Shown: piece after piece, positions 1 to 64,000 of the stretch
Layout of the letters: each line of letters starts with the position of its first letter
Position numbering within the stretch: the first letter of the stretch is position 1
Assembly (NCBI RefSeq): GCF_005871205.1
Contig: NZ_SWKM01000011.1
Location: forward strand, 930,001 to 994,000
Length of the DNA stretch: 64,000 bases
Source: Marinobacter alexandrii
GTDB lineage: Bacteria > Pseudomonadota > Gammaproteobacteria > Pseudomonadales > Oleiphilaceae
Direction of reading: 5' to 3'
The notes under the pieces: generated by a model
Database searches by the model: none
What the model was told of the DNA's origin: nothing
Seen by the model: the letters and a program-made list of their open reading frames with translations, nothing else
Position numbers and translations under genes: made by a program

Positions 1-98
1 CGCCGTGTAACCTCCCAGAGGTCGGTAACTCTCGGACCAGCCACCCGGGCCGATGGTTGATGTCAGCCCGGGCCGGAACCCTAGTCACCCATTGTGTC
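1..98 (-). ncRNA. Guanidine-I (ykkC) riboswitch, cut by the left window edge
   Basis: Read on the minus strand, the conserved blocks of the ykkC/guanidine-I aptamer appear in order: ACTAGGGTTCCGG (85-73), CTGGTCCGAGAG (40-29) and ACACGGCG (8-1). The 3' block that normally follows (an AAAGCCCGGGAG-like segment) lies beyond the edge. The same blocks with nearly the same spacing occur at 9840-9957. The RNA would control a leftward gene that starts outside the window. Family identity rests on recalled consensus, not on a covariance search. Confidence 0.93.
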
Positions 99-172
99 CG
101 TTGTGTCTGTCGCATGGTATGCGGTGTTGCTGTGAACGGATGATGGTTGTAGTAACCGTCTGCTGAATTCGT

Positions 173-188
173 TGCAGGGGGCGTGCCA
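173..188 (-). promoter_or_regulatory. Sigma-54-type promoter for the left riboswitch operon
   Basis: The minus strand reads TGGCACGCCCCCTGCA, with the GG and GC dinucleotides in the -24/-12 arrangement of sigma-54 promoters (consensus TGGCAC-N5-TTGC). Transcription would start near 162 and run about 75 nt before the riboswitch. This fits a nitrogen-controlled (NtrC/RpoN) operon. No NtrC site was identified. Confidence 0.6.
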
Positions 189-192
189 CCTT

Positions 193-227
193 TAAAAAAC
201 CACCAGTGTCGCCCTTTTATGGGTGGT
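193..227 (-). terminator. Rho-independent terminator after the alpha/beta hydrolase gene
   Basis: On the minus strand ACCACC and GGTGGT can pair around an 18-nt loop, followed directly by TTTTTT. It lies about 50 nt after the stop codon of the alpha/beta hydrolase and just before the sigma-54-like site of the next operon. Confidence 0.55.
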
Positions 228-279
228 AGCGCCGGGAAGGGAAGCACCAAATTAGGGCGCGCGCTTTTCATGTGCACCG

Positions 280-1323
280 TTATTGGCCTCTTTGACTAAG
301 GAGTGATGCTGCGGCATTCAGAATCTGCGCATGGCTCATGGTGTCCCTGCCGGCACCACCGGCAATGTGCCCCCAGTGCGACTCCAGTACCTGCAGCTCA
401 GCACCTGGCATTCGTGCGGCGTCAAAAGTGGCATCCTCCGCGGTGAAGTACAGATCGGTGGCGGAGGGCATCACTCTTGTGGGCATGGTGATCGCGGACA
501 GGGCAGCAGCGTAATCGCCATTAAAGACAGGATTGTCTGAGATATTCCCGCCTTGCCAGGTGGCCAGGACTGAAAGAAGGTCATTGGCGTCCTGGCCCAG
601 GTGATCCTGCTCCCAGAATGCCAGCAACTCCTCGATTGAGCGGAAGCCCAGCTCGCGCCAGAGGTTTTCACGAAAGAACGCCTGCGAGTAAGCCCAGCCG
701 GCGTATACCCGGGCAAAGGCTTTGAGCCCACGTGCCGGTAGGGTCTGATAGCGGCCATCCTGAAAAGCGGGATCGCAGGTCAATGCCGCCTTAACGCCCT
801 CCAGAAACATCCGGTTGTGGGGGTAGCAGCGTGCGGTGCAGCAAGTGGCCAGGACGGCGCCAACCCGCTCCGGGAACAGGCTGCCCCACTGCAGGGCCTG
901 CATGCCTCCCATAGACCAGCCCATCACCAGAGCCAGACGGGCTTCGCCGAACACCTCGTCCACCAATCGTTTTTGCAAGAGCACGTTGTCGTAAAGACTG
1001 ATCGCCGGGAAATCTGCCCCGGCCTGGGGGCCGTGGGTGTTGGACGGGGAAGAAGATTCCCCCGCGCCCAATAGCGCTGGGATGACGATGCAATACCGAT
1101 CCGGGTCCAGCAGGTTGGCATTGGCGCTCTTTTTGCCCACCCACGGATGATTCCCCACCGCTGCACCACCGTAGTACGTGGGCAGCAGAATCAGGTTGTC
1201 TTTTGGTGCATTCAGCTGGCCAATCTGGTGGTAGTGAAGGCGGGCATTTACCAGTACATCGCCGTTGGCCAGTGGTAGGTCGCCGGCCTGAAAATCACGT
1301 TTAACCCATTGTTCTATAGCCAT
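280..1323 (-). CDS. Alpha/beta-fold hydrolase of the homoserine O-acetyltransferase-like (MetX) family
   Basis: This 347-residue protein has a MetX-like alpha/beta hydrolase layout. The nucleophile elbow is GWSMGG with Ser137, a later Asp lies in SATDLYF, and the final His is in SHWGH, giving a Ser-Asp-His triad. There is no signal peptide, so it should be cytoplasmic. Family members include true homoserine acyltransferases and many hydrolases or acyltransferases of unknown substrate; nothing nearby suggests methionine synthesis. The gene is divergent from the glutamine synthetase gene and lies between two guanidine-riboswitch operons, so a role in releasing or transferring a nitrogen compound is possible but only inferred. 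The ATG follows the 157-bp divergent region. Confidence 0.8.
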   Translation of the reverse strand: MAIEQWVKRDFQAGDLPLANGDVLVNARLHYHQIGQLNAPKDNLILLPTYYGGAAVGNHPWVGKKSANANLLDPDRYCIVIPALLGAGESSSPSNTHGPQAGADFPAISLYDNVLLQKRLVDEVFGEARLALVMGWSMGGMQALQWGSLFPERVGAVLATCCTARCYPHNRMFLEGVKAALTCDPAFQDGRYQTLPARGLKAFARVYAGWAYSQAFFRENLWRELGFRSIEELLAFWEQDHLGQDANDLLSVLATWQGGNISDNPVFNGDYAAALSAITMPTRVMPSATDLYFTAEDATFDAARMPGAELQVLESHWGHIAGGAGRDTMSHAQILNAAASLLSQRGQ

Positions 1324-1380
1324 TTAAATCCCTGGTCCGGTGTCTTTTTCTGATTAATCAAGGCGTCCGAAAATGCTTTT

Positions 1381-1407
1381 ACATACATGCTGGCATGTAA
1401 GTTGAAT
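1381..1407 (+). promoter_or_regulatory. Inverted repeat overlapping a sigma-54-like promoter of glnT
   Basis: TACATGC-TG-GCATGTA (1384-1399) is a 7-bp inverted repeat with a 2-bp centre, in a TTACATACATG context that resembles operators of AcrR-type TetR repressors. It overlaps CTGGCATGTAAGTTGAA (1391-1407), which resembles a sigma-54 -24/-12 element (YTGGCACG-N4-TTGCW). A repressor bound here would block the promoter. The TetR gene at 2899-3513 is a candidate binder, by inference only. Confidence 0.45.
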
Positions 1408-1480
1408 GATTAAAACAAAGGAAGAAACGTGCCAGAACTCAGACTGACTGCCCGGGCTACGGGCCAAGAGGAGAACGAGA

Positions 1481-2839
1481 ATGACTGAATTAACCAACAC
1501 CCAGGCTTTGAAACAGCGACTTGCGGACGCTGGCGTGAAATACGCCATTGCCAGCTACGTGGATATCCACGGGGTAACCAAAGGCAAGTTTGTGCCTGTG
1601 GCTCACCTGGGACAAATGATGGAAGGATCCGAGCTTTATACCGGCGCCGCCCTGGATGGCGTTCCCCAGGACATCTCGGACAACGAAGTAGCGGCCATGC
1701 CCGATGCCGGTGGCCTTGCGGTATGCCCCTGGAATCGACAGCTGGCCTGGTTCCCTGGCAACCTCTATCTCGACGGCAAGCCGTTCGAGGCTTGTTCACG
1801 CAACATTTTCCGCCGTCAGCTCAGCGCCGCAGCCGACATGGGCTACCGCTTTAATCTCGGCATAGAAACCGAATTCTTCCTGTTCCGGGACACCGAAGAC
1901 GGCGGCTTTCAGCCATTGAGTGATCGCGACACGTTAGGCAAACCCTGCTACGACCCGCGCGCGCTGATGGATAACCTGCATATCGTGGACGAGTTGGTTG
2001 ATGCCATGAACGAGCTGGGCTGGGACGTGTATTCCTTCGACCACGAGGACGCCAACGGCCAGTTCGAGACCGACTTCAAATACGCCGATGGCCTGACCAT
2101 GGCGGATCGTCTGGTGTTTTTCCGCATGATGGCCAATGAGATTGCCCGCAAGCACGGTGCGTTCGCCAGCTTCATGCCCAAACCCTTTGCCGACCGCACC
2201 GGCAGCGGCGCCCACTACAATATGTCACTGGCGGACATCAAAACCGGGGAGAACCTGTTCGAACCCAAGGGTGACGATGAGCACGGCTGTGGTATCAGCA
2301 AGATTGCCTACCACTTCATTGCCGGTGTGTTGAAACACGGTGCCGCCATCAGTGCGGTGATTGCGCCGACGGTCAACAGCTACAAGCGCCTGGTGCGCCA
2401 GGGCAGCATGTCGGGCTCAACCTGGGCGCCGGTGTTTATGTGCTACGGCTCCAACAACCGCACCAACATGATCCGGATTCCGGGCATGGGCGGTCGCATT
2501 GAGTGCAGGGCGGCGGATATTGCCTGCAACCCATACCTGGGCAGCGCCCTGATTCTCGCCGCTGGGCTTGAAGGTATCCGCGAAGGCCTGGATGCCGGCG
2601 CGCCACACCATGAGAATATGTACAACTACAGCGACGCTGAAATCGCTGAGCAGGGTATCGAGTATCTGCCGCGAAACCTGGGTGAAGCTGTGGACGCGTT
2701 TGAAGCGGATCCTCTCGCGAAAGAAGTGTTCGGTGAGGCGATGTTCAACAGCTTTATCGAGACCAAGCGGGAAGAGTGGGAGAGCTACCAGAACCACGTC
2801 TCGGCCTGGGAAGTGGACCGCTATCTGAAGATGTTCTGA
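1481..2839 (+). CDS. glnT: Type III glutamine synthetase (GlnT-like glutamate-amine ligase)
   Basis: The 452-residue protein belongs to the glutamine synthetase superfamily. It shows the metal-binding GIETEFFLF motif, the GSGAHYNMSL region (equivalent to GSGMHxH in GSI) and the C-terminal ECRAADIACNPYL segment. The type III/GlnT branch is similar to rhizobial GlnT and to enzymes joining glutamate to methylamine or other amines, so ammonia is the default substrate but not certain. A good ribosome site (AGAGGAGA) precedes the ATG. It is transcribed alone, behind a sigma-54-like promoter and ahead of a clear terminator. Beside the guanidine operon it could capture released ammonia. Confidence 0.85.
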   Translation: MTELTNTQALKQRLADAGVKYAIASYVDIHGVTKGKFVPVAHLGQMMEGSELYTGAALDGVPQDISDNEVAAMPDAGGLAVCPWNRQLAWFPGNLYLDGKPFEACSRNIFRRQLSAAADMGYRFNLGIETEFFLFRDTEDGGFQPLSDRDTLGKPCYDPRALMDNLHIVDELVDAMNELGWDVYSFDHEDANGQFETDFKYADGLTMADRLVFFRMMANEIARKHGAFASFMPKPFADRTGSGAHYNMSLADIKTGENLFEPKGDDEHGCGISKIAYHFIAGVLKHGAAISAVIAPTVNSYKRLVRQGSMSGSTWAPVFMCYGSNNRTNMIRIPGMGGRIECRAADIACNPYLGSALILAAGLEGIREGLDAGAPHHENMYNYSDAEIAEQGIEYLPRNLGEAVDAFEADPLAKEVFGEAMFNSFIETKREEWESYQNHVSAWEVDRYLKMF

Positions 2840-2870
2840 ACTTCCGGCACAGATTATTGTGCAAACAGGA

Positions 2871-2893
2871 ACCGGCCCCAGGGCCGGTTTTTT
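2871..2893 (+). terminator. Rho-independent terminator of glnT
   Basis: ACCGGCC and GGCCGGT form a 7-bp GC-rich stem with a 4-nt loop, followed by a run of T. It starts 32 nt after the glnT stop codon and separates glnT from the convergent TetR gene. Confidence 0.85.
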
Positions 2894-2898
2894 GCGTG

Positions 2899-3513
2899 TT
2901 AGGCTTTAAGGCCCAGCAGTGCCCAGAACTGCCGTTGGAAAAAGGGCGCTTCCTGCTTCAGTGAGAACAGCTTGGGCGCGAACAGCCAGGTCTGGGTGAT
3001 GCCCATCAGGTAGGTGTAGCTCAGCAGTCCCAGTTCCTTGGCGCTTTCCTCCGTGGTGATCAGGCCCTCGGCTTTGGACCGTTCAACCAGGTTCTGAAAC
3101 AGGGTGATGATGGATTGGGTCAGTTGTCGTTCCCGCTTCAGGGTGCGGCTCATGGCATCAGTGAGTTCGGTTTTGTTCAGCAGAATCTCGAATGACTGCC
3201 GATAACGGCGGTTGGTGGCGAGTAGTCCTAACCAGCGTTCGATGAAATGGTCCATGGCGTCCAGTGGCGTATCCGCCATGGCCTCGCATTCGCTGACCAG
3301 TCGTTCCAGCGGGTCCTGGGAGTAAGCAAGTACCGCCTCGTAAAGATCATCCTTGTTCTGAAAGTGCCAGTAGATCGGGCCTCGGCTGCAGCCGGCTTCG
3401 TCGGCGATGCGGCTTAGTGTGGTCAATGAGTAGCCGTCCCGGCTGAACAGTTTCAGGGCGGCCTCGAGCACGGTTTGGCGGGTTTTTTCTGCTTCTTCTT
3501 TGGTGCGGCGCAT
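2899..3513 (-). CDS. TetR/AcrR-family transcriptional regulator
   Basis: The protein has 204 residues when started at MRRTKEEAEKTR (3513), which matches the usual TetR N-terminus; an open frame continues upstream but lacks family similarity. The helix-turn-helix is clear (LSRIADEAGCSRGPIYWHF, about residues 33-51), followed by an AcrR/TtgR-like ligand domain. Such proteins are repressors that leave DNA on binding a small hydrophobic or aromatic ligand. The gene follows the terminator of the guanidine operon and is convergent with glnT. The inverted repeat before glnT is a candidate operator. Its ligand is unknown. Confidence 0.88.
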   Translation of the reverse strand: MRRTKEEAEKTRQTVLEAALKLFSRDGYSLTTLSRIADEAGCSRGPIYWHFQNKDDLYEAVLAYSQDPLERLVSECEAMADTPLDAMDHFIERWLGLLATNRRYRQSFEILLNKTELTDAMSRTLKRERQLTQSIITLFQNLVERSKAEGLITTEESAKELGLLSYTYLMGITQTWLFAPKLFSLKQEAPFFQRQFWALLGLKA

Positions 3514-3535
3514 GAACCTGATAACTCTCGGAAAA

Positions 3536-3563
3536 CGAAAAAGGGCACGAGTATCGTGCCCTT
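3536..3563 (-). terminator. Rho-independent terminator of the guanidine operon
   Basis: On the minus strand AAGGGCACGA and TCGTGCCCTT form a 10-bp stem with a 3-nt loop and then TTTTTCG. It begins about 27 nt after the substrate-binding protein stop codon, so it closes the operon before the TetR gene. Confidence 0.9.
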
Positions 3564-3589
3564 GGCGTAGGAAGTAGGCAAGCAGTGGT

Positions 3590-4657
3590 TTACAGCTCGC
3601 CGTTGGCGCCCATCTCCATGTAATCATCATTGAAGCGCAGCTTCACATTACCCGTATCACCCATGATGGAGCCGTCCGGGAACTCAATCCCGACGAAGTC
3701 TGGGCTCATGGCCCCCTGGCCCAGCAGACCCTTGTCGAAGGAGAACTGGCGGACGCTGTCCATGGCCGCATGCGCTTCTTTGCTGTTGATGAAATCTACA
3801 GACATCTGTGGTTCCCAGAACATCTTCATGCCGGCGAGTTGGGCTTCGTAACCGGCCTGATCCGTGCCAGACAGTTCTCCCAGGAAGGCACGGGCTTCGG
3901 CACCTTCTTCGGTGTCCGCTTTCAGGATGCTCATGGTTTCGTACCAGGCGCCTACCAATGCTTTGCCGAGTTTCGGGTTGTCGGCCAGTGTGTCGGTGTT
4001 GACCAGCGTCAGGTCCTTGATGTGTCCTGGAATCTGGCTGGAATCGAACAGCTTGGTAGCCTCGGGGTAGGCTTCAACCTCTGACAGCAGTGGGTTCCAG
4101 GTGGCTACATGACGTACATCGTCGGTCTGGAATGCCGATACCAGGTCGGCATCGGAAATGTTCACGACACTGATGTCCCGCTCTTCCAGGCCGACCTCAT
4201 TCAATGCTCGGACCAGCAGGTAATGGGATACCGACAGCTCCACCAGGTGCACAGTTTCACCTTCCAGGTCCGCGATGGCCTTGGCATCCTTGGATACCAG
4301 TCCGTCGTTGGCGTTGGAGTAATCACCCACGATCAGTGCCGTGGTGTCGACGCCGGAGGCGGCCGGAATGGACAGGCCATCCATGCTGGTGGCGACCACG
4401 CCATCGAACTGGCCGGCGGTGAACTGGTTAATGGATTCGATGTAGTCGTTGACCTGGACGATATCCACGTCGATGTCGTACTTGTCCGCCCACTTCTTCA
4501 TGATGCCGCTGTCTTCGGCGTACTGCCAGGGTACCCAGCCGGCGTAGATGGTCCAGGCGATGCTGAAGGAATCCCGTTCCTGGGCCAGGGCGCCCAGAGA
4601 CAGGGAGGCCGTCACCAGACCGGCCGCCAGACGCTTGCTGAAATTGCCTTTTTTCAT
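3590..4657 (-). CDS. ABC transporter periplasmic substrate-binding protein of the urea-carboxylase-associated (NrtA/SsuA-like) type; probable guanidine or urea binder
   Basis: The 355-residue protein begins with a typical Sec signal (MKKGNFSKRL, a hydrophobic stretch, cleavage near ALA-QERD), so it is exported. Motifs such as GWVPWQYAEDSGI and VNDYIESINQFTAGQFDG match NMT1/NrtA/SsuA-like binding proteins found in urea-carboxylase operons. The start was chosen for a GAGGAGA ribosome site just upstream; a frame extension to 4729 lacks the signal at its start. It lies 113 bp after the carboxylase gene, in an operon headed by a guanidine riboswitch, so guanidine is the likely ligand by inference. 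The partner permease and ATPase genes are not in this window. Confidence 0.85.
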   Translation of the reverse strand: MKKGNFSKRLAAGLVTASLSLGALAQERDSFSIAWTIYAGWVPWQYAEDSGIMKKWADKYDIDVDIVQVNDYIESINQFTAGQFDGVVATSMDGLSIPAASGVDTTALIVGDYSNANDGLVSKDAKAIADLEGETVHLVELSVSHYLLVRALNEVGLEERDISVVNISDADLVSAFQTDDVRHVATWNPLLSEVEAYPEATKLFDSSQIPGHIKDLTLVNTDTLADNPKLGKALVGAWYETMSILKADTEEGAEARAFLGELSGTDQAGYEAQLAGMKMFWEPQMSVDFINSKEAHAAMDSVRQFSFDKGLLGQGAMSPDFVGIEFPDGSIMGDTGNVKLRFNDDYMEMGANGEL

Positions 4658-4770
4658 GGAGTCTCTCCTCGGGCGTGGCCCGCTATTAGAAGGTTGATGT
4701 TCTTTGTTTCGCTTTTCCATTGTTGGCATCCGTCAGAGCTCTCCAATACGAGCTCGCTAGTCCGTGCTCT

Positions 4771-7700
4771 CTAGTCCGTGTTCTCTTCAATAATGACCAC
4801 CGGTGCGCCGGGGGCGACGGCCTGGCCGGCCTCGCGACGAATTTCGACGATCCGTCCGCTGACTGGGCTCAGAAGTTCAATCTCCATCTTCATGGACTCA
4901 ATCACGGCCACGGGCCGCTGGGCCTCAATGGTGTCGCCTACCTGCACCAGACATTCCCAGAGGTTGCCGGCGACGTGGCTTTCCACCGCGTGCTGGCCTT
5001 CAGGCAAGTTGGCGATGTCGTCTTCGCCGGTGTCCTCGATCGGTGCTTCAGAGCTGAAGTTGATCTGGCCTGATTCGATCCAGCGCTGCAGTTCTTCATC
5101 GAACGCCTGCTGGCGTTTGCCGGTGAAGTCCTGGATCTCATGATTGTTGTCGGCCAGAAACTGTTCATAGTCCTTCAGGTTGAAACGGGTGTGCTCGACC
5201 TTGATTGGATAGTCACCGTTGGGGAAATCGCGCCGGATCCGTTGCAGTTCCTCGGCGCTGACCTCGTAGAAGCGCACTTGGTCAAAGAACCGCAGCAACC
5301 AGGGTTTGCCGTCCTCGAAGAATTCGGTGGTGCGATAGCGGTTCCACATCTGCAGCGTGCGGCCCACAAACTGGTAGCCACCAGGGCCTTCCATGCCGTA
5401 GATGCACAGGTAGGCGCCGCCGATACCCACGGAGTTTTCCGCAGTCCAGGTGCGGGCCGGGTTGTACTTGGTCGTCACCAGACGGTGACGTGGATCCAGC
5501 GGGGTCGCCACCGGCGCACCTAGGTAGACGTCACCCAGGCCCATGACCAGATAGCTGGCCTCAAACAGGGTCTTCTTGACCTCATCGATGCTGTCGAGCC
5601 CGTTAATGCGGCGAATGAACTCCAGGTTGCTCGGACACCAGGGTGCGTCCTTGCGGACCGACTGCATGTATTTCTGGATGGCGGTATGACAGGCCTCGTC
5701 ATCCCAGGACAAGGGAAGGTGAACAATCCGGGCCGGAACGTCCCATTCGGGCTGCTTCTCCAGTTCCTTCTCAGCACCGATCAACAGATCAAGCAGACTG
5801 CGCTGACTCAGGGCCCGGCTGTCGTAGTGCACCTGCAGTGACCGGATGCCGGGGGTAAGTTCCAGAATAGCTTCGTGATCACGTTCCCGCAGCCAGAGCA
5901 TCAGCGCGTGAGCGCGGAAGCGCAGGCGAATATCCAGCTCCATCGGGCCGTATTCCACCAGCACGTAATTGTCGCCGGCAGCCCGGTAGACCACGCCGGT
6001 CTCGTGTTCGTCGGTGCTCAGGGAGGCAAGAATGGGCGTTTGAGGTTTAATGGGCGTGACCGTTGTCGCCGCCGCCGTTAACAGCGACACCGACTCGTCC
6101 AGCGCTTCGCGGAGGGCCACGGCCTGATCCTGGCTCACCGGTACAAACTGCACCTTGTCGCCGGCTTTGAGCTGGCCCAGCTTCCACAGGTCGGCGCTGA
6201 TGACGGTCACTGGGCACACAAAGCCACCCAGACTGGGGCCGTCCGGGCCGAGAATCACCGGCATGTCGCCGGTGAAATCTACGGTGCCGACGGCGTAGGC
6301 GTTGTCATGAATGTTCGATGGGTGCATACCGGCTTCGCCGCCGTCGCTGCGGGCCCATTCCGGTTTCGGGCCGATCAGGCGAACGCCGGTGCGGCTGGAG
6401 TTGTAATGAATCTCCCAGTCGCTGGCGAAAAAGGTCTCGATGTCTTGCTCGGTGAAATAGTCCGGAGCGCCGTGGGGGCCATAAGTCACGTGCAGCTTCC
6501 AGGTTTTGCCAATGGTCGGCTTCAGATCTGCTGGCATGACTGCCGCCTGTGCCGGCTTAGCATCCGGTAACGAGAGCACATCACCGGCTCTGAGGGCACG
6601 GCCGCAGTGACCACCGAACTGGCCGAGGGTAAAGGTGCTGCAGGACGTCAGGTATTCGGGGCAGTCCAGACCACCCCGGAACAGCACGTAGGCACGGGCA
6701 CCGCCTTCGGTGGTGGCGCCCAGTTGCAGCATGGCGCCGGCGGGAATGTCGAGCACCTGCCAGAAGGGTACGGGTTCGCCATCCAGGCTGGCGCTGAGTT
6801 CGGCGCCGGTCAGGACAATCTGAGTCGCCCGGTTAAATACCAGGGTCGGTCCTTTCAGAGTGATTTCAAGACCCGGTGCCCCTTCGTCGTTCCTGAGCAG
6901 GCGGTTGCCCAAACGGAAGGAATAACTGTCGAACGGGCCGGACGGGGGCACGCCGATTTCCCAGTAGCCGATCCGGCCAGGGTAATCCTGGATGGTGGTT
7001 AGGGTACCGCCACTGATCACGTCGACCGTGGCGGGCTGGTAGTCGAACTCGTTGAGGGTGCGGGTGAATAGCCGGCCCTCGATAAAACGGTCGTCCTCCA
7101 GCACCTGACGCACATACTTGAGGTTGGTCTCAATGCCATAGAGCTGGCTGTAATCCAGCGCGCTCATCAGCCGTTGGCGCGCGGCCTCGCGATCAGGTTC
7201 GTGCACGATGACCTTGGCCAGCATCGGGTCGAACAGCGGCGACACTTCGGTGCCGGGCTGGATCCAGTGGTCGATGCGCAACCGTGGGTCTTCTGGCCAG
7301 ACAACGTTGATCAGTAGCCCGGCACTGGGCTGGAAGTCCTTGTTCGGGTCTTCGGCGTAGATCCGGGCCTGAATGGCATGCCCGGAAGCCGTCAGCCCAC
7401 TGGCCAGAGCCGGAAGGTCGGGCAGGGTGCCGGCACCCAGTTCCACCATCCAGCGGACAATATCAACACCGTACACCTGCTCGGTAACACCGTGCTCCAC
7501 CTGCAGGCGGGTATTGACCTCCAGGAAGTAAAACTCAGTGGTGTCGGGGTCGTAGATGAACTCCACGGTACCGGCACTGCGGTAGGCAATACTCTCGCCC
7601 AACTGGCGGGCCGTGTCGTGCATGCGCGTGCGCACGTCGTCGGTCAGACCCGGTGCCGGCGCTTCTTCGATGACCTTCTGGTTGCGGCGCTGAGCGGAGC

Positions 7701-8397
7701 AGTCCCGTTCACCCAGGGCGGCGACCTGTCCTTGCCCATCGCCGAACAGCTGCACTTCAATATGGCGGGCGTGCTCGACAAACTTCTCCAGGAACACACC
7801 GCTGTTGCTGAAGTTGTTCTGGCTCAGACGCTGGACCGATTCAAAGCTCTTGCTCAGATCCTCGGCGCTGTGGCAGCGGGACATGCCGATGCCGCCACCA
7901 CCGGCGGTGCTTTTCAGCATCACCGGGTAGCCAATGCTATCAGCCGCTTCCAGGGCGTCGTTCAGATCAGTCAGTAGTTCTGTGCCCGGCAGCAGCGGCA
8001 CTCCCGCCTCTTCGGCCAGGGCACGGGCCGTGTGCTTCAGGCCAAACTCTTCCATCTGCTCCGGCGTTGGTCCGAGAAAGACCACGTTTTCGGCGTCACA
8101 GCGGCGTGCGAAGTCAGCGTTTTCGCTGAGGAAACCGTAGCCGGGGTGAATGGCGCCAGCGCCACTTTTGCGAACGATGTCAAACAGCTTGTCCTGGTCC
8201 AGGTAGGTTGCTGCAGCAGGGCCGTCACCCAGGGAATACGCCTCGTCGGCCTGGCGCACGTGCAGGGAATCGGCATCGGCTTCGGCGTATACCACCACCG
8301 AGGTGATGCCCATGGCTCGCAGGGTGCGAATGACCCGGCACGCAATGGCGCCGCGGTTGGCAATCAGGACCTTGTCGAATTTTCCCTTCAGCTCCAT
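4771..8397 (-). CDS. Biotin-dependent guanidine carboxylase (annotated as urea carboxylase)
   Basis: This 1208-residue multidomain enzyme has an N-terminal biotin carboxylase ([15 protein letters not shown], glycine-rich [11 protein letters not shown], residues about 1-450), a carboxyltransferase part of the KipA/KipI (AHS2-AHS1) type, and a C-terminal biotin carrier domain with Lys1170 in ESMKMEIEL. It carboxylates an amide-like substrate with ATP and bicarbonate. Enzymes of this family in ykkC-controlled operons with two DUF1989 proteins are known to prefer guanidine to urea, so guanidine carboxylase is the better name here. Its ATG overlaps the end of the preceding gene by 10 bp. A 14-bp near-perfect tandem duplication (4757-4784) covers the stop codon. 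Confidence 0.85.
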
Positions 8398-9026
8398 ACC
8401 AGCACCTCAATCGGTGTCGGGTTGTAAGCGTTGCAGGGGTTATTGAGCTGGGGGCAGTTGGAGATCATCACGAGCACGTCCATGGCGGCTTTCAGCTCCA
8501 CGTATTTGCCGGCGTCGGAAATGCCGTCGGCGAAGGTCAGGCCGCCGTCTGCGGTGACCGGAACGTTCATGAAGAAGTTGATGTTATGGGTGATGTCCCG
8601 CTTGCTCATGCCCAGCTCTTCGTGCTCGGTCACCGCCACCAGCCAGCTGTCCCGGCACGCGTGCATGCACTTCTTTTCCAGGGCGTAGCGGGTGGTGTTG
8701 CTCTCAGCCGCGCAGGCGCCGCCGAGGGTATCGTGACGCCCGCAAGTGTCGGCCGTGATCTCCAGCATCAGATTGTTTTCTGACGACATCAGTTTGGAAC
8801 CGGCGGTCAGGTAAACGTTGCCCTGTTCGCGAATGGTATCGACGGCACTGTAGCGCTCGGTTGGATTGTGGGCGTTGTAGAACAGGGTGTCGGCGGCCTG
8901 GTTGCCTTCCAGGTCGAGGATGCGAACGGTCTCGCCAGCCTTTACGACTTTCAGGAAGTATTCGCCGGCCGGTACGGTTTCACGGAAGGCCGCTGTTTCG
9001 GGGTGCAGTGTGCTTTCTTTAATCAT
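8388..9026 (-). CDS. DUF1989 urea-carboxylase-associated protein 2; probable carboxyguanidine deiminase subunit (CgdB-like)
   Basis: The 212-residue protein has DUF1989 motifs: [22 protein letters not shown] and [16 protein letters not shown], with Cys and His residues placed to bind a metal. The start at 9026 follows a strong GGAGGAGG site. Work on guanidine operons showed that the two DUF1989 proteins (UAAP1/UAAP2, named CgdA/CgdB) remove ammonia from carboxyguanidine to give allophanate; which is which here follows order only. The gene is 17 bp after the first DUF1989 gene and overlaps the carboxylase start by 10 bp, indicating coupled translation. Confidence 0.82.
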
Positions 9027-9043
9027 CGTGAGCCTCCTCCTTA

Positions 9044-9772
9044 TCAGGCCTGCATCAGGTGGTACAGGGCGGTATTGGCGAAGGCGCGGGTGGCCTCCGG
9101 CGATGACGTCTTGCAAGGATCTGCGTCGTTAACCGGCGCGGCCTTGAAGAGCTGATACCGCAGAGGGTGGCTCGGATACTCCGAGGCCGGATGCATCGGG
9201 TGCGGGCAGGTGTGCAGGACCACAATGGTGTCCATCTCGAATCGCAGATCGACAGTGGCGCCGGCGTGGGAATGGCCATTGGCGAAGGCCATATTGCCGT
9301 CGTCGTCGGTTTTGGCCTTGCTGAACCAGTTCAGATTGGCGGTCAGGTCTTTCTTGCCCAGACCGTACTTGGCCAGTTCGTTCAGGAAGCTGGAGAAGCC
9401 ATCGCGGTGATAGTGGTTGTGGGCGTCCTGATAGGTCTTCCGGCCCCAGCGTTGTTGCACCAGGTCGGCGTTGCAGGTGCCGCTGACCGTGTCGTGCCAA
9501 CCCAGATCGTCGCGGATAATGGAGGCAAACACCCGGCCCATATCGGAGAGCAGCACGTGGCCTTTGGTCAGCAGAAAAGTGTGCTGGTTTTTCAGGGTGT
9601 CCGGCATGTTGTAACGCTCGAGGGGGTTCTCGGGGTTGTACATCAACATGCCAACGTTGGCCCCGCCGGTTTCATCGATCAGGCGCAGCACGTGGCCGCG
9701 GCGCATGACAAAGGACCAGTGGGACCCGCCGGGAATCAGATCGTCGTAGAGGGGGGCTGCGGTTTGCAACAT
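9044..9772 (-). CDS. DUF1989 urea-carboxylase-associated protein 1; probable carboxyguanidine deiminase subunit (CgdA-like)
   Basis: First gene of the guanidine operon, 242 residues from the ATG at 9772 (a GTG at 9784 is an alternative; AGGTGG lies 9 nt before the ATG). It shares the fold and motifs of its neighbour: [14 protein letters not shown] and [15 protein letters not shown], again with likely metal-binding Cys/His. With the next gene product it probably forms the heteromeric deiminase that acts after guanidine carboxylation. The leader of about 70 nt between riboswitch and start could hold the expression platform. Confidence 0.83.
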
Positions 9773-9839
9773 AACCTTTTCCACCTTTTCCAGTTGGCTG
9801 GGAGTGTTTAAAAAACACGAGAGACGTCAGTAACTGATC

Positions 9840-9957
9840 GATCCTCCCGGGCTTTTGTCCCGCCGTGTAGCCTTGGAAAAGGCCGTCAACTCTCGGACCA
9901 GTCACCCGCATTTCCTTATTCTGGAAACACCGGCCGGAACCCTAGTTGACCATTTGT
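9840..9957 (-). ncRNA. Guanidine-I (ykkC) riboswitch heading the guanidine carboxylase operon
   Basis: On the minus strand the blocks ACTAGGGTTCCGG (9946-9934), CTGGTCCGAGAG (9901-9890), ACACGGCG (9868-9861) and AAAAGCCCGGGAGGA follow each other as in the ykkC-yxkD consensus. Guanidine binding stabilises the aptamer and turns downstream genes on. The downstream CGTGTTTTTTAAACAC segment (about 9808-9823) may belong to the expression platform, but I could not settle whether control is by termination or translation. Confidence 0.95.
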
Positions 9958-10015
9958 CAGATTGTGGCGCTTTGATTGTGGTTTCAGATACCAACGTCTC
10001 GCTGCGTACCAGACA

Positions 10016-10035
10016 CTCAACAACATCCATGCCAA
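10016..10035 (-). promoter_or_regulatory. Sigma-54-like promoter upstream of the second riboswitch
   Basis: The minus strand reads TTGGCATGGATGTTGTTGA, matching YTGGCACG-N4-TTGCW with about two mismatches while keeping the GG of the -24 block. It lies about 70 nt before the riboswitch, similar to the arrangement at 173-188. Confidence 0.4.
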
Positions 10036-10208
10036 TTGACTTAATGCTTTGATTTTATAGTAATATTGTATTTTTTACCCGGAGTTAGACGGTTTTTGGA
10101 GGGAGGTGGTGCTCCAATTCGGTGCGATAAGCGTGCCCGAATGCATCGTTTTGGTGAGTGACTGGTTGGGCGGCTCGCCCGACCAGATTGGAATGGAAAG
10201 TTCAGTGT

Positions 10209-10376
10209 TTAGCCCAGTTGCCTGTCGCGAATAATTTCGGACAACGACACCGCGCCATCCCGGACATCATGGAACGCACTGGATGCCTGTTCCACCTGGC
10301 CGGCACCCGACTCGGCGTGCTGTTGCACCTGATCCATCTGGTTAGTCATCTGGCCGGTGAGGTCGAAAACCGGGGA
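10209..10376 (-). pseudogene. Possible C-terminal remnant of a methyl-accepting chemotaxis protein
   Basis: The frame ends in peptides such as QHAESGAGQVEQASSAF and DVRDGAVSLSEIIRD, which resemble the heptad helix after the signalling hairpin of chemoreceptors. Only about 55 residues remain, with no signalling tip, HAMP or membrane segments and no good start. It may be a decayed gene end, or a chance similarity. It sits between the guanidine operon and an unrelated plus-strand gene. Confidence 0.3.
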
Positions 10377-10515
10377 TAGCATCATAATTCGATTAACGGG
10401 TCTGTGGTTTTCTGTCCGTCCCCAGTCCATTTCGCGCCACGGAATACGGCCGGGTTGGCAGGGTGCGGCAGAGTCTTTAACATCCAGAGCTCATTTTCCT
10501 GATACGGACGCGCTC

Positions 10516-10890
10516 ATGAAGTTTCCTGTGGTTACTGTCACGCTGGTCACAGCGGCACTGATTTACGTGGTCTGGGACCAGTCACAGGAAAAGCCGGGGC
10601 CGGTTGACCCAAGCCGGTTTACCAATCTGGCGGCCAATCCAGCAGAGCGTGGCACGGTGGTGGACTGGGCTGTCGATCAGGTTCCGCAGCTGTGCGAAGA
10701 CGCCTTCGACGCTGCCGTTGGCTCCGACGCCCACACCGACTGCGTGAAACGCAGTGAGAAGCGAGAGCCCGCCTGCCGCCGAGCCATGGCGGACAGGTTC
10801 CCCGGTATGGTCACCTCTGAGCCGGTGTTTCGAGACCTCGCCATCTCGGCGATGAATTGCCTCGTACCGCAGTCTGCTAGACTTCAATGA
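10516..10890 (+). CDS. Hypothetical membrane-anchored or exported small protein
   Basis: A 124-residue protein of unknown function. The start MKFPVVTVTLVTAALIYVVW is one hydrophobic segment that could be a signal anchor or uncleaved signal peptide, followed by a soluble part with four cysteines (in PQLCEDAF, TDCVKRSE, PACRRAM and MNCLVP), consistent with disulfides in the periplasm. The frame stays open upstream to 10357, but that part lacks the hydrophobic start. It is followed 42 bp later by another unknown gene. Confidence 0.6.
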   Translation: MKFPVVTVTLVTAALIYVVWDQSQEKPGPVDPSRFTNLAANPAERGTVVDWAVDQVPQLCEDAFDAAVGSDAHTDCVKRSEKREPACRRAMADRFPGMVTSEPVFRDLAISAMNCLVPQSARLQ

Positions 10891-10932
10891 CCGTCTTACT
10901 CACTCCATTCAGCCGATTCCAGGCCAGCCCCA

Positions 10933-11256
10933 ATGTCTGAAGATCCCCTGAAAGCATTATCCGATATGGCCAGCGACGCCCATGCGCGCATCCAGGCGGT
11001 CCACGAACACATCAATCCGGTGGTAGAAGTGCGCCGCGGCATGCGTGATGCCGGCATACCGGCCGATGTCATGACCATTGACTGCCTGCGCACCCGCCGG
11101 CGGATCACCCTGATTCTCCATGACGAGCAGCCGGGTGCCTTGCTGTACCAGTTCGTGACCATTGAGGATGAGGTGGGAGACAGTTTCCAAAGTATGGCCC
11201 TGGCCGATGTAACGGTTCAGACACTGGTTGACTGGATTCAGGACTACTTCGACTGA
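10933..11256 (+). CDS. Hypothetical cytoplasmic protein
   Basis: A 107-residue protein without signal peptide or membrane segment. It has an amphipathic N-terminal part (LSDMASDAHARIQAVHEHIN) and an alpha/beta C-terminal half ending in VDWIQDYFD. I do not recognise a family. It is the second of four plus-strand genes (10516-13131) with short gaps, which may form one transcript. Confidence 0.65.
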   Translation: MSEDPLKALSDMASDAHARIQAVHEHINPVVEVRRGMRDAGIPADVMTIDCLRTRRRITLILHDEQPGALLYQFVTIEDEVGDSFQSMALADVTVQTLVDWIQDYFD

Positions 11257-11286
11257 CAGCGGCTCGGCCGTAAAGGATGCAATGCC

Positions 11287-12414
11287 ATGGCGACAGTGGA
11301 CGTTTCCATTCTGTGGGGTTTGGCGTTAGCTACGATCGTTGTGGCATTGGCTACTCTGTTACCGATGCTGCGCCACCCGCACTGGGTCTTTCGGGGCCTG
11401 GATTTTCCACGCCTGCAATTGGCTGTGGTTGCGTTGGTGCTTCTCCTGCTCCAGCTTGCCTTGCTGGATATGAACCACCCCTTTAGTTGGTTTTTAGTTA
11501 CCGCAACAGGGCTCAGTCTGGGGGTTCAGTTGTGGTGGATTCTGCCCTATACCGTGCTCTGGCCCCGAGAGGTGAAAGCGGCCCGCCATGGCGATCCGGA
11601 GCGCACGCTCACAATTTTGACCTCCAACGTGCTGACACCAAATCGCAATGTCGGCGCACTGATCAGCCTTGTGGAGAAGCACCAGCCGGATGTCCTGGTA
11701 ACCCTGGAGTCGGATCGGTGGTGGGGGGATCAGCTGGCGGTGCTGAAATCTCGAATGCCTTATGTCATCGAGTGCCCGCTGGATAACCTCTACGGCATGC
11801 ACGTGTTCTCACGTCTGCCGCTGGTCGAGGCGGAATGCCGCTTCCTGATCGAAGACGATGTGCCATCCATGCACGCTCTGGTGGAGCTGCGTTCCGGCGA
11901 GCGGGTCCGGATTCATTTCCTGCATCCGGCACCGCCAAGTCCCACCGAAAATCCGGAATCGGCAGAGCGGGACGCGGAACTGGTGATTGTCGGTCGCAGT
12001 GTTGCCGACACTGACGAGCCGGTCATTGTCACCGGTGATCTCAACGACGTCGCCTGGTCGCCAACCACACGCCTGTTTCGCAAGGTCAGTGGTCTGCTGG
12101 ATCCGCGCGTGGGGCGCGGACTCCATAGCACCTTTCATGCGGACTATCCGCTGCTGCGCTGGCCCCTGGATCATCTGTTCCACAGCGAGCACTTCACCCT
12201 GGTGTCGATCCAGCGCCTGCCGTCCATCGGGTCTGATCATTTCCCATTACTCACCAGCCTGCGCTATGCGCCAGTGCGGGGCCAGGACCAGGAGCCGCTG
12301 CAAGGCAACCAGGAGGATGACCAATGGGCGAAGGAGCTGGCCCGGGAGCAAGGTGCCAGCAAACATGACGTGCCGGAACCCGGGCAAGGAACCGAAGAGA
12401 CCAATCGCGAATAA
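11287..12414 (+). CDS. Membrane-anchored endonuclease/exonuclease/phosphatase (EEP) family protein
   Basis: The 375-residue protein begins with about three hydrophobic segments (residues about 5-100), then carries an EEP domain. Visible catalytic-type motifs are LTSNVL near residue 115, LVTLESD (metal-binding Glu), GDLNDV (Asp-x-Asn) and the final GSDHFPLL (Asp-His). This arrangement resembles YafD-like proteins. EEP enzymes cleave phosphodiester bonds with Mg2+; the substrate could be nucleic acid, lipid or phosphosugar. The polar C-terminal tail is rich in Glu/Gln. It is separated from the next gene by 12 bp. Confidence 0.8.
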   Translation: MATVDVSILWGLALATIVVALATLLPMLRHPHWVFRGLDFPRLQLAVVALVLLLLQLALLDMNHPFSWFLVTATGLSLGVQLWWILPYTVLWPREVKAARHGDPERTLTILTSNVLTPNRNVGALISLVEKHQPDVLVTLESDRWWGDQLAVLKSRMPYVIECPLDNLYGMHVFSRLPLVEAECRFLIEDDVPSMHALVELRSGERVRIHFLHPAPPSPTENPESAERDAELVIVGRSVADTDEPVIVTGDLNDVAWSPTTRLFRKVSGLLDPRVGRGLHSTFHADYPLLRWPLDHLFHSEHFTLVSIQRLPSIGSDHFPLLTSLRYAPVRGQDQEPLQGNQEDDQWAKELAREQGASKHDVPEPGQGTEETNRE

Positions 12415-12426
12415 GGAGCACCGGAT

Positions 12427-13131
12427 ATGGACTGGCTATCGCAGCATCACGACAGCCTGACTGCACTCACCTCCATTGGAACCCTGCTGATCTGGCTGGT
12501 CTATGCTCAGCTTCTGTACAAGGGATACAGGCGTCAGCGCCGGCCCAGGCTGATCATTAATCGCGGAAAACGGAAGGACATCAACGCGCTCTGCATCATC
12601 AGCAACATGAGCGCGGAGCCTGTGTTCATTGAATACATCGTCGCCGAGCTGGAAACCTCTCTTGGCAGTATTGTCATGGATGTCACGGATTTCGAGCGGG
12701 GCTATGATGACCGAGGCGAAGGCGATGAACAGGGCGAGCCAGACAAGATACCTGAGCGGGTGCGCGACAATACCCGGCAGGGCCCCTTGCAGCCGGGTGA
12801 TTTCCTGCACATCGGGACATTTCAGAATATTGTTCGGCGGATGGCGAGGCAAGCCAAGATCGAAATGCAGGGTTTTCGTCCCGCCGGTGACCTTGAATTC
12901 GAGCGGCTGACCGTTCAACTGATCGGGATCTATGGCCCGGAAGATCTGCCCATCGGGGCAGAGCGCAGCTTCACTCTGCACGCCAACGGCGAGCAGTGCG
13001 ACCTGGCACCACAGACCTGGGACACCAGACACAAGAACTCCCGCAGACAAAGGCACAGGCTGCGCGCGAAGCTGGAGCAACTCAACCGGTCGCCGTTCAC
13101 GGTATCCCCAACGTTACAGGAATCTAATTGA
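12427..13131 (+). CDS. Hypothetical protein with one N-terminal membrane segment
   Basis: A 234-residue protein with a single transmembrane helix (about residues 13-33, ending in a basic KGYRRQRRPR stretch that suggests the rest stays in the cytoplasm). The remainder looks like a beta-rich domain followed by an Arg/Lys-rich tail (RRQRHRLRAKLEQL). No family recognised. It starts 12 bp after the EEP gene and is probably cotranscribed with it. Confidence 0.6.
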   Translation: MDWLSQHHDSLTALTSIGTLLIWLVYAQLLYKGYRRQRRPRLIINRGKRKDINALCIISNMSAEPVFIEYIVAELETSLGSIVMDVTDFERGYDDRGEGDEQGEPDKIPERVRDNTRQGPLQPGDFLHIGTFQNIVRRMARQAKIEMQGFRPAGDLEFERLTVQLIGIYGPEDLPIGAERSFTLHANGEQCDLAPQTWDTRHKNSRRQRHRLRAKLEQLNRSPFTVSPTLQESN

Positions 13132-13276
13132 GCACAGCCGAAATGGCAATTTTAGCCCCCAGCTTGTGTGCTACGCTTATTTTTCAGCGCCAGCGGAATG
13201 ACAGGCACTGAAGTGACTGTCGTGCTGTTAGGTGTGTACGATGATCGCAAGAACCAATGGTTAAGGAGGCCTCACA

Positions 13277-13600
13277 ATGGAAGCGAAATCCAGTCAGGAC
13301 GAATACAACCAGGTTAAGAAAGATCTGCAGCAGCTGCGTGAAGATTTGGCGACTCTCACCAAGACAGTATCCGACAGCCAGAAGAGCAACATCAGCAGTC
13401 TCCGGGACGAGATCCGGCGGGAAAGTCGAGAGGCGTTTGATCAGGTCCGGCAAAAAGGCAACGACGCCTTCAATCGGGCCCGGGATGCCGGAGATAAAGC
13501 GGTACACGACGTTGAGCACAAGATTGAAGAACGTCCGTTCCTGAGCGTTGTCCTCATGTTTCTGGCCGGGGTTCTGGTTGGCAAGTTGCTTGATCGCTAA
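13277..13600 (+). CDS. DUF883 (ElaB/YqjD-like) membrane-anchored protein
   Basis: A 107-residue protein with a long charged coiled-coil helix (KKDLQQLREDLATLTKTV and onward) and a C-terminal membrane anchor (PFLSVVLMFLAGVLVGKLL), the standard layout of ElaB/YqjD proteins. E. coli YqjD and ElaB are stationary-phase proteins that tether ribosomes to the inner membrane. A GGAGG-containing ribosome site precedes the ATG. It forms a pair with the next gene, as yqjD and yqjE do in enterobacteria. Confidence 0.88.
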   Translation: MEAKSSQDEYNQVKKDLQQLREDLATLTKTVSDSQKSNISSLRDEIRRESREAFDQVRQKGNDAFNRARDAGDKAVHDVEHKIEERPFLSVVLMFLAGVLVGKLLDR

Positions 13601-13602
13601 CC

Positions 13603-14151
13603 ATGCTTGACTCCGCCCAAGCCAAATTGCAGGGCGCCGTACGCAAGGCGATTGCCGCGCTGACAGCATTCCTGCTGTCGATGGTATTGCTGACGGCCCT
13701 GCTCATCACCGGGTTTTACCTGTTGATTCAGGCCGCCATCCTGGCGCTGTCGCCAGTCATTGGCGAAGCGGCCGCTATGGCCTCGGTCGGAGTCTTGTGC
13801 ATGTTGTTGCTGGGGGTGTTCTTCTGGCGTATGACCAGCACCCCCGGTGCCTCCGGGAAAAAGGAAGGCACGGGCTCGCGCGGCGAATCCTCAGTTGAGG
13901 CCTTGCGGGGGTTGATCCGCAATAACCCTCTGGAGGCGGCACTGACGGCCTTTGCCGTTGGTGTTGCCCAGCAAGGCGACCCACGGCTCCGGTCCCTTTT
14001 AATGAAGGGCGGCATGGAGCTGATGAAAGAAGCGGAAGCCGATGCACACTCTCAGCCCGACCCAGAATCCCAGCCCGAGTCAGCAACCGAAGATGCGGCG
14101 GCCACTGCACCCGGCAAGGCCGATCAGGAATCTGGTTCTACCCTCCGATAA
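13603..14151 (+). CDS. YqjE-like phage-holin-family membrane protein
   Basis: The 182-residue protein has two hydrophobic segments (about residues 18-40 and 45-70) in its first half, then a polar Glu/Ser/Pro-rich C-terminus. This matches the 'phage holin family' entry that includes YqjE. No phage genes lie nearby and the DUF883 gene is 2 bp upstream, so the holin name is a family label and not evidence of a prophage. The role is probably envelope- or stress-related. Confidence 0.75.
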   Translation: MLDSAQAKLQGAVRKAIAALTAFLLSMVLLTALLITGFYLLIQAAILALSPVIGEAAAMASVGVLCMLLLGVFFWRMTSTPGASGKKEGTGSRGESSVEALRGLIRNNPLEAALTAFAVGVAQQGDPRLRSLLMKGGMELMKEAEADAHSQPDPESQPESATEDAAATAPGKADQESGSTLR

Positions 14152-14290
14152 ATAGCCTCCAGCAAGCTGTAAGTGCCGAAGGCCACTAGCCCACGTACCG
14201 CCAGGCCGAATCGGCAGATCGGATAGGCCCAAGCCTGCACCAGCGATGGCATTTCCGGTCGCTTTAGTCATAGAGCTCCTCTGGGCCGAG

Positions 14291-15463
14291 TTATTTACCC
14301 AGCAATTCGCCAATTGCGCGTAGATTGACAACGTGATCACACAGGGACTTGGTGATCATCAGAATCGGGGTGGCCACAATCAGACCAATGGGGCCCCAAA
14401 GCCAGCCCCAGAACAGCAAGCCGATAAAGATGGCGACCGCGTTAAGACTGGAAATGTAACTGGTCAGCCAGGGGGTAAGCAGGTTGCCCTGAATGCTGGT
14501 AATCAGCAGTGACGTGCCTGCGATAATGATGGCGTTATCTAACGCACCAAACTGGATGAATCCGGCCACACCGGTGCCAATGAATACCAGGAACGGTCCT
14601 AAGTAGGGTACCCCGCTGGCGATACCGGCCACCACACCCCACAGGGCAGCCTGTTCGACGCCCAGGCCAAGGAACGCCAGCCAGGTCAGAACCCCAACAA
14701 ACAGAGCACCGATCACCATCACGAACAGGAATCGGCGGATCTGGTGGTGCAGGTCATCCATGATTCTGGCCGCCTTGCGCATACGGCCAAATGAGGGACC
14801 CGATATCCGCACCACCTTGCGCCGGTACAGTGACCCCACAGCGAGCAGAAAATACACTAGCAGCAGCACCGAGAAGAATTGTGAGATAAGTATCAGGGCA
14901 GCAGGGGAGCCCTTGATGATGTAGGCCTGGATATCGGTGGGCTTTTCCACGATCCGCACCGGCGTGATGCCGGGCTGTGCAGATGCGGCACCCTGTTGGT
15001 TCTCGGCGGCGGTTTCCTCTATCTCCTTGGCTGCGGTTTGCGCCTTCTCCATGATGCTTTCTTCGGTGTCCCGGTTCCGAGCCTCTTTTCGCTGGAACTC
15101 CTTAATGGCCATCGGGATTTTATCCAGCATGGCCATGGTTTCCTGCTTCAGAGGAGCGCCTGCGGCAGCTCCAATGGCTATGAGTATGGTCATGACGAGG
15201 GCTGCACCCAGGGGCCGGGGAATCCGGATGCGGTCGAGCACCGACACCAGCGGATCCAGGGCGTAACTGATCAGTACGGCAACGACCAGTGGCAGCAGCA
15301 CCGGTTGGGCCCAGTCGATGAAATAGAGCGTGGCAATGCCAGCGAGAACGATCAGTGCCATGCTGCGAACACTGATCGCGTCAATTAATGCGACCTGTGC
15401 CGGGCTATCTTCGTTTTTCTCCAACTCGTCTCGGGTCTTAACCCTGTTGTTTCTTCGAGTCAT
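14291..15463 (-). CDS. AI-2E family transporter (PerM/YdiK-like)
   Basis: A 390-residue membrane protein of the AI-2E transporter family (PF01594). The start at 15463 is preceded by AAAGGG; a further in-frame ATG at 15484 is less well placed. Hydrophobic segments occupy about residues 36-95, a hydrophilic insert with Glu/Ala-rich helix follows, and several helices fill the C-terminal half, including GVPYLGPFLVFIGTGVAGF. Members export small molecules or act as Na+/H+ antiporters; AI-2 export itself is shown for few. It is convergent with the YqjE-like gene. Confidence 0.85.
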   Translation of the reverse strand: MTRRNNRVKTRDELEKNEDSPAQVALIDAISVRSMALIVLAGIATLYFIDWAQPVLLPLVVAVLISYALDPLVSVLDRIRIPRPLGAALVMTILIAIGAAAGAPLKQETMAMLDKIPMAIKEFQRKEARNRDTEESIMEKAQTAAKEIEETAAENQQGAASAQPGITPVRIVEKPTDIQAYIIKGSPAALILISQFFSVLLLVYFLLAVGSLYRRKVVRISGPSFGRMRKAARIMDDLHHQIRRFLFVMVIGALFVGVLTWLAFLGLGVEQAALWGVVAGIASGVPYLGPFLVFIGTGVAGFIQFGALDNAIIIAGTSLLITSIQGNLLTPWLTSYISSLNAVAIFIGLLFWGWLWGPIGLIVATPILMITKSLCDHVVNLRAIGELLGK

Positions 15464-15730
15464 TATTGAGCCCTTTCGCTGCATGCGGTGTTGATGAGTT
15501 TAGCGTGCTTTGAAAAGAGTGAGCATGTTAGTGATGGCTTCGGCAGGCCTCAAGATCGCTCTCTCGGTAATTGCCAAAAATGTACAATGATTAATTGGCG
15601 GGCGGTGTTCTTTCGCATCCGCGCTTGTGTGCGGCGAAGGTCGCTTGAAGCTGTCTTTATTGGCGGAGATACGTGATAGGCTCAGTCGCACATACATTCC
15701 TATCCAATGTCGTGGAGTAACAAGAAGATC

Positions 15731-16114
15731 ATGAGCAGCGATCCGTTAGAACAAGTTCTCGAAATGAATGGTGAAGAACGCTACGACTACTTCTTGAATG
15801 AAGTGCTTGAAGAACGTGAGATCTGGATTCTGGTCAATGGTGACAACCACTTCCTGAAGCTGGAGTCAGAAGACGAGGGCGTGGCGTATTTGCCGGTTTG
15901 GCCCAGCGCGGTATTTGCCGCAGCGTATGGCAACGATTCCGATGACCTGTCGCCCAAAAGCATTTCCCTTCCTGACTTCTTCAAGAAGTGGGTGCCCGGC
16001 CTGACCAAAGATGGCTTGGAAATCGGGGTTTTTCCGGGTGCTGATGACACCCTTTGGATCACCGAGGCTGAAGAGCTGAAGCGTGACCTTCAGGACGAGT
16101 TGTCGAACTTCTAA
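15731..16114 (+). CDS. DUF2750 domain protein
   Basis: The 127-residue soluble protein (from the ATG at 15731; an earlier ATG lies at 15707) has the DUF2750 pattern: NGEERYDYFLNEVLEEREIW near the start, VAYLPVWPSAVFAAAY in the middle and acidic residues at the end. The domain resembles immunity/SUKH-like regulatory folds in size, but its function is unknown. It stands alone, 45 bp before a metallopeptidase gene. Confidence 0.75.
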   Translation: MSSDPLEQVLEMNGEERYDYFLNEVLEEREIWILVNGDNHFLKLESEDEGVAYLPVWPSAVFAAAYGNDSDDLSPKSISLPDFFKKWVPGLTKDGLEIGVFPGADDTLWITEAEELKRDLQDELSNF

Positions 16115-16159
16115 AGCCGCCTACACTGGGAGCAGTCCCTATTCAGGAGTAATGGCAGC

Positions 16160-17125
16160 ATGCTGGTTTTCTCCAATCCCGTGGGCTCCGGCTCACTCTG
16201 GTTCGATAATCTGGCCACGGCCGAGGGTACGCCCGTCGGCTACGATCCCCAGGCCAGGGCCTTCCTGCCGGTACGGCCATTCTGTGCGAACCGGGAGGTC
16301 ATCGGCTGCAACTGGATTGCGCCGGAAGAGGGCGCCTTTTGTCGCTCCTGTGCCATGACAGCGCTGGCGCCGGATCCGAGTATCCCCAACGCCATGCATA
16401 ACTGGGCCGAAACCGAAGCCGCCAAACGCTGGGTGCTCGACAACCTGGGCCGCTGGCATTGGTTTCGCCCGGAAGATCCGGGAACCCGCCCGGTTTTCCA
16501 CATGCTGGCCGAAGGCCTGACACCAGTCGCCATGGGCCATGCCAATGGCGTGGTTACCATCGGCGTAGCCGAGGCGGACCCGGTGGTGCGAACCAGCCGA
16601 AGAGAGGCTCTGCAGGAACCCTACCGGACTATGGTTGGCCACATGCGCCATGAGATCGCGCACATGCTCTGGTGGCGGCTCAGTCTTCGGGAGGATTTTC
16701 TCGAGGCCTTTCGCGAGGAGTTTGGCGACGAACGCGCGGACTATACCGCGGCACTCCAGCGTCACTATTACGATGGACCACCGCCAGACTGGCGGACGTC
16801 TTATCTTACGTCGTATGCCTCTGCTCATCCGCATGAAGACTGGGCTGAAACCGCTGCGCATCTGCTTCACCTCACGGACATTACCGACAGTGCTGTTGCC
16901 TCCGGCCTGTCATCCGAGGAAATGCCCGCGTCCCAGTGGGACCCGTATTCGGAACCAGACACTGCGCGCTTGATCAACGTGGCTGCGTCTCTGGCCATTC
17001 GCGTTAATCACATCAATCGCTCCATGGGTTTGTCGGACCTGTATCCCTTCGTTCTGTCGCAAGCGGCCCAACGAAAACTGGCGTTTGTGCACAACTGGTT
17101 ACGACGAGGCGCCCAGGGACGCTGA
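16160..17125 (+). CDS. Putative zinc-binding metallopeptidase with N-terminal zinc ribbon
   Basis: A 321-residue cytoplasmic protein. Cys42, Cys50, Cys61 and Cys64 form a zinc-ribbon-like set, and HEIAH (residues 164-168) is an HExxH zinc protease motif within HMRHEIAHMLWW, with a later HPHEDWAET that can supply the third ligand. This is the pattern of the 'putative zinc-binding metallopeptidase' family (PF15887-like). Substrates are unknown. CAGGAGT precedes the ATG. Confidence 0.85.
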   Translation: MLVFSNPVGSGSLWFDNLATAEGTPVGYDPQARAFLPVRPFCANREVIGCNWIAPEEGAFCRSCAMTALAPDPSIPNAMHNWAETEAAKRWVLDNLGRWHWFRPEDPGTRPVFHMLAEGLTPVAMGHANGVVTIGVAEADPVVRTSRREALQEPYRTMVGHMRHEIAHMLWWRLSLREDFLEAFREEFGDERADYTAALQRHYYDGPPPDWRTSYLTSYASAHPHEDWAETAAHLLHLTDITDSAVASGLSSEEMPASQWDPYSEPDTARLINVAASLAIRVNHINRSMGLSDLYPFVLSQAAQRKLAFVHNWLRRGAQGR

Positions 17126-17276
17126 TATGTGGACAAGAACTTGCCCACAAAATCTGTGGATAACTTTGTTGGCAACGCAAGGACAGGTGCTTTGAAGCGC
17201 CTGGTACCAGGCGTTCCCGAAATGTGACCGTTAATTGACCGGTGTTGGCAAAGCTGCCGGCCACTCTGGTTTTGCG

Positions 17277-18284
17277 TTAGAACTCAAGACATATTTTGCC
17301 AAAGTGACGCCCGGATTCTTCGTGCCGGAAAGCGTCGGCGATATCCTCAAGCCCAAAGGAGCGATCGAGAATCGGGTGCATGTCATTGGCCTCGATCGCC
17401 CGGATCATTTCCTGTTGATGGGCGCGACTGCCCACGATCAGTCCCTGCAGGCGAGCCTGCTTGGCCATCAGCTTGGCGGTGGGCACCTCGCCCTCGCGGC
17501 CAGTCAGTACACCGATCAGTGAGATATGCCCGCCAATGCGCACAGCGTCGATGGATTCTGGCAGCGTGCCCGGGCCACCGACTTCAATGACATGATCAAC
17601 ACCCTCACCGTTGGTGAGTTCCTGCACCTTCGCACCCCAGGCCGGAGTGGTCTTGTAGTTGATGGTGTGGTCTGCACCCAGCTCCCGCAGTCGCGCCAAC
17701 TTGTCGTCCGACGAAGAGGTCGAGATCACCGTGGCGCCCATCATCTTGGCGAACTGCAGGGCAAAAATGGAAACGCCACCGGTGCCCAGAGTCAGCACGG
17801 TATCACCGGCTTTCAGGCCACCGTTCACCACCAGTGCGCGCCAGGCGGTCAGGCCGGCGGTGGTCAGAGTCGCTGCTTCGGCGTGGCTGTAGCCTTTGGG
17901 CGCGAGGGTGAACCAGTTGGCGGGACGAATGACCAGCTCGCGGGCATAGCCATCTTCACCATCCCCGGGTGTAGTGGAGAAGTTATCGATGGGGGCAGGG
18001 CCGTCCAGCCACTGCGGGAAAAAGGTTGATACAACGTTATCGCCGGTTTTGAATTCGGTGACGCCTTCGCCCACGGCCTCAACGGTACCTGCGCCATCGG
18101 CCATGGGAATGCGGCCATCTTCGGTAGGGATGGCACCGACAACAACGGCGTAATCGTGGAAGTTCAGTGAGCTGGCACGGACGCGAACGCGAATCTCGCC
18201 CGGTCCGGGTTGGCCAGGTTCCGGAGCATCGGTCAATTGCAGTTGGTCCAGTCCGCCCGGTTTGCTCAGGGTTACGCGTTTCAT
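17277..18284 (-). CDS. Zinc-free MDR oxidoreductase, NAD(P)H:quinone reductase-like
   Basis: The 335-residue protein is a medium-chain dehydrogenase/reductase. The N-terminal GroES-like domain has RVRASSLNFHDYAVVVG, with the Asn-Phe-x-Asp pattern of quinone oxidoreductases in place of the catalytic zinc Cys, and no structural-zinc cysteines. The Rossmann part includes VLTLGTGGVSIFALQFAKMM. It probably reduces a quinone, enone or similar compound with NAD(P)H. It is isolated between convergent and co-oriented unrelated genes, so context gives no substrate. Confidence 0.82.
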   Translation of the reverse strand: MKRVTLSKPGGLDQLQLTDAPEPGQPGPGEIRVRVRASSLNFHDYAVVVGAIPTEDGRIPMADGAGTVEAVGEGVTEFKTGDNVVSTFFPQWLDGPAPIDNFSTTPGDGEDGYARELVIRPANWFTLAPKGYSHAEAATLTTAGLTAWRALVVNGGLKAGDTVLTLGTGGVSIFALQFAKMMGATVISTSSSDDKLARLRELGADHTINYKTTPAWGAKVQELTNGEGVDHVIEVGGPGTLPESIDAVRIGGHISLIGVLTGREGEVPTAKLMAKQARLQGLIVGSRAHQQEMIRAIEANDMHPILDRSFGLEDIADAFRHEESGRHFGKICLEF

Positions 18285-18370
18285 TTCAGGGTACTCCCGT
18301 TTTGTCGGTTTGAAGTCAGTGAATCAGTCGCTTATTCCAAGACTACAGATGGAGTGGGTAACTGGATCAT

Positions 18371-19618
18371 TCAACCCTGCTCCTCCAGATTCTGGCGCTT
18401 GAGAAAGGCCTGCAGGATCAGGGGATGAATTACCAGGGTGTACAGGCACAGCACCAGCGCCAGGCACAGCATGTATTCGCGGTAAATGTAGTCCTCGGGC
18501 AGCATCAGTAGTAGGGCGACGGAGACGGCGCCACGCAGGCCGCCCAGCACCAAAACGTGCTGCCAGGCCATGGGGACCGTGTTCTTGCTCAGTTTTAGCA
18601 GCAGGCTGCCACCGTAGATGACCAGCATTCGGGCCAGCAGCAGCATGGCAATGCTTCCGGGGATTAGCCAGGTGAAGGGGAACTCGTGCCGGCCCACGGT
18701 AACGCCGAGGGCAAAAAATAGGATGCCGCCGGCCAGCTGACTGATGTAATCCCAGAAGCCGACGAAAAACTCCGGGTGTCCCGCTATGGGTGTCGCTGGT
18801 TTGGTTTCGTCAGAAGCGGCGGGCCGGCGTTGGAACACGAACATCCAGGCGGCAAACATCACCGTGATCACACCTGAGACGTGCAGCAGTTCTTCGGCTA
18901 TCAGAAAGCCCCCGTACACCAGCGCCAGGGTTATCGAGATGCCGGAAAACTGATTTTGCACTGACCAATACCGGATCAGACGTCCGGCACACCAGCCCAG
19001 GGCCGAGCCGAGCAACACGGCAACCACAACCATCCAGCCAAAGGTTAGGGCTGTGTCGGTGAGGCTGAAGGTCTCCATGCCGATCACCAGCGATGCCATG
19101 GTAAAGAACAGCAGAATGGCAGTGCCGTCGTTGAACAGGGATTCGCCCTCGATCAGTGCGGCAAGCTTATGAGGCACGTGGAAGCGTTGGAAAATGGCGG
19201 ATACTGCTGAGGGATCGGTGGCGGCGACTGCCGCAGCAAACAGCAGGGCATCGGCCAGGGGCAGCACGGTCACGGCGTACAGTGGCAAACCGATCAGAAA
19301 GAGGGTGCAGAGCACGCCCACGGTGGCGAACAGCAGGATTGGTCGGCCTTCCGCTTTCAAGTGCTGGGGTGACAGCTCACGGGCGCTGGAAAAAATCAGC
19401 GCGGGCAACAGCAGCAGGATCACCAGATCCGGAGATAGCTCCAGTATCGGCAACGAGGGGACCGATTTCAGGGTCAGGCCATAGAGCAGGCCAGCAATCA
19501 GTATCCACGATTCTGCCGGCAGGCGGGATGACCGCGCAAACACCCGAAGCGCCGCCAGCACCAGCAGCAACACCGCAAACCCGCCGAGTGTTTCGGGGAA
19601 GCTGGCGTGGGTTTCCAT
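18371..19618 (-). CDS. Cation:proton antiporter (CPA1, Na+/H+ exchanger family)
   Basis: The 415-residue integral membrane protein starts at METHASFPETL (19618); an open frame upstream to 19816 overlaps the aminopeptidase gene and is discarded. It has about 12 hydrophobic segments. Motifs AAVAATDPSAVSAIF and IEGESLFNDGTAILLFF carry the paired acidic residues of CPA1 antiporters that bind and exchange Na+ (or K+) for H+. There is no long cytoplasmic C-terminal domain. It begins 28 bp after the aminopeptidase gene and may share its transcript. Role: pH and salt homeostasis. Confidence 0.87.
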   Translation of the reverse strand: METHASFPETLGGFAVLLLVLAALRVFARSSRLPAESWILIAGLLYGLTLKSVPSLPILELSPDLVILLLLPALIFSSARELSPQHLKAEGRPILLFATVGVLCTLFLIGLPLYAVTVLPLADALLFAAAVAATDPSAVSAIFQRFHVPHKLAALIEGESLFNDGTAILLFFTMASLVIGMETFSLTDTALTFGWMVVVAVLLGSALGWCAGRLIRYWSVQNQFSGISITLALVYGGFLIAEELLHVSGVITVMFAAWMFVFQRRPAASDETKPATPIAGHPEFFVGFWDYISQLAGGILFFALGVTVGRHEFPFTWLIPGSIAMLLLARMLVIYGGSLLLKLSKNTVPMAWQHVLVLGGLRGAVSVALLLMLPEDYIYREYMLCLALVLCLYTLVIHPLILQAFLKRQNLEEQG

Positions 19619-19646
19619 CAGCTCTGCCCTCCCTGTCCTGGGTTTA

Positions 19647-21134
19647 TTATTCCGCGATGACCCGCTTGAACCACTCCACGCCGAATCGAACCCCAAATCC
19701 CTGGATGTCCGAGGGGATGTGCGCCAGCCCGCCCTTGTGCGTGCCGGTGGACGCCATGTCGACGTGGAGCCAGCCCACGTCTTTATCCACAAAGCGTCCG
19801 AGGAACCGCGCGGCATATATGTGATCGCCTGCGCCAGCGGTCCGGCATTGCAGGGTGTCGGCGACCTCGGATTTCAGATCGTCGTCATAATCATCCTCGT
19901 AGGGAAATGGCCACACCCGTTCCCCGCAATGTTCACCGGCCTGAATGATGGGCTCCACCCAGTGCCGCCGATTGGTGAGGGCGCCGGCCATGCGGTTGCC
20001 AAGGCTTGAGACCACAGCCCCGGTAAGGGTGGCGTAGTCGAGGATGGCGCGCGGTGGTTTCCGGCAGGCCAGGGCCAGGGTATCGGCCAATACCATGCGG
20101 CCCTCGGCATCGGTATTGATCAATTCAATAGTGGTGCCATTGAGGGCGGTCACCACGTCGTTGCATTTCACGGCCCTTGAGCCGATGTGGTTCTCGGCCA
20201 GCGCCAGCCAGCAGTCCACCGGTGCCGGGAAGTTAAGCCGGGTGAGGGCCAGCAAGGTTCCCAACGCGACCGCGCTGCCCTGCATGTCGCCGTGCATGCC
20301 CAGCATACTGCCGCCAGTCTTGAGGTTGCTGCCGCCGGTGTCGAAACAGATCCCCTTGCCAACCAGGGCCAGTGGCCGCTCCTCGGCGCCGGTCAGGCGA
20401 TATCTTAGTTGCAGTATGCCCGCATCCCGGTTCGGGCTGGCTTGAACCACCGACAAAAAAGCGCCTGCCTCCATGCGCTCCAACTGGTCGCAATCGTAGA
20501 ATTCGGCCTCCCAGCCTTCCTGTTGTGCCAGTGCCTGGGCGTACTCCCGGTAAATCCTGGGGGTCAGGTAATTGCCCGGCAACTGAGTCAGCCAGCGTGC
20601 AAGGTTGTTGCCCTCGGCGGTTGCCTTGGCGTAGCGAAAGTCGGCGGCTTCAAACTCACCAAAGAAGTTCATGACGGCCAGTGGAGGCTTGTCCTCGGGC
20701 TTGTCCGAGAGTTTTGGCAGCGGGAACAGAGCTGCGTAGGCGGCCGAAACCAGGGCTTCAGCCAGGATGCAGGCGGTCTCGGGCTGATCAAGCATTGAGA
20801 TCACGTTGACTTTGCGACAGCGCTCTGCCATCAACGGCGCGAGCAGGGCTCGGGCTTGGCTCAGGGCCTTGAAGCCCCGAACATCCTCTGACACAAAGCC
20901 GATGCTGGTGCGGGTGCCTCGGGGGCCAGAAATCAGTATCGGATTGGCGGATGTCGGGAAATCGGCCAGGCGCAGTTTCAGGTAATCCGCCCAAGGCGCC
21001 TTGTCCATAACTTGCCGGTGCTGGTCAGGGATCAGCAGTATCAATCCCACGCCGGTATCGAAATCCCAGGAGGCAGGAATACGGTGGTCCACATCCAGTT
21101 TCAGGTCCGGTAACTTGGGGAGTTCAGGCTTCAT
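19647..21134 (-). CDS. M17-family leucyl aminopeptidase
   Basis: A 495-residue cytoplasmic peptidase. The C-terminal catalytic domain has GKGICFDTGGSNLKTG, GMHGDMQGSA and NTDAEGRMVLADTL, the metal-binding and active-site segments of M17 enzymes. The N-terminal domain differs from classical PepA, so it belongs to the general leucyl aminopeptidase/PepB-like group. It removes N-terminal residues from peptides using two metal ions. The start at 21134 fits the family; the frame extends to 21212 without similarity. Confidence 0.9.
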   Translation of the reverse strand: MKPELPKLPDLKLDVDHRIPASWDFDTGVGLILLIPDQHRQVMDKAPWADYLKLRLADFPTSANPILISGPRGTRTSIGFVSEDVRGFKALSQARALLAPLMAERCRKVNVISMLDQPETACILAEALVSAAYAALFPLPKLSDKPEDKPPLAVMNFFGEFEAADFRYAKATAEGNNLARWLTQLPGNYLTPRIYREYAQALAQQEGWEAEFYDCDQLERMEAGAFLSVVQASPNRDAGILQLRYRLTGAEERPLALVGKGICFDTGGSNLKTGGSMLGMHGDMQGSAVALGTLLALTRLNFPAPVDCWLALAENHIGSRAVKCNDVVTALNGTTIELINTDAEGRMVLADTLALACRKPPRAILDYATLTGAVVSSLGNRMAGALTNRRHWVEPIIQAGEHCGERVWPFPYEDDYDDDLKSEVADTLQCRTAGAGDHIYAARFLGRFVDKDVGWLHVDMASTGTHKGGLAHIPSDIQGFGVRFGVEWFKRVIAE

Positions 21135-21282
21135 GGCGGGGTGCTCCAAACGGTTTCGAGTGCAGCCTCGTTTAAGGATAGTTGTATTCCCCGGGAATAC
21201 CTCAGCGCCCAAAAAGATCCCTTGAGCGGGCTGTGAATTGCGCTAGTCTTGGAAGATCTTCTTTATCCCGGAGCATCCCGTC

Positions 21283-21915
21283 ATGGCGATCACTGAGTCT
21301 TCTGATTGCGATCTCATTTTCTATACCAACCCCATGTCTCGTGGGCGCATTGTGCGCTGGATGCTGGAAGAGATCGGCGCCGACTATCGCCAGGTCCTGC
21401 TCGCCTATGAAACCGACATGAAGGCCGATGACTATCTCGCCATCAATCCCATGGGTAAGGTGCCGGCCCTGGTTCACCGTGGCCAGGTGGTAACCGAATC
21501 TGCCGCCATTTGTGCCTATCTCGCCGATGCCTTCCCGGAGGCAGGCCTGGCGCCTGACCTGACTGACCGGGCGGCCTATTACCGGTGGCTGTTCTTTGCC
21601 GCGGGCCCGCTGGAGGCGGCGGTAATGGACCGGGTGCTCAAGGCCGAAGTCACCAGCGATCTGGAGAAAATGGTCGGCTACGGCACTTACGACCGCACTA
21701 TTGATACCCTGGTGCAGGCGGTTTCAGACAACGCTTACATCGCCGGTTCCCGATTCACGGCGGCGGACGTCTACGTCGGCTCTCACATCATGTGGGGGAT
21801 GGAGTTCGAGTCGATACCAAAACGACCGGAGTTCGAGGCGTACGTGGAAAGGCTGGCAAGTCGGCCCGCTCTGGCGGCGGCAAAGACACTGGACGACAAT
21901 CTTATCCCCCAGTGA
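21283..21915 (+). CDS. Glutathione S-transferase family protein
   Basis: A 210-residue GST. The thioredoxin-like N-terminal half has YTNPMSRGRIVRWMLEEIGA with Ser as the likely active-site residue, NPMGKVPALV (cis-Pro) and TESAAICAYLADAF; the helical C-terminal half includes FTAADVYVGSHIMW. Substrate unknown; such proteins detoxify electrophiles or act in catabolism. It is divergent from the aminopeptidase gene. Confidence 0.88.
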   Translation: MAITESSDCDLIFYTNPMSRGRIVRWMLEEIGADYRQVLLAYETDMKADDYLAINPMGKVPALVHRGQVVTESAAICAYLADAFPEAGLAPDLTDRAAYYRWLFFAAGPLEAAVMDRVLKAEVTSDLEKMVGYGTYDRTIDTLVQAVSDNAYIAGSRFTAADVYVGSHIMWGMEFESIPKRPEFEAYVERLASRPALAAAKTLDDNLIPQ

Positions 21916-22240
21916 ATGACGGCGGTCATTAACTGTCCAAGAACCGCCGGCGCCCTGTTCTCGTGGGCTGGGGCGCTCTGTCCTTGCTCTGCTAACACAG
22001 TTATCCACAGTTTTTGTGGGTAATCATGGCGCTGTTGAAAAGGCCTCCTTGTGTTATTGACACCATATGTTGGCCGCTTCGGCCACGTTATGGTGACATA
22101 GGTCACCAGTTGTGGCGTGGGATTGTCATCGCATATTAGCCTGGTCCCCGTGCAGACTCTCGGTTTTAAACAAAAGCGAACCTTAGATACTGGCGTGATC
22201 CGGGGCTTTTTCGAAGAGTCATTCGGCACATATTAGGCTC
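21916..22240. other. Gene-free stretch with hairpin-forming repeats
   Basis: No gene is seen in these 325 bp. CACCATA ... TATGGTG (22061-22095) encloses a second stem TTGGCCG-CTT-CGGCCA, and GGTGAC-ATAG-GTCACC follows directly (22092-22107). Neither has a T-tract. They could be a terminator-like end, a regulator site or a small RNA part. Confidence 0.4.
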
Positions 22241-23701
22241 TCAGTTTCGCCAAAAATGCGGCGAGAACATCACAAAGACGCTGAGCAGTTCCAATCTCCC
22301 CAGCAACATGGCCACCATCAAAACCCATTTGGCTGGGTCCGGCAAGGTTTGAAAATTACCGGCCGGACCAATAGTGTCACCCAGTCCTGGCCCAACGTTC
22401 GCCAGTGCGGTGGCTGCACCACTGAGACTTGTTGTCAGGTCGAGCCCCAATAACGCCAGGATGGATGCAACGACTGCCAGCGTCGCCAAAAATATGAAAG
22501 AGAAGGCGACGCTGGAGGCCACGATTTCATCGCTAATGATCCGTCCGTTGTAGTGTCTTGCGATCACCGCATTCGGATGGAGCAGCCTCAATACCTGCTC
22601 CCGCAGTAGCAACATGGATAACTGAAAGCGAAAGATCTTCATGCCGCCACTGGTTGAGCCTGAACACCCTCCCACAAATGTTAGAAAGAAGAAAAGCACC
22701 ACCACAAAGGGGCCCCAAAGTGAGTAGTCCTGCGACGCATAGCCCGTGGTTGTGACAACCGATGTCACGTTAAACAGCGCGTGAACAAATGCATCGACTG
22801 GAAACGTGCCCTCTTTTACGATGCGGTATAGCGAAATCAGGCAGGCAATCAGAAGAAGAAACTTCAGGAAGAAATGAACCTGCTGGTCACGCAGCAGAGG
22901 CTGTGAGTGGCCATAAAGCATCCTCACAAACAGAAAGAAAGGGACACCTCCGAGCATCATAAACAGACTCGATGCAAAAAGAATGGAGAGTTCGTCAAAC
23001 TGCCCCATTGAGCTGTCTGATGTGGAGTACCCTCCTGTAGAAACCGTGGTCAAGGCATGATTTACCGCATTAAACAGGTCCATCCCTAGTAACCAATAAG
23101 TAAAGATGCAGCTAAACGTCAGTGCCAGGTAGCTGAATACGAGGCCGCGGGCCAGACGATTGGTGCGCGGTACCGCCTTCTCCGTCCACTCGGACGATTC
23201 AGTGGCAAACAGCCGCATACCACCAATTCTAAGGAATGGCAGGATCGCCACGGCCATGCCAATGATTCCAATACCTCCCATCCATTGCATGATGGACCGC
23301 CACAGCAATATGTCCCCCGGGAGCTTATCGAGACCACTCATAACCGTGGAACCGGTCGTTGTTACCCCGGAGATACTCTCGAAAAAAGCGTCCGTCACGC
23401 TAAGCGTGAGATCGCTCAACAGCAACGGCAGGCTTGAGAATAATGGAATGACAATCCAGGCCGAGACAGTGAGAATGAACATCTGCCGCTGTTTCAGGGC
23501 ATGCCGACGCTTGCCCCCGGCGCTGAAAAAACACACCACACCAACGCCAAAACATATACATGCCGATTTAACGAAAGCGAGCCAATCGGGCGTATCACCG
23601 AACATCAGCAGGTTCACCGGCAAGGTCATCAAAAAACTCAGGAGAATCAGCAAGAAGCCAAGTATTTGGATGACAGGAAAAACATTAAACAGAGCCATCA
23701 T
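22241..23701 (-). CDS. TrkH-family potassium uptake protein
   Basis: The 486-residue membrane protein belongs to the TrkH/KtrB superfamily. Four pore loops can be seen: SISGVTTTGSTVM, TTVSTGGYST, TSVVTTTGYAS and TALANVGPGLG, each with the selectivity-filter glycine. It conducts K+ (with Na+ or H+) through the inner membrane under control of a TrkA/KtrA ring. Its start overlaps the stop of the small membrane protein gene upstream (TGATG), so translation is probably coupled. A TrkA gene is found divergently at 24227 and could serve both this protein and the KtrB-like one. Confidence 0.92.
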   Translation of the reverse strand: MMALFNVFPVIQILGFLLILLSFLMTLPVNLLMFGDTPDWLAFVKSACICFGVGVVCFFSAGGKRRHALKQRQMFILTVSAWIVIPLFSSLPLLLSDLTLSVTDAFFESISGVTTTGSTVMSGLDKLPGDILLWRSIMQWMGGIGIIGMAVAILPFLRIGGMRLFATESSEWTEKAVPRTNRLARGLVFSYLALTFSCIFTYWLLGMDLFNAVNHALTTVSTGGYSTSDSSMGQFDELSILFASSLFMMLGGVPFFLFVRMLYGHSQPLLRDQQVHFFLKFLLLIACLISLYRIVKEGTFPVDAFVHALFNVTSVVTTTGYASQDYSLWGPFVVVLFFFLTFVGGCSGSTSGGMKIFRFQLSMLLLREQVLRLLHPNAVIARHYNGRIISDEIVASSVAFSFIFLATLAVVASILALLGLDLTTSLSGAATALANVGPGLGDTIGPAGNFQTLPDPAKWVLMVAMLLGRLELLSVFVMFSPHFWRN

Positions 23702-24042
23702 CAGGATCGCCCAGACCGTTCAAGTATGATTTTCGCCAACACACAGCCGATGACGGCTCCCGTTAATTGCGCATAAGTTGAAAACCCCGCGTAAAGCAGT
23801 TCCGCTCTCGTATGAGTCTCGACATAATCACCCGGAAGTGCCGCGAGAGTGGCAATGCCTGCAAAGAGGAATCCCCACTTTGCACTGTATACCCATGCAA
23901 AAAAGACGACTGGTGCCAGATAGGGGAATATGGAAGTCACTGGCTGAGAAGCCTGTCTATTCGCCACAGCCAAAAAGCCGAGCCAAGCCAGCGCAATCAC
24001 TAAATGGCCCAAAAAGCCAGGTTTTAATCGATAGAATCCCAT
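23701..24042 (-). CDS. Small membrane protein coupled to trkH
   Basis: A 113-residue protein with about three to four hydrophobic helices (for example GHLVIALAWLGFLAVA and FPYLAPVVFFAWVYSA). The pattern resembles the membrane-embedded sensing modules (DUF4118/MASE-like) found in front of histidine kinases and cyclases, here without any output domain. The ATG at 24042 is preceded by a weak site; a TTG at 24051 is also possible. The stop codon overlaps the trkH start, so it may be an accessory subunit or assembly factor. Function unknown. Confidence 0.55.
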   Translation of the reverse strand: MGFYRLKPGFLGHLVIALAWLGFLAVANRQASQPVTSIFPYLAPVVFFAWVYSAKWGFLFAGIATLAALPGDYVETHTRAELLYAGFSTYAQLTGAVIGCVLAKIILERSGRS

Positions 24043-24130
24043 CGCCGACAAGCCCTGCTCTCGACCAAATTTGCCTCAGACCGCGTAAGGAGATCACATT
24101 CGGGGTGGAATTAGGACGGTGCAAAGCCAA

Positions 24131-24150
24131 TTTTTACGGTATTTTTACGG
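24131..24150 (+). promoter_or_regulatory. KdpE-box-like direct repeat upstream of trkA/ktrB
   Basis: TTTTTACGG occurs at 24131-24139 and again at 24142-24150, an 11-bp period. The same T-run-ACG half-site with the same period is present in the kdp control region (27408-27463). It lies in the divergent region between the trkH pair and trkA, so it could control either. Binding by KdpE is inferred. Confidence 0.4.
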
Positions 24151-24226
24151 CACGGAGGACACGGCCATCAAAGGTGTATGAGAAGATTTCTTCCATTAGC
24201 CAGTAACCGATATCGGAACCGCACCC

Positions 24227-24880
24227 ATGATTGAGCAACAACAGTTCATTGTCATTGGCCTTGGCGTGTTTGGGGCAACGATCGCACGCGAGTTAACTCG
24301 CCTCGGCCACGAAGTGCTGGGTATTGATTCGGACGAACAGCGGGTTGATCGATTGGCAGACGAAATTACTCACGCAGTAATTGCCGATGTCACCGATGAG
24401 AGCACGCTCATTGAATTGAATGCTGGCAGCTATGATGCGGCCATTGTGGCAATCGGCAGAAACGTCGAAGCCACCATGTTGGCGACCCTGCAGCTCCGGG
24501 AACTTGGCGTAAAGAAAGTCTGGGCCAAGGCGCTGACAAATCAGCACCATCGTATTTTAGAAAGGCTTGGAGCAACCCGCATCATTGCACCGGAATTCGA
24601 GATGGGTGTCCGGATTTCTCAGGAACTGAACTATCCGATGGTGCATGATTACCTGGGGCTGGATGATGACTATTTCATCGTGGATTTTCACACCACAGAA
24701 GACCTCGTTGGCAAGACCATCGGAGAGGTCATCAACGGCGAGCCGGTTGAAGCGTTGGTGGTGAAGCGTATGAAGGAGGCGCACCCCCATCCGGACCATT
24801 CCTGGAAGATCCGAAAAGGCGACAGGATAGTCCTCGGTGGCCAGCTCGAAGACCTGAGGGACCTGGTTAACCATCTATGA
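24227..24880 (+). CDS. TrkA/KtrA-type potassium channel regulatory subunit
   Basis: A 217-residue cytoplasmic RCK protein: RCK_N Rossmann domain (FIVIGLGVFGATIAREL, residues about 8-24; the acidic residue of GIDSD binds the nucleotide ribose) and a C-terminal RCK_C domain. The single-RCK length is that of KtrA rather than the tandem TrkA of E. coli. It forms an octameric ring that gates the K+ channel in response to ATP/ADP and perhaps c-di-AMP. The stop overlaps the next start (ATGA). Confidence 0.92.
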   Translation: MIEQQQFIVIGLGVFGATIARELTRLGHEVLGIDSDEQRVDRLADEITHAVIADVTDESTLIELNAGSYDAAIVAIGRNVEATMLATLQLRELGVKKVWAKALTNQHHRILERLGATRIIAPEFEMGVRISQELNYPMVHDYLGLDDDYFIVDFHTTEDLVGKTIGEVINGEPVEALVVKRMKEAHPHPDHSWKIRKGDRIVLGGQLEDLRDLVNHL

Positions 24881-26244
24881 GAATCCATTTTCTGGATCTG
24901 GTTTCCTATGGTGCCAGGGGCGAACCTTCTTCAAAAGGAAGCATGAACCCACCCCGACTCCTACTTGAGTCGTTTCTGGTTCTCATCGCTCTTGGCGCGT
25001 GTCTGCTCAAATTGCCCTTTGCGACCGTTGAGCCTGTGACCTGGATGGAGGCGGCCTTTACCGCGACCTCGGCAGTCACCGTGACGGGTCTGGTGGTGGT
25101 AGATACAGGGAGCCAGTACACCCTGTTCGGACAGTTGGTGATACTGGCACTGATCCAGCTGGGCGGGCTGGGATTGATGACATTCGCCGTACTCACCGCC
25201 CTCGCCTTGGGTTTCAAGATGAGTCTCCAGCAGCAGATGGTCGCGCAGGAGGCCTTCAATGAAATCTCACTACAGACAGCCAGACGAGCCAGCGGGTCGA
25301 TAGCCGTATTTGCATTGACGGCGGAAGCTATCGGCTTTTTGCTGCTCGGCGTGTTTTTTGTCCCGGAGCTGGGGTGGTCCGACGGTCTTTACCAGGCCCT
25401 GTTCTACACAATCTCAGCGTTCAACAATGCCGGTTTTGCTCTGTCGCCAGATAGCCTTTCTGCCTACGTTGACCATCCAGGCATCAGTCTGTCCGTGACG
25501 GCCCTGTTTATCACTGGCGGGCTGGGCTATATCGTCGTCATGGAGCTCTTTGACAAGCGCTGCTGGTCGCGGCTGTCGGTTTACGTCAAAGTCATTCTGT
25601 TGGCTACCCTGCTGCTAAACCTTTTCGCCACCGGCGCCATTCTGCTACTTGAATTTGGCAATCCAGCCACTCTTGGGGCACTGAACAGCTTCTGGGACAA
25701 GCTCTTGGCCGCCTGGTTTCAAGGTGTGACACCCAGAACAGCTGGCTTTAATACCCTTGATATTGGCTCTTTAACCGCCGGCAGCAGTGTGCTGATGTTG
25801 CTTCTGATGTTCATCGGTGGTGCCCCGAACTCCACCGCCAGTGGCATTAAAATCTCCTCATTCGTTATCATGATCGCTGCAACCCGCTCGTTTTTACGGG
25901 GCAATCTGAACATCAGTTTTTTCAACCGCTCCCTGGGTCGCGAAACGGTGCTCAAAGCCCTCGCCACGGCAACCATTGGGATGGCAGTCGTGTTTTTGGG
26001 TGTTCTGTCACTGAGTATTCTGGTTGAGGATGAATTTCTGGATATCGCCTTCGAGGTGGTTTCTGCGTTCGGCACCGTCGGTCTCTCGCGGGGTACGACG
26101 GGCGAACTGGGCACGGCAGGCCAATTGATCATCATGGCAGTCATGTTGATCGGCCGCCTTGGCCCACTTACTTTGGGCTATACCCTGACAGTGCGCAGGA
26201 AATCCCGCGTTCGCTATGCGAAAACTGAGTTCCCGGTGGGTTGA
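24877..26244 (+). CDS. KtrB-type potassium uptake membrane subunit
   Basis: The protein has 455 residues from the ATG that overlaps trkA; a start at 24943 (AAGGA upstream, MNPPRLLLESF) gives 433 residues and fits KtrB N-termini at least as well. Pore loops: ATSAVTVTGLVVVDTG, TISAFNNAGFAL, GVTPRTAGFN and VVSAFGTVGLSRG. These proteins import K+ together with Na+. With the upstream KtrA-like gene it makes a complete Ktr system, separate from the TrkH protein at 22241-23701. Confidence 0.92.
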   Translation: MRIHFLDLVSYGARGEPSSKGSMNPPRLLLESFLVLIALGACLLKLPFATVEPVTWMEAAFTATSAVTVTGLVVVDTGSQYTLFGQLVILALIQLGGLGLMTFAVLTALALGFKMSLQQQMVAQEAFNEISLQTARRASGSIAVFALTAEAIGFLLLGVFFVPELGWSDGLYQALFYTISAFNNAGFALSPDSLSAYVDHPGISLSVTALFITGGLGYIVVMELFDKRCWSRLSVYVKVILLATLLLNLFATGAILLLEFGNPATLGALNSFWDKLLAAWFQGVTPRTAGFNTLDIGSLTAGSSVLMLLLMFIGGAPNSTASGIKISSFVIMIAATRSFLRGNLNISFFNRSLGRETVLKALATATIGMAVVFLGVLSLSILVEDEFLDIAFEVVSAFGTVGLSRGTTGELGTAGQLIIMAVMLIGRLGPLTLGYTLTVRRKSRVRYAKTEFPVG

Positions 26245-26266
26245 TCAGGAGCAGAACCTGCCTGTC

Positions 26267-27331
26267 TCAATCCACAGCGATCCCCTCAATGGCATGCCAA
26301 GCCTCGGTCGATGTTTCGCTGAGTTGGTTGTTTTCCTCGTCGATGAATAATGCAGCGATATTGTGCCGATCAGCGACTGCCTGCCCTTCCGTCGCTCCGA
26401 GGCACAGTAAAGCTGTGGACCAGGCATCTGCCCAGGCAGGGTCTTGATCAATGACCGTGACAGATACCGTCGAATGGCTGACGGGCCAACCTGTCCGCGC
26501 GTCCAACACATGGCTGTAGCGCTGGCCCTGATCGTCGAAGTAATGGCGGTAGGTGCCCGACGTCATAACCGATAGCGGAGCATCACTGCGAATCGTTATC
26601 ACCTTATGGATAGACCGCTTTTCGGGTGTTGGTCGCTCAATGGCAACCCGCCAGGGTTCTCCGCCTGGCTTGTGGCCTCGGGTTTTCAGTTCACCGCCCA
26701 GTTCCACCAGATAGTGTTCGATGCCCGCGGACTCCAGCACCTCAGCCATCTTTTTTACGGTATATCCCTGCGCGATCGACGACAGATCAACCTGCAGATC
26801 GGGAACGGATTTAGCAAGGGTGTTGTTCGACCTTGCGACTACGTGGTTGCTGCCAACGATCTGTAGCTGATTACGCAGCTCAGTCTCCGAAGGAACGGAA
26901 ACCTGCTGACCACTGAACCCCCAGAGATCAAAGACAGGCTTTATCGTCAGGTCATAGCACCCATGACTGGCCTTGGTCACCTCTCGTGCCTTTTCAATCA
27001 GGTTTACGATTTCAGGTCCGACTTCCAGGACCTCGGAGGCACCGGCGTGGTTAAAACGCTCAATCACACTGTCCGACCGGTAGTTGGACATCAGTGCATC
27101 GACTCGCGCCAGCTCTGCGCCTACGTCTTGTCGGATTGTCTCGGCGTCTGCGCTGCCCGGATTCCAGAAGGTCACATGCCAGGTCGTCCCTTGTGCGGGA
27201 CCGCTCAATTTGGTCAGACCGGGCGGCTGGTTACAGCCTCCCAGTGCCAGAGTCAGAAAGCTGAATAGCAGCACCCTCCTAAGGCGCCAACTCGAAAGCA
27301 TGCAACCGGGATTTAGAGACAGCAAAAACAT
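26267..27331 (-). CDS. apbE: FAD:protein FMN transferase (ApbE), lipoprotein
   Basis: A 354-residue protein with a signal peptide ending in a lipobox (LALGGC), so it is a periplasmic lipoprotein, as is usual for ApbE. The core motifs are AQGTTWHVTFW near the start, VDLSSIAQGYTVKKMAEVL and the late SHVLDARTGWPVSH. ApbE attaches FMN covalently to Thr in Nqr, Rnf and similar proteins using FAD and Mg2+. AGAGGTG precedes the ATG at 27331; an internal start at 27301 is possible. No flavinylation target lies nearby. It is divergent from the kdp operon and convergent with ktrB. Confidence 0.9.
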   Translation of the reverse strand: MFLLSLNPGCMLSSWRLRRVLLFSFLTLALGGCNQPPGLTKLSGPAQGTTWHVTFWNPGSADAETIRQDVGAELARVDALMSNYRSDSVIERFNHAGASEVLEVGPEIVNLIEKAREVTKASHGCYDLTIKPVFDLWGFSGQQVSVPSETELRNQLQIVGSNHVVARSNNTLAKSVPDLQVDLSSIAQGYTVKKMAEVLESAGIEHYLVELGGELKTRGHKPGGEPWRVAIERPTPEKRSIHKVITIRSDAPLSVMTSGTYRHYFDDQGQRYSHVLDARTGWPVSHSTVSVTVIDQDPAWADAWSTALLCLGATEGQAVADRHNIAALFIDEENNQLSETSTEAWHAIEGIAVD

Positions 27332-27407
27332 CGAACACCTCTGAATAGCGACCCTGTGTTGCGCAGAGTCTACCTTTCCGGACGTTTTTGGTGGGGAGAG
27401 AACCTTA

Positions 27408-27463
27408 TTTTTTAACGCTTTTTTTACGCCCCGCCGCTGTTATGGTCATCGAATTTTTACGCC
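27408..27463 (+). promoter_or_regulatory. Kdp control region with KdpE-box-like phased half-sites
   Basis: TTTTTTAACGC (27408-27418) is followed by TTTTTTTACGCC (27419-27430), and a further TTTTTACGCC lies at 27454-27463. The ACGC cores are 11 and then 33 bp apart, so all lie on one DNA face. The first two closely resemble the E. coli KdpE box (TTTATACTTTTTTTACACC, followed by CCG). TTATGG near 27440 could be a -10 element. Confidence 0.65.
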
Positions 27464-27507
27464 ACACCGCAGCACCATGGAAGCACACCCACTGAGGGAG
27501 ACTTAGC

Positions 27508-27588
27508 GTGTCTACTTTCCTGTTAATTGTTTCTGTTGCGGTCGGCGACTACCTGGTAGCCGCCCTGCTCTGGCCCGAGAGGTTCTGA
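27508..27588 (+). CDS. kdpF: KdpF, small subunit of the K+-translocating ATPase
   Basis: A 26-residue single-helix peptide starting at GTG with GAGGGAG as ribosome site. The end YLVAALLWPERF matches the KdpF pattern (YLvxALlxPExF). KdpF stabilises the KdpABC complex in the inner membrane. It is first in the kdp operon, 80 bp after the KdpE-like sites, and too short for usual gene calling. Confidence 0.85.
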   Translation: MSTFLLIVSVAVGDYLVAALLWPERF

Positions 27589-27590
27589 CC

Positions 27591-27671
27591 ATGGCACTGA
27601 TTGGCATTGGCATCATTCTGGGGCTGTTTGGCCTGTGTTTCCTGTTCATTGATCTGGAGGAACGGCTGTGA
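27591..27671 (+). CDS. Additional 26-residue membrane peptide between kdpF and kdpA
   Basis: An ATG with GAGAGG upstream opens a 26-residue frame (MALIGIGIILGLFGLCFLF, then IDLEERL) that ends inside the GTG start of kdpA (GTGA overlap). It is one hydrophobic helix with an acidic tail. It is not the usual KdpF sequence, which is encoded just before. It may be an extra small Kdp subunit or a leader that couples translation of kdpA. Confidence 0.6.
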   Translation: MALIGIGIILGLFGLCFLFIDLEERL

Positions 27672-29380
27672 ACGAGGTCATCGTTATCTATGCGGTCACG
27701 CTCTTGCTGGCGTGGCCACTGGGCAAGTACATCGCGGGCGTATTTAACGGATCCAGGGGGGCGGCGGGTGCTGTCTTTCTGCCGGTTGAGAACGGCCTGT
27801 ATCGACTGTTTGGCGTTAATCCTGCCCGGCCGATGAGTTGGCAGGGTTACGGGAAATCCCTGCTGAAACTTCACCTTATGCTGGGGCTGATCGTCTTCGG
27901 CCTGCTGATGGCCCAGGGCTTTCTTTTTCTGAACCCGGACAACATCGACGGCATGAGCTGGGACCTGGCGTTGCATACGGCGGTCTCGTTCCTGACCAAC
28001 ACCAATCAGCAGCATTACTCGGGGCAGGCGCAGCTGAGTTACCTGGCCCACACCTTTGGCATCGTGACGCTTCAGGTGTTCACACCGGCGGCGGGCATGG
28101 CGGCACTAGTGGCTATCGTGCGAACCCTGCTGGGCCGGTCTGACGAAAAGAAGCAGCCGGCCGGAGATGGCGCGGTGTCTGTCGGTAATTTCTACGAAGA
28201 CATCACCCGGGCCATTGTTCGGGTCATGCTGCCGGTCGCCGCTGTGGTTGCGCTGATCATTGCCTCCCAGGGGGTCCCAAACAGCTATGAAGGCGCCCGC
28301 ACAGCCATTCCCCTGGACCAGACCGCCGGGATGGAAGAGCAGAACATCCCGATCGGGCCGGTGGCACCGATGGTGGCCATCAAGCAGGTCGGTACCAACG
28401 GCGGTGGTTGGTATGGCCCCAATTCCAGTGTTCCCCTGGAAAACCCGACCCCTGTGAGCAACTTTGTTCAGACAGTTTCCATTGTCCTGATTCCTGCCGC
28501 CCTGGTCTTTGCCCTTGGCTTCATGAGCGGTCGGCGACGGCTTGCCATGGTGGTGATGGGCGTGATGGTTGCGATGTCTGTTTCTCTCACCTCTGTTGCC
28601 ATCTGGTCTGAGAATCAGCCAAACGCCGCCTTCTCTGGACTGGCCGCCGAAGGTCCGAACCTTGAAGGTAAGGAAGTCCGGTTTGGTGCGACCGCAACCG
28701 CACTTTGGGGGAGCTGGACCACCCAGACCTCAAACGGCTCTGTGAATGGCATGCACGACAGCTTCAACCCGATCGGCGGCATGATCCCGATGATCGACAT
28801 GTTCATCAATGTGACCTTCGGAGGTATTGGCGTTGGGCTGATCGGCTACCTGCTGTTCCTGCTGTTGGCTGCGTTTCTGGGCTCCCTGATGATCGGTCGT
28901 GCCCCGGAAATTGCCGGCAAGGCCCTGGAAACCCGGGAAATGAAGCTGGTCTGTATCGCCCTGTTGATCCAGCCTCTGCTGATTCTGGGATTCAGCGCCG
29001 TCACGGTTGCCTTCCCGGCGCTGACCGGTAACTCCAATCCCGGCTTCCACGGCATCAGTCAGGTCATTTACGAGTACACCTCAGCGTTTGCCAATAACGG
29101 CTCCGGCTTTGAAGGGCTCGGTGACAACACCGTTTGGTGGAACGTGACCTGTGCTATCAACCTGGCCCTCGGTCGCTTCATTCCCATTCTGGCACCACTG
29201 GCGATTGCCGCATCACTGGCGGCCAAACGCTCCGCTCCGGAAGGTCGCGGTAGCCTGGCCATCGACACGCCCACCTTTGGGCTGATGACCCTGGCGGTGA
29301 TTGTGATGTTTACCCTGCTGAGCTTTATGCCGGTGCTAATTCTTGGCCCGATTGCAGAAGCCCTGGCTCTGATGTCCTGA
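27668..29380 (+). CDS. kdpA: KdpA, K+-binding channel subunit of the KdpFABC ATPase
   Basis: The 570-residue membrane protein is of normal KdpA length with about ten helices. Four filter-type loops can be seen: [30 protein letters not shown] and [12 protein letters not shown]. It binds K+ with high affinity and passes it to KdpB. The start is GTG, with GGAGG eight nt upstream, overlapping the small ORF before it. The gene is followed by kdpB after 10 bp. Confidence 0.97.
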
Positions 29381-29390
29381 GTGGAGAACG

Positions 29391-31412
29391 ATGATGTCCA
29401 AGCAAACCCCTAAAATGACTGACTCACTTGATCTGGGCACAGTTGTCGGCCAGTCCATCAAGCGGCTGAACCCAAAAGATCTGGCCCGTAATCCGGTCAT
29501 GATGGTGGTCGGTATCGGAACGGTAATCACGTTCCTGCTGGGCCTGAGTAATCTGGCCCAGGGTGCGCCCGCCGGCCTGGATTTCGCGATCAGCGGAATC
29601 CTGTTATTCACCGTACTTTTCGCCAACGGTGCCGAATCCGTAGCGGAAGCTCGCGGCAAGGCCCAAGCCGGTGCTCTCAGAGCCACCCGGAAAGACCTGA
29701 AAGCCCGCAAGCTCGATGGCGATCAGCAAAAGGAAGTGGCGGCGACGGACTTGCGCCGTGGCGACCGCGTGCTGGTCAAACCTAATGAGCTGATCCCTGC
29801 CGACGGCGAAATCGTCACCGGTGCTGCAACCATCAACGAATCCGCAGTGACCGGGGAATCGGCTCCCGTGCTCAGGGAGGCGCGCACTGATAACAGCGGT
29901 GTCAGCGCGGGCACCAAAGTGTTATCCGATGAGATCGTGATCGAAGTCACCGTTGATCCGGGCAATTCACTGCTGGACCGTATGATTGCCCTGGTCGAAG
30001 GTGCCAAGCGTCAGAAGACACCCAGTGAACTGGCCTTGTCGGTCTTGCTGGCCGCCATGACTCTGGTATTTCTGATTGTTGTTGTGACTCTCGTGCCCTT
30101 CGGCGGGTTTGTGGGTGCAACCCCGTCCTATTCGGTGCTGGTTGCACTGTTGGTCTGCCTGATTCCCACAACCATCGGCGGCCTGCTTCCAGCCATCGGC
30201 ATTGCCGGAATGGACCGGGCCATGCGTGCAAACGTCATTGCCAAATCCGGCAAAGCCGTGGAAGTGGCCGGCTCTATCGACACATTGCTGCTGGATAAGA
30301 CCGGCACCATCACGCTGGGTGATCGCAAGGCAACAGCCTTTGAGCCTGTTCGGGGCGTGGCACCGGGGACTCTGAGGGATGCCGCGCTGCTGACTTCGCT
30401 GGCTGATCCGACCCCCGAGGGCAAATCCGTGGTAGCTCTGGCCCGCGATAAGGGCTCGGACGCCGAAGCGTCTGAGGGAACCGAGTTCATCGAGTTCTCT
30501 GCCAACACACGTATGTCTGGAGTGGACCTGCCGGATGGCCGGATTCTTCGCAAAGGCGCGACCGATGCGATTCGCAAATTTGTCACGGAAAACGGCGGCA
30601 ACTACCCGCAGGAAACAGACAACCTGGTCGACAGGGTTGCCAAAAACGGCGCTACTCCGCTGGTGGTTGCTGAGGGCAACCGCGTACTCGGGGTGATTGC
30701 CCTGTCGGATGTCATCAAATCCGGCATCAAGGAGCGCTTTGCCAAATTGCGGGACATGGGCGTGAAAACAGTGATGATCACCGGCGACAACCCGGTGACT
30801 GCAGCGGCAATCGCAGCAGAGGCGGGTGTTGATGATTTTGTGGCCGAGGCAACACCGGAGCAGAAACTCGACATCATCCGCAAGGAGCAGGCCGAGGGCC
30901 GCATGGTGGCCATGATGGGGGATGGCACCAACGATGCACCGGCCCTGGCCCAGGCTGATCTTGGCCTGGCGATGAATTCCGGAACCCAGGCGGCAAAGGA
31001 AGCCGGCAACATGGTGGATCTGGATTCCGACCCCGGGAAGCTGCTCGCCGTCGTTGAAATTGGCAAGCAACTGCTGATCACAAGGGGCTCGCTGACCACT
31101 TTCTCGCTGGCTAACGACGTCGCCAAGTACTTCGCCATACTGCCAGCCCTGTTTGTGACCAGTCTGCCGGCACTGGACGCTCTGAACGTGCTGGATCTTG
31201 AGAGCCCTATGAGTGCGGTACTCGCAGCCACCATATTCAACGCACTGATCATACCGGCGCTGATTCCGTTCGCTCTGAAAGGTGTTCAATTCAAGCCAGC
31301 GAGCGCAACCCAGCTGTTGCGACGCAACCTTCTGATCTTCGGATTGGGTGGCCTTTTGCTGCCGTTCGCGGCTATCAAGGCGCTGGATCTGATGCTCACC
31401 GTGGTTATCTGA
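29391..31412 (+). CDS. kdpB: KdpB, P-type ATPase subunit
   Basis: A 673-residue P-type ATPase (ATG at 29391 or 29394). It has the TGES motif (AVTGESAP), the phosphorylation site DKTGTIT with Asp near residue 302, and the hinge motif [16 protein letters not shown]. KdpB hydrolyses ATP to drive K+ import at low external K+. Length and motif set are normal. A 13-bp gap leads to kdpC. Confidence 0.97.
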
Positions 31413-31425
31413 GGAGACCGACATA

Positions 31426-32028
31426 ATGACTGAATCAAATAACGCGGCCGTAACCCGGTCCGCCTCCTGGCTCTCAGCGCTTCGCACAGCGATTGTTCTC
31501 ATTATCCTTTGCGGCGGGCTATATCCGCTGCTCATAACAACCGCCGGAAAAGTGATGTTTCCCCATCAGGCACTGGGAAGCATGATCATCATTGACGACA
31601 CGATTGTTGGATCGGAATTGGTTGGACAACGGTTCACAGCCCCGGAATACTTCCACGGGCGGCCGTCCGCAGCGGAGTATGACCCCTTCTCGGTCGGAGG
31701 CTCCAACTACGCAGCCAGCAATCCTGACCTGAAAGCACGCGTTGCAGACGATTCCGCAGAGATCGCGCAAAGAGAGAACGTAGCCCCGACGTCTATCCCT
31801 GCGGACTTGCTCGCAGCATCGGGCTCTGGAATTGATCCTCATATATCCCCGGAATCGGCGATTTTACAGGCCGAACGCGTGGCGAGTGCCCGTGGCATTG
31901 CGATTGCGAGGGTCAACGAACTGATTGCAAAGTACACTGAAGGTCCCACACTCGGCGTTTTCGGACAACCACGTGTAAACGTTCTGAAACTCAATCTGGC
32001 ATTGGACGGCAAGGAGTTTGACGATTGA
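31426..32028 (+). CDS. kdpC: KdpC subunit of the K+-translocating ATPase
   Basis: A 200-residue protein with one N-terminal helix (LRTAIVLIILCGGLYPLLI) and a periplasmic domain with GQRFTAPEYFHGRPSAA and SGSGIDPHISP, both typical of KdpC. It stabilises KdpA-KdpB interaction. The stop overlaps the TTG start of kdpD. Confidence 0.96.
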   Translation: MTESNNAAVTRSASWLSALRTAIVLIILCGGLYPLLITTAGKVMFPHQALGSMIIIDDTIVGSELVGQRFTAPEYFHGRPSAAEYDPFSVGGSNYAASNPDLKARVADDSAEIAQRENVAPTSIPADLLAASGSGIDPHISPESAILQAERVASARGIAIARVNELIAKYTEGPTLGVFGQPRVNVLKLNLALDGKEFDD

Positions 32029-34703
32029 ATCAAGGCGACCCTAATCGCCCCAACCCGGACGCGCTCCTGAAAACCCAGGAGCGTGAGTCCGCCGGCGGGC
32101 TCAAGATCTTTCTGGGAGCGGCCCCGGGCGTGGGTAAAACCTACCAGATGCTGCAGGCAGCCCATGAACTTAAACGGCAGGGTGTGGATGTCGTCGTTGG
32201 TGTCGCGGAAACCCATGGGCGTTCCGATACCCTCGCCCTGTGTGAAAACCTTGAGCAGCTTCCGGATAAAGAGGTTGAGTACGCCGGCAAGCAGTTCCGG
32301 GAGTTCGATCTAGATGCCGCCCTGAAACGCAAACCGGATGTCCTGTTGGTGGACGAGCTGGCCCACCGCAATATCCCGGGCACCCGCCACCCCCGGCGTT
32401 ACCAAGATATTGAAGAACTGCTGGATCAGGGCATTACCATCTGGACGGCTATTAATATCCAACACCTGGAAAGCCTGTCGGACGTGGTGGCCAGTATCAC
32501 CGGCGTGCGAATGCGAGAAACGGTGCCGGATTCGATCCTGGAACGGGCCCGGGACATCGTGCTGGTCGACCTTACCCCCTCAGAACTCCTGGAGCGGCTG
32601 CGACAGGGCAAGGTCTACGTGCCCGAGCAGGCCCGTGCGGCAATGGACGGCTATTTTTCACCCTCCAATCTGTCCGCGCTGCGGGAACTTGCCGTTCAGG
32701 CCATTGCCGAACGGCTGGATTCCGACGTTCGGGAAACCATGCAGTCGAAGGGCATTGAAGGCCCCTGGCACATTCGATCCCGAATGCTGGTTGCGGTGGA
32801 CGGCTCTGGTCAGGGTGAAACCCTGGTTCGAGCAGCACGGCGGCTCGCCGAGCGCCGGAAAGCGCCCTGGACCGTCGTCACCGTGGACAATGGCCGGGCA
32901 GGCGCTGACGAACGCCAACGGCTGGAAAAAGTGTTTGATCTGGCCACCCGCCTGGGCGCAGAGGTCAGGACGCTTCGGGGATACGACGTGCCCGGAGAAA
33001 TCCTGGCCTTCGCGAGAGAGCAGAATGTCACAACCCTGGTTCTCGGCCGTTCCCACAATCGCTGGTGGCACCTTCGAAAATCCACCAGTCGTAAGCTACT
33101 GAAAGAGGCCGAGGCCTTTGAAGTCACCTTTATACCAGTACCTAAAAAACAAAGGCGCCGGCTTGCTGAAGCCGCCGGCCATCCGGTCAGATGGAGCGAC
33201 TATGCCTGGGCCGTTGGCAGTGTAGGTGCTGCAACCGCCATCGCCATGGGACTACAAAACGTTCTTCCACTGGGCAACCTGTCCCTGATCTTTCTGACAT
33301 CCGTATTGTGGGTGGCCTCCCGAACCGGTATTCGTCCTGCCCTGTTCACGGCGGCTCTGAGCTTTCTGACCTACAACTTTTTCTTCACGGAACCCCGTTT
33401 GACCTTCCACATGGCAGATACGGATGAGCTGCTGACCGTGGTGTTCTTCCTGATTATCGCTGTATCTGGAGGCAACCTTGCCGGCCGATTGCGGGACCAG
33501 GTCCAGATGCTTCGCGCCTCGAATGATCTCACTGATGCTCATCTGCAGTTTACCCGCAGACTCGCCTCTGTGCCTGATATCAACTCTGTCCAGACCGAGG
33601 CGGTCGAGGCTCTCTATGCCCAACTCAAGCTTCCTCTGATTATCGCCCAACGGAGCCCTGAAAATGATGCAATTGAAGTGGTGGTTCAGGGCGGCCCCTC
33701 TCACCCATTAAACGATGCTGCACGATCGGCCATCGATTGGGCCATCCGCAACGCCAAACCCAGCGGCGCGTTTTCTGACACGCTGAACAGCCTTCCCTGG
33801 CGCTTTGAACCGATTGAAGCAGACGGTGAAGTCTACGGCGTACTCGGTTTTCGAGTGGACGATATGACCCCGGAGTATTACCGGGGCCTGGCCATCAACG
33901 TTTACGTGCATCAATTGGGTTTGGCGTGGTTTCGTACCCGCCTGGCCGCCAACCTGTCAGCATCCCGAGTGGCGGAGGAAACCGAACGGCTGCGCTCAGC
34001 GCTGCTCTCCTCCATCTCCCATGACTTGAGGACGCCGCTATCGTCCATGATTGGCTCTGCCAGCACGCTGAAATCGATGTTTGACCGGCTCTCGGATGAG
34101 GATCGCAATAGCCTTCTGGATGCGGTACTGGGTGAAGGCGAGCGCCTGGATCGCTACATTCGCAACCTGCTGGACATGACCAAACTGGGCCATGGCACAC
34201 TCAAGATCGAAAGGGATTGGATTGCGTTCACCGATATCCTTTCTTCGGCGCTAAGGCGCACCAGAAACCTGATGTCGAAAGTTCGTGTCGAACGGGAGGT
34301 AGAAGAGGACCTTCCGTTGCTTTTCGTGCATCCGGCGCTTATTGAGCAGGCCTTGGTCAACGTGCTAGAGAACGCCGCCAAGTTCGCGCCCGACGGCTCA
34401 ACTCTGTCTATCCGCGCCCACAGAAAGGAAAACGAATTAATCATAGCGATTTCCGACGAAGGGCCGGGCATTCCAGAAGACCAGAGGAGCCAGGTATTCG
34501 ATATGTTCTTCACCGGCGGCGAAGGCGACCGGGGGCCTCATGGTAGCGGGCTCGGCCTGGCTATCTGTCACGGCATGGTCGCGGCTCATGGTGGCCGGAT
34601 TCAGGCGTTGGCTGGCCCAAATGGTATCGGTGCCACCATAGAAGTAGCGCTGCCCCTGATAGAATCCCCTGAACAAGAGTCCAATCGGGAATCCAGTGAA
34701 TGA
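32025..34703 (+). CDS. kdpD: KdpD, K+/turgor-responsive sensor histidine kinase
   Basis: An 892-residue sensor kinase: N-terminal KdpD domain with Walker A (GAAPGVGKTYQML, residues 31-43), universal-stress-like domain (to about 365), four membrane helices of the DUF4118 type (about 390-490), GAF-like region, HisKA with SSISHDLRTPLSSM near residue 660, and a HATPase domain (DEGPGIPEDQR, GSGLGLAICHGM). It phosphorylates KdpE when K+ is low. The start is TTG, overlapping the kdpC stop; the stop overlaps kdpE (ATGA). Confidence 0.96.
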   Translation: MNQGDPNRPNPDALLKTQERESAGGLKIFLGAAPGVGKTYQMLQAAHELKRQGVDVVVGVAETHGRSDTLALCENLEQLPDKEVEYAGKQFREFDLDAALKRKPDVLLVDELAHRNIPGTRHPRRYQDIEELLDQGITIWTAINIQHLESLSDVVASITGVRMRETVPDSILERARDIVLVDLTPSELLERLRQGKVYVPEQARAAMDGYFSPSNLSALRELAVQAIAERLDSDVRETMQSKGIEGPWHIRSRMLVAVDGSGQGETLVRAARRLAERRKAPWTVVTVDNGRAGADERQRLEKVFDLATRLGAEVRTLRGYDVPGEILAFAREQNVTTLVLGRSHNRWWHLRKSTSRKLLKEAEAFEVTFIPVPKKQRRRLAEAAGHPVRWSDYAWAVGSVGAATAIAMGLQNVLPLGNLSLIFLTSVLWVASRTGIRPALFTAALSFLTYNFFFTEPRLTFHMADTDELLTVVFFLIIAVSGGNLAGRLRDQVQMLRASNDLTDAHLQFTRRLASVPDINSVQTEAVEALYAQLKLPLIIAQRSPENDAIEVVVQGGPSHPLNDAARSAIDWAIRNAKPSGAFSDTLNSLPWRFEPIEADGEVYGVLGFRVDDMTPEYYRGLAINVYVHQLGLAWFRTRLAANLSASRVAEETERLRSALLSSISHDLRTPLSSMIGSASTLKSMFDRLSDEDRNSLLDAVLGEGERLDRYIRNLLDMTKLGHGTLKIERDWIAFTDILSSALRRTRNLMSKVRVEREVEEDLPLLFVHPALIEQALVNVLENAAKFAPDGSTLSIRAHRKENELIIAISDEGPGIPEDQRSQVFDMFFTGGEGDRGPHGSGLGLAICHGMVAAHGGRIQALAGPNGIGATIEVALPLIESPEQESNRESSE

Positions 34704-35434
34704 CTGAACCAGCAAAAGACCGGGAAAAGCCCTATATTCTGGTCATCGACGACGAACCGCAAATCCGGCATTTCCTGCGTATCAGCCTGAAAACGGAAGG
34801 ATACGAACTGCTCGAAGCAGAGAACGGGGAGACCGGGCTCGGGTTGTGCGCGAGGCATTCACCGGATCTTGTGATTCTGGATTTGGGGCTTCCGGATATG
34901 GATGGCTCGGAGGTGCTGGCCGGTTTGCGGGAGTGGTCATCAGCCCCGGTGATCATTCTCTCGGTGCGGGATCGGGAACTGGAAAAGGTAAAAGCCCTGG
35001 ATCTTGGAGCCAACGATTATGTAACCAAACCCTTCGGCGTCGATGAGCTGCTGGCTCGAGTTCGAACCCAATTGCGTAACCACCAGAAAGGAAAAAACGC
35101 TGTAGCTCCTGAAACCTCGGCCATTTTTGATAACGGTGAGCTTAATATTGATCTAGCCATGCGCAAAGTCACGGTTAGCGGTGAGCCTGTCAAACTCACA
35201 CCCAAGGAGTTTGCCGTACTGAAGGTCTTGCTGCTTGCATCTGGAAAGATCGTCACACAATCACAGTTGCTCAAGGATATTTGGGGGCCGACTCACACCA
35301 CCGATACCCATTATCTGCGCATTCTAATTGGGAGATTGAGGCAGAAGCTCGGAGATGACCCTACGGAGCAACGCTATATCCAAACCGAGCCGGGTGTAGG
35401 ATATAGATTTCTAGAATCTTCCGATCAGGTATGA
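34700..35434 (+). CDS. kdpE: KdpE, OmpR-type response regulator
   Basis: The 244-residue regulator has a receiver domain (VIDDEPQIRHFLR; phospho-acceptor Asp in VILDLGLPDMDG; Lys in YVTKPFG) and a winged-helix DNA-binding domain ending RYIQTEPGVGYRF. It should bind the T-rich boxes before kdpF and perhaps before trkA. It ends the kdpF-kdpE transcript; no strong terminator follows. Confidence 0.96.
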   Translation: MTEPAKDREKPYILVIDDEPQIRHFLRISLKTEGYELLEAENGETGLGLCARHSPDLVILDLGLPDMDGSEVLAGLREWSSAPVIILSVRDRELEKVKALDLGANDYVTKPFGVDELLARVRTQLRNHQKGKNAVAPETSAIFDNGELNIDLAMRKVTVSGEPVKLTPKEFAVLKVLLLASGKIVTQSQLLKDIWGPTHTTDTHYLRILIGRLRQKLGDDPTEQRYIQTEPGVGYRFLESSDQV

Positions 35435-35757
35435 AAGATCAGGGATCGAGGACTCTGGACTTCACCCAAAAATGCTCATTAGCGAATGATGGACTTACCC
35501 CGGCTCACTAGATACTCCTGGCCTATGATTGGACTTCCCCGGTGCAGTGGATACCCAGAAAAAGAGTCTGCATTTCTCCATGAGAAGGTGTTGATCGCTC
35601 ATCATGAATGTTCGCTTTGCGACCCGAGCGGCCAATAAATGGTGACAATCCCCGGCCACCATATGGTGCCATGTCCACCTCAGGGAGTGGCCTCGCGCCC
35701 CGGAAACTGGCACAGTTCACCACACCTATCGAACAATAACAGTAAGAGGAAAGGCCG
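35435..35757. other. Gene-free stretch with degenerate direct repeats
   Basis: No gene is seen in 323 bp. TGGACTT followed by C-rich sequence recurs at about 35456, 35490 and 35530. The last two copies extend to about 30 bp (TGGACTTACCCCGGCTCACT and TGGACTTCCCCGGTGCAGTG, each then followed by a GATAC). They look like decayed ends of an IS or a small mobile repeat, but no transposase sequence was recognised. Confidence 0.3.
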
Positions 35758-36456
35758 GTGACGGATCTTGTGGATTACCAACTGAATGACGGCGTTGCGA
35801 CCATTACCATCGCCAATGGCAAGGCCAATGCGCTGAGCCATGAGGTGTTTGAAGCGCTGAACGCAGCCCTGGACCGGGCGGAATCGGATGAAGCCGTGGT
35901 TATCCTGACCGGTCAGCCGGGCATTTTCTCCGGCGGGTACGACCTGAAGGAAATGCAGAAGGGCGGCAATGAGGCGTCAGCGCTGGTGACGGTGGGTTCC
36001 AAGCTGACTCGTCGGTTGTCGGCTTTCCCGTTTCCGGTGATCGGCGCCTGCAGCGGCCACGCCATTGCCAAGGGCGCGTTCATTCTGTTGTCAGTGGATC
36101 ATCGCATCGGCGTTGAGGGTGATTTCAAGCTGGGCCTCAATGAAGTGGCCATTGGCATGACCATGCACCGTGCAGGCATTGAAATTGCCCGGCACCGCCT
36201 GACGCCAGCTCACTTCCAACGTTCTGTGGTGAACGCGGAAATATACGGGCCCCAGGGCGCGGTGGACGCAGGTTTCCTGGATGAGGTTGTGGCTCCGTCT
36301 GAACTCAGTAGTCGCGCCAATGAGCTGGCACAACAGTTCAAAAAGCTGAACATGCGTGCGCACAAGGAAACCAAGCGCAAAGCCAAGGCTGAGTACCTGG
36401 CGCTGATGGATCGCTGCATCGAGCAGGATTCTGAGCACCTTGGGCTGGCGGGCTAA
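35758..36456 (+). CDS. Crotonase/enoyl-CoA hydratase family protein
   Basis: A 232-residue crotonase-fold enzyme starting at GTG with AGAGGAAAGG upstream. The oxyanion-hole segments are GIFSGGYDLKEM and GHAIAKGAFILLSVD; LNEVAIGM carries one Glu at the usual catalytic position. It is short and its second acidic residue is not obvious, so hydratase, isomerase or hydrolase activity are all possible. It stands alone, convergent with a LysR gene. Confidence 0.85.
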   Translation: MTDLVDYQLNDGVATITIANGKANALSHEVFEALNAALDRAESDEAVVILTGQPGIFSGGYDLKEMQKGGNEASALVTVGSKLTRRLSAFPFPVIGACSGHAIAKGAFILLSVDHRIGVEGDFKLGLNEVAIGMTMHRAGIEIARHRLTPAHFQRSVVNAEIYGPQGAVDAGFLDEVVAPSELSSRANELAQQFKKLNMRAHKETKRKAKAEYLALMDRCIEQDSEHLGLAG

Positions 36457-36496
36457 TCTGACTCTGAGGGGGCGGAGAGAGATATGCACGGCCCGT

Positions 36497-37387
36497 TCAA
36501 TGGGCGGGGCCAGGAGAAGGTTGGTTGCCCTCGAACAAGGCCGCCTGGCCAGCCACCTCCGCCAACATGTGTTCCCGAAAGGTCTGAATGCGCCGAGTAC
36601 GGCGCAAATCCGGGTGGTAGAGCAGCCATAGGCCAAGATCGAAGCTCGGGTCCGGAACGCAGTAGCGCTCTAGTCCGGCATTGCTGTCCCCCATGAAGCA
36701 CGGCAGGTAGGCCAGTCCCAGCCCCTGTTCCAGGGCCGCTACGGTGAGCAAGGTGTCGTCCACGAAAAACTGATGATCGTGATCCGGACAGGCTTGTTGT
36801 GTCCAGTTGTGGTGAAAATCGCAGCAATCGACCCCGAGCCACCGGGGTGGTTGGCCAGAAGCTCTGAGCTCTTTGAGGTAAGTACGGCTGCCATAGACGG
36901 TCGAGGCGACCGTGGTCAGCCGGGCGCCGATCAGCGTGTCCAGAGGCGTGTTGGTCAGACGGATGGCGATATCGGCCTGTCGGTCTGCCAGGCTGACGTA
37001 CTTGTTGGATACTTCAATGTGTAATTTGATGCCGGGGTGCGCTGCACTGAAGCGGGCAAACATCGGCATCAGGATACTCGACGCCATGTTGTTGATGGCC
37101 GTGACATGCAGGTCGCCACACAGCTGGCTGTCCTGCCTGCCCAGGGCGCCCTCGCAATCGAGAAACTCCAATTCCATTCGTGACGCTGAGCGCTTCAGCT
37201 CCTCGCCCGCTTCTGTCAGTTCGTACCCTGACGGTTTGCGTTCAAGCAACCGCGTCCCCAAGTCCTTTTCCAGCTGCAGGAGACGTCGGGAAACCGTTGA
37301 ATGCTGAACATTCAAACGTCTCGCCCCACCGCTGATAGAGCCTTCTCTGGCCACGGCAAGGAACACCCGTAAGTCATCCCAGTGCAT
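36497..37387 (-). CDS. LysR-family regulator divergent from nitrilase
   Basis: A 296-residue LysR regulator starting at MHWDDLRVFLAVAREGS (37387), with winged helix GGARRLNVQHSTVSRRL and a substrate-binding domain beginning about residue 90. Its organisation (DLRVFL, HSTVSRRL) is of the type with autonomous promoters next to it. The 210-bp region between it and the nitrilase gene is divergent, so control of the nitrilase-GFA pair is the natural inference. Confidence 0.88.
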   Translation of the reverse strand: MHWDDLRVFLAVAREGSISGGARRLNVQHSTVSRRLLQLEKDLGTRLLERKPSGYELTEAGEELKRSASRMELEFLDCEGALGRQDSQLCGDLHVTAINNMASSILMPMFARFSAAHPGIKLHIEVSNKYVSLADRQADIAIRLTNTPLDTLIGARLTTVASTVYGSRTYLKELRASGQPPRWLGVDCCDFHHNWTQQACPDHDHQFFVDDTLLTVAALEQGLGLAYLPCFMGDSNAGLERYCVPDPSFDLGLWLLYHPDLRRTRRIQTFREHMLAEVAGQAALFEGNQPSPGPAH

Positions 37388-37597
37388 CACGAACTCCCTT
37401 TCTGTGCATTTCTGCACATCCGGCGTCGGTTTTTTGCGAATTGAGTCAACAGTAGACCCGGCGCAGGCTTGAGACAAGCAAATACTGCTCTGCACCAGAT
37501 GCTCAGCGGGCTGACCGCGCTGGAGCAAGACGATGCCTGGGCTGAATTTGCCGGGGCTTTCGGGCCCCGACGCGCCAGACAGGCAAGGAGACATGCC

Positions 37598-38563
37598 ATG
37601 GCTACCATCGCGATTGTTCAGGAACCACCGGTCTTTCTTGATCGGGACAAAACTATTGAGAAAGCCGTTTCATGTGTAAAAAAAGCAGCAGAGCAGGGCG
37701 CCGAACTGGTGGTTTTCTCTGAGGCCTTCATCCCTGGTTATCCCACCTGGATCTGGAGGTTAAAGCCCGGAGGCGACTGGGGGTTGTCCGAGCAGTTGCA
37801 CGCCCGGCTGTTGGCCAATGCCGTGCAGATTGATTCCGAGCAGTTGCGGCCCTTGTTCGATGCCGCTCGGGAGCACCACGTATCCGTCGTCTGTGGGCTG
37901 GAGGAGCGGGACCAGGGCACCAGCCGCGCCACACTCTATAACACCGTGATCACCATTGGCCCGGATGGCCAATTGCTGAACCGTCATCGAAAACTCATGC
38001 CCACCAATCCGGAGCGCATGGTCTGGGGCTTCGGGGATGGCTCAAGCCTTCGGGTGGTGGATACGCCGGTGGGCCGCGTTGGTACGCTGGTTTGCTGGGA
38101 GAACTTTATGCCCCTGGCGCGCTGTGCTTTGTTTGCCCAGGGTATCGAGATCTATATTGCGCCCACCTATGACAGCGGCGAGAAGTGGATTCGCTCGCTC
38201 CAGCACATCGCCCGCGAGGGTGGTTGCTGGGTGTTGGGCTCGGGCAATCTGCTCAGAGTTAGCGACCTTCCGGACGACTTTCCGGAACGGGAACGGCTTT
38301 ACCCCGACGCAGATGAGTGGATCAATCCGGGAGACTCCCTGGTCATCAACCCATCAGGCGATATTGTCGCCGGCCCGCTGCGTCATGAATCCGGCCTGAT
38401 TATGGCCAACATCGATCTGGAGCAAGTCAGCGCCGCGAAGCGCAGCCTGGATATTGTCGGGCACTATGCGCGCCCGGATATCTTCACGCTTCAGGTGAAT
38501 ACCAATGCGCAAACACCCGTGGAATTTCACCCCGGACGAGAGGTGCATCATGAACACCGATAA
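37598..38563 (+). CDS. Nitrilase (carbon-nitrogen hydrolase superfamily)
   Basis: The 321-residue enzyme starts at 37598 after AAGGAG; the frame extends to 37469 without similarity. The catalytic triad is Glu42 (VVFSEAFIPGY), Lys132 (HRKLMPTNPE) and Cys166 (TLVCWENFMP). The CWE sequence and the length are those of true nitrilases, which turn nitriles into acids and ammonia, often as spiral oligomers. The gene overlaps the following GFA gene by 14 bp. The substrate may be an aliphatic or aryl-aliphatic nitrile; not resolved. Confidence 0.9.
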   Translation: MATIAIVQEPPVFLDRDKTIEKAVSCVKKAAEQGAELVVFSEAFIPGYPTWIWRLKPGGDWGLSEQLHARLLANAVQIDSEQLRPLFDAAREHHVSVVCGLEERDQGTSRATLYNTVITIGPDGQLLNRHRKLMPTNPERMVWGFGDGSSLRVVDTPVGRVGTLVCWENFMPLARCALFAQGIEIYIAPTYDSGEKWIRSLQHIAREGGCWVLGSGNLLRVSDLPDDFPERERLYPDADEWINPGDSLVINPSGDIVAGPLRHESGLIMANIDLEQVSAAKRSLDIVGHYARPDIFTLQVNTNAQTPVEFHPGREVHHEHR

Positions 38564-38984
38564 AGCCTACCAGGGCAGTTGCTTCTGTGGTGCGGTGCAG
38601 TTCACCGTCGGCGGGGACCCCGAGGCCATGGGCTACTGCCACTGCGAATCCTGCCGCCACTGGTCCGCAAGCCCGGTCAATGCCTTCACGTTGTGGAAGC
38701 CTTCGGCCATTGAAATTACCCGGGGCGCCGATCAGATCGGCAGTTACAACAAAACTGACCAGAGCTACCGCAAGTGGTGCAAGCAGTGTGGCGGCCACAT
38801 CATGACCGAGCATCCGGGCATGGGCCTGACCGACATCTATGCGGCGCTGCTCCCGGATCTGGTCCATGAGCCCGGCGTGCACGTGCACTACCAGGAGACG
38901 GCTCTGCACATCTACGACGGCGTGCCGAAATTCCGGGATGCCCCTGATGAGGTCGGAGGAAGTGGAATAACTTTGCCGGAGTAA
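38550..38984 (+). CDS. GFA-family (Gfa/CENP-V fold) protein
   Basis: A 144-residue protein with the zinc-binding cysteines of the GFA family: GSCFCGAV, YCHCESCRHW and WCKQCGG. Named after an enzyme proposed to join formaldehyde to glutathione, most members have no proven activity. Its ATG lies inside the end of the nitrilase gene, so both are made together; it could handle an aldehyde coming from a nitrile such as a cyanohydrin. That link is inference. Confidence 0.85.
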   Translation: MNTDKAYQGSCFCGAVQFTVGGDPEAMGYCHCESCRHWSASPVNAFTLWKPSAIEITRGADQIGSYNKTDQSYRKWCKQCGGHIMTEHPGMGLTDIYAALLPDLVHEPGVHVHYQETALHIYDGVPKFRDAPDEVGGSGITLPE

Positions 38985-39026
38985 ACCGGTGGGCCATTAA
39001 ACTGCTCACTTTCCGAACGAAAATGT

Positions 39027-39054
39027 TGCCGGCTTCAGGTATCTGAGGCCGGCA
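39027..39054 (+). terminator. Stem-loop after the GFA gene
   Basis: TGCCGGC and GCCGGCA enclose an inner TCAG/CTGA stem (total about 11 bp), followed by CTCTTTC. It lies 43 nt after the GFA stop. The T-tract is weak, so termination is probable but not clear. Confidence 0.5.
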
Positions 39055-39131
39055 CTCTTTCGGGATTCACGGGTTTTTCGCATCCTCTAGATGGGTCATC
39101 CTTGAGCCACAGCCACCAGAGGAACGCAACG

Positions 39132-39779
39132 ATGAGCAGACTTTCCGATCACGTCGACTGGCAATATGTCTTTCGGGAGTACTGGAACGTTTACCGTTTC
39201 GGATCGGCCGGCGGTAACAGCGTTATTCGTTCGCACCTGAAAGACGTCCGCAATCGCCTGAATGCGGAGCTGGAAATCAATCCTGAAGTTGCGTTTGATC
39301 AGCCCAATAGTCTGCCGGTGTGTGCCTGGTTGGGAAGGGCCATGGATCAGGGGCTCAATGAACGCACAGCACCGCTGGTGCGCTCGCTTGCCCGGGTTAT
39401 CGATCAACTGACCTGGCGCTATGGCTATGAACGCATGCGAAAGGGCCTGGCGCGCAAATACGCCTACGCGGAGCTGATGGGGCCAAATGGTCCCGTGATT
39501 AGCAAGAAGCTTATTCTCGGCCTTGTCCTTTTTGCACCCCGATGCACCTATCCTGAGCACAGCCACGACGGTATCAGCGAATCCTATATCTGCCTGAGTG
39601 GATCCGTGTCAGACAGCAACTACAGCGTGTTCACGCCGGGATCGTTGTTGTTTAATCCACCAAAACGCGCCCATCGAATGACCACCGGTGATTTCGAGCC
39701 AACATTGCTGGCTTACGCCTGGACCGGTGATGAAGACAAGCTGGCCCACCAGAAGATGGATTTCTCGATCAAGAAGTAG
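39132..39779 (+). CDS. dddL: DMSP lyase, cupin type (DddL-like)
   Basis: The 215-residue protein has a helical N-terminal half and a C-terminal cupin. The metal set of the DMSP lyase family is visible: His143, His145, Glu150 and His181 in YPEHSHDGISESYICLSG and NPPKRAHRM, with Tyr152 as the likely catalytic base. Such enzymes split dimethylsulfoniopropionate into dimethyl sulfide and acrylate. Size and N-terminal domain favour DddL over DddQ. GAGGAA precedes the ATG at 39132. No acrylate or DMSP transport genes are adjacent, so it appears as a lone gene. Confidence 0.78.
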   Translation: MSRLSDHVDWQYVFREYWNVYRFGSAGGNSVIRSHLKDVRNRLNAELEINPEVAFDQPNSLPVCAWLGRAMDQGLNERTAPLVRSLARVIDQLTWRYGYERMRKGLARKYAYAELMGPNGPVISKKLILGLVLFAPRCTYPEHSHDGISESYICLSGSVSDSNYSVFTPGSLLFNPPKRAHRMTTGDFEPTLLAYAWTGDEDKLAHQKMDFSIKK

Positions 39780-39800
39780 AGCCAGATGTCGTGGAGAGAG

Positions 39801-39830
39801 CCGGATTCCGCCCCAATAGCTGGAATCCGG
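39801..39830. terminator. Stem-loop between dddL and the convergent VOC gene
   Basis: CCGGATTCC and GGAATCCGG form a 9-bp stem with a 12-nt loop, midway between two convergent genes. No T-tract follows on either strand, so it may stop transcription only weakly or protect mRNA ends. Confidence 0.4.
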
Positions 39831-39911
39831 GGATTTCCCGAGTTAGCGTTGGCGCCGAACACATAATCGCCCTGGCGGTCATACTACCTGGCCAGGTCCG
39901 AACAGCTGGCC

Positions 39912-40412
39912 TCAGTAAGCGCCTTCGCTGTAGATCAGCTCGTAGCTGTGGCTGTAGATCTCGAGGATGTTGCCGAACGGATCTTCCATGTAGATCATGC
40001 GGTACGGCTTCTCACCCGGGTAGTAGTAGCGCGGCTTTTCCATGCGCTTCTTACCACCGGCAGCGACGATACGCTCTGCCAGCCCTTCAACGTCCGGATC
40101 CTGAACGCAGAAGTGGAATACACCGGTCTTCCAATACTCGAAGTTGTTTTCCGGGTTTTCCTGGCCCTTGAACTGGAACAGCTCAACGCCGATCCGGTCG
40201 CCGGTGGACAGGTGGGCAATGCGGAAGTTGCCCCAGCCCGGACCAAACACGTCGGTGCACATTTCGCCGATGGCACTGTCGTCTTCTTCGATGTCGGTCG
40301 GCTTCATGATCAGGTACCAACCCATGACTTCGGTGTAGAACTTCACCGCTGCTTCCAGGTCGGGTACGGAAATGCCAATGTGTGAAAAGTTTCTTGGGTA
40401 AACGTTGCTCAT
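39912..40412 (-). CDS. VOC-superfamily (glyoxalase/dioxygenase fold) protein
   Basis: The 166-residue protein contains one VOC domain: FSHIGISVPDLEAAVKFY at the start (first His ligand), VFHFCVQDPDVEGLAERI in the middle and MEDPFGNILEIYSHSY at the end (Glu ligand). Metal-dependent lyase, isomerase or dioxygenase activity is possible. It is divergent from a LysR gene with about 100 bp between them, so it is probably the target of that regulator. Confidence 0.85.
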   Translation of the reverse strand: MSNVYPRNFSHIGISVPDLEAAVKFYTEVMGWYLIMKPTDIEEDDSAIGEMCTDVFGPGWGNFRIAHLSTGDRIGVELFQFKGQENPENNFEYWKTGVFHFCVQDPDVEGLAERIVAAGGKKRMEKPRYYYPGEKPYRMIYMEDPFGNILEIYSHSYELIYSEGAY

Positions 40413-40511
40413 TTGCTGTTACCTCTTGCCTCTGTGACTGTGCGAGTAGATTACAAACCCTGGTTTATCACGTAAAATTATCATTTTTAATGTTTTCGAG
40501 TATGAATCGTA

Positions 40512-41414
40512 ATGATAAATCCCGTCTGGCTACGTAGCTTCTGCACTCTGGTGGAGGTTGGCAATTTCACGCGCACCGCAGAGCGCCTGCACATGACGCA
40601 ATCGGGTGTCAGTCAGCATGTGCGAAAGTTGGAAGAGCAGCTTGAGCTTTCTTTGCTGGTCCGTCAGGGCAAGCAGTTCACCCTGACAGATGCCGGTGAG
40701 CGGCTGTACCGCGAGGCCAATGTGATAGTCGAGTCACTCTCCGATCTTGAGCGACGGGTAGGTGCGGATCCCGCTTTTGAGGGCCTGGTGAGGATCATGT
40801 CGCCGGGCAGTGTTGGGCTGAAGCTGTACCCGCACCTGCTGACGTTGCAACAGCGTCATCCGGGCCTGATCATCGATTACCGGTTTGCGCCCAATTCCGA
40901 TGTCGAGCGGGCCATCGCCGAATACCGGGTGGATGTGGGCATCATGACCAAGCCCGCATCCCGGGATGAGGTTGGCTTTAAACCGGTAGGCGAAGAGGCT
41001 TTGTTGCTGGTGACACCGGAGGGGATGGAGGAACCCAGCTGGGACCAATTAATGGCGCTCGGATTTATCGATCATCCGGACGGGGCTCACCATGCGGGCT
41101 TGCTGCTGGGGGCTAACTACAGCGAGTTCCATCACAGCAACCAGTTCCCGCCGGCCGGTTTTTCCAACCAGATCAGTTTGATTCTCGAGCCGGTCAGCCG
41201 GGGCTTGGGGTTTACCGTGTTGCCGGCCTACGCCATTGAGGCGTTCCAGCAGCCAGAGAAAGTGAAGACCCACCGATTGGCAACACCCGCCAGTGAAACC
41301 TTGTTTCTGAGCTTTCGTCGCAACCAGCCTCTGCCCAACCGAGTCAGCACCGTTATCGATGCCATGCGCGAAGGGCTCGGTCTGAGTGCTGGCGATTCGC
41401 CCGAAATGGTGTAG
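40512..41414 (+). CDS. LysR-family regulator
   Basis: A 300-residue LysR protein with winged helix (FTRTAERLHMTQSGVSQHVRKL) and effector domain. It lies between the divergent VOC gene and the co-directional threonine aldolase gene (73 bp downstream), so it could control either. Effector unknown. Confidence 0.88.
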   Translation: MINPVWLRSFCTLVEVGNFTRTAERLHMTQSGVSQHVRKLEEQLELSLLVRQGKQFTLTDAGERLYREANVIVESLSDLERRVGADPAFEGLVRIMSPGSVGLKLYPHLLTLQQRHPGLIIDYRFAPNSDVERAIAEYRVDVGIMTKPASRDEVGFKPVGEEALLLVTPEGMEEPSWDQLMALGFIDHPDGAHHAGLLLGANYSEFHHSNQFPPAGFSNQISLILEPVSRGLGFTVLPAYAIEAFQQPEKVKTHRLATPASETLFLSFRRNQPLPNRVSTVIDAMREGLGLSAGDSPEMV

Positions 41415-41487
41415 TTTGGGAAGATTCAGAAGGTCTGCAGTTTTCAGTCAATAATTAGTTCTTTATCACGGAATTCGGAGGTCCAGC

Positions 41488-42522
41488 GTGTCCCAGTACG
41501 AGCAGTTTGCCAGTGACAACTACAGCGGTGTATGTCCGGAAGCCTGGGAGGCGATGGCCGCGGCAAACCGCATGGACGAGGCCGCCTACGGCGAGGACAG
41601 TTGGACTCAGCGGGCGGCGGATGGGATCCGTGGCCTGTTCGATACCGACTGCGATGTCTTTTTTGTGTTCAACGGCACCGCGGCCAACTCCCTGGCCCTG
41701 GCCTCTATTGGGCAATCCTTTCACAGTGTCATCTGCCACGAGTTGGCGCACATCGAGACCGACGAATGTGGCGGGCCGGAATACGCATCCAACGGCGCAA
41801 AGTTGCTGCTGGGGCAGGGGCCGGATGGCAAGCTCACGCCTGAGAGCATCGAGCACCTGGTTACCAAGCGCACCGATATCCATTACCCAAAGCCGAAGGC
41901 GCTGAGTCTGACCCAGGCCACGGAAGTGGGCACCCTCTACACCCCCGAAGAATTACGCGCGATCAGGGCCACGGCGGACAAGTACAACCTGAGCATCCAC
42001 ATGGATGGTGCCCGGTTTGCCAACGCTGTGGCTGCGCTGGATGTGCACCCGTCGGAGATCACGTGGAAAGCGGGCGTGGATGTGCTGTGTTTTTCTGGCA
42101 CCAAGAATGGCCTGGCCCTGGGGGAGGCCGTGGTGTTTTTTAACCGGCAGTTGGCCGAGGATTTCGAGTGGCGCTGCAAGCAGGCGGGTCAGCTGGCGTC
42201 CAAGATGCGCTACATCTCGGCGCCCTGGTGTGGATTGCTGGATAACGATGTCTGGTTGCACAATGCCCGGCACGCCAATGCCTGCGCTGCACGGCTGGCC
42301 AGTGGGCTGGAAGGTCTGCCCGGTGTTGCCCTTCGCTATCCGCGGCAGGTGAACGGCGTGTTCGTGGAAATGCCGGAACCGGTGCAGGCGGCGCTGCGGG
42401 CCAAAGGCTGGCGCTTCTACAATTTCATCGGCGGCTCGGCCCGGCTGATGTGCTCCTGGGCGACCACAACCGAGCGCGTGGATCAGTTCGTAGCTGATGT
42501 GCGGAGCCTGGTGGCCGCCTGA
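41488..42522 (+). CDS. ltaE: Low-specificity L-threonine aldolase (PLP-dependent)
   Basis: A 344-residue fold-type I PLP enzyme. The start is GTG with GGAGG upstream. Characteristic segments: FASDNYSGVCPEAWEAM, FNGTAANSLAL, HMDGARFANAVAAL (PLP-binding Asp) and FSGTKNGLALG with the Schiff-base Lys. It splits threonine or allo-threonine into glycine and acetaldehyde, and may act on other beta-hydroxy amino acids. A strong terminator follows. Confidence 0.88.
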   Translation: MSQYEQFASDNYSGVCPEAWEAMAAANRMDEAAYGEDSWTQRAADGIRGLFDTDCDVFFVFNGTAANSLALASIGQSFHSVICHELAHIETDECGGPEYASNGAKLLLGQGPDGKLTPESIEHLVTKRTDIHYPKPKALSLTQATEVGTLYTPEELRAIRATADKYNLSIHMDGARFANAVAALDVHPSEITWKAGVDVLCFSGTKNGLALGEAVVFFNRQLAEDFEWRCKQAGQLASKMRYISAPWCGLLDNDVWLHNARHANACAARLASGLEGLPGVALRYPRQVNGVFVEMPEPVQAALRAKGWRFYNFIGGSARLMCSWATTTERVDQFVADVRSLVAA

Positions 42523-42526
42523 CAGC

Positions 42527-42565
42527 AGCCGGTGGGCACCAACTCGGTGGCCCACCGGCTTTAAT
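42527..42565 (+). terminator. Rho-independent terminator of ltaE
   Basis: AGCCGGTGGGC and GCCCACCGGCT form an 11-bp perfect stem with a 12-nt loop, followed by TTAATTT. It begins 4 nt after the stop codon. Confidence 0.85.
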
Positions 42566-42619
42566 TTCCGGGTGTTTTGGCTAAACTTTAATCAGGTGTT
42601 TTGCCCGGAGTCTGTATCA

Positions 42620-43108
42620 ATGGAACCTGCTCCCGACTCCTGCCGGTTTTCTTCCTTTTTCCATCTGCGCCGACTTCGGCGTGTACTCTTCTCTGTCCCT
42701 TTTATGCTGGTAGCTGCGCTGGGTTTTGCCGGCAATGTTGCGGGTGAGGGCAGTCCCGGTCTCACCGTCCTTGATGGTAAGGCATTCCTTAGCAACCTTG
42801 GCCAAGAAGGCCAGCCTGCTGACATCGAGGACCTCCTGGTATTTGAAGATGGCCAGTTCGTGTCGAGGGAGTGCGAGCGATACTGTGGCTACGTGAAAGC
42901 CGATTACTGGGTGCGGGCGCACGACGATGCGGTTCAGATGTTTGCGGAAGTGCCTTGTACCCTCTCCGATGCCGTCATGCGTTGGAAGGCGACGATCCGG
43001 GGCGATGAAATTGAAGGGACGTTCCTCTGGATAAACAAGCGCTGGTACTGGACATTTGAAAAGCAGTTCTGGTTCAAAGGCCACCTGGTTAATGCGGAGG
43101 CGCAGTGA
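42620..43108 (+). CDS. Hypothetical exported protein
   Basis: A 162-residue protein with an N-terminal basic region (HLRRLRRVLF) and a hydrophobic core (VPFMLVAALGFAGNVAGE), probably a signal peptide; a later start in MLVAALGFAG is less likely. The mature part has a Cys pair (RECERYCGY) and a beta-rich, Trp-rich end (TFLWINKRWYWTFEKQFWF). No family recognised. The stop overlaps the start of the next gene (GTGA), so both are coupled. Confidence 0.6.
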   Translation: MEPAPDSCRFSSFFHLRRLRRVLFSVPFMLVAALGFAGNVAGEGSPGLTVLDGKAFLSNLGQEGQPADIEDLLVFEDGQFVSRECERYCGYVKADYWVRAHDDAVQMFAEVPCTLSDAVMRWKATIRGDEIEGTFLWINKRWYWTFEKQFWFKGHLVNAEAQ

Positions 43109-43785
43109 CTCGTCTGGCCATGCCGAGTCGTGGGCTAGTAGCGGGGCTGATCAAACTCGGCATCTTGTTCGCCATCATTCTATTGGGAAACCTCCTTACC
43201 AGAGGCGTTGTTGAGGGACTGGACCTGTCGATACGGCCCGGGACAGAGCCCATGCTGCACCGGGTGATCATGACTGCAATGATTGCTTACATACTGTTGA
43301 TGGCGATCCCTTTTGTGCCCGGAGTGGAAATTGGTCTGGCGGTGATGATGATTCTCGGGCCGAAAATCGTGCCTCTGGTTTATTGCTGCACCCTGCTAGC
43401 CTTGTGTCTGGCTTTCGCGATTGGGCGATTGATCCCGGAGGCGACACTCATCAGATTCCTTCGGGAGTTGCGGCTTGTGCGGGCCGCGGCGTTCTTGGAG
43501 AGCTTTCAGGGTCTCAATGGACGGCAGCGAATGGAGTGCCTGACCGCAAAGTCCCCGAAACGGTGGGTGCCATGGTTGCTTAGGCATCGGCATCTTGCGC
43601 TCATGCTGGCGATTAATATGCCTGGCAACATGATCATGGGTGGCGGCGGTGGATTGGCACTGATGGCGGGCATGAGTCGATTATTTTCGGCGCCGCACTA
43701 CCTGATGCTGGTAGCCGTGGCGATTTCCCCAATCCCCATTTTTCTAATGATTTTCGGAAACAGCGTCGCTGATTGGCCGGTGTAA
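43105..43785 (+). CDS. Hypothetical polytopic membrane protein (VTT/DedA-like topology)
   Basis: A 226-residue protein with about five to six hydrophobic segments, starting at GTG inside the stop of the preceding gene. The segment PFVPGVEIGLAVMMILG and the later GGGGGLALMAGMSRL resemble re-entrant parts of DedA/VTT-type proteins, but the match is too loose to name it. A role in lipid or ion transport is possible. Confidence 0.55.
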   Translation: MTRLAMPSRGLVAGLIKLGILFAIILLGNLLTRGVVEGLDLSIRPGTEPMLHRVIMTAMIAYILLMAIPFVPGVEIGLAVMMILGPKIVPLVYCCTLLALCLAFAIGRLIPEATLIRFLRELRLVRAAAFLESFQGLNGRQRMECLTAKSPKRWVPWLLRHRHLALMLAINMPGNMIMGGGGGLALMAGMSRLFSAPHYLMLVAVAISPIPIFLMIFGNSVADWPV

Positions 43786-43893
43786 ACCGGGAAACTCCAG
43801 TGGAGATGTTGGTGGGTGTGATGGTATATATGCGTGGGTAACCATCGCATAGCGCCAAGCAGCGATGTCTTATTCATGTCTGGGAACCTAGCA

Positions 43894-44460
43894 ATGCCAA
43901 GAGCAAGTGAAATCAAAAAGAATTCTGCAGTGGATTACGATGGCCGGGTGTATTTCGTGAAAGACATTGAGCGCTCGGTGCCTCAGGGGCGGGCTGGCGG
44001 TAGCCTGTATCGCATGCGCATGTACGACGTGGTAACCGGCAGCAAGATTGACGAGACCTTCAAGGATTCGGACATGCTGAATCTGGCGGATCTCACCCGC
44101 CGGCCGGCCACCTTCTCCTACGCCGACGGTGAAGAGGTGGTATTCATGGATAGTGAAGACTTCACCCAGTACAGCCTGAACCGTGAGGCCATTGCCGATG
44201 AGCTTCTGTTCATCAGCGAAGACACCCAGGGCCTGATGGTGATCCTGGTCAGCGACGCGCCGGTATCCCTGGCGCTGCCGCCGACGGTGGAGCTGGACAT
44301 CAGCGAGACCGATCCTTCCATCAAAGGCGGTTCCGCGACCGCGCGCACCAAACCGGCTACCCTGTCGACCGGGCTGGTGGTGCAGGTGCCCGAGCACATT
44401 TCCACCGGCGACCGGATCAAGGTGAATGTCGAGGAGCGCAAGTTCCTGAGCCGTGCCTGA
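43894..44460 (+). CDS. efpL: Elongation factor P-like protein EfpL (YeiP)
   Basis: The 188-residue protein aligns over its whole length with E. coli YeiP/Efp[11 protein letters not shown] at the start, [20 protein letters not shown] in the middle and [11 protein letters not shown]-like and [13 protein letters not shown] near the end. Arg33 lies at the loop tip, as in EfpL, where EF-P has a modified Lys or Arg. It relieves ribosome stalling at proline motifs. The start at 43894 was chosen from this match; an open frame begins at 43834. Confidence 0.93.
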
Positions 44461-44479
44461 ACTTGTTCGAGGAGGCTGA

Positions 44480-44848
44480 ATGACCGATTCGAATACCAAA
44501 CTGGTGGTTTTTTACGACGGCGCCTGCCCGACCTGTATCAAGGACCGGCGCTGGTACGAAAAGCTGGCGGGCAAAACAGGCGAATCGGTGGAATGGCTGG
44601 ACATTACCGGCCGTGATGACGAACTGCGCAGTGAAGGTGTTGATCCCCATCGGGCCCTGAGAGAGTTGCACGTGAAAGACACTCAGGGTCGAATCCATCG
44701 CGAAATGGACGCCTACATCCTGTTGATGGCCCGCGTGCCTGTGCTGAAACCCGTGGCCTGGTTGATCGGCCTGCCGTTGATCCGGCCGGCCCTCGCCCGG
44801 CTATACCACGCCTGGGTCGCTCGGCGGCTTGATGCCGATGCCGACTAA
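44480..44848 (+). CDS. DCC-family thiol-disulfide oxidoreductase (DUF393)
   Basis: A 122-residue protein with the DCC signature at the start: VVFYDGACPTCIKDRRWY, containing a CxxC redox pair. A hydrophobic stretch (VLKPVAWLIGLPLIRPALA) near the end may contact the membrane. It probably exchanges thiols and disulfides; partner unknown. It begins 19 bp after efpL and is probably cotranscribed. Confidence 0.88.
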   Translation: MTDSNTKLVVFYDGACPTCIKDRRWYEKLAGKTGESVEWLDITGRDDELRSEGVDPHRALRELHVKDTQGRIHREMDAYILLMARVPVLKPVAWLIGLPLIRPALARLYHAWVARRLDADAD

Positions 44849-44901
44849 GATCTAATCCCCATCAGGTGCTTAAGGTACTATTGTTAAAGTGAAAATTAGA
44901 G

Positions 44902-44953
44902 AACGCCAGCTCATCCGCTCCGAGATTCGGGGTTGGGATCGGTTGGCGTTTTT
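44902..44953 (+). terminator. Structured terminator-like element upstream of atoE
   Basis: AACGCCA (44902-44908) pairs with TGGCGTT (44944-44950), followed by TTT; CTCCGA/TCGGGG and ATCC/GGAT inside can extend the fold. It ends 36 nt before the atoE start. It is probably the terminator of efpL-DCC, though its closeness to atoE leaves room for a leader role. Confidence 0.55.
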
Positions 44954-44989
44954 GCGTTAACACCAATAACAATACCGCGAGGACATTCT

Positions 44990-46303
44990 ATGTTGCAGAG
45001 ACTGACCAACGGCTCAGTGAAACTGGTCGAGCGTTATCTGCCCGATCCCTACGTACTGGTCCTGCTGCTTTCGACGGTGGTGTTCGTGGCCGCTATCGCC
45101 TTTGAAGGCCAATCGCCGCTGCAGATGGTGCAGTACTGGGGCGATGGCTTCTGGAACCTGCTGACCTTCGCCATGCAAATGGTCCTGGTCCTGGTCACCG
45201 GCTTCGTGCTGGCCAGCACCCCGTTTTTCCGCACGATCCTCAAGGCCTTGGCGCGGCTGGCCAAATCGCCTGGCCAGGCGGTTATCCTGGTTACGCTGGT
45301 GTCGTTGGCGGCAGCCTGGATCAACTGGGGCTTTGGCCTGGTGATCGGGGCGCTGTTCGCCCGCCAGGTGGCGCGGGAAGTGCCCAGCGTGAACTACCCG
45401 TTGCTGATTGCCAGCGCTTACAGTGGCTTCATGGTCTGGCATGGCGGCCTGGCCGGCTCGGTGCCGCTGGTGATTGCCACCGAAGGCCACTTTACCGCCG
45501 ATATGATTGGCGTGATCCCCACCAGTGAGACCATTTTTGCCCCGTTTAACCTGCTGCTGGTGCTCGCCATGTTCATTGTCATACCAGTGGTGAACAGGCT
45601 GATGATGGGGAAAGATGGCAAGCACGTTGACGCCATCAAGCTGGGTGACGAAGCTCCGCTGCCACCACTGAAGAACGACCGCCCGGCCGAGAAGCTGGAA
45701 AACAGCCTCATCCTGGCTCAGGCCATTGGGGTGATGGGGGTTATTTTTGCTGGTTATTATTTCCTGGCGCGCAGTGGTTCACTGAACCTGAACATCGTTA
45801 ATTTCATGTTCCTGATCCTGGGCATCATCCTGCACGGTCGGCCGTCCCGCTTCATTGCCAGTGCCACCGAGGCGGTTAAAGGCTCTACCGGTATTATCAT
45901 CCAGTTTCCGTTCTACGCCGGCATCATGGCGATGATGGTGGATTCCGGGCTGGCCAGCAGTCTGTCCAACTGGTTTGCCAGTGTTGCCAACCCGACCACC
46001 TTCCCGCTGTTCACCTTCCTGAGTGCCGGAATCGTCAATATCTTCGTGCCGTCTGGTGGTGGCCAGTGGGCGGTGCAGGCACCGATTATGCTGGAAGCCG
46101 GCGCCGCGCTGGGTGTCGAGCCGGCCCGCACGGCCATGGCGGTGGCCTGGGGTGACGCCTGGACCAATATGATCCAGCCGTTCTGGGCGCTGCCGGCGCT
46201 GGCGATTGCAGGCCTGTCTGCCAAGGATGTCATGGGCTACTGCCTGATCGTGTTGTTGGTTACCGGCGTGGTGCTGGGCTTCGGGCTGATGTTTTTGCCC
46301 TGA
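44990..46303 (+). CDS. atoE: Short-chain fatty acid transporter, AtoE family
   Basis: The 437-residue membrane protein has the AtoE pattern: VERYLPDPYVLVLLLSTVVF at the start, AWINWGFGLVIGALFARQVA, HGGLAGSVPLVIAT and FVPSGGGQWAVQAP further on, with about 10-12 helices. It is thought to import butyrate-like acids. GCGAGGA precedes the ATG at 44990. No CoA-transferase (atoDA) or thiolase genes are adjacent. Confidence 0.88.
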   Translation: MLQRLTNGSVKLVERYLPDPYVLVLLLSTVVFVAAIAFEGQSPLQMVQYWGDGFWNLLTFAMQMVLVLVTGFVLASTPFFRTILKALARLAKSPGQAVILVTLVSLAAAWINWGFGLVIGALFARQVAREVPSVNYPLLIASAYSGFMVWHGGLAGSVPLVIATEGHFTADMIGVIPTSETIFAPFNLLLVLAMFIVIPVVNRLMMGKDGKHVDAIKLGDEAPLPPLKNDRPAEKLENSLILAQAIGVMGVIFAGYYFLARSGSLNLNIVNFMFLILGIILHGRPSRFIASATEAVKGSTGIIIQFPFYAGIMAMMVDSGLASSLSNWFASVANPTTFPLFTFLSAGIVNIFVPSGGGQWAVQAPIMLEAGAALGVEPARTAMAVAWGDAWTNMIQPFWALPALAIAGLSAKDVMGYCLIVLLVTGVVLGFGLMFLP

Positions 46304-46389
46304 GCTTCCGCTCTATTGAGGAGTCCGGCTCTGCATGGGCCGGACCCGCTGTCAATGGATAGGCTTCGGGAACCAGGGCTGACAGGGTG

Positions 46390-48255
46390 TCAGTCTTGTT
46401 CGTTTTCGCTCACCATTAAAGAGTTAGCCTCGAAGATTCTCTCCGGTGAAACCGGCCGGCAAAAATAATAGCCTTGGGCAACGTCACAATGGCTCTCATT
46501 AAGAAATGCTAATTGTTCGGCCGTTTCTACGCCTTCCGCCACGACTCGCATATTTAACTGGTGCCCCAGCGCGATGATGACGCGGGTTATCGATTCATCG
46601 TCCTGGTTAGAACAGATGCCGTCGATGAATGATTTGTCGATCTTGAGCGTGGACACCGGAAATTTCTTCAGGTAACTAAAGCTGGAATAGCCGGTGCCAA
46701 AGTCGTCGATTGCGAACTTTATACCCAATTTTTTTAGGTCTTTCATGACCGAAAACGCTTTGGTGGCATCGGCCATGAGAAGGCTTTCGGTAATTTCCAG
46801 TTCGAGATACTGAGGGTCCAGATCCGACGCTACCAGAGCCTGCTCAACGGACTCGAGAAACTGCTCGTGACTGAACTGCTTGGCAGAAACGTTTACCGAT
46901 ACGGTGATCGGCGGATGTCCCTCAAGTTGCCACCGTCGATTCTGTCTACAGGCTTCGTTGAGAACCCAGCCTCCGACGTCAATAATCGCTCCTGATTCTT
47001 CGGCCCGGGGGATGAATCTACTTGGAGGAATGTTTCCCTGTTCAGGGTGTTCCCACCGTATCAATGCTTCCACGCCAATCGTTTTTTTTGTTTTTTGGTC
47101 TACCTGAGTCTGATAGGCCAGTCGGAACTCTCCGTCCGTCAATGCCCGGGCAATACCTTCGTTCATTTCCAGGCGCTGATGAACGAGTTCGCTAAGCTCC
47201 TTGGAATAAAAGCTGAAAGCATCTCTGCCATTGCTTTTGGCATCGTACATAGCGAGATCCGCTGCTCTTAACAGGTCTACCACCGTTGTCCCATCCTCCG
47301 GGTATCTGGCAACACCGACGCTGCTCGTGACCTTGACCATTTTCCCGGATAAGGCAACGGGTTGAGCTATTGCCGAGCGAATTTTATTGACCAGAGCCTC
47401 TATGGACTCGGTATCGTCCGGGTAATCTTCAATCAGAATGATGAATTCGTCGCCCCCGAGGCGAGAGAGCGTGTCCGAGGCGCGAATGGAAGACAGTATT
47501 CGGCGACCCAGCGTTCTCAGAAGCTTGTCACCCGAGGCGTGGCCTAGCGAGTCGTTCACATCCTTGAAGTTGTCCAGATCGATAAACAGCAACAGGACCG
47601 ATGGTGGATACGATAACGAGATACTGATCGCCGACTCCAGTTTATCTTGCAGGAATTTGCGATTGGGTAGACCCGTCAAGGAGTCGTGATGAGCCAAATG
47701 AAACAGCTTGGCATAGGAGGTGCGCAAGGCCTTCAGCGGCAGGGTTCGCAGTGAAAGTGCAACGTAAAGGCCGAGCAATCCGCATATCGCTGCAAGAAAG
47801 GTGGTGTCGATCAACACCTCACGCATTGAATCCTCCACGCGAAAGAAGCCTACATGTTGGGTTGCATCAAATAGAGGTGTGTCGTGTTTGATGAGGGGGG
47901 CAGGGGGTGGTTGGTCAGTATTCTCGGCCAGTACCTCGCCATCGAGAGTGACAATGCTGAATCGATTCTGGTTTCGGGGCAATTGCTCTGCAGCTTCACT
48001 TTCTGCGACACGGTTTTCTACCAGCGCATTGAGCGTGTGCTCCTCAAATTTCCACATGTCGGGGTTTTTGTTGATGGCGTCTATGACCATTGACCCATGA
48101 ATTCGGCTCATTGCTTGGATGGCGGCGCGTTCATGCTCGTATTTCATGGCGAGATAACTGGCAGGGATTCCCAACCCAATCACAAGCGCAATGATGACTG
48201 GGGCAATACTGAGGTATCGTTCGATTTGTGAACTGGAGGAACGATTTGTGCTCAT
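46390..48255 (-). CDS. Membrane-bound GGDEF-EAL protein (c-di-GMP turnover)
   Basis: A 621-residue protein: first helix (APVIIALVIGLGIPASYLA, about 18-36), a periplasmic part of about 110 residues, second helix (about 148-170), GGDEF domain with intact active site (RLGGDEFIILIED) and EAL domain (GVEALIRWEHP; later DDFGTGYSSFSYL). Both domains look catalytically competent, so it may make or break c-di-GMP depending on signal. Its ATG overlaps the stop of a PstS-like binding protein gene (TAATG), which suggests that the binding protein delivers the signal to the periplasmic part. Confidence 0.92.
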   Translation of the reverse strand: MSTNRSSSSQIERYLSIAPVIIALVIGLGIPASYLAMKYEHERAAIQAMSRIHGSMVIDAINKNPDMWKFEEHTLNALVENRVAESEAAEQLPRNQNRFSIVTLDGEVLAENTDQPPPAPLIKHDTPLFDATQHVGFFRVEDSMREVLIDTTFLAAICGLLGLYVALSLRTLPLKALRTSYAKLFHLAHHDSLTGLPNRKFLQDKLESAISISLSYPPSVLLLFIDLDNFKDVNDSLGHASGDKLLRTLGRRILSSIRASDTLSRLGGDEFIILIEDYPDDTESIEALVNKIRSAIAQPVALSGKMVKVTSSVGVARYPEDGTTVVDLLRAADLAMYDAKSNGRDAFSFYSKELSELVHQRLEMNEGIARALTDGEFRLAYQTQVDQKTKKTIGVEALIRWEHPEQGNIPPSRFIPRAEESGAIIDVGGWVLNEACRQNRRWQLEGHPPITVSVNVSAKQFSHEQFLESVEQALVASDLDPQYLELEITESLLMADATKAFSVMKDLKKLGIKFAIDDFGTGYSSFSYLKKFPVSTLKIDKSFIDGICSNQDDESITRVIIALGHQLNMRVVAEGVETAEQLAFLNESHCDVAQGYYFCRPVSPERIFEANSLMVSENEQD

Positions 48256-49115
48256 TAATAGTCTCCGACGATGCCGCCATACTTAACAATTATGGCCCTC
48301 GCTTCGTCAGTCTGAAGGTAGGTTAGGAAGCTGTTTGCGAGGGCGGAGTTCGTTGGTTTTTCTATTGCGTAGATCGTCTTGCCGATCGGGTATTTGCCGG
48401 AGTTTAGATTTTTTAGGGTTGGCGCTACACCATCCAGCCTCAAGATATTGATACGTCGATTTTCTGCTCGTAGAAGTATCAAAGAGGTGACGCCAATAGC
48501 TCCTTTAATGGACGCGAGGTCGTCGGCGGCGTCAGAATCGGTTGCAGCGACATTCTTTCCGGTGCGCTTGTGGGCAGTCAGCATTGCTTGGCGGAGATTG
48601 TCACTCATATCCATGAGAATTTGAGTGTCTGCGTCTTTAAGTGGTCTTAGAACTGGGCGCGCCAAGGCGCCGTTTCCCCAGTGGGTCATTTCTCCAGATA
48701 AGATGTTGGCGACTTGGTCGGAGGTGATTGCGCTGATTTCTATTGCCGGGTGCGTTGCTATCACGAGAGGCGTTCGAAAGAGCCGTGTCGCAATAAGGCC
48801 TCGCTGGAGCTCCTCCTCTTTCAGTTCCCGTGAGCTGAAACTGACAGTCAGTTTGTCTGCTACCAGCGCTTTGACTCCTCCTCCGCTGCCGAGGCTCGGG
48901 TAAACTACCGTTTTAACAAGAGGGTGATGACGCTCGTATGCCTTTACCAAGATTTTGAGAATGCCAGTCGCTGCGCCCGTACCGCCCACGTACAGGCTGC
49001 CTTTGGCGGCTGGCGGTGCTCGTTCAGTACTTGAAGCATTCAAGCCAGACGCGAAGGACAGTAACATTACGATTGTAAGGCCAGCAGGAGCAAGGCGGCG
49101 GACGTTGCATTTCAT
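48255..49115 (-). CDS. PstS-like periplasmic binding protein, probable signal input for the GGDEF-EAL protein
   Basis: A 286-residue protein with a signal peptide (LAPAGLTIVMLLSFASGLNA) and the fold of phosphate-type binding proteins: LYVGGTGAATGILKILVKAY, PSLGSGGGVKAL (anion-binding loop region) and SFSSRELKEEE. No phosphate permease genes are near. The stop overlaps the start of the GGDEF-EAL gene, so it is more likely a ligand sensor than part of a transporter. Ligand (phosphate or another oxyanion) not established. Codon use is somewhat AT-richer than in neighbours. Confidence 0.8.
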   Translation of the reverse strand: MKCNVRRLAPAGLTIVMLLSFASGLNASSTERAPPAAKGSLYVGGTGAATGILKILVKAYERHHPLVKTVVYPSLGSGGGVKALVADKLTVSFSSRELKEEELQRGLIATRLFRTPLVIATHPAIEISAITSDQVANILSGEMTHWGNGALARPVLRPLKDADTQILMDMSDNLRQAMLTAHKRTGKNVAATDSDAADDLASIKGAIGVTSLILLRAENRRINILRLDGVAPTLKNLNSGKYPIGKTIYAIEKPTNSALANSFLTYLQTDEARAIIVKYGGIVGDY

Positions 49116-49318
49116 ATATGTGCCCTAATGCTACATACTTTTATTGTAGGCGTTGCCCTAAGGCCACATTGTTGTCTTGTTGTAATTTTGTGTAGTGGGC
49201 AGACTGGCGTGATCAGGCTTCATCTATGACGATTTTTGGCATTCTAATAACCCCACTCATGCAAAAATAATGATAGAACATGGTTCCTTAACCGCCATCT
49301 GAAATTGGAAGAACTTTG

Positions 49319-49810
49319 ATGTCAGAATGTTCCGCAAAGTCTGTCTCGGCCTCCGCCATAGAAAAGCACGTCTATAAAGTCTTTCCTAACGATATGAATG
49401 CCCATAACACGGTGTTCGGGGGCATGATCATGGCCAAATGTGATCGTCTCGCTCTTGTAGTTGCCGAAAGGCATTCGGCCCGTGTGTGCGTGACCGCCGC
49501 GGTGGATTCCATCCATTTTCGGGCGCCTGCCAAAGGGAACGACACCCTGCTGTTCAGCCTGTCACTGAACCGCAGCTGGGGCTCGTCCATGGAGATTGGT
49601 GCGCGGGTGGAGGCGGAGAACAGCTACACCGGCGATACCCGTCATATCCTGTCAGCGTTCTTTACCTTCGTGGCCCTGGATGAAAACGACAAGCCAGTGG
49701 ATGTGCCCGAGGTGGTGCCAGAGACGGATGAACAGGCGCGCCGGTTCGCGAACGCCGAGGTGCGTCGCGACGGGCGCCTGAAGACCCGCGAGAAACTGGC
49801 CAGCCGCTGA
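49319..49810 (+). CDS. Hotdog-fold acyl-CoA thioesterase
   Basis: The 163-residue protein has the hotdog pattern of YciA/BACH-type thioesterases: VFPNDMNAHNTVFGGMIMA with the Asn/Asp active-site region, VDSIHFRAPAKGNDTLLF and a strand with GARVEAENSYTG. It hydrolyses acyl-CoA to free acid and CoA. GGAAG precedes the ATG. It is a single gene, divergent from the PstS-like gene. Confidence 0.88.
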   Translation: MSECSAKSVSASAIEKHVYKVFPNDMNAHNTVFGGMIMAKCDRLALVVAERHSARVCVTAAVDSIHFRAPAKGNDTLLFSLSLNRSWGSSMEIGARVEAENSYTGDTRHILSAFFTFVALDENDKPVDVPEVVPETDEQARRFANAEVRRDGRLKTREKLASR

Positions 49811-49918
49811 TCCGGACGAAGCCCGGCGGCCTGCAAGCAGACGCACATTTCCAGCTTCTGGAATGCGGACTACACTGATAAATGAAGTCGTAGCTATGAG
49901 CAGCCAGCAGGTTTCAGT

Positions 49919-50695
49919 TTGGATCAGATCAAGCCCCTGCCGATAGGCGCCCAGCACTACATTCTCATGCTGATTCCGAGGCTTATCCGGGATATTGAGG
50001 AGCTGGGGTTGCCCCATATTATCCGGACGTCCAGCTTTACTGAGCGGGAAGTCACCACCCTCTATTTCGAGTTCGTTTCCATAAACCGGGTGCTTCCGAC
50101 TGACCCAGAGCACATTGCGCCTGGGCTGTGGCAGCATCTGATCTACTGTGTGCAGGTGATGAGCGAGATGGTGAATTCCGCCTCCATGGAGGAGCTGGCC
50201 CAGGCCCGGGAGCAAGCCATCCAGAAGTTTTTGCCCCACGCCCGGCAGGCGGTGGAGAAGGAGTACCGCGACCAGTGCAGGGAGGGAGCGGTGGATCTGC
50301 ATCTGGCGGGAGTGTTGCGACAGGACGGCTCGCCGGATCAGTCCCGTGAACTGTGTATGGAGGCAATACGGCTGGAGCGCGAGCAGCGCATAGAGTCAGT
50401 GAAGGGGCTCTCCACCGCCCACCTGGATGCCCACTCGGCGTGCATCGTTGAAGCCGCAAAAGCCTTTGTTGAACAGTCCCATGCTGGCGCACCGGAAGAT
50501 TTCGGGTTGCTGGACCTGGTGGTCCGGTTGCTGGACTTGCTGCGTCTGGTGCACGTGCTGGAAACGTTGCCGGCATCACAGGCGGCGGTCCCGGCTGATT
50601 TTTCCGTCGACAACATCGTGCTGGGCATTGGCAACGCGCTTTACCGCAAGGAACTGGGGCTGCGCTTTAACCAGGTTAAAGCTCCGCGTCCTTAA
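49919..50695 (+). CDS. Hypothetical helical protein
   Basis: A 258-residue protein, probably starting at TTG (49919) after AGCAGG; the first internal ATG (49967) is an alternative. It looks mostly alpha-helical, without signal or membrane segments (for example LLDLVVRLLDLLRLVHVLET). No family recognised. Its last 20 bp overlap the end of the convergent Lrp-type gene. Confidence 0.6.
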   Translation: MDQIKPLPIGAQHYILMLIPRLIRDIEELGLPHIIRTSSFTEREVTTLYFEFVSINRVLPTDPEHIAPGLWQHLIYCVQVMSEMVNSASMEELAQAREQAIQKFLPHARQAVEKEYRDQCREGAVDLHLAGVLRQDGSPDQSRELCMEAIRLEREQRIESVKGLSTAHLDAHSACIVEAAKAFVEQSHAGAPEDFGLLDLVVRLLDLLRLVHVLETLPASQAAVPADFSVDNIVLGIGNALYRKELGLRFNQVKAPRP

Positions 50696-51128
50696 CGTTT
50701 TCCATCACCACAAAGGTACTGGTCTGCAGCACATGGGGCAGGGCAGAGATCTGCTCGCCCAGTACCTGCCGGTACTCAGCCATGTTCCGGGTGCGCACTT
50801 TCAACAGGTAATCGAAGTTGCCGGCAATCATATGACATTGCTCCACCGCGGAAATCTGCTTAACTGAATGGTTAAAGGCGGCCAGGGCATTACTGCTGGT
50901 GTCGTCTAGGGTGACTTGGGCAAAAGCGATATGGGACAGACCGAGTTTGGTCTGGTTCACCAGCGCGGTGTAGCCGGTGATGAAGCCCTGCTCTTCAAGC
51001 CGCCGCATGCGCACCTGGCAGGGTGTTTTGGACAGGCCGACGCGGGACGCCAGTTCGGTCACCGTTATCCGGGAGTTCTTCTGCAGTTCGCGAATTATGG
51101 AGTGATCGATTCTATCCAATTCGACCAT
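50676..51128 (-). CDS. Lrp/AsnC-family regulator, probable PutR
   Basis: A 150-residue Lrp-type protein: winged helix ELASRVGLSKTPCQVRMRRL (about residues 25-44) and a RAM ligand domain. It is divergent from putA across a 395-bp gap. Where PutA lacks its own DNA-binding domain, as here, an Lrp-type PutR often activates putA on sensing proline, so this is the likely role. Confidence 0.87.
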   Translation of the reverse strand: MVELDRIDHSIIRELQKNSRITVTELASRVGLSKTPCQVRMRRLEEQGFITGYTALVNQTKLGLSHIAFAQVTLDDTSSNALAAFNHSVKQISAVEQCHMIAGNFDYLLKVRTRNMAEYRQVLGEQISALPHVLQTSTFVVMENVKDAEL

Positions 51129-51523
51129 AGGGTCTTTACCTTTGTGCGTAAATGGCCTGTTTGCGGCCTGAATATAATCAAAAAACCTGCTCGTGGAAAC
51201 TTCTTAGCCAATTTGGCTGTCTGGTTTTAAAGGCACATTGATCTTCAGACGACCTCAAGACGTACGCCCTAGTGAGGCACTGGAAATGTTCATCGGCAAC
51301 AGCCTCAAGTCGCACTCCTTTGCGAACGTGACGTTACCCTGTACTGGTCAGAAGTGCCCAGGCGAAGGAAAGTTGGCTAGAACATCGAATTATTAAGGCA
51401 AATTCATAAATTATTCCCGCATAAAAAAGACATTTAGCCTCGTGTGTTTGGTTTTTAAAGAGAAATAGTCTTTGTCGTTCTCGGTAGAATGCCGGCAAGA
51501 CAATTAATGAAGAGGGTGTAGCT
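51129..51523. other. Divergent regulatory region between the Lrp-type gene and putA
   Basis: No gene is seen in these 395 bp. The putA-proximal half (51370-51480) is AT-rich and likely holds the promoter; AGAGGG lies 8 nt before the putA ATG. I could not assign Lrp-type sites or a -10/-35 pair with confidence. Confidence 0.5.
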
Positions 51524-54500
51524 ATGAGACCGCAGCAATCAGAGACGCCGACACTGGTCGACAGCCGGCAGGCCATTCGTGATTACTACCTTGCTGACGA
51601 GCATAAAGTCGTCCATGAGATGATTGCGGGCGCCCAGTTGTCGCCGAGCGAGCGCGAAGCCATTTCGGCCCGTGCCGCTGACTTGGTGCGCAGCGTGCGC
51701 AAGAACGCCAAGCCCACCATCATGGAAAAATTCCTCGCCGAGTATGGTCTGACCACCAAAGAAGGCGTGGCGCTGATGTGTTTGGCCGAGGCCCTGTTGC
51801 GGGTGCCGGACAGCATGACCATCAATGACCTGATCGAGGACAAGATTACCTCCGGCGCCTGGGGCACGCACCTGGGCAAAGCCTCGTCCCAACTGATCAA
51901 CACGGCCACCATTGCCCTGCTGATGACCAGTAACCTGTTGAAGGAATCCGAGCGCAACAGCATCGGCGATACCCTGCGTAGGCTGCTCAAGCGTTTTGGT
52001 GAGCCGGTCATCCGTACCGTGGCGGGCCAGGCCATGAAGGAAATGGGCCGTCAGTTCGTGCTCGGGCGCGATATCGACGAAGCCCAGGACGAAGCCAAAG
52101 ACTACATGGCCAAAGGCTACACCTATTCCTACGACATGCTGGGTGAAGCCGCGCGCACCGACGATGATGCCAAGCGGTATTTCGACTCCTATTCCAACGC
52201 CATCGACAGTATTGCCAAGGCGTGCAAAGGCGATGTGCGCAAGAATCCCGGCATTTCCGTAAAGTTGTCTGCGTTGCTGGCCCGTTACGAGTACGGCAAT
52301 AAAGAGCGGGTAATGAACGAATTGCTGCCCCGTGCCCGCACCCTGGTGAAGAAAGCCGCTGCTGCCAACATGGGTTTTAACATCGATGCCGAGGAGCAGG
52401 ACCGCCTGGACCTGTCCCTGGACGTCATTGAAGAGCTGGTCGCCGACCCGGAGCTGGCCGGCTGGGATGGCTTTGGTGTGGTGGTGCAGGCCTACGGCAA
52501 GCGCTCCTCCTTCGCCCTGGACTGGCTCTACGGGCTGGCCGAGAAGTACGACCGCCGGTTTATGGTACGTCTGGTTAAAGGCGCCTACTGGGATGCCGAG
52601 ATCAAGCGTGCCCAGGTGATGGGTCTGGACGGCTTCCCGGTCTTCACCCGCAAGGCGTGCAGCGACGTGTCGTTCGTTTCCTGCGCGACCAAACTGATCA
52701 ACATGACGGACCGGATATACCCGCAGTTCGCCACCCACAACGCCCACTCGGTGTCCTCGATCCTGGAGCTGGCCAAGCTCAAGGGTGTGAGCAACTACGA
52801 GTTCCAGCGTCTGCATGGCATGGGTGAATCCCTGCACGACGAGGTCCTAAAAGCGAGCGGTGTTCCGTGTCGCATTTATGCCCCAGTCGGGCCGCACAAG
52901 GATCTGCTGGCGTATCTGGTTCGCCGTCTGCTGGAGAACGGTGCTAACAGCTCATTCGTGAACCAGATCGTAGACAAGAACATTACTCCTGAGGAGATTG
53001 CCAAGGACCCGATCGATGCGGTCCGTGAAATGGGCGATAACATTTCCAGCAAGGCCATCGTGCACCCGTTCAAGCTGTTCGGGGACCAGCGCCGCAACTC
53101 CAAGGGCTGGGACATTACCGATCCGGTTACGGTGCAGGAAATTGATGCCGGCCGCGACGCCTTCCGCAGCCACCGCTGGAAAGGCGGCCCGCTGATTGCC
53201 GGTGAGGTATCCGGCACCGAGGTTCAGGTCGTGCGTAACCCGGCCGATCCGGAAGACCTGGTGGGCCATGTCACCCAGGCGACCGATGCCGATGTCGATA
53301 CTGCTATCTCAGCCGCCCGGGAAGGCTTCAAGGCGTGGTCTGCCAAATCCGCGGAAGAGCGCGCCGCCTGCGTACGCAAGGTGGGCGAGTTGTACGAGGA
53401 ACACGCCTACGAGCTGTTCGCACTGACCACCCGCGAGGCGGGCAAGTCACTGCTGGACGCGATCGCAGAGATCCGCGAAGCGGTGGACTTTGCTGAGTTC
53501 TACGCCAACGAAGCCGTCCGGTACAAAGACGCCGGCGATGCCCGTGGCGTCATGTGCTGCATCTCGCCGTGGAACTTCCCGCTGGCCATCTTCACCGGTC
53601 AGATCCTGGCCAACCTCGCCGCCGGTAACACCGTGCTGGCGAAGCCGGCGGAGCAGACCTCCTTGCTGGCAATCCGCGCTGTGGAGCTGATGTACGAGGC
53701 CGGTATTCCTAAAGACGCCATCCAGTTGCTGCCGGGTACCGGTGCCACGGTGGGTGCTGCACTGACGTCTGATTCCCGGGTTTCCGGTGTTTGCTTCACT
53801 GGTTCCACCGCGACCGCACAACGCATCAACAAGGTGATGACCGAGAACATGGCGCCGGACGCTCCGCTGGTAGCGGAAACCGGCGGCATGAACGCCATGA
53901 TCGTGGATTCCACCGCGTTGCCGGAGCAGGTCGTCCGGGACGTACTGGCATCTTCGTTCCAGAGCGCCGGTCAGCGTTGTTCCGCCCTGCGCATGCTGTA
54001 TGTGCAGAAGGACATCGCCGATCACCTGCTGGAGATGCTCTACGGCGCCATGGAAGAGCTGGGTATTGGTAACCCCTGGTTGCTGTCCACCGATGTCGGC
54101 CCGGTCATTGACGAAACGGCCCGCAAGAAGATTGTCGATCACTGCGACAAGTTCCAGCGCAATGGCAAGTTGCTGAAGAAGCTGCCGGTTCCGGAGCAGG
54201 GCCTGTTCGTTTCTCCGGCGGTACTGAAGGTGTCGGGCATCGAGGAAATGGAAGAGGAAATCTTCGGCCCGGTGCTGCACGTGGCGACGTTTGAAGCCAA
54301 GGACATCGACAAAGTTGTCGACAGCGTCAACGCCAAGGGCTATGGCCTGACTTTCGGTATCCACAGCCGGGTTGATCGGCGGGTAGACCGGATCGCCAGC
54401 CGGATCAAGGTTGGTAACACCTATGTGAACCGGAACCAGATCGGCGCCATTGTCGGCTCCCAGCCGTTTGGTGGTGAAGGTCTGTCGGGTACCGGCCCGA

Positions 54501-55153
54501 AGGCGGGTGGTCCGCAGTACGTGCGCCGCTTTATGAAAGGCAACACCGTGGAAGTGCCGGCGCAAACCGGTGGTAAGTCGGTGGATGCCAAGAAGCTGCA
54601 GAGCCTGATTGGCAAGCTGGACTCATTGAAAACCCAGAAGCCGAACGACCGCATGGCCCTGCTCAAGCCGATCTTCGGTGAGGTGCCGGCGCCGCTGGAT
54701 GCCCACGCCGAGGAGATGCCGGGGCCGACGGGCGAACTGAACCGTCTGACCAATCATGCCCGTGGCGTGGTGCTGTGTCTCGGGCCGGATCAGGCAACTG
54801 CGCTGGAGCAGGCCGGTGTGGCGCTGTCTCAGGGCAACAAGGTTGTCGTGGTTGCGCCGGGCGTTGAAGCCAAGGTCAACGAGGCGGCCAAGGCCGGTTT
54901 GCCGATTGTGGGTATCGATGGCCAGTTGGAGCCAGAAGCACTGGCAATCGCCAGCGGTTTTGAAGCCGTGGTCAGCTGTGCCCAGCAGGAGTTGCTGCGC
55001 GACTATCGCCTGGCATTGGCCAAGCGCGATGGCGCGCTGCTGCCGCTGATCACCGAGCACATGCTGGATCAGCGGTTCGTGATAGAGCGTCACCTGTGTG
55101 TGGACACTACTGCAGCGGGTGGTAACGCAAGCCTGATCGCGGCGTCTGAGTGA
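51524..55153 (+). CDS. putA: Bifunctional proline dehydrogenase/glutamate-semialdehyde dehydrogenase PutA
   Basis: A 1209-residue enzyme converting proline to glutamate in two steps. The FAD-dependent proline dehydrogenase barrel (about residues 80-480) shows VRLVKGAYWDAEIKRAQV and YEFQRLHGMGE; the NAD+-dependent dehydrogenase (about 550-1040) shows CISPWNFPLAIFTGQ, FTGSTATAQRINK and the catalytic Cys in SAGQRCSALR. A further C-terminal domain of about 150 residues covers the tunnel. The N-terminal ribbon-helix-helix DNA-binding domain of E. coli PutA (1320 residues) is absent, so it does not repress its own gene. Confidence 0.96.
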   Translation: MRPQQSETPTLVDSRQAIRDYYLADEHKVVHEMIAGAQLSPSEREAISARAADLVRSVRKNAKPTIMEKFLAEYGLTTKEGVALMCLAEALLRVPDSMTINDLIEDKITSGAWGTHLGKASSQLINTATIALLMTSNLLKESERNSIGDTLRRLLKRFGEPVIRTVAGQAMKEMGRQFVLGRDIDEAQDEAKDYMAKGYTYSYDMLGEAARTDDDAKRYFDSYSNAIDSIAKACKGDVRKNPGISVKLSALLARYEYGNKERVMNELLPRARTLVKKAAAANMGFNIDAEEQDRLDLSLDVIEELVADPELAGWDGFGVVVQAYGKRSSFALDWLYGLAEKYDRRFMVRLVKGAYWDAEIKRAQVMGLDGFPVFTRKACSDVSFVSCATKLINMTDRIYPQFATHNAHSVSSILELAKLKGVSNYEFQRLHGMGESLHDEVLKASGVPCRIYAPVGPHKDLLAYLVRRLLENGANSSFVNQIVDKNITPEEIAKDPIDAVREMGDNISSKAIVHPFKLFGDQRRNSKGWDITDPVTVQEIDAGRDAFRSHRWKGGPLIAGEVSGTEVQVVRNPADPEDLVGHVTQATDADVDTAISAAREGFKAWSAKSAEERAACVRKVGELYEEHAYELFALTTREAGKSLLDAIAEIREAVDFAEFYANEAVRYKDAGDARGVMCCISPWNFPLAIFTGQILANLAAGNTVLAKPAEQTSLLAIRAVELMYEAGIPKDAIQLLPGTGATVGAALTSDSRVSGVCFTGSTATAQRINKVMTENMAPDAPLVAETGGMNAMIVDSTALPEQVVRDVLASSFQSAGQRCSALRMLYVQKDIADHLLEMLYGAMEELGIGNPWLLSTDVGPVIDETARKKIVDHCDKFQRNGKLLKKLPVPEQGLFVSPAVLKVSGIEEMEEEIFGPVLHVATFEAKDIDKVVDSVNAKGYGLTFGIHSRVDRRVDRIASRIKVGNTYVNRNQIGAIVGSQPFGGEGLSGTGPKAGGPQYVRRFMKGNTVEVPAQTGGKSVDAKKLQSLIGKLDSLKTQKPNDRMALLKPIFGEVPAPLDAHAEEMPGPTGELNRLTNHARGVVLCLGPDQATALEQAGVALSQGNKVVVVAPGVEAKVNEAAKAGLPIVGIDGQLEPEALAIASGFEAVVSCAQQELLRDYRLALAKRDGALLPLITEHMLDQRFVIERHLCVDTTAAGGNASLIAASE

Positions 55154-55178
55154 CGCCCGATCCGGCACCGCGGGCTAA

Positions 55179-56111
55179 TCAGCCGGGTGCGCCCTGTCGT
55201 AATCGGTGATTGAAGATCATGCGTCGGGCTTCCGCCTCTGCCACATCGGTGAGGTAGAAGCTCACCGACGCACCGGGTGCCCGCTGGGCCAGTTGGCCCG
55301 CCCCCAAGGCGCTCAATGATCCGATCTTCGGATAACCGCCAATGGTCTGCCGATCTTTCATCAATACGATGGGCTGGCCATCGGTGGGAATCTGGATAGC
55401 GCCGTAGGCAATACCTTCCGAGATAATGCCATCCAGGTCGCCGTGGATGGCTTCCCCCGACAATCGATACCCCATGCGGTCGATATTCTTGCTGACCTGG
55501 TATTCCGAGGAAAAGAAACGGGCGCGTGCCGAGCGCGGGAAATGCCGGTACTGGTAGCCGGGAATCACTCCCACCCGTAATGGCTTCCGGTAATCCGGGA
55601 TCTCACTGTAGGGCACGCTCGCCTTGGCAACAGCCGATGGCGTTGCCAGCGGTATACGGTCACCCTTGGCCAGCTTGGCGCCAGTGCCATCCAGGCCGCC
55701 CAGATGTTCCCGGCTGACGGTCGCCGCGCTGCCCAGCCTTGCCGGGACATCCAACCCACCACTGACCGCCAGGTAGGCCCTTAAGCCAGCCACCGGCATG
55801 CTGAAGCTGAGCCGGTCCCCCTGTTTGATTTCGTAGGTTTGCCAGGGCGCAATCGGGCGATCGTTGAGACGTGCCCCAAGGTCCGCACCGGTCAGTGCGA
55901 TGCTGGTGTCGCTGTGGGCCAGCAGGCTCAAGCGGCCGAAAGTGATTTCCAGCTGTGGCGCATTCAAGGGGTTGTTCAGCAAGCGGTTGGCCCAGAGAAA
56001 AGCATGCTCATCCATGGGGCCGCCGGTGGTGACACCAATGTGCTGATAGCCAAGCCGGCCCATATCCTGGACCTGCGTCAGCATGCCCGGTTCCAATACT
56101 TCAAAGCTCAT
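55179..56111 (-). CDS. pxpC: 5-oxoprolinase subunit C (PxpC)
   Basis: The 310-residue protein is of the KipA/AHS2 family: VQDMGRLGYQHIGVTTGGPM and HAFLWANRLLNNP at the start, EYQVSKNIDRMGYRLSG later. With PxpA and PxpB it opens 5-oxoproline to glutamate with ATP. The start at 56111 overlaps the pxpB end by 11 bp. It is the last gene of the cluster, convergent with putA. The same fold occurs as a domain of the carboxylase at 4771-8397, but here it is a separate subunit beside pxpA, so 5-oxoprolinase is the better call. Confidence 0.92.
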   Translation of the reverse strand: MSFEVLEPGMLTQVQDMGRLGYQHIGVTTGGPMDEHAFLWANRLLNNPLNAPQLEITFGRLSLLAHSDTSIALTGADLGARLNDRPIAPWQTYEIKQGDRLSFSMPVAGLRAYLAVSGGLDVPARLGSAATVSREHLGGLDGTGAKLAKGDRIPLATPSAVAKASVPYSEIPDYRKPLRVGVIPGYQYRHFPRSARARFFSSEYQVSKNIDRMGYRLSGEAIHGDLDGIISEGIAYGAIQIPTDGQPIVLMKDRQTIGGYPKIGSLSALGAGQLAQRAPGASVSFYLTDVAEAEARRMIFNHRLRQGAPG

Positions 56112-56793
56112 CGAACTGGCCCCCAAGTCTAATGAATTCTTCCCGGTCAATAGATCGGAATTTAATCCGGTCGCCGATCTGGGCCAGGGCCAGCGATTCG
56201 CTGTCCCAGTCGACCATCTTGCTGGGGGTGCGCCCGACAATCTGCCAGCCGCCCGGTGTCGCGCTGGGGTAGATGGCGGTCTGGGAGCCGGCAATACCCA
56301 CGCTGCCGACCGGCACTTTCAACCGCGGGGTGGATTTTCGGGGCATGGCAATGCGCTGGTCGGTACTGCCGAGAAAAGCAAAGCCCGGGCTGAAGCCAAT
56401 GGCGTAAACCCGGTAGGTCTGCTCGCTGTGAATGCGAATGACCTCGTCGGCGGACAAGCCGGAGAACTCACAGACATCTTTGAGATCCAGGGCAACCTCG
56501 GGGCCATAATAGACCGGCAGTTCGAGGGTCTGGGCTGCGGCGTCGTCCTGGGCCTTTGCTGCTCCGCTTTCCAGCGCCTGGCGTAGACGGGTGTGAATGC
56601 CAAACCGGTCGATGCGCTCGAGGTCATAGCAGATCATCACAGAGGTGTAAGAGGGCACCAGGTCGGTGATGACATCCGACAGCGTCGCCCGGATGTTGTC
56701 GGTCGCCTGTTTCACCAGACCTGCTGTCTCATCGCAGATGCTATCTCCGAAGTAGACGATGCAGGTGTTTTCGTTGACGCCCTCGATTCTCAT
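56101..56793 (-). CDS. pxpB: 5-oxoprolinase subunit B (PxpB)
   Basis: A 230-residue protein of the KipI/AHS1 family, with YSPGFAF-like GFSPGFAFLGSTDQRIAMPR and GSVGIAGSQTAIYPSATPGG, which form the active-site region. It works with PxpC and PxpA. Its ATG overlaps the pxpA stop (ATGA). Confidence 0.93.
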   Translation of the reverse strand: MRIEGVNENTCIVYFGDSICDETAGLVKQATDNIRATLSDVITDLVPSYTSVMICYDLERIDRFGIHTRLRQALESGAAKAQDDAAAQTLELPVYYGPEVALDLKDVCEFSGLSADEVIRIHSEQTYRVYAIGFSPGFAFLGSTDQRIAMPRKSTPRLKVPVGSVGIAGSQTAIYPSATPGGWQIVGRTPSKMVDWDSESLALAQIGDRIKFRSIDREEFIRLGGQFDEL

Positions 56794-57524
56794 AGCGCTT
56801 GAACGACCTGACGCATATGGCGGGCGGCCTCGACGGCATGGCTGCTGTCGCCGTGGATACAGATGGTGTCGGCCCGGATCGGGATGCGCTTGCCAGAAAT
56901 CGAGGTCACCGTGCCTTCCTTGATGATCTGCGTGACCTGGTTCTCGATGGCTTCGGTGGTTTCATGCACTGCGCCCGGGACAGAACGTTTTACCAGACGC
57001 CCCTCGTCGCTGTATGCCCGATCGGAAAAGGCTTCAAACCAGACATCGATACCGAATTCCTTGGCTCGGTCGAGCACCTCGTCGGCGTCTGGCGTTGCCA
57101 TTACCACCAGCGGGCAATGGGGTGCATAGTCCCTGACGGCGGCCATCACCACGGACAGTGTGGTGTGGTCGACAGCCATCTTGTTGTAAAGCGCACCGTG
57201 AGGTTTGACGTGCTGAATAGTTGTGCCGTGGGTGCGGCAGATGCCATCCAGTGCCGCCATCTGGTACACCAGAATGGCCTTGAGTTCGTCTGGGCGCAGG
57301 TCGATATCGCGTCGGCCAAAGCCGAGCAGGTCCGGGTAGCCCGGGTGGGCGCCGATGGTTACGTTTTCCGCGATGGCCATGCGCACGGTCTTGTCCATGG
57401 TAAGCGGATCAGACGCGTGAAATCCGCAGGCAATGTTGGCCATGTCGATGAAGGGCATTACTTCGGCGTCCATACCCTTGGTCCAGCTACCGAAGCTTTC
57501 GCCCATGTCACAGTTAAGTTTCAT
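56790..57524 (-). CDS. pxpA: 5-oxoprolinase subunit A (PxpA, LamB/YcsF family)
   Basis: A 244-residue protein: LNCDMGESFGSWTKGMDAEV at the start, NIACGFHASDP, VTIGAHPGYPDLLGFGRR and HVKPHGALYNKM, all signature parts of PxpA. It supplies the hydrolytic part of the ATP-dependent 5-oxoprolinase. It follows the TRAP permease gene by 31 bp and starts the pxpABC block. Confidence 0.95.
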   Translation of the reverse strand: MKLNCDMGESFGSWTKGMDAEVMPFIDMANIACGFHASDPLTMDKTVRMAIAENVTIGAHPGYPDLLGFGRRDIDLRPDELKAILVYQMAALDGICRTHGTTIQHVKPHGALYNKMAVDHTTLSVVMAAVRDYAPHCPLVVMATPDADEVLDRAKEFGIDVWFEAFSDRAYSDEGRLVKRSVPGAVHETTEAIENQVTQIIKEGTVTSISGKRIPIRADTICIHGDSSHAVEAARHMRQVVQAL

Positions 57525-57555
57525 TGGAGTCCTCCTGAAACGTGCGTGTCGTGCC

Positions 57556-58863
57556 CTAGCCCCGACTCATGGTTTGGGGCAGGTAGGTGACGATTTCCGG
57601 GAACCAGCCGATCAGGAACAGCGCTGCCATGATCAGCAGGAAGAAGGGCAGAGCCGCACGGGCGACGTACAGAATGTCTTTGCCAGTCAACGCCTGGATG
57701 ACGAACAGGTTGAAGCCGACCGGCGGTGTGATCTGCGCCATTTCCACCACCAGAACGATGAAGATACCGAACCAGAGCATGTCGATACCGGCCTGTTGCA
57801 CCATTGGCATGACCACCGCCACCGTCAGGACCACCACGGAAATACCATCCAGGAAGCAGCCCAGCAGGACGAACAGCGCTGTCAGGCACACCAGCAGCTC
57901 AAACGAGGACAGGGACATGCCACCGATCCATTCCGCCAGTTCCCGGGGGATGCCCAGGAAGCCCATGGCGAGGGTAAGGAAGTGCGCACCGACAAGGATA
58001 AGCCCGATCATGCAGGAGCTCTTCACCGCGCCGAGCAGGCTTTCCTTGAAGCTTGATGGATTCAGGGAGCCAGTGGCTGCGGCCAGCAGCAGGGCACCAA
58101 AGACACCCAGGGCAGCGGCCTCGGTCGGGGTGGTAAAGCCGCCGTAGATCGACCCCAGTACGAATACGATCAGGCCAACAATCGGCAGCAGCATGCGCAG
58201 GGCTTTGATCTTGGCGGCGAAGGATATTTGCTCCTTCTTGTGCTTGGGCATCTCGTCTTTGTTGAGCTTGGCCCAGATCATGGTGTAACCCATGAACATG
58301 GCCACCAGCATAAGCCCGGGCAGGGCGCCGGCGATGAACAGGCGGCCAATGGACACCTCGGCGGCAACCCCGTAGACGATCAGGATGATGGACGGCGGAA
58401 TCAGCAGCCCCAGGGTGCCGGAGCCGGCCAGTGTGCCCACCGCCATGCGGTCGCTGTAACCCTGGGCTTTCAGCTCTGGTAGAGTCATGCGGCCGATGGT
58501 GGCGGCGGTGGCGGCAGAGGAGCCGGATACCGCAGCAAAAATGCCGCAGCTCAGAATGTTCACGTGCAGAAGTTTGCCCGGCAAGCCACCCATCCACGGG
58601 GACAGCCCCTTGAATAGATCCTCAGACAGGCGGGTGCGGAACAGCACCTCACCCATCCAGATAAACATGGGCAGCGCGGTCAGTGACCAGCCAGTACTGG
58701 CGCCCCAGCTGGACGTGGCAAAGAGCAGGCCGATCTGGTCGTTGCCGGCCAGTAACAGGCCCAGAACACCGATGCCAACCAGGGTCAGGGAGACCCAGAC
58801 GCCCACGGCGAGCATCAGGATCATCGATACGGCGAGGATGATGGAAAGTAAGGTGGTATCCAT
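57556..58863 (-). CDS. TRAP transporter large membrane subunit (DctM)
   Basis: A 435-residue membrane protein with about 12 helices and DctM motifs such as GSSAATAATIGRMTLPEL and TPTEAAALGVFGALLL. It carries substrate inward with Na+ after delivery by the binding protein. It overlaps the small subunit gene by one base (TGATG). Placed between TRAP genes and pxpABC, the substrate is probably 5-oxoproline or a related acid. Confidence 0.93.
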   Translation of the reverse strand: MDTTLLSIILAVSMILMLAVGVWVSLTLVGIGVLGLLLAGNDQIGLLFATSSWGASTGWSLTALPMFIWMGEVLFRTRLSEDLFKGLSPWMGGLPGKLLHVNILSCGIFAAVSGSSAATAATIGRMTLPELKAQGYSDRMAVGTLAGSGTLGLLIPPSIILIVYGVAAEVSIGRLFIAGALPGLMLVAMFMGYTMIWAKLNKDEMPKHKKEQISFAAKIKALRMLLPIVGLIVFVLGSIYGGFTTPTEAAALGVFGALLLAAATGSLNPSSFKESLLGAVKSSCMIGLILVGAHFLTLAMGFLGIPRELAEWIGGMSLSSFELLVCLTALFVLLGCFLDGISVVVLTVAVVMPMVQQAGIDMLWFGIFIVLVVEMAQITPPVGFNLFVIQALTGKDILYVARAALPFFLLIMAALFLIGWFPEIVTYLPQTMSRG

Positions 58864-59381
58864 CAGATTTCCTCCAGGTTGATGTCGCTTTCGTGCTGCT
58901 GGTAGGACGGTGTCTGCTTGCGAAGGACCGCAACCAGATCGTCCAGGATAGCGATGTTAAGGGCCAGCATGCCCAGCCCTACCGGGATCTGCGGGATCCA
59001 GATCGGGATCGGAATATAGCCGTGGGATACTTCCTCAAAAATGTAGGATTCGTACACCATGTGCCAGCAGTAGTAAGTCATGTAGCAGGCCAGGCCGAGA
59101 CCAAACAGGAGCACGAGCAGTTCCTGGACGAAACGGGCCTTGGCAGGCCACTTCTGGATAACAAGGGTAACCCGGATGTGGCCGCCCTCGTGGAAGGTAT
59201 AGGCCAGGCCGAAGAAGGTGGAGGCAGCGAGCGCGTACCCTGACACGTTCTCGGCAGACGGAATGATAAAGCCGAAGATTCTGCCAACGATCTGCAGCAG
59301 TATGACCACCATGATCAGTGCGATGCAGAAGCCGGCGGCGTAACCGGATGCCAGATAAAACTTGTCGCGAATAGAACTCAT
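58863..59381 (-). CDS. TRAP transporter small membrane subunit (DctQ)
   Basis: The 172-residue protein has four hydrophobic helices, including AGFCIALIMVVILLQIVGRI and SGYALAASTFFGLAYTF, and the GGHIRVTLV motif common in DctQ. It pairs with the large subunit encoded next. Confidence 0.9.
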   Translation of the reverse strand: MSSIRDKFYLASGYAAGFCIALIMVVILLQIVGRIFGFIIPSAENVSGYALAASTFFGLAYTFHEGGHIRVTLVIQKWPAKARFVQELLVLLFGLGLACYMTYYCWHMVYESYIFEEVSHGYIPIPIWIPQIPVGLGMLALNIAILDDLVAVLRKQTPSYQQHESDINLEEI

Positions 59382-59447
59382 GTCAGGTGCCTCCCAAGTC
59401 GGCCCTCCCCGGAACCTGCCGGTGGAGGGCGTCTTGTACGTCCAGCG

Positions 59448-60413
59448 TTAGCGGTAGTTTTCGAGAATGGCGCCCACTTCTTTCGGCGCTTCCTGTTCCC
59501 ATTCCTTGATCATGACGTCGCCGATCTTCTGGAGCTCTTGCATCAGCTCCTCGGAAGGCTCGGACACCGTGATGCCGTTTTCCGCCAGGGTTGCAGTGTC
59601 TTCAGCAGCGGTGACGCGCACACCGGTCCAGCCCCGATCTTCAGCCTTGGCAGCCGCGTCAAGGATGACCTGGCGCTGCTCGTCGCTGAGCCGACGGAAG
59701 GCGCGCTTATTGGCGACCACAACGTTCTTGGGAATCCAGGCCTTGATGTCGGTGTAGTGAGACAGGTAGTCCCAGGCTTGGCCATTGGCGCCGGTGGATG
59801 GCGAGGTGATCATGGCGTCAATGATGCCGGTGCTGAATGCCTGTGGGATTTCCGGTACCTGCACCGTGGTCGGTGTGGTGTCCATGAGGTCGGCGAGGCG
59901 CGAGGTGGATGGGCTGTAGGCGCGCATCTTCAGGCCCTTGAGGTCGCTCATGCTGTTGACCGGTGCCTTGGTGTACAGGCTCTGGGCCGGCCAGGGCACG
60001 GAATACAGCAGCACCATGCCTTCCTTGTCGAGTTGCTTTTCAACTTCGGGCTTGGCCGCTTCCCATAGTTTCCGAGCGTCGTCGAAATTGGTCGCCAGGA
60101 ACGGGATGTTGTCGTGTTTGAACACAGGATGGGTGTTGCCCATGATGCCGATAAAAATCTCGCCCAGCTGGACCTGACCGGTCCGGACCGCGCGCGGGAT
60201 CTCCGGGTGTTTGACCAGTGAGGCACCGGAATGGACGGTAACGTCGATCTCGCCATCGGTGCCCGCCTTGATGTTTTCGGCGAACTCATAGGCAATCTTG
60301 GTGGGCAGGTTAGCGTCGCCGTAAGGGGTCGGCATGTGCCATTGGCCAGCGTTAACCGCCGAGGTAAACAACGCTCCGGTCAGGAGTGTGGCTGTTGCAA
60401 GTTGCTTGAACAT
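59448..60413 (-). CDS. TRAP transporter substrate-binding protein (DctP)
   Basis: A 321-residue protein with a signal peptide (LATATLLTGALFTSAVNAG) and DctP motifs: GQVQLGEIFIGIMG, LKGLKMRAYSPSTSRLADLM (substrate-carboxylate Arg region) and PEIPQAFSTGIIDAMITSPS. It binds an organic acid in the periplasm. Its place in the cluster suggests 5-oxoproline or D-glutamate. Confidence 0.92.
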   Translation of the reverse strand: MFKQLATATLLTGALFTSAVNAGQWHMPTPYGDANLPTKIAYEFAENIKAGTDGEIDVTVHSGASLVKHPEIPRAVRTGQVQLGEIFIGIMGNTHPVFKHDNIPFLATNFDDARKLWEAAKPEVEKQLDKEGMVLLYSVPWPAQSLYTKAPVNSMSDLKGLKMRAYSPSTSRLADLMDTTPTTVQVPEIPQAFSTGIIDAMITSPSTGANGQAWDYLSHYTDIKAWIPKNVVVANKRAFRRLSDEQRQVILDAAAKAEDRGWTGVRVTAAEDTATLAENGITVSEPSEELMQELQKIGDVMIKEWEQEAPKEVGAILENYR

Positions 60414-60467
60414 GGTAATTCTCCCGTTCTTTCGTTTTTTGTTGCTTTGGTTGTGGATGGAGGGCTG

Positions 60468-61283
60468 CTATAGCACCGCCAATTCTTCATTTAACCGCTC
60501 AGTGAGCAGCATCTTGCCCGGTACGTGGGTGATCGCAATCGGTGGCCTGGCGTTTTCCAGGGCTACCTGAGGCGTCACGCCGCAGGCCCAGAACAGTGGT
60601 AATTCATGTTCTTTGACCGTCACCGGGTCGCCAAAATCCGGAGCGCTGATGTTGTTGATGCCGATCAGGCGCGGATCGCCCATGTGCACCGGTGCGCCAT
60701 GGGCCTTGGGTAGTCGTGTGGTGACCTGGATGGCGCGGATGGCATCGGCTGAATTGAAGGGCCGCATAGACACCACCATGTCGCCATGGAACCGGCCGGC
60801 TGGCCGGGTGGCGATGTTGGAGCGATACATAGAGACGTTGGCCCCCTCCTCAACATTCCGGATCGACAGGCCTGCGCGGGTCAGGGCGTCTTCAAAGGAG
60901 AAGGAGCAGCCGAGCACGAAGGTGACGAAGTCGCCCTGCCAGAGTTCCCGAATGTCGGTCACGGTTTCGGCGCGCTCGCCATCCCGGAATACCTGGTATT
61001 CCGGGATGTCGGTGCGGATATCCAGGTCATGGCCTAGGTCTGGCAGCTCCGGGTCGCCAGGTTCTGATACTGCGATCAGGGGCAGGGCCACCGGGTTTTT
61101 CTGGCAATACATCAGGAAGTCGGCGGCCCAGTCTGCAGGCAGGATAACCACGTTGCCTTGAACCAGGCTGGGCGCCATGCCACTGGTTGTGCCGGTGTGC
61201 GCTCCGGAACGGATGCTGGCGCGCAGCGGGGCCGCCTGATCAAGCAGGTTGATCTTGAACTCCGAATAGTCACCTTTTTGCAT
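60468..61283 (-). CDS. DUF1445 putative hydro-lyase (D-glutamate cyclase family)
   Basis: The 271-residue protein is of the DUF1445 family: [19 protein letters not shown] near the start, [13 protein letters not shown] in the middle, [20 protein letters not shown] later. The mammalian relative turns D-glutamate into 5-oxo-D-proline, and bacterial members are often beside pxpABC. Here it is first in the cluster, so it may feed or draw from the 5-oxoproline pool. AGGAGT precedes the ATG. Confidence 0.85.
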
Positions 61284-61384
61284 GACGGGAACTCCTGATT
61301 GATTTATTAATTTAGTTGTTGTTTACAGGTTATTCCTCTTGGTGAAAAAATCTAATTATGGTTTTTTTGGTTTAGCTATAAAAT

Positions 61385-62284
61385 TTAGTTATCAGGTGTT
61401 TCTGAATAGGCCTTCGAGATGCCTACGGCCAGGTTGGCAGCCAGCTCCGCGACCGGGTTAAAGGGGACGTTTGGGTAAGAGGCCGTGAATTCCAGCTGGG
61501 AGGGGGTCCAGGCGGTATTGAGCCGAACCAGCTGGCCGTTTTTCAGCTCATCGGCGATAACACTCAGGGGCAGCGTAGAAACGCCAATGCCGTCAATGGT
61601 CAGACGGCGGCAGGCGGCCAGCGAGCTGGAGGAGTAGAAGCGGGCCGGGAGCTCATCAAGCTGGCTGAACTTCTGGCTGATCTCGGCGAAGGGCTTGGTA
61701 TTGCGGGCGTAAGTCACAATGGGCCATTCGGCGAGGTCTTCCAGATCCAGCCGCCGCTTCGGCAACTTCAGGTCCGGGCTGGCTACCCAGATCAGCGGAA
61801 AACTGCATAGCTCGCGGTTTTCCATCTTCGGCTCCGACACCGGTCCCATCAGGAAGGCCAGGTCCAGGGAGCGGTCCATCAGGCCGGAGCGAAGGTTGCT
61901 GGTTACGTCGACGGTGATTTCCACATCCAGATTCGGCACCGCCTTGTGCAGTTCGCGGAAGAACTGTGGCAGCCAGGAATGGACAATGGTTTCGGATACA
62001 CCCAGCCGGAGGATGCCCGACAGCAGCGCGACCCGGTCCGCCCGTTTGCGCAGTTGTTCGGACATGAACACGATCTTTTCGGCAAAGGGTAACAATTCCT
62101 GACCCTTGCTGGTAAGCAGGGTCTTGCCGGATTCCCGTTCAAACAGTTGAACTCCGAGCTCTTCTTCCAGTGCTGCAATCCGGGTAGAGATGGCGGGTTG
62201 GGTGGTGTAAAGCCGTTCGGCAGCTTTTCGGAAGCTGCCAAGGGTGGCGACCCAGATAAAGGTTTCCAGTCGTTTAAAATTCAT
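61385..62284 (-). CDS. LysR-family regulator of the 5-oxoproline cluster
   Basis: A 299-residue LysR protein starting at MNFKRLETFIWVATLGSFR (62284; AGAGAG upstream), with winged helix FRKAAERLYTTQPAISTRI. It lies on the same strand, 100 bp before the DUF1445 gene. The gap is very AT-rich and has three loose ATTTAGTT/ATCTAATT repeats that could be its sites. Effector unknown. Confidence 0.88.
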   Translation of the reverse strand: MNFKRLETFIWVATLGSFRKAAERLYTTQPAISTRIAALEEELGVQLFERESGKTLLTSKGQELLPFAEKIVFMSEQLRKRADRVALLSGILRLGVSETIVHSWLPQFFRELHKAVPNLDVEITVDVTSNLRSGLMDRSLDLAFLMGPVSEPKMENRELCSFPLIWVASPDLKLPKRRLDLEDLAEWPIVTYARNTKPFAEISQKFSQLDELPARFYSSSSLAACRRLTIDGIGVSTLPLSVIADELKNGQLVRLNTAWTPSQLEFTASYPNVPFNPVAELAANLAVGISKAYSETPDN

Positions 62285-62448
62285 GGGCTCTCTGATGGCC
62301 ATGGATGCGCGGGTGACGAGTGCTCGCTAAGGCTCTGGTCACGTTGGTATTTACAGGATAGCGCAGACAGGCGGCAGGAGCCCCATTAGTGGTGCATGGG
62401 CAAAGAGGCAAGAGAGGCGGGCAGCGGGCCGGTTAAGGCCCGCCAGTA

Positions 62449-63033
62449 TTACACGGCGTCTTTGTAGAGGGAGCGGACAGGCTTGGCAAACACCTGCCGG
62501 ACCATGGGTTCGAAGTAGGACAGCGGAAGGGGTTCGCCGTCCGGATCGAACGCGGGCGAATCGTATTTGCTGACAAACTCAATGGTGCGCATGAAATGCG
62601 GGTGGTCCTTGTAGTTGTCCCGCAGGTTGCGATCCATGCCCAGGTAGTGGAAGAAATAGTAGCCCTGGAAGATGGCGTGGTGTTTTACCATCCAGTGGTT
62701 GGCTTCGCTGACGAACGGCTCCAACAGAACCGCCGCCACATCGGCGTGGTTGTAGGAACCCAGGGTGTCGCCGATGTCGTGCAGCAGGGCGCACACCACG
62801 TATTCATCGTCCTTGCCATCCCGGTGCGCCAGGGTGGCGGTTTGCAGGCAGTGGGTCAGCCGGTCGATGGGGAAGCCGCCAAAATCGCCTTCCAGCAGCA
62901 TCAGGTGGTCCATGATCCGGTCCGGAAGGCCCTTGGCAAAGCTGCCAAAGGATCGGGCGATGGTTTGCCAGTCCTCGGCGGTGCCGTCCTTCATGTGGGT
63001 GAAGCTGGCCTGGGGTGCGGTTGTCTCGGTCAT
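62449..63033 (-). CDS. HD-domain protein, possibly a PhnZ/TmpB-like di-iron oxygenase
   Basis: A 194-residue protein with ligands in the order His61 (RLTHCLQTATLA), His85-Asp86 (ALLHDIGD), His96 (SYNHADVAAVLL), His118/119 (VKHHAIFQGYYF) and Asp158 (SKYDSPAFD). That six-ligand set binds two metals and is shared by dinuclear HD phosphohydrolases and by HD oxygenases such as PhnZ, TmpB and MIOX. The THCLQTATLA helix and LLHDIGD loop look like the oxygenase branch. AAGGAG precedes the ATG. It lies 13 bp after the class II aldolase gene. Confidence 0.75.
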   Translation of the reverse strand: MTETTAPQASFTHMKDGTAEDWQTIARSFGSFAKGLPDRIMDHLMLLEGDFGGFPIDRLTHCLQTATLAHRDGKDDEYVVCALLHDIGDTLGSYNHADVAAVLLEPFVSEANHWMVKHHAIFQGYYFFHYLGMDRNLRDNYKDHPHFMRTIEFVSKYDSPAFDPDGEPLPLSYFEPMVRQVFAKPVRSLYKDAV

Positions 63034-63046
63034 CGGGAATACTCCT

Positions 63047-63817
63047 TTAATCGCGGAAACCGGTGTCGATGCGGTCGAGTTTGCGCAGCAGGCCGGGCCA
63101 GGCCAGTTGGCCACCCATGCCGCGGGTAACTTGCTTCGCCTGCTCGCGGATGGTGTCGACAATGCCGGCCGGGATCGGGGTCATTTCCCGGTTGCCGGAC
63201 AACGCCTGAATCTGCACCTCACAGGCCCGCTGCAGGATGTACATGCCCAGGAACGCGTCGGCGATACTGCTCCCGGTAGTGAGCAGGCCATGGTTACGCA
63301 GGATCATGAAGCTGTTGTTGCCCAGATCCTGCTGCAGTCTCGCCTTTTCATCCTCGCGCAGGGCCACACCCTCGTAATCGTGGTAGGCCAGGTTGGAGAG
63401 CGGGAACAGACTCTGCTGTGACAGTGGCAGCAGTCCATCTTTCTGGGCAGACACCGCAACACCAGCCGTGGTGTGGGTGTGCATGACGCAGGTGGCGTCT
63501 TCACGAACCGCATGGATGGCACTGTGGATGGTGAACCCGGCCGGGTTGATGTCGAAATCGTCCGGGTCGATCTTGTTACCTTCCTGATCGACGCGCACCA
63601 GGCTGGAGGCGGTGATTTCCTCAAACATCATGCCGTAGGGGTTGATCAGGAAGTGATGCTCGTCTCCGGGAATCCGGGCTGATACGTGGGTGAAAATCAG
63701 GTCGTCCCAGCCATACAGCGCTATCAGGCGATAGGCTGCAGCCAGGTCGACGCGAAGCTGCCATTCCTCGGCACTGACTTCGCCCTTTTTGGACGGGACC
63801 GCAATACGTTCAGACAT
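63047..63817 (-). CDS. Class II aldolase/adducin family protein
   Basis: A 256-residue protein with the zinc-binding pattern of class II aldolases: FTHVSARIPGDEHHFLINPY, HTHTTAGVAVSAQKDGLLP and LRNHGLLTTGSSIADAF. Members split or epimerise sugar-phosphates or decarboxylate hydroxyacids; many are of unknown role. The ATG at 63817 is preceded by AGAGAGG. The HD protein gene follows closely, so both probably act on one substrate. Confidence 0.87.
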   Translation of the reverse strand: MSERIAVPSKKGEVSAEEWQLRVDLAAAYRLIALYGWDDLIFTHVSARIPGDEHHFLINPYGMMFEEITASSLVRVDQEGNKIDPDDFDINPAGFTIHSAIHAVREDATCVMHTHTTAGVAVSAQKDGLLPLSQQSLFPLSNLAYHDYEGVALREDEKARLQQDLGNNSFMILRNHGLLTTGSSIADAFLGMYILQRACEVQIQALSGNREMTPIPAGIVDTIREQAKQVTRGMGGQLAWPGLLRKLDRIDTGFRD

Positions 63818-63952
63818 CACTGGCCTCTCTCTATGTTGTCGGATTGTTGTTGTGGTTTTTGTTGAAGTACTGACCTCAGTGTAGGCAGTAGCGCGAGCAC
63901 AACACTGTCAAATCATTTACATTTGGAGGCATGTCAATGTGGGAATCTGGGT

Positions 63953-64000
63953 ATGTCTGATCTGAAATCGGTGCTGCAAGTCTGCCCTCTGCTGGGTGGG
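63953..64000 (+). CDS. Start of a rightward gene cut by the window edge
   Basis: ATG at 63953 opens a frame (MSDLKSVLQVCPLLGG) that is still open at the edge. The short N-terminus resembles the start of cyclic-nucleotide-binding (Crp/Fnr-like) regulators, which is only a guess. A TTG at 63923 is an alternative start. It would be divergent from the aldolase-HD pair and could be its regulator. Confidence 0.35.
   Translation, partial: MSDLKSVLQVCPLLGG

Follow-up and report, generated by a model that had tools for sequence, protein, structure and literature searches.

Two overlapping genes lie on the reverse strand of the window, the 64-kb stretch of DNA analysed here. The upstream gene (48255..49115, minus strand) is an open reading frame of 286 amino acids which, on the ORF list, Pfam and a predicted structure, encodes an apparently secreted solute-binding protein of the PstS fold. 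The downstream gene (46390..48255, minus strand) encodes a receptor of 621 amino acids in the order transmembrane (TM) helix, periplasmic sensor, TM helix, GGDEF domain and EAL domain. Stop and start share one base in a TAATG overlap (48253..48257, minus strand); the coupling of a PstS-like frame to a GGDEF-EAL frame at 48257..48253, described in the initial annotation, is thereby confirmed. Taken alone, such an overlap is weak evidence, and the strong evidence is the adjacency of the two genes in all 19 phylum genomes that took no part in profile building, described below.

The same annotation stated that no transporter genes are present. This holds for the Pst system, as pstC, pstA and pstB have no match at E ≤ 1e-5 across the 64 kb, but not for transporters in general, as a gene of the short-chain fatty acid transporter type (44933..46303, plus strand) adjoins the pair and converges on it. 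Sister genomes carry this transporter without the pair. The gene next upstream of the pair is of the thioesterase type and divergent, and promoter and terminator scans at the pair gave scores no higher than those of shuffled sequence. Elsewhere in the window (50676-55153), an Lrp/AsnC-like frame is divergent from a 1209-residue PutA-like frame, both named by eye, in an ordinary arrangement.

The pair occupies an inserted segment (46304..49337) of approximately 3 kb that contains just these two genes. Homology with the sister genomes ends at 46303 (46299 for G055) and is regained near 49337; the segment is absent at the same site in three sisters (G044, G028 and G055), to which the flanks are 88–93% identical in nucleotide sequence. 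In G044 and G028, the matches to the flanking transporter and thioesterase are 110 and 151 nt apart. In G055 (locus L278), the matched stretch of the transporter ends early and contains a single internal TGA, and the thioesterase match falls into two pieces, irregularities that could be either sequencing error or decay. The fraction of G+C, taken in successive windows, is 0.48–0.55 inside the insert versus 0.54–0.63 around it; a single window outside the insert, at 51000, also has 0.48. The sensor domain was found in none of 144 other relatives, and the binding protein as query gives weak matches in 55 of the 144, the best by E-value having 24% identity (E 2.8e-16). Either this genome acquired the 3 kb or all three sisters lost them; these sequence comparisons favour a gain, since the presence of the pair is so narrow.

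Architecture of the binding protein and the receptor

The binding protein matches the Pfam family PF12849 PBP_like_2 (E 8.9e-31) and, as the only other family above cut-off, PF13531, and it falls far under the curated cut-offs for PstS (64.5 of 206.6 bits for TIGR02136 and 32.1 of 205 for TIGR00975). Its predicted structure, with a mean pLDDT of 89.7, has phosphate-binding proteins as its best structural matches, among them 4gd5 with a Z of 28.3 over 238 residues and an rmsd of 2.6. Sequence and model point to a probable Sec signal peptide at about residues 1–28 (49032..49115, minus strand), with a helix at residues 9–22 and no lipobox seen by eye in this region, and the protein appears to be secreted.

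The features of the receptor, all on the minus strand, begin with two hydrophobic segments taken as TM helices, at residues 11–39 (48139..48225) and 146–174 (47734..47820). The loop of about 106 residues between them is a PDC/PAS-like periplasmic sensor (residues 40–145; 47821..48138) with an NPxxW motif, the tryptophan of which, W68, is encoded at 48052-48054. This sensor matches no Pfam family, and HAMP has no Pfam match in the receptor up to E 1. The search for its fold gave a best Foldseek E of 1.2e-3 and Z values of about 8–11, graded common by the tool; because these matches are weak, ‘PDC/PAS-like’ is used as a fold label only. The cytoplasmic part consists of a GGDEF domain (residues 188–345; 47221..47694; Pfam E 1.6e-47) and an EAL domain (residues 368–601; 46453..47154; E 5.6e-76). 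Particular motifs of GGDEF and EAL domains matter for catalysis, and the receptor has intact GGDEF, RxxD I-site, EALIR, NVS, DDFG, KID, EGVE and QG motifs, a sequence consistent with an enzyme that would make or break c-di-GMP.

Near-obligate pairing across genomes

We built a profile of the sensor from 12 sequences (A3) and one of the binding protein from 11 (A4), drawn from class homologues and named loci, and ran both on the same phylum set of 398 genomes. The sensor profile finds 20 genomes at E ≤ 1e-10. The binding-protein profile finds 81 at E ≤ 1e-20, the top 20 of them at E ≤ 1e-45, followed by a gap to 1e-36; the cut-off of 1e-45 was chosen after this gap was seen. These top 20 are exactly the 20 sensor genomes, and in all of them the two matches are adjacent and on the same strand, with 9–57 nt between the matched parts, so that the pair, which the initial annotation had proposed to look for elsewhere, is adjacent in 20 of 20 sensor-bearing phylum genomes. 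Among the matches listed at E ≤ 1e-10, no sensor occurs in the other 61 binding-protein genomes. All of the 20 but the window’s own are new to the profiles, with 34–50% identity to the nearest profile row; together they fall into 9 genera and 8 families, but a single genus supplies nine of the genomes and a single family eleven, so a hypergeometric value for the co-occurrence does not count as a true probability.

The class set comprises 369 genomes, presumably of Gammaproteobacteria, since locus L032 is the same protein as the named locus L065. Here, each of the five best homologues of the binding protein outside the window (L032–L036, 32–41% identity) has a GGDEF-EAL receptor downstream. A BLAST search with the window’s sensor region found the sensor in four of these five receptors, and the fifth was recognised only in an alignment; the L036/L147 sensor is 14% identical to that of the window and gives no BLAST match. 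At E ≤ 1e-5, the sensor profile has nine matches in eight genomes of this set. Six of the nine come from the window and from rows of the profile and have the pair; the five strong paired class matches, being profile rows, are therefore not new evidence.

The one new strong class match, in G145, has no binding protein within 15.5 kb and none at E ≤ 1e-8 in the whole genome, and two weak partial matches, in G464 (E 3.4e-8) and on contig 33 of G484 (E 3.1e-7), have none within 3.3–3.5 kb. Strong sensor matches outside profile building are thus paired in 19 of 20 cases. The phylum matches listed do not include weaker ones, so looser cut-offs may bring out a larger share of unpaired sensors. A GGDEF-EAL receptor with the same sensor and no neighbouring binding protein (L174, 7992-9935) is a natural orphan for comparison.

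Binding-protein lineages and exchange of outputs

Beyond what the initial annotation described, the same input pair also occurs with histidine kinases. In all 19 new phylum loci, the sensor and a kinase core are encoded in one open frame, and the receptors of L067 and L068 are also kinases (the start codon of the L068 kinase is uncertain, and the start used gives an overlap of 41 nt), whereas the paired class receptors are GGDEF-EAL proteins. Outputs were labelled as histidine kinase (HK), c-di-GMP enzyme (cdG), MCP or Pst by BLAST against reference proteins, with a Pfam check for ten receptors. In a tree of 43 rows, with 5 of 57 Pst rows as the outgroup, the 30 window-type binding proteins form one group with a support of 100/99, and their receptors are 21 histidine kinases and 9 GGDEF-EAL proteins. 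Over the whole of this tree, the histidine kinase output requires 7 changes, at least 5 of them forced, and the GGDEF-EAL output 4, at least 3 of them forced.

A wider tree of 104 rows has one branch (99/96) that splits 23 binding proteins from 81. The cut binding protein of L101 was left out of both trees and L070 out of the 43-row tree. The 81-row side includes all 57 Pst rows, two near-Pst rows and L081, which has a kinase neighbour. The 23-row side comprises 10 cdG, 6 HK and 2 MCP rows, 5 rows that are other or cut, and no Pst row. No receptor was recognised immediately downstream of four of its members (L063, which has a divergent EAL gene, L074, L076 and L160); L070, also on this side, counts as cut because its contig ends just past the binding protein. 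In L063 (988-4759), part of a Bradyrhizobium plasmid classed as conjugative, the binding protein and the EAL-domain protein are divergent and not in an operon.

A second group consists of eight of the 23, and seven of these are followed by a receptor with an HK, MCP or GGDEF-EAL output. The binding proteins of L148–L151, L155, L073 and L075 are of the PBP_like_2 family, have a G-T/S-G-D motif and lie directly upstream (−13 to +77 nt) of the receptors. Pfam was run on six second-group receptors, and every one of them has a HAMP match, that of L075 slightly below the cut-off; dCache is above the cut-off in L148 and weaker in L155 and L075. The sensor of the L148 receptor shows no relation to the window-type sensor profile. 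Because outputs vary within binding-protein groups, the lineages of these sequences appear to follow the type of sensor more than the output.

Separation from the Pst transporter

Neither pstC nor pstA is present at any of the 30 group loci (64 kb inspected for the window and 7–20 kb for the others). Matches to PstB-like ABC ATPases (26–34% identity) are present at 9 of the 30, and we read them tentatively as generic ABC genes. The window’s own genome has a pstC gene above the family cut-off approximately 735 kb away on the same contig; beside it lies a second permease match below cut-off, and just before it an ORF that is PstS-like by eye and keeps SGT. Homologues inside Pst operons are distant from the search query, with at most 29% identity except for a short-segment match of 35% (L141). 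The close relatives of the binding protein are thus not part of Pst operons, whereas membership of such operons in relatives is what the initial annotation had named as counting against a two-gene sensor.

Gene neighbours were also clustered across 30 receptor loci (G145 and 29 that have the pair); the ORF picker used for this caught the binding protein at 21 of them. The only clusters present in at least three families are the binding protein, the receptor or kinase, and an ABC ATPase, and no conserved neighbour among these 30 loci points to the ligand.

An altered binding cup

In the alignment, the segment R157-P-L-K-D161-A-D163-T164 of the binding protein (48624..48647, minus strand) replaces the R-x-x-x-S-G-T loop of PstS. 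We take columns 47 and 161–163 (window numbering) to correspond to phosphate contacts of E. coli PstS. Among the 57 rows of transporter PstS, column 47 is serine or threonine in 55, and columns 161–163 are serine in 38, glycine in 49 and threonine in 47. In the 30-row group, which includes the window, column 47 is glycine in every row, column 161 is aspartate in 26, glutamate in 3 and glycine in 1, and column 163 is aspartate in 29 and glutamate in 1, such that D/E-x-D/E stands in place of the S-G-T loop in 29 of 30. Other positions are conserved in the group: R157 and D193 in 30 of 30 rows, K246 in 29, and S77 and R96 in 27 each. The eight binding proteins of the second group have glycine at column 47, aspartate or glutamate at 161, and serine, threonine or cysteine at 163.

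The exchange of serine or threonine for glycine and of S-G-T for D/E-x-D/E throughout the group makes phosphate a poor candidate, and the ligand is probably another compound. Two added acids beside a kept arginine would fit a zwitterion, a cation or a protonated acid. Oxyacids stay among the candidate ligands, because the proton of a protonated oxyacid can also be taken up by an acid side chain.

A candidate bipartite receptor

We propose, with a probability of about 75%, that the two genes encode one bipartite periplasmic receptor, in which the binding protein docks on the sensor and thereby shifts the balance of the GGDEF and EAL activities. A secreted relative of PstS, free of any transporter, would close on its ligand, and the loaded protein would, by analogy with NspS–MbaA, dock on the short PDC/PAS-like periplasmic domain. 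Docking would alter the bundle of two TM helices, and the changed bundle would shift cyclase (GGDEF) against phosphodiesterase (EAL) activity inside the cell. The initial annotation’s idea of a two-gene sensor, with a soluble protein serving a membrane receptor, gains support from the conserved adjacency, the absence of pstC and pstA from all 30 loci and the split from Pst in the tree. Its choice of phosphate or an ordinary oxyanion as ligand is weakened, both by the altered cup and by the presence of pstC elsewhere in the genome next to a PstS-like ORF that keeps SGT.

That the binding protein does sense phosphate, and reports its supply to the c-di-GMP enzyme, would agree with the PstS fold, with phosphate-binding proteins as the best structural match and with the retention of R157 (30/30), S77 and R96 (27/30 each). 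Glycine at column 47 in 30 of 30 rows, aspartate or glutamate at column 161 in 29 and at column 163 in 30, and scores far from the NCBIfam cut-offs for PstS make it improbable. An equally doubtful explanation is that the binding protein works for an ABC permease encoded far away and merely shares an operon with a receptor that senses alone. PDC-type domains bind ligands directly in solved structures, as given in the structure titles, ABC ATPases lie near 9 of 30 pairs, and the G145 receptor and two weak sensor matches lack an adjacent binding protein; against this stand the adjacency of the pair in every one of the 19 new phylum genomes, pstC and pstA at 0 of 30 loci, and the persistence of the pair while outputs change. 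Least probable is a recent acquisition without a role in this host: an insert missing from three sister genomes, a sensor found in 0 of 144 other relatives and a lower G+C inside the insert (0.48–0.55 versus 0.54–0.63, with one outside window at 0.48) are in keeping with it, but neither frame is truncated and the receptor has its catalytic motifs.

Beyond the bipartite receptor at this locus, a broader and more tentative reading, to which we give slightly less than even odds, is that the pair is a new input module, in which a former PstS protein with a two-acid cup and its near-obligate NPxxW sensor have been traded as a single unit between histidine kinases and GGDEF-EAL proteins. If so, the ligand would be of a new class for the fold, for example a zwitterion (an aminophosphonate or phosphoethanolamine) or a protonated acid (silicic or boric acid). 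To our knowledge, the signals of most c-di-GMP enzymes are unknown. Separate binding proteins beside receptors in several proteobacterial groups would offer a purifiable handle on the ligands of both c-di-GMP enzymes and histidine kinases, and would also show how a transport-type protein can become a signalling protein through a changed cup and partner.

Comparison with known systems

Kinases, chemoreceptors and c-di-GMP enzymes are all represented in the recognised class of receptors that depend on a binding protein (PMC9602780). The window pair has the composition of an SBP-dependent transmembrane receptor, namely a secreted binding protein, as judged from sequence and model, and a two-TM receptor with a periplasmic domain. 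The kind is thus already known, whereas this pair family, its sensor and its cup are apparently undescribed: in the open-licence literature, we found no prior description of such a pair, of its sensor or of the altered cup, and none that couples a binding protein of the PstS type to a GGDEF-EAL receptor. According to a 2022 review, of the binding-protein clan families that occur within c-di-GMP enzymes, only SBP_bac_3 (RmcA) had been studied in c-di-GMP networks (PMC8846402).

PstS of the Pst transporter has the same fold and a distant kinship in sequence, but differs from the window protein in that pstC and pstA adjoin it, it lies on the other side of the tree and it keeps the S-G-T loop. In AioX–AioS and ArrX, similarly to the window-type pairs, the partner of an anion-type binding protein is a sensor histidine kinase and not a transporter (PMC5908839); AioX resembles PhnD, whereas the window protein has no PhnD-type Pfam match up to E 1. 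A figure legend in PMC5908839 labels certain phosphate-binding proteins ‘involved in sensing not transport’. In ScrB–ScrC of Vibrio parahaemolyticus, a periplasmic protein switches a dual-function c-di-GMP enzyme encoded in the same operon (PMC10269520), a likeness to the window pair drawn from description and not from sequence. The ScrABC operon also includes ScrA, which makes the S signal, whereas the window insert has two genes only. For scrBC in V. campbellii, one replicon gave 15 EAL matches, and the seven regions viewed showed no obvious operon of a binding protein and a GGDEF-EAL protein.

A close counterpart is NspS–MbaA of Vibrio cholerae and Sinorhizobium meliloti, in which the gene of a binding protein likewise overlaps the downstream gene of a two-TM GGDEF-EAL receptor, by 3 bp in S. 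meliloti and 16 bp in V. cholerae (PMC9993111). In that system, the ligand occupancy of the binding protein sets the cyclase or phosphodiesterase state (PMC8967002). NspS is a homologue of PotD and MbaA has about 233 periplasmic residues and a HAMP domain (PMC9993111), whereas the window has a PBP_like_2 protein of the PstS fold and a receptor with about 106 periplasmic residues and no HAMP match. The best reading by analogy is that the window receptor would work as NspS–MbaA does, with another family of binding protein and a short sensor.
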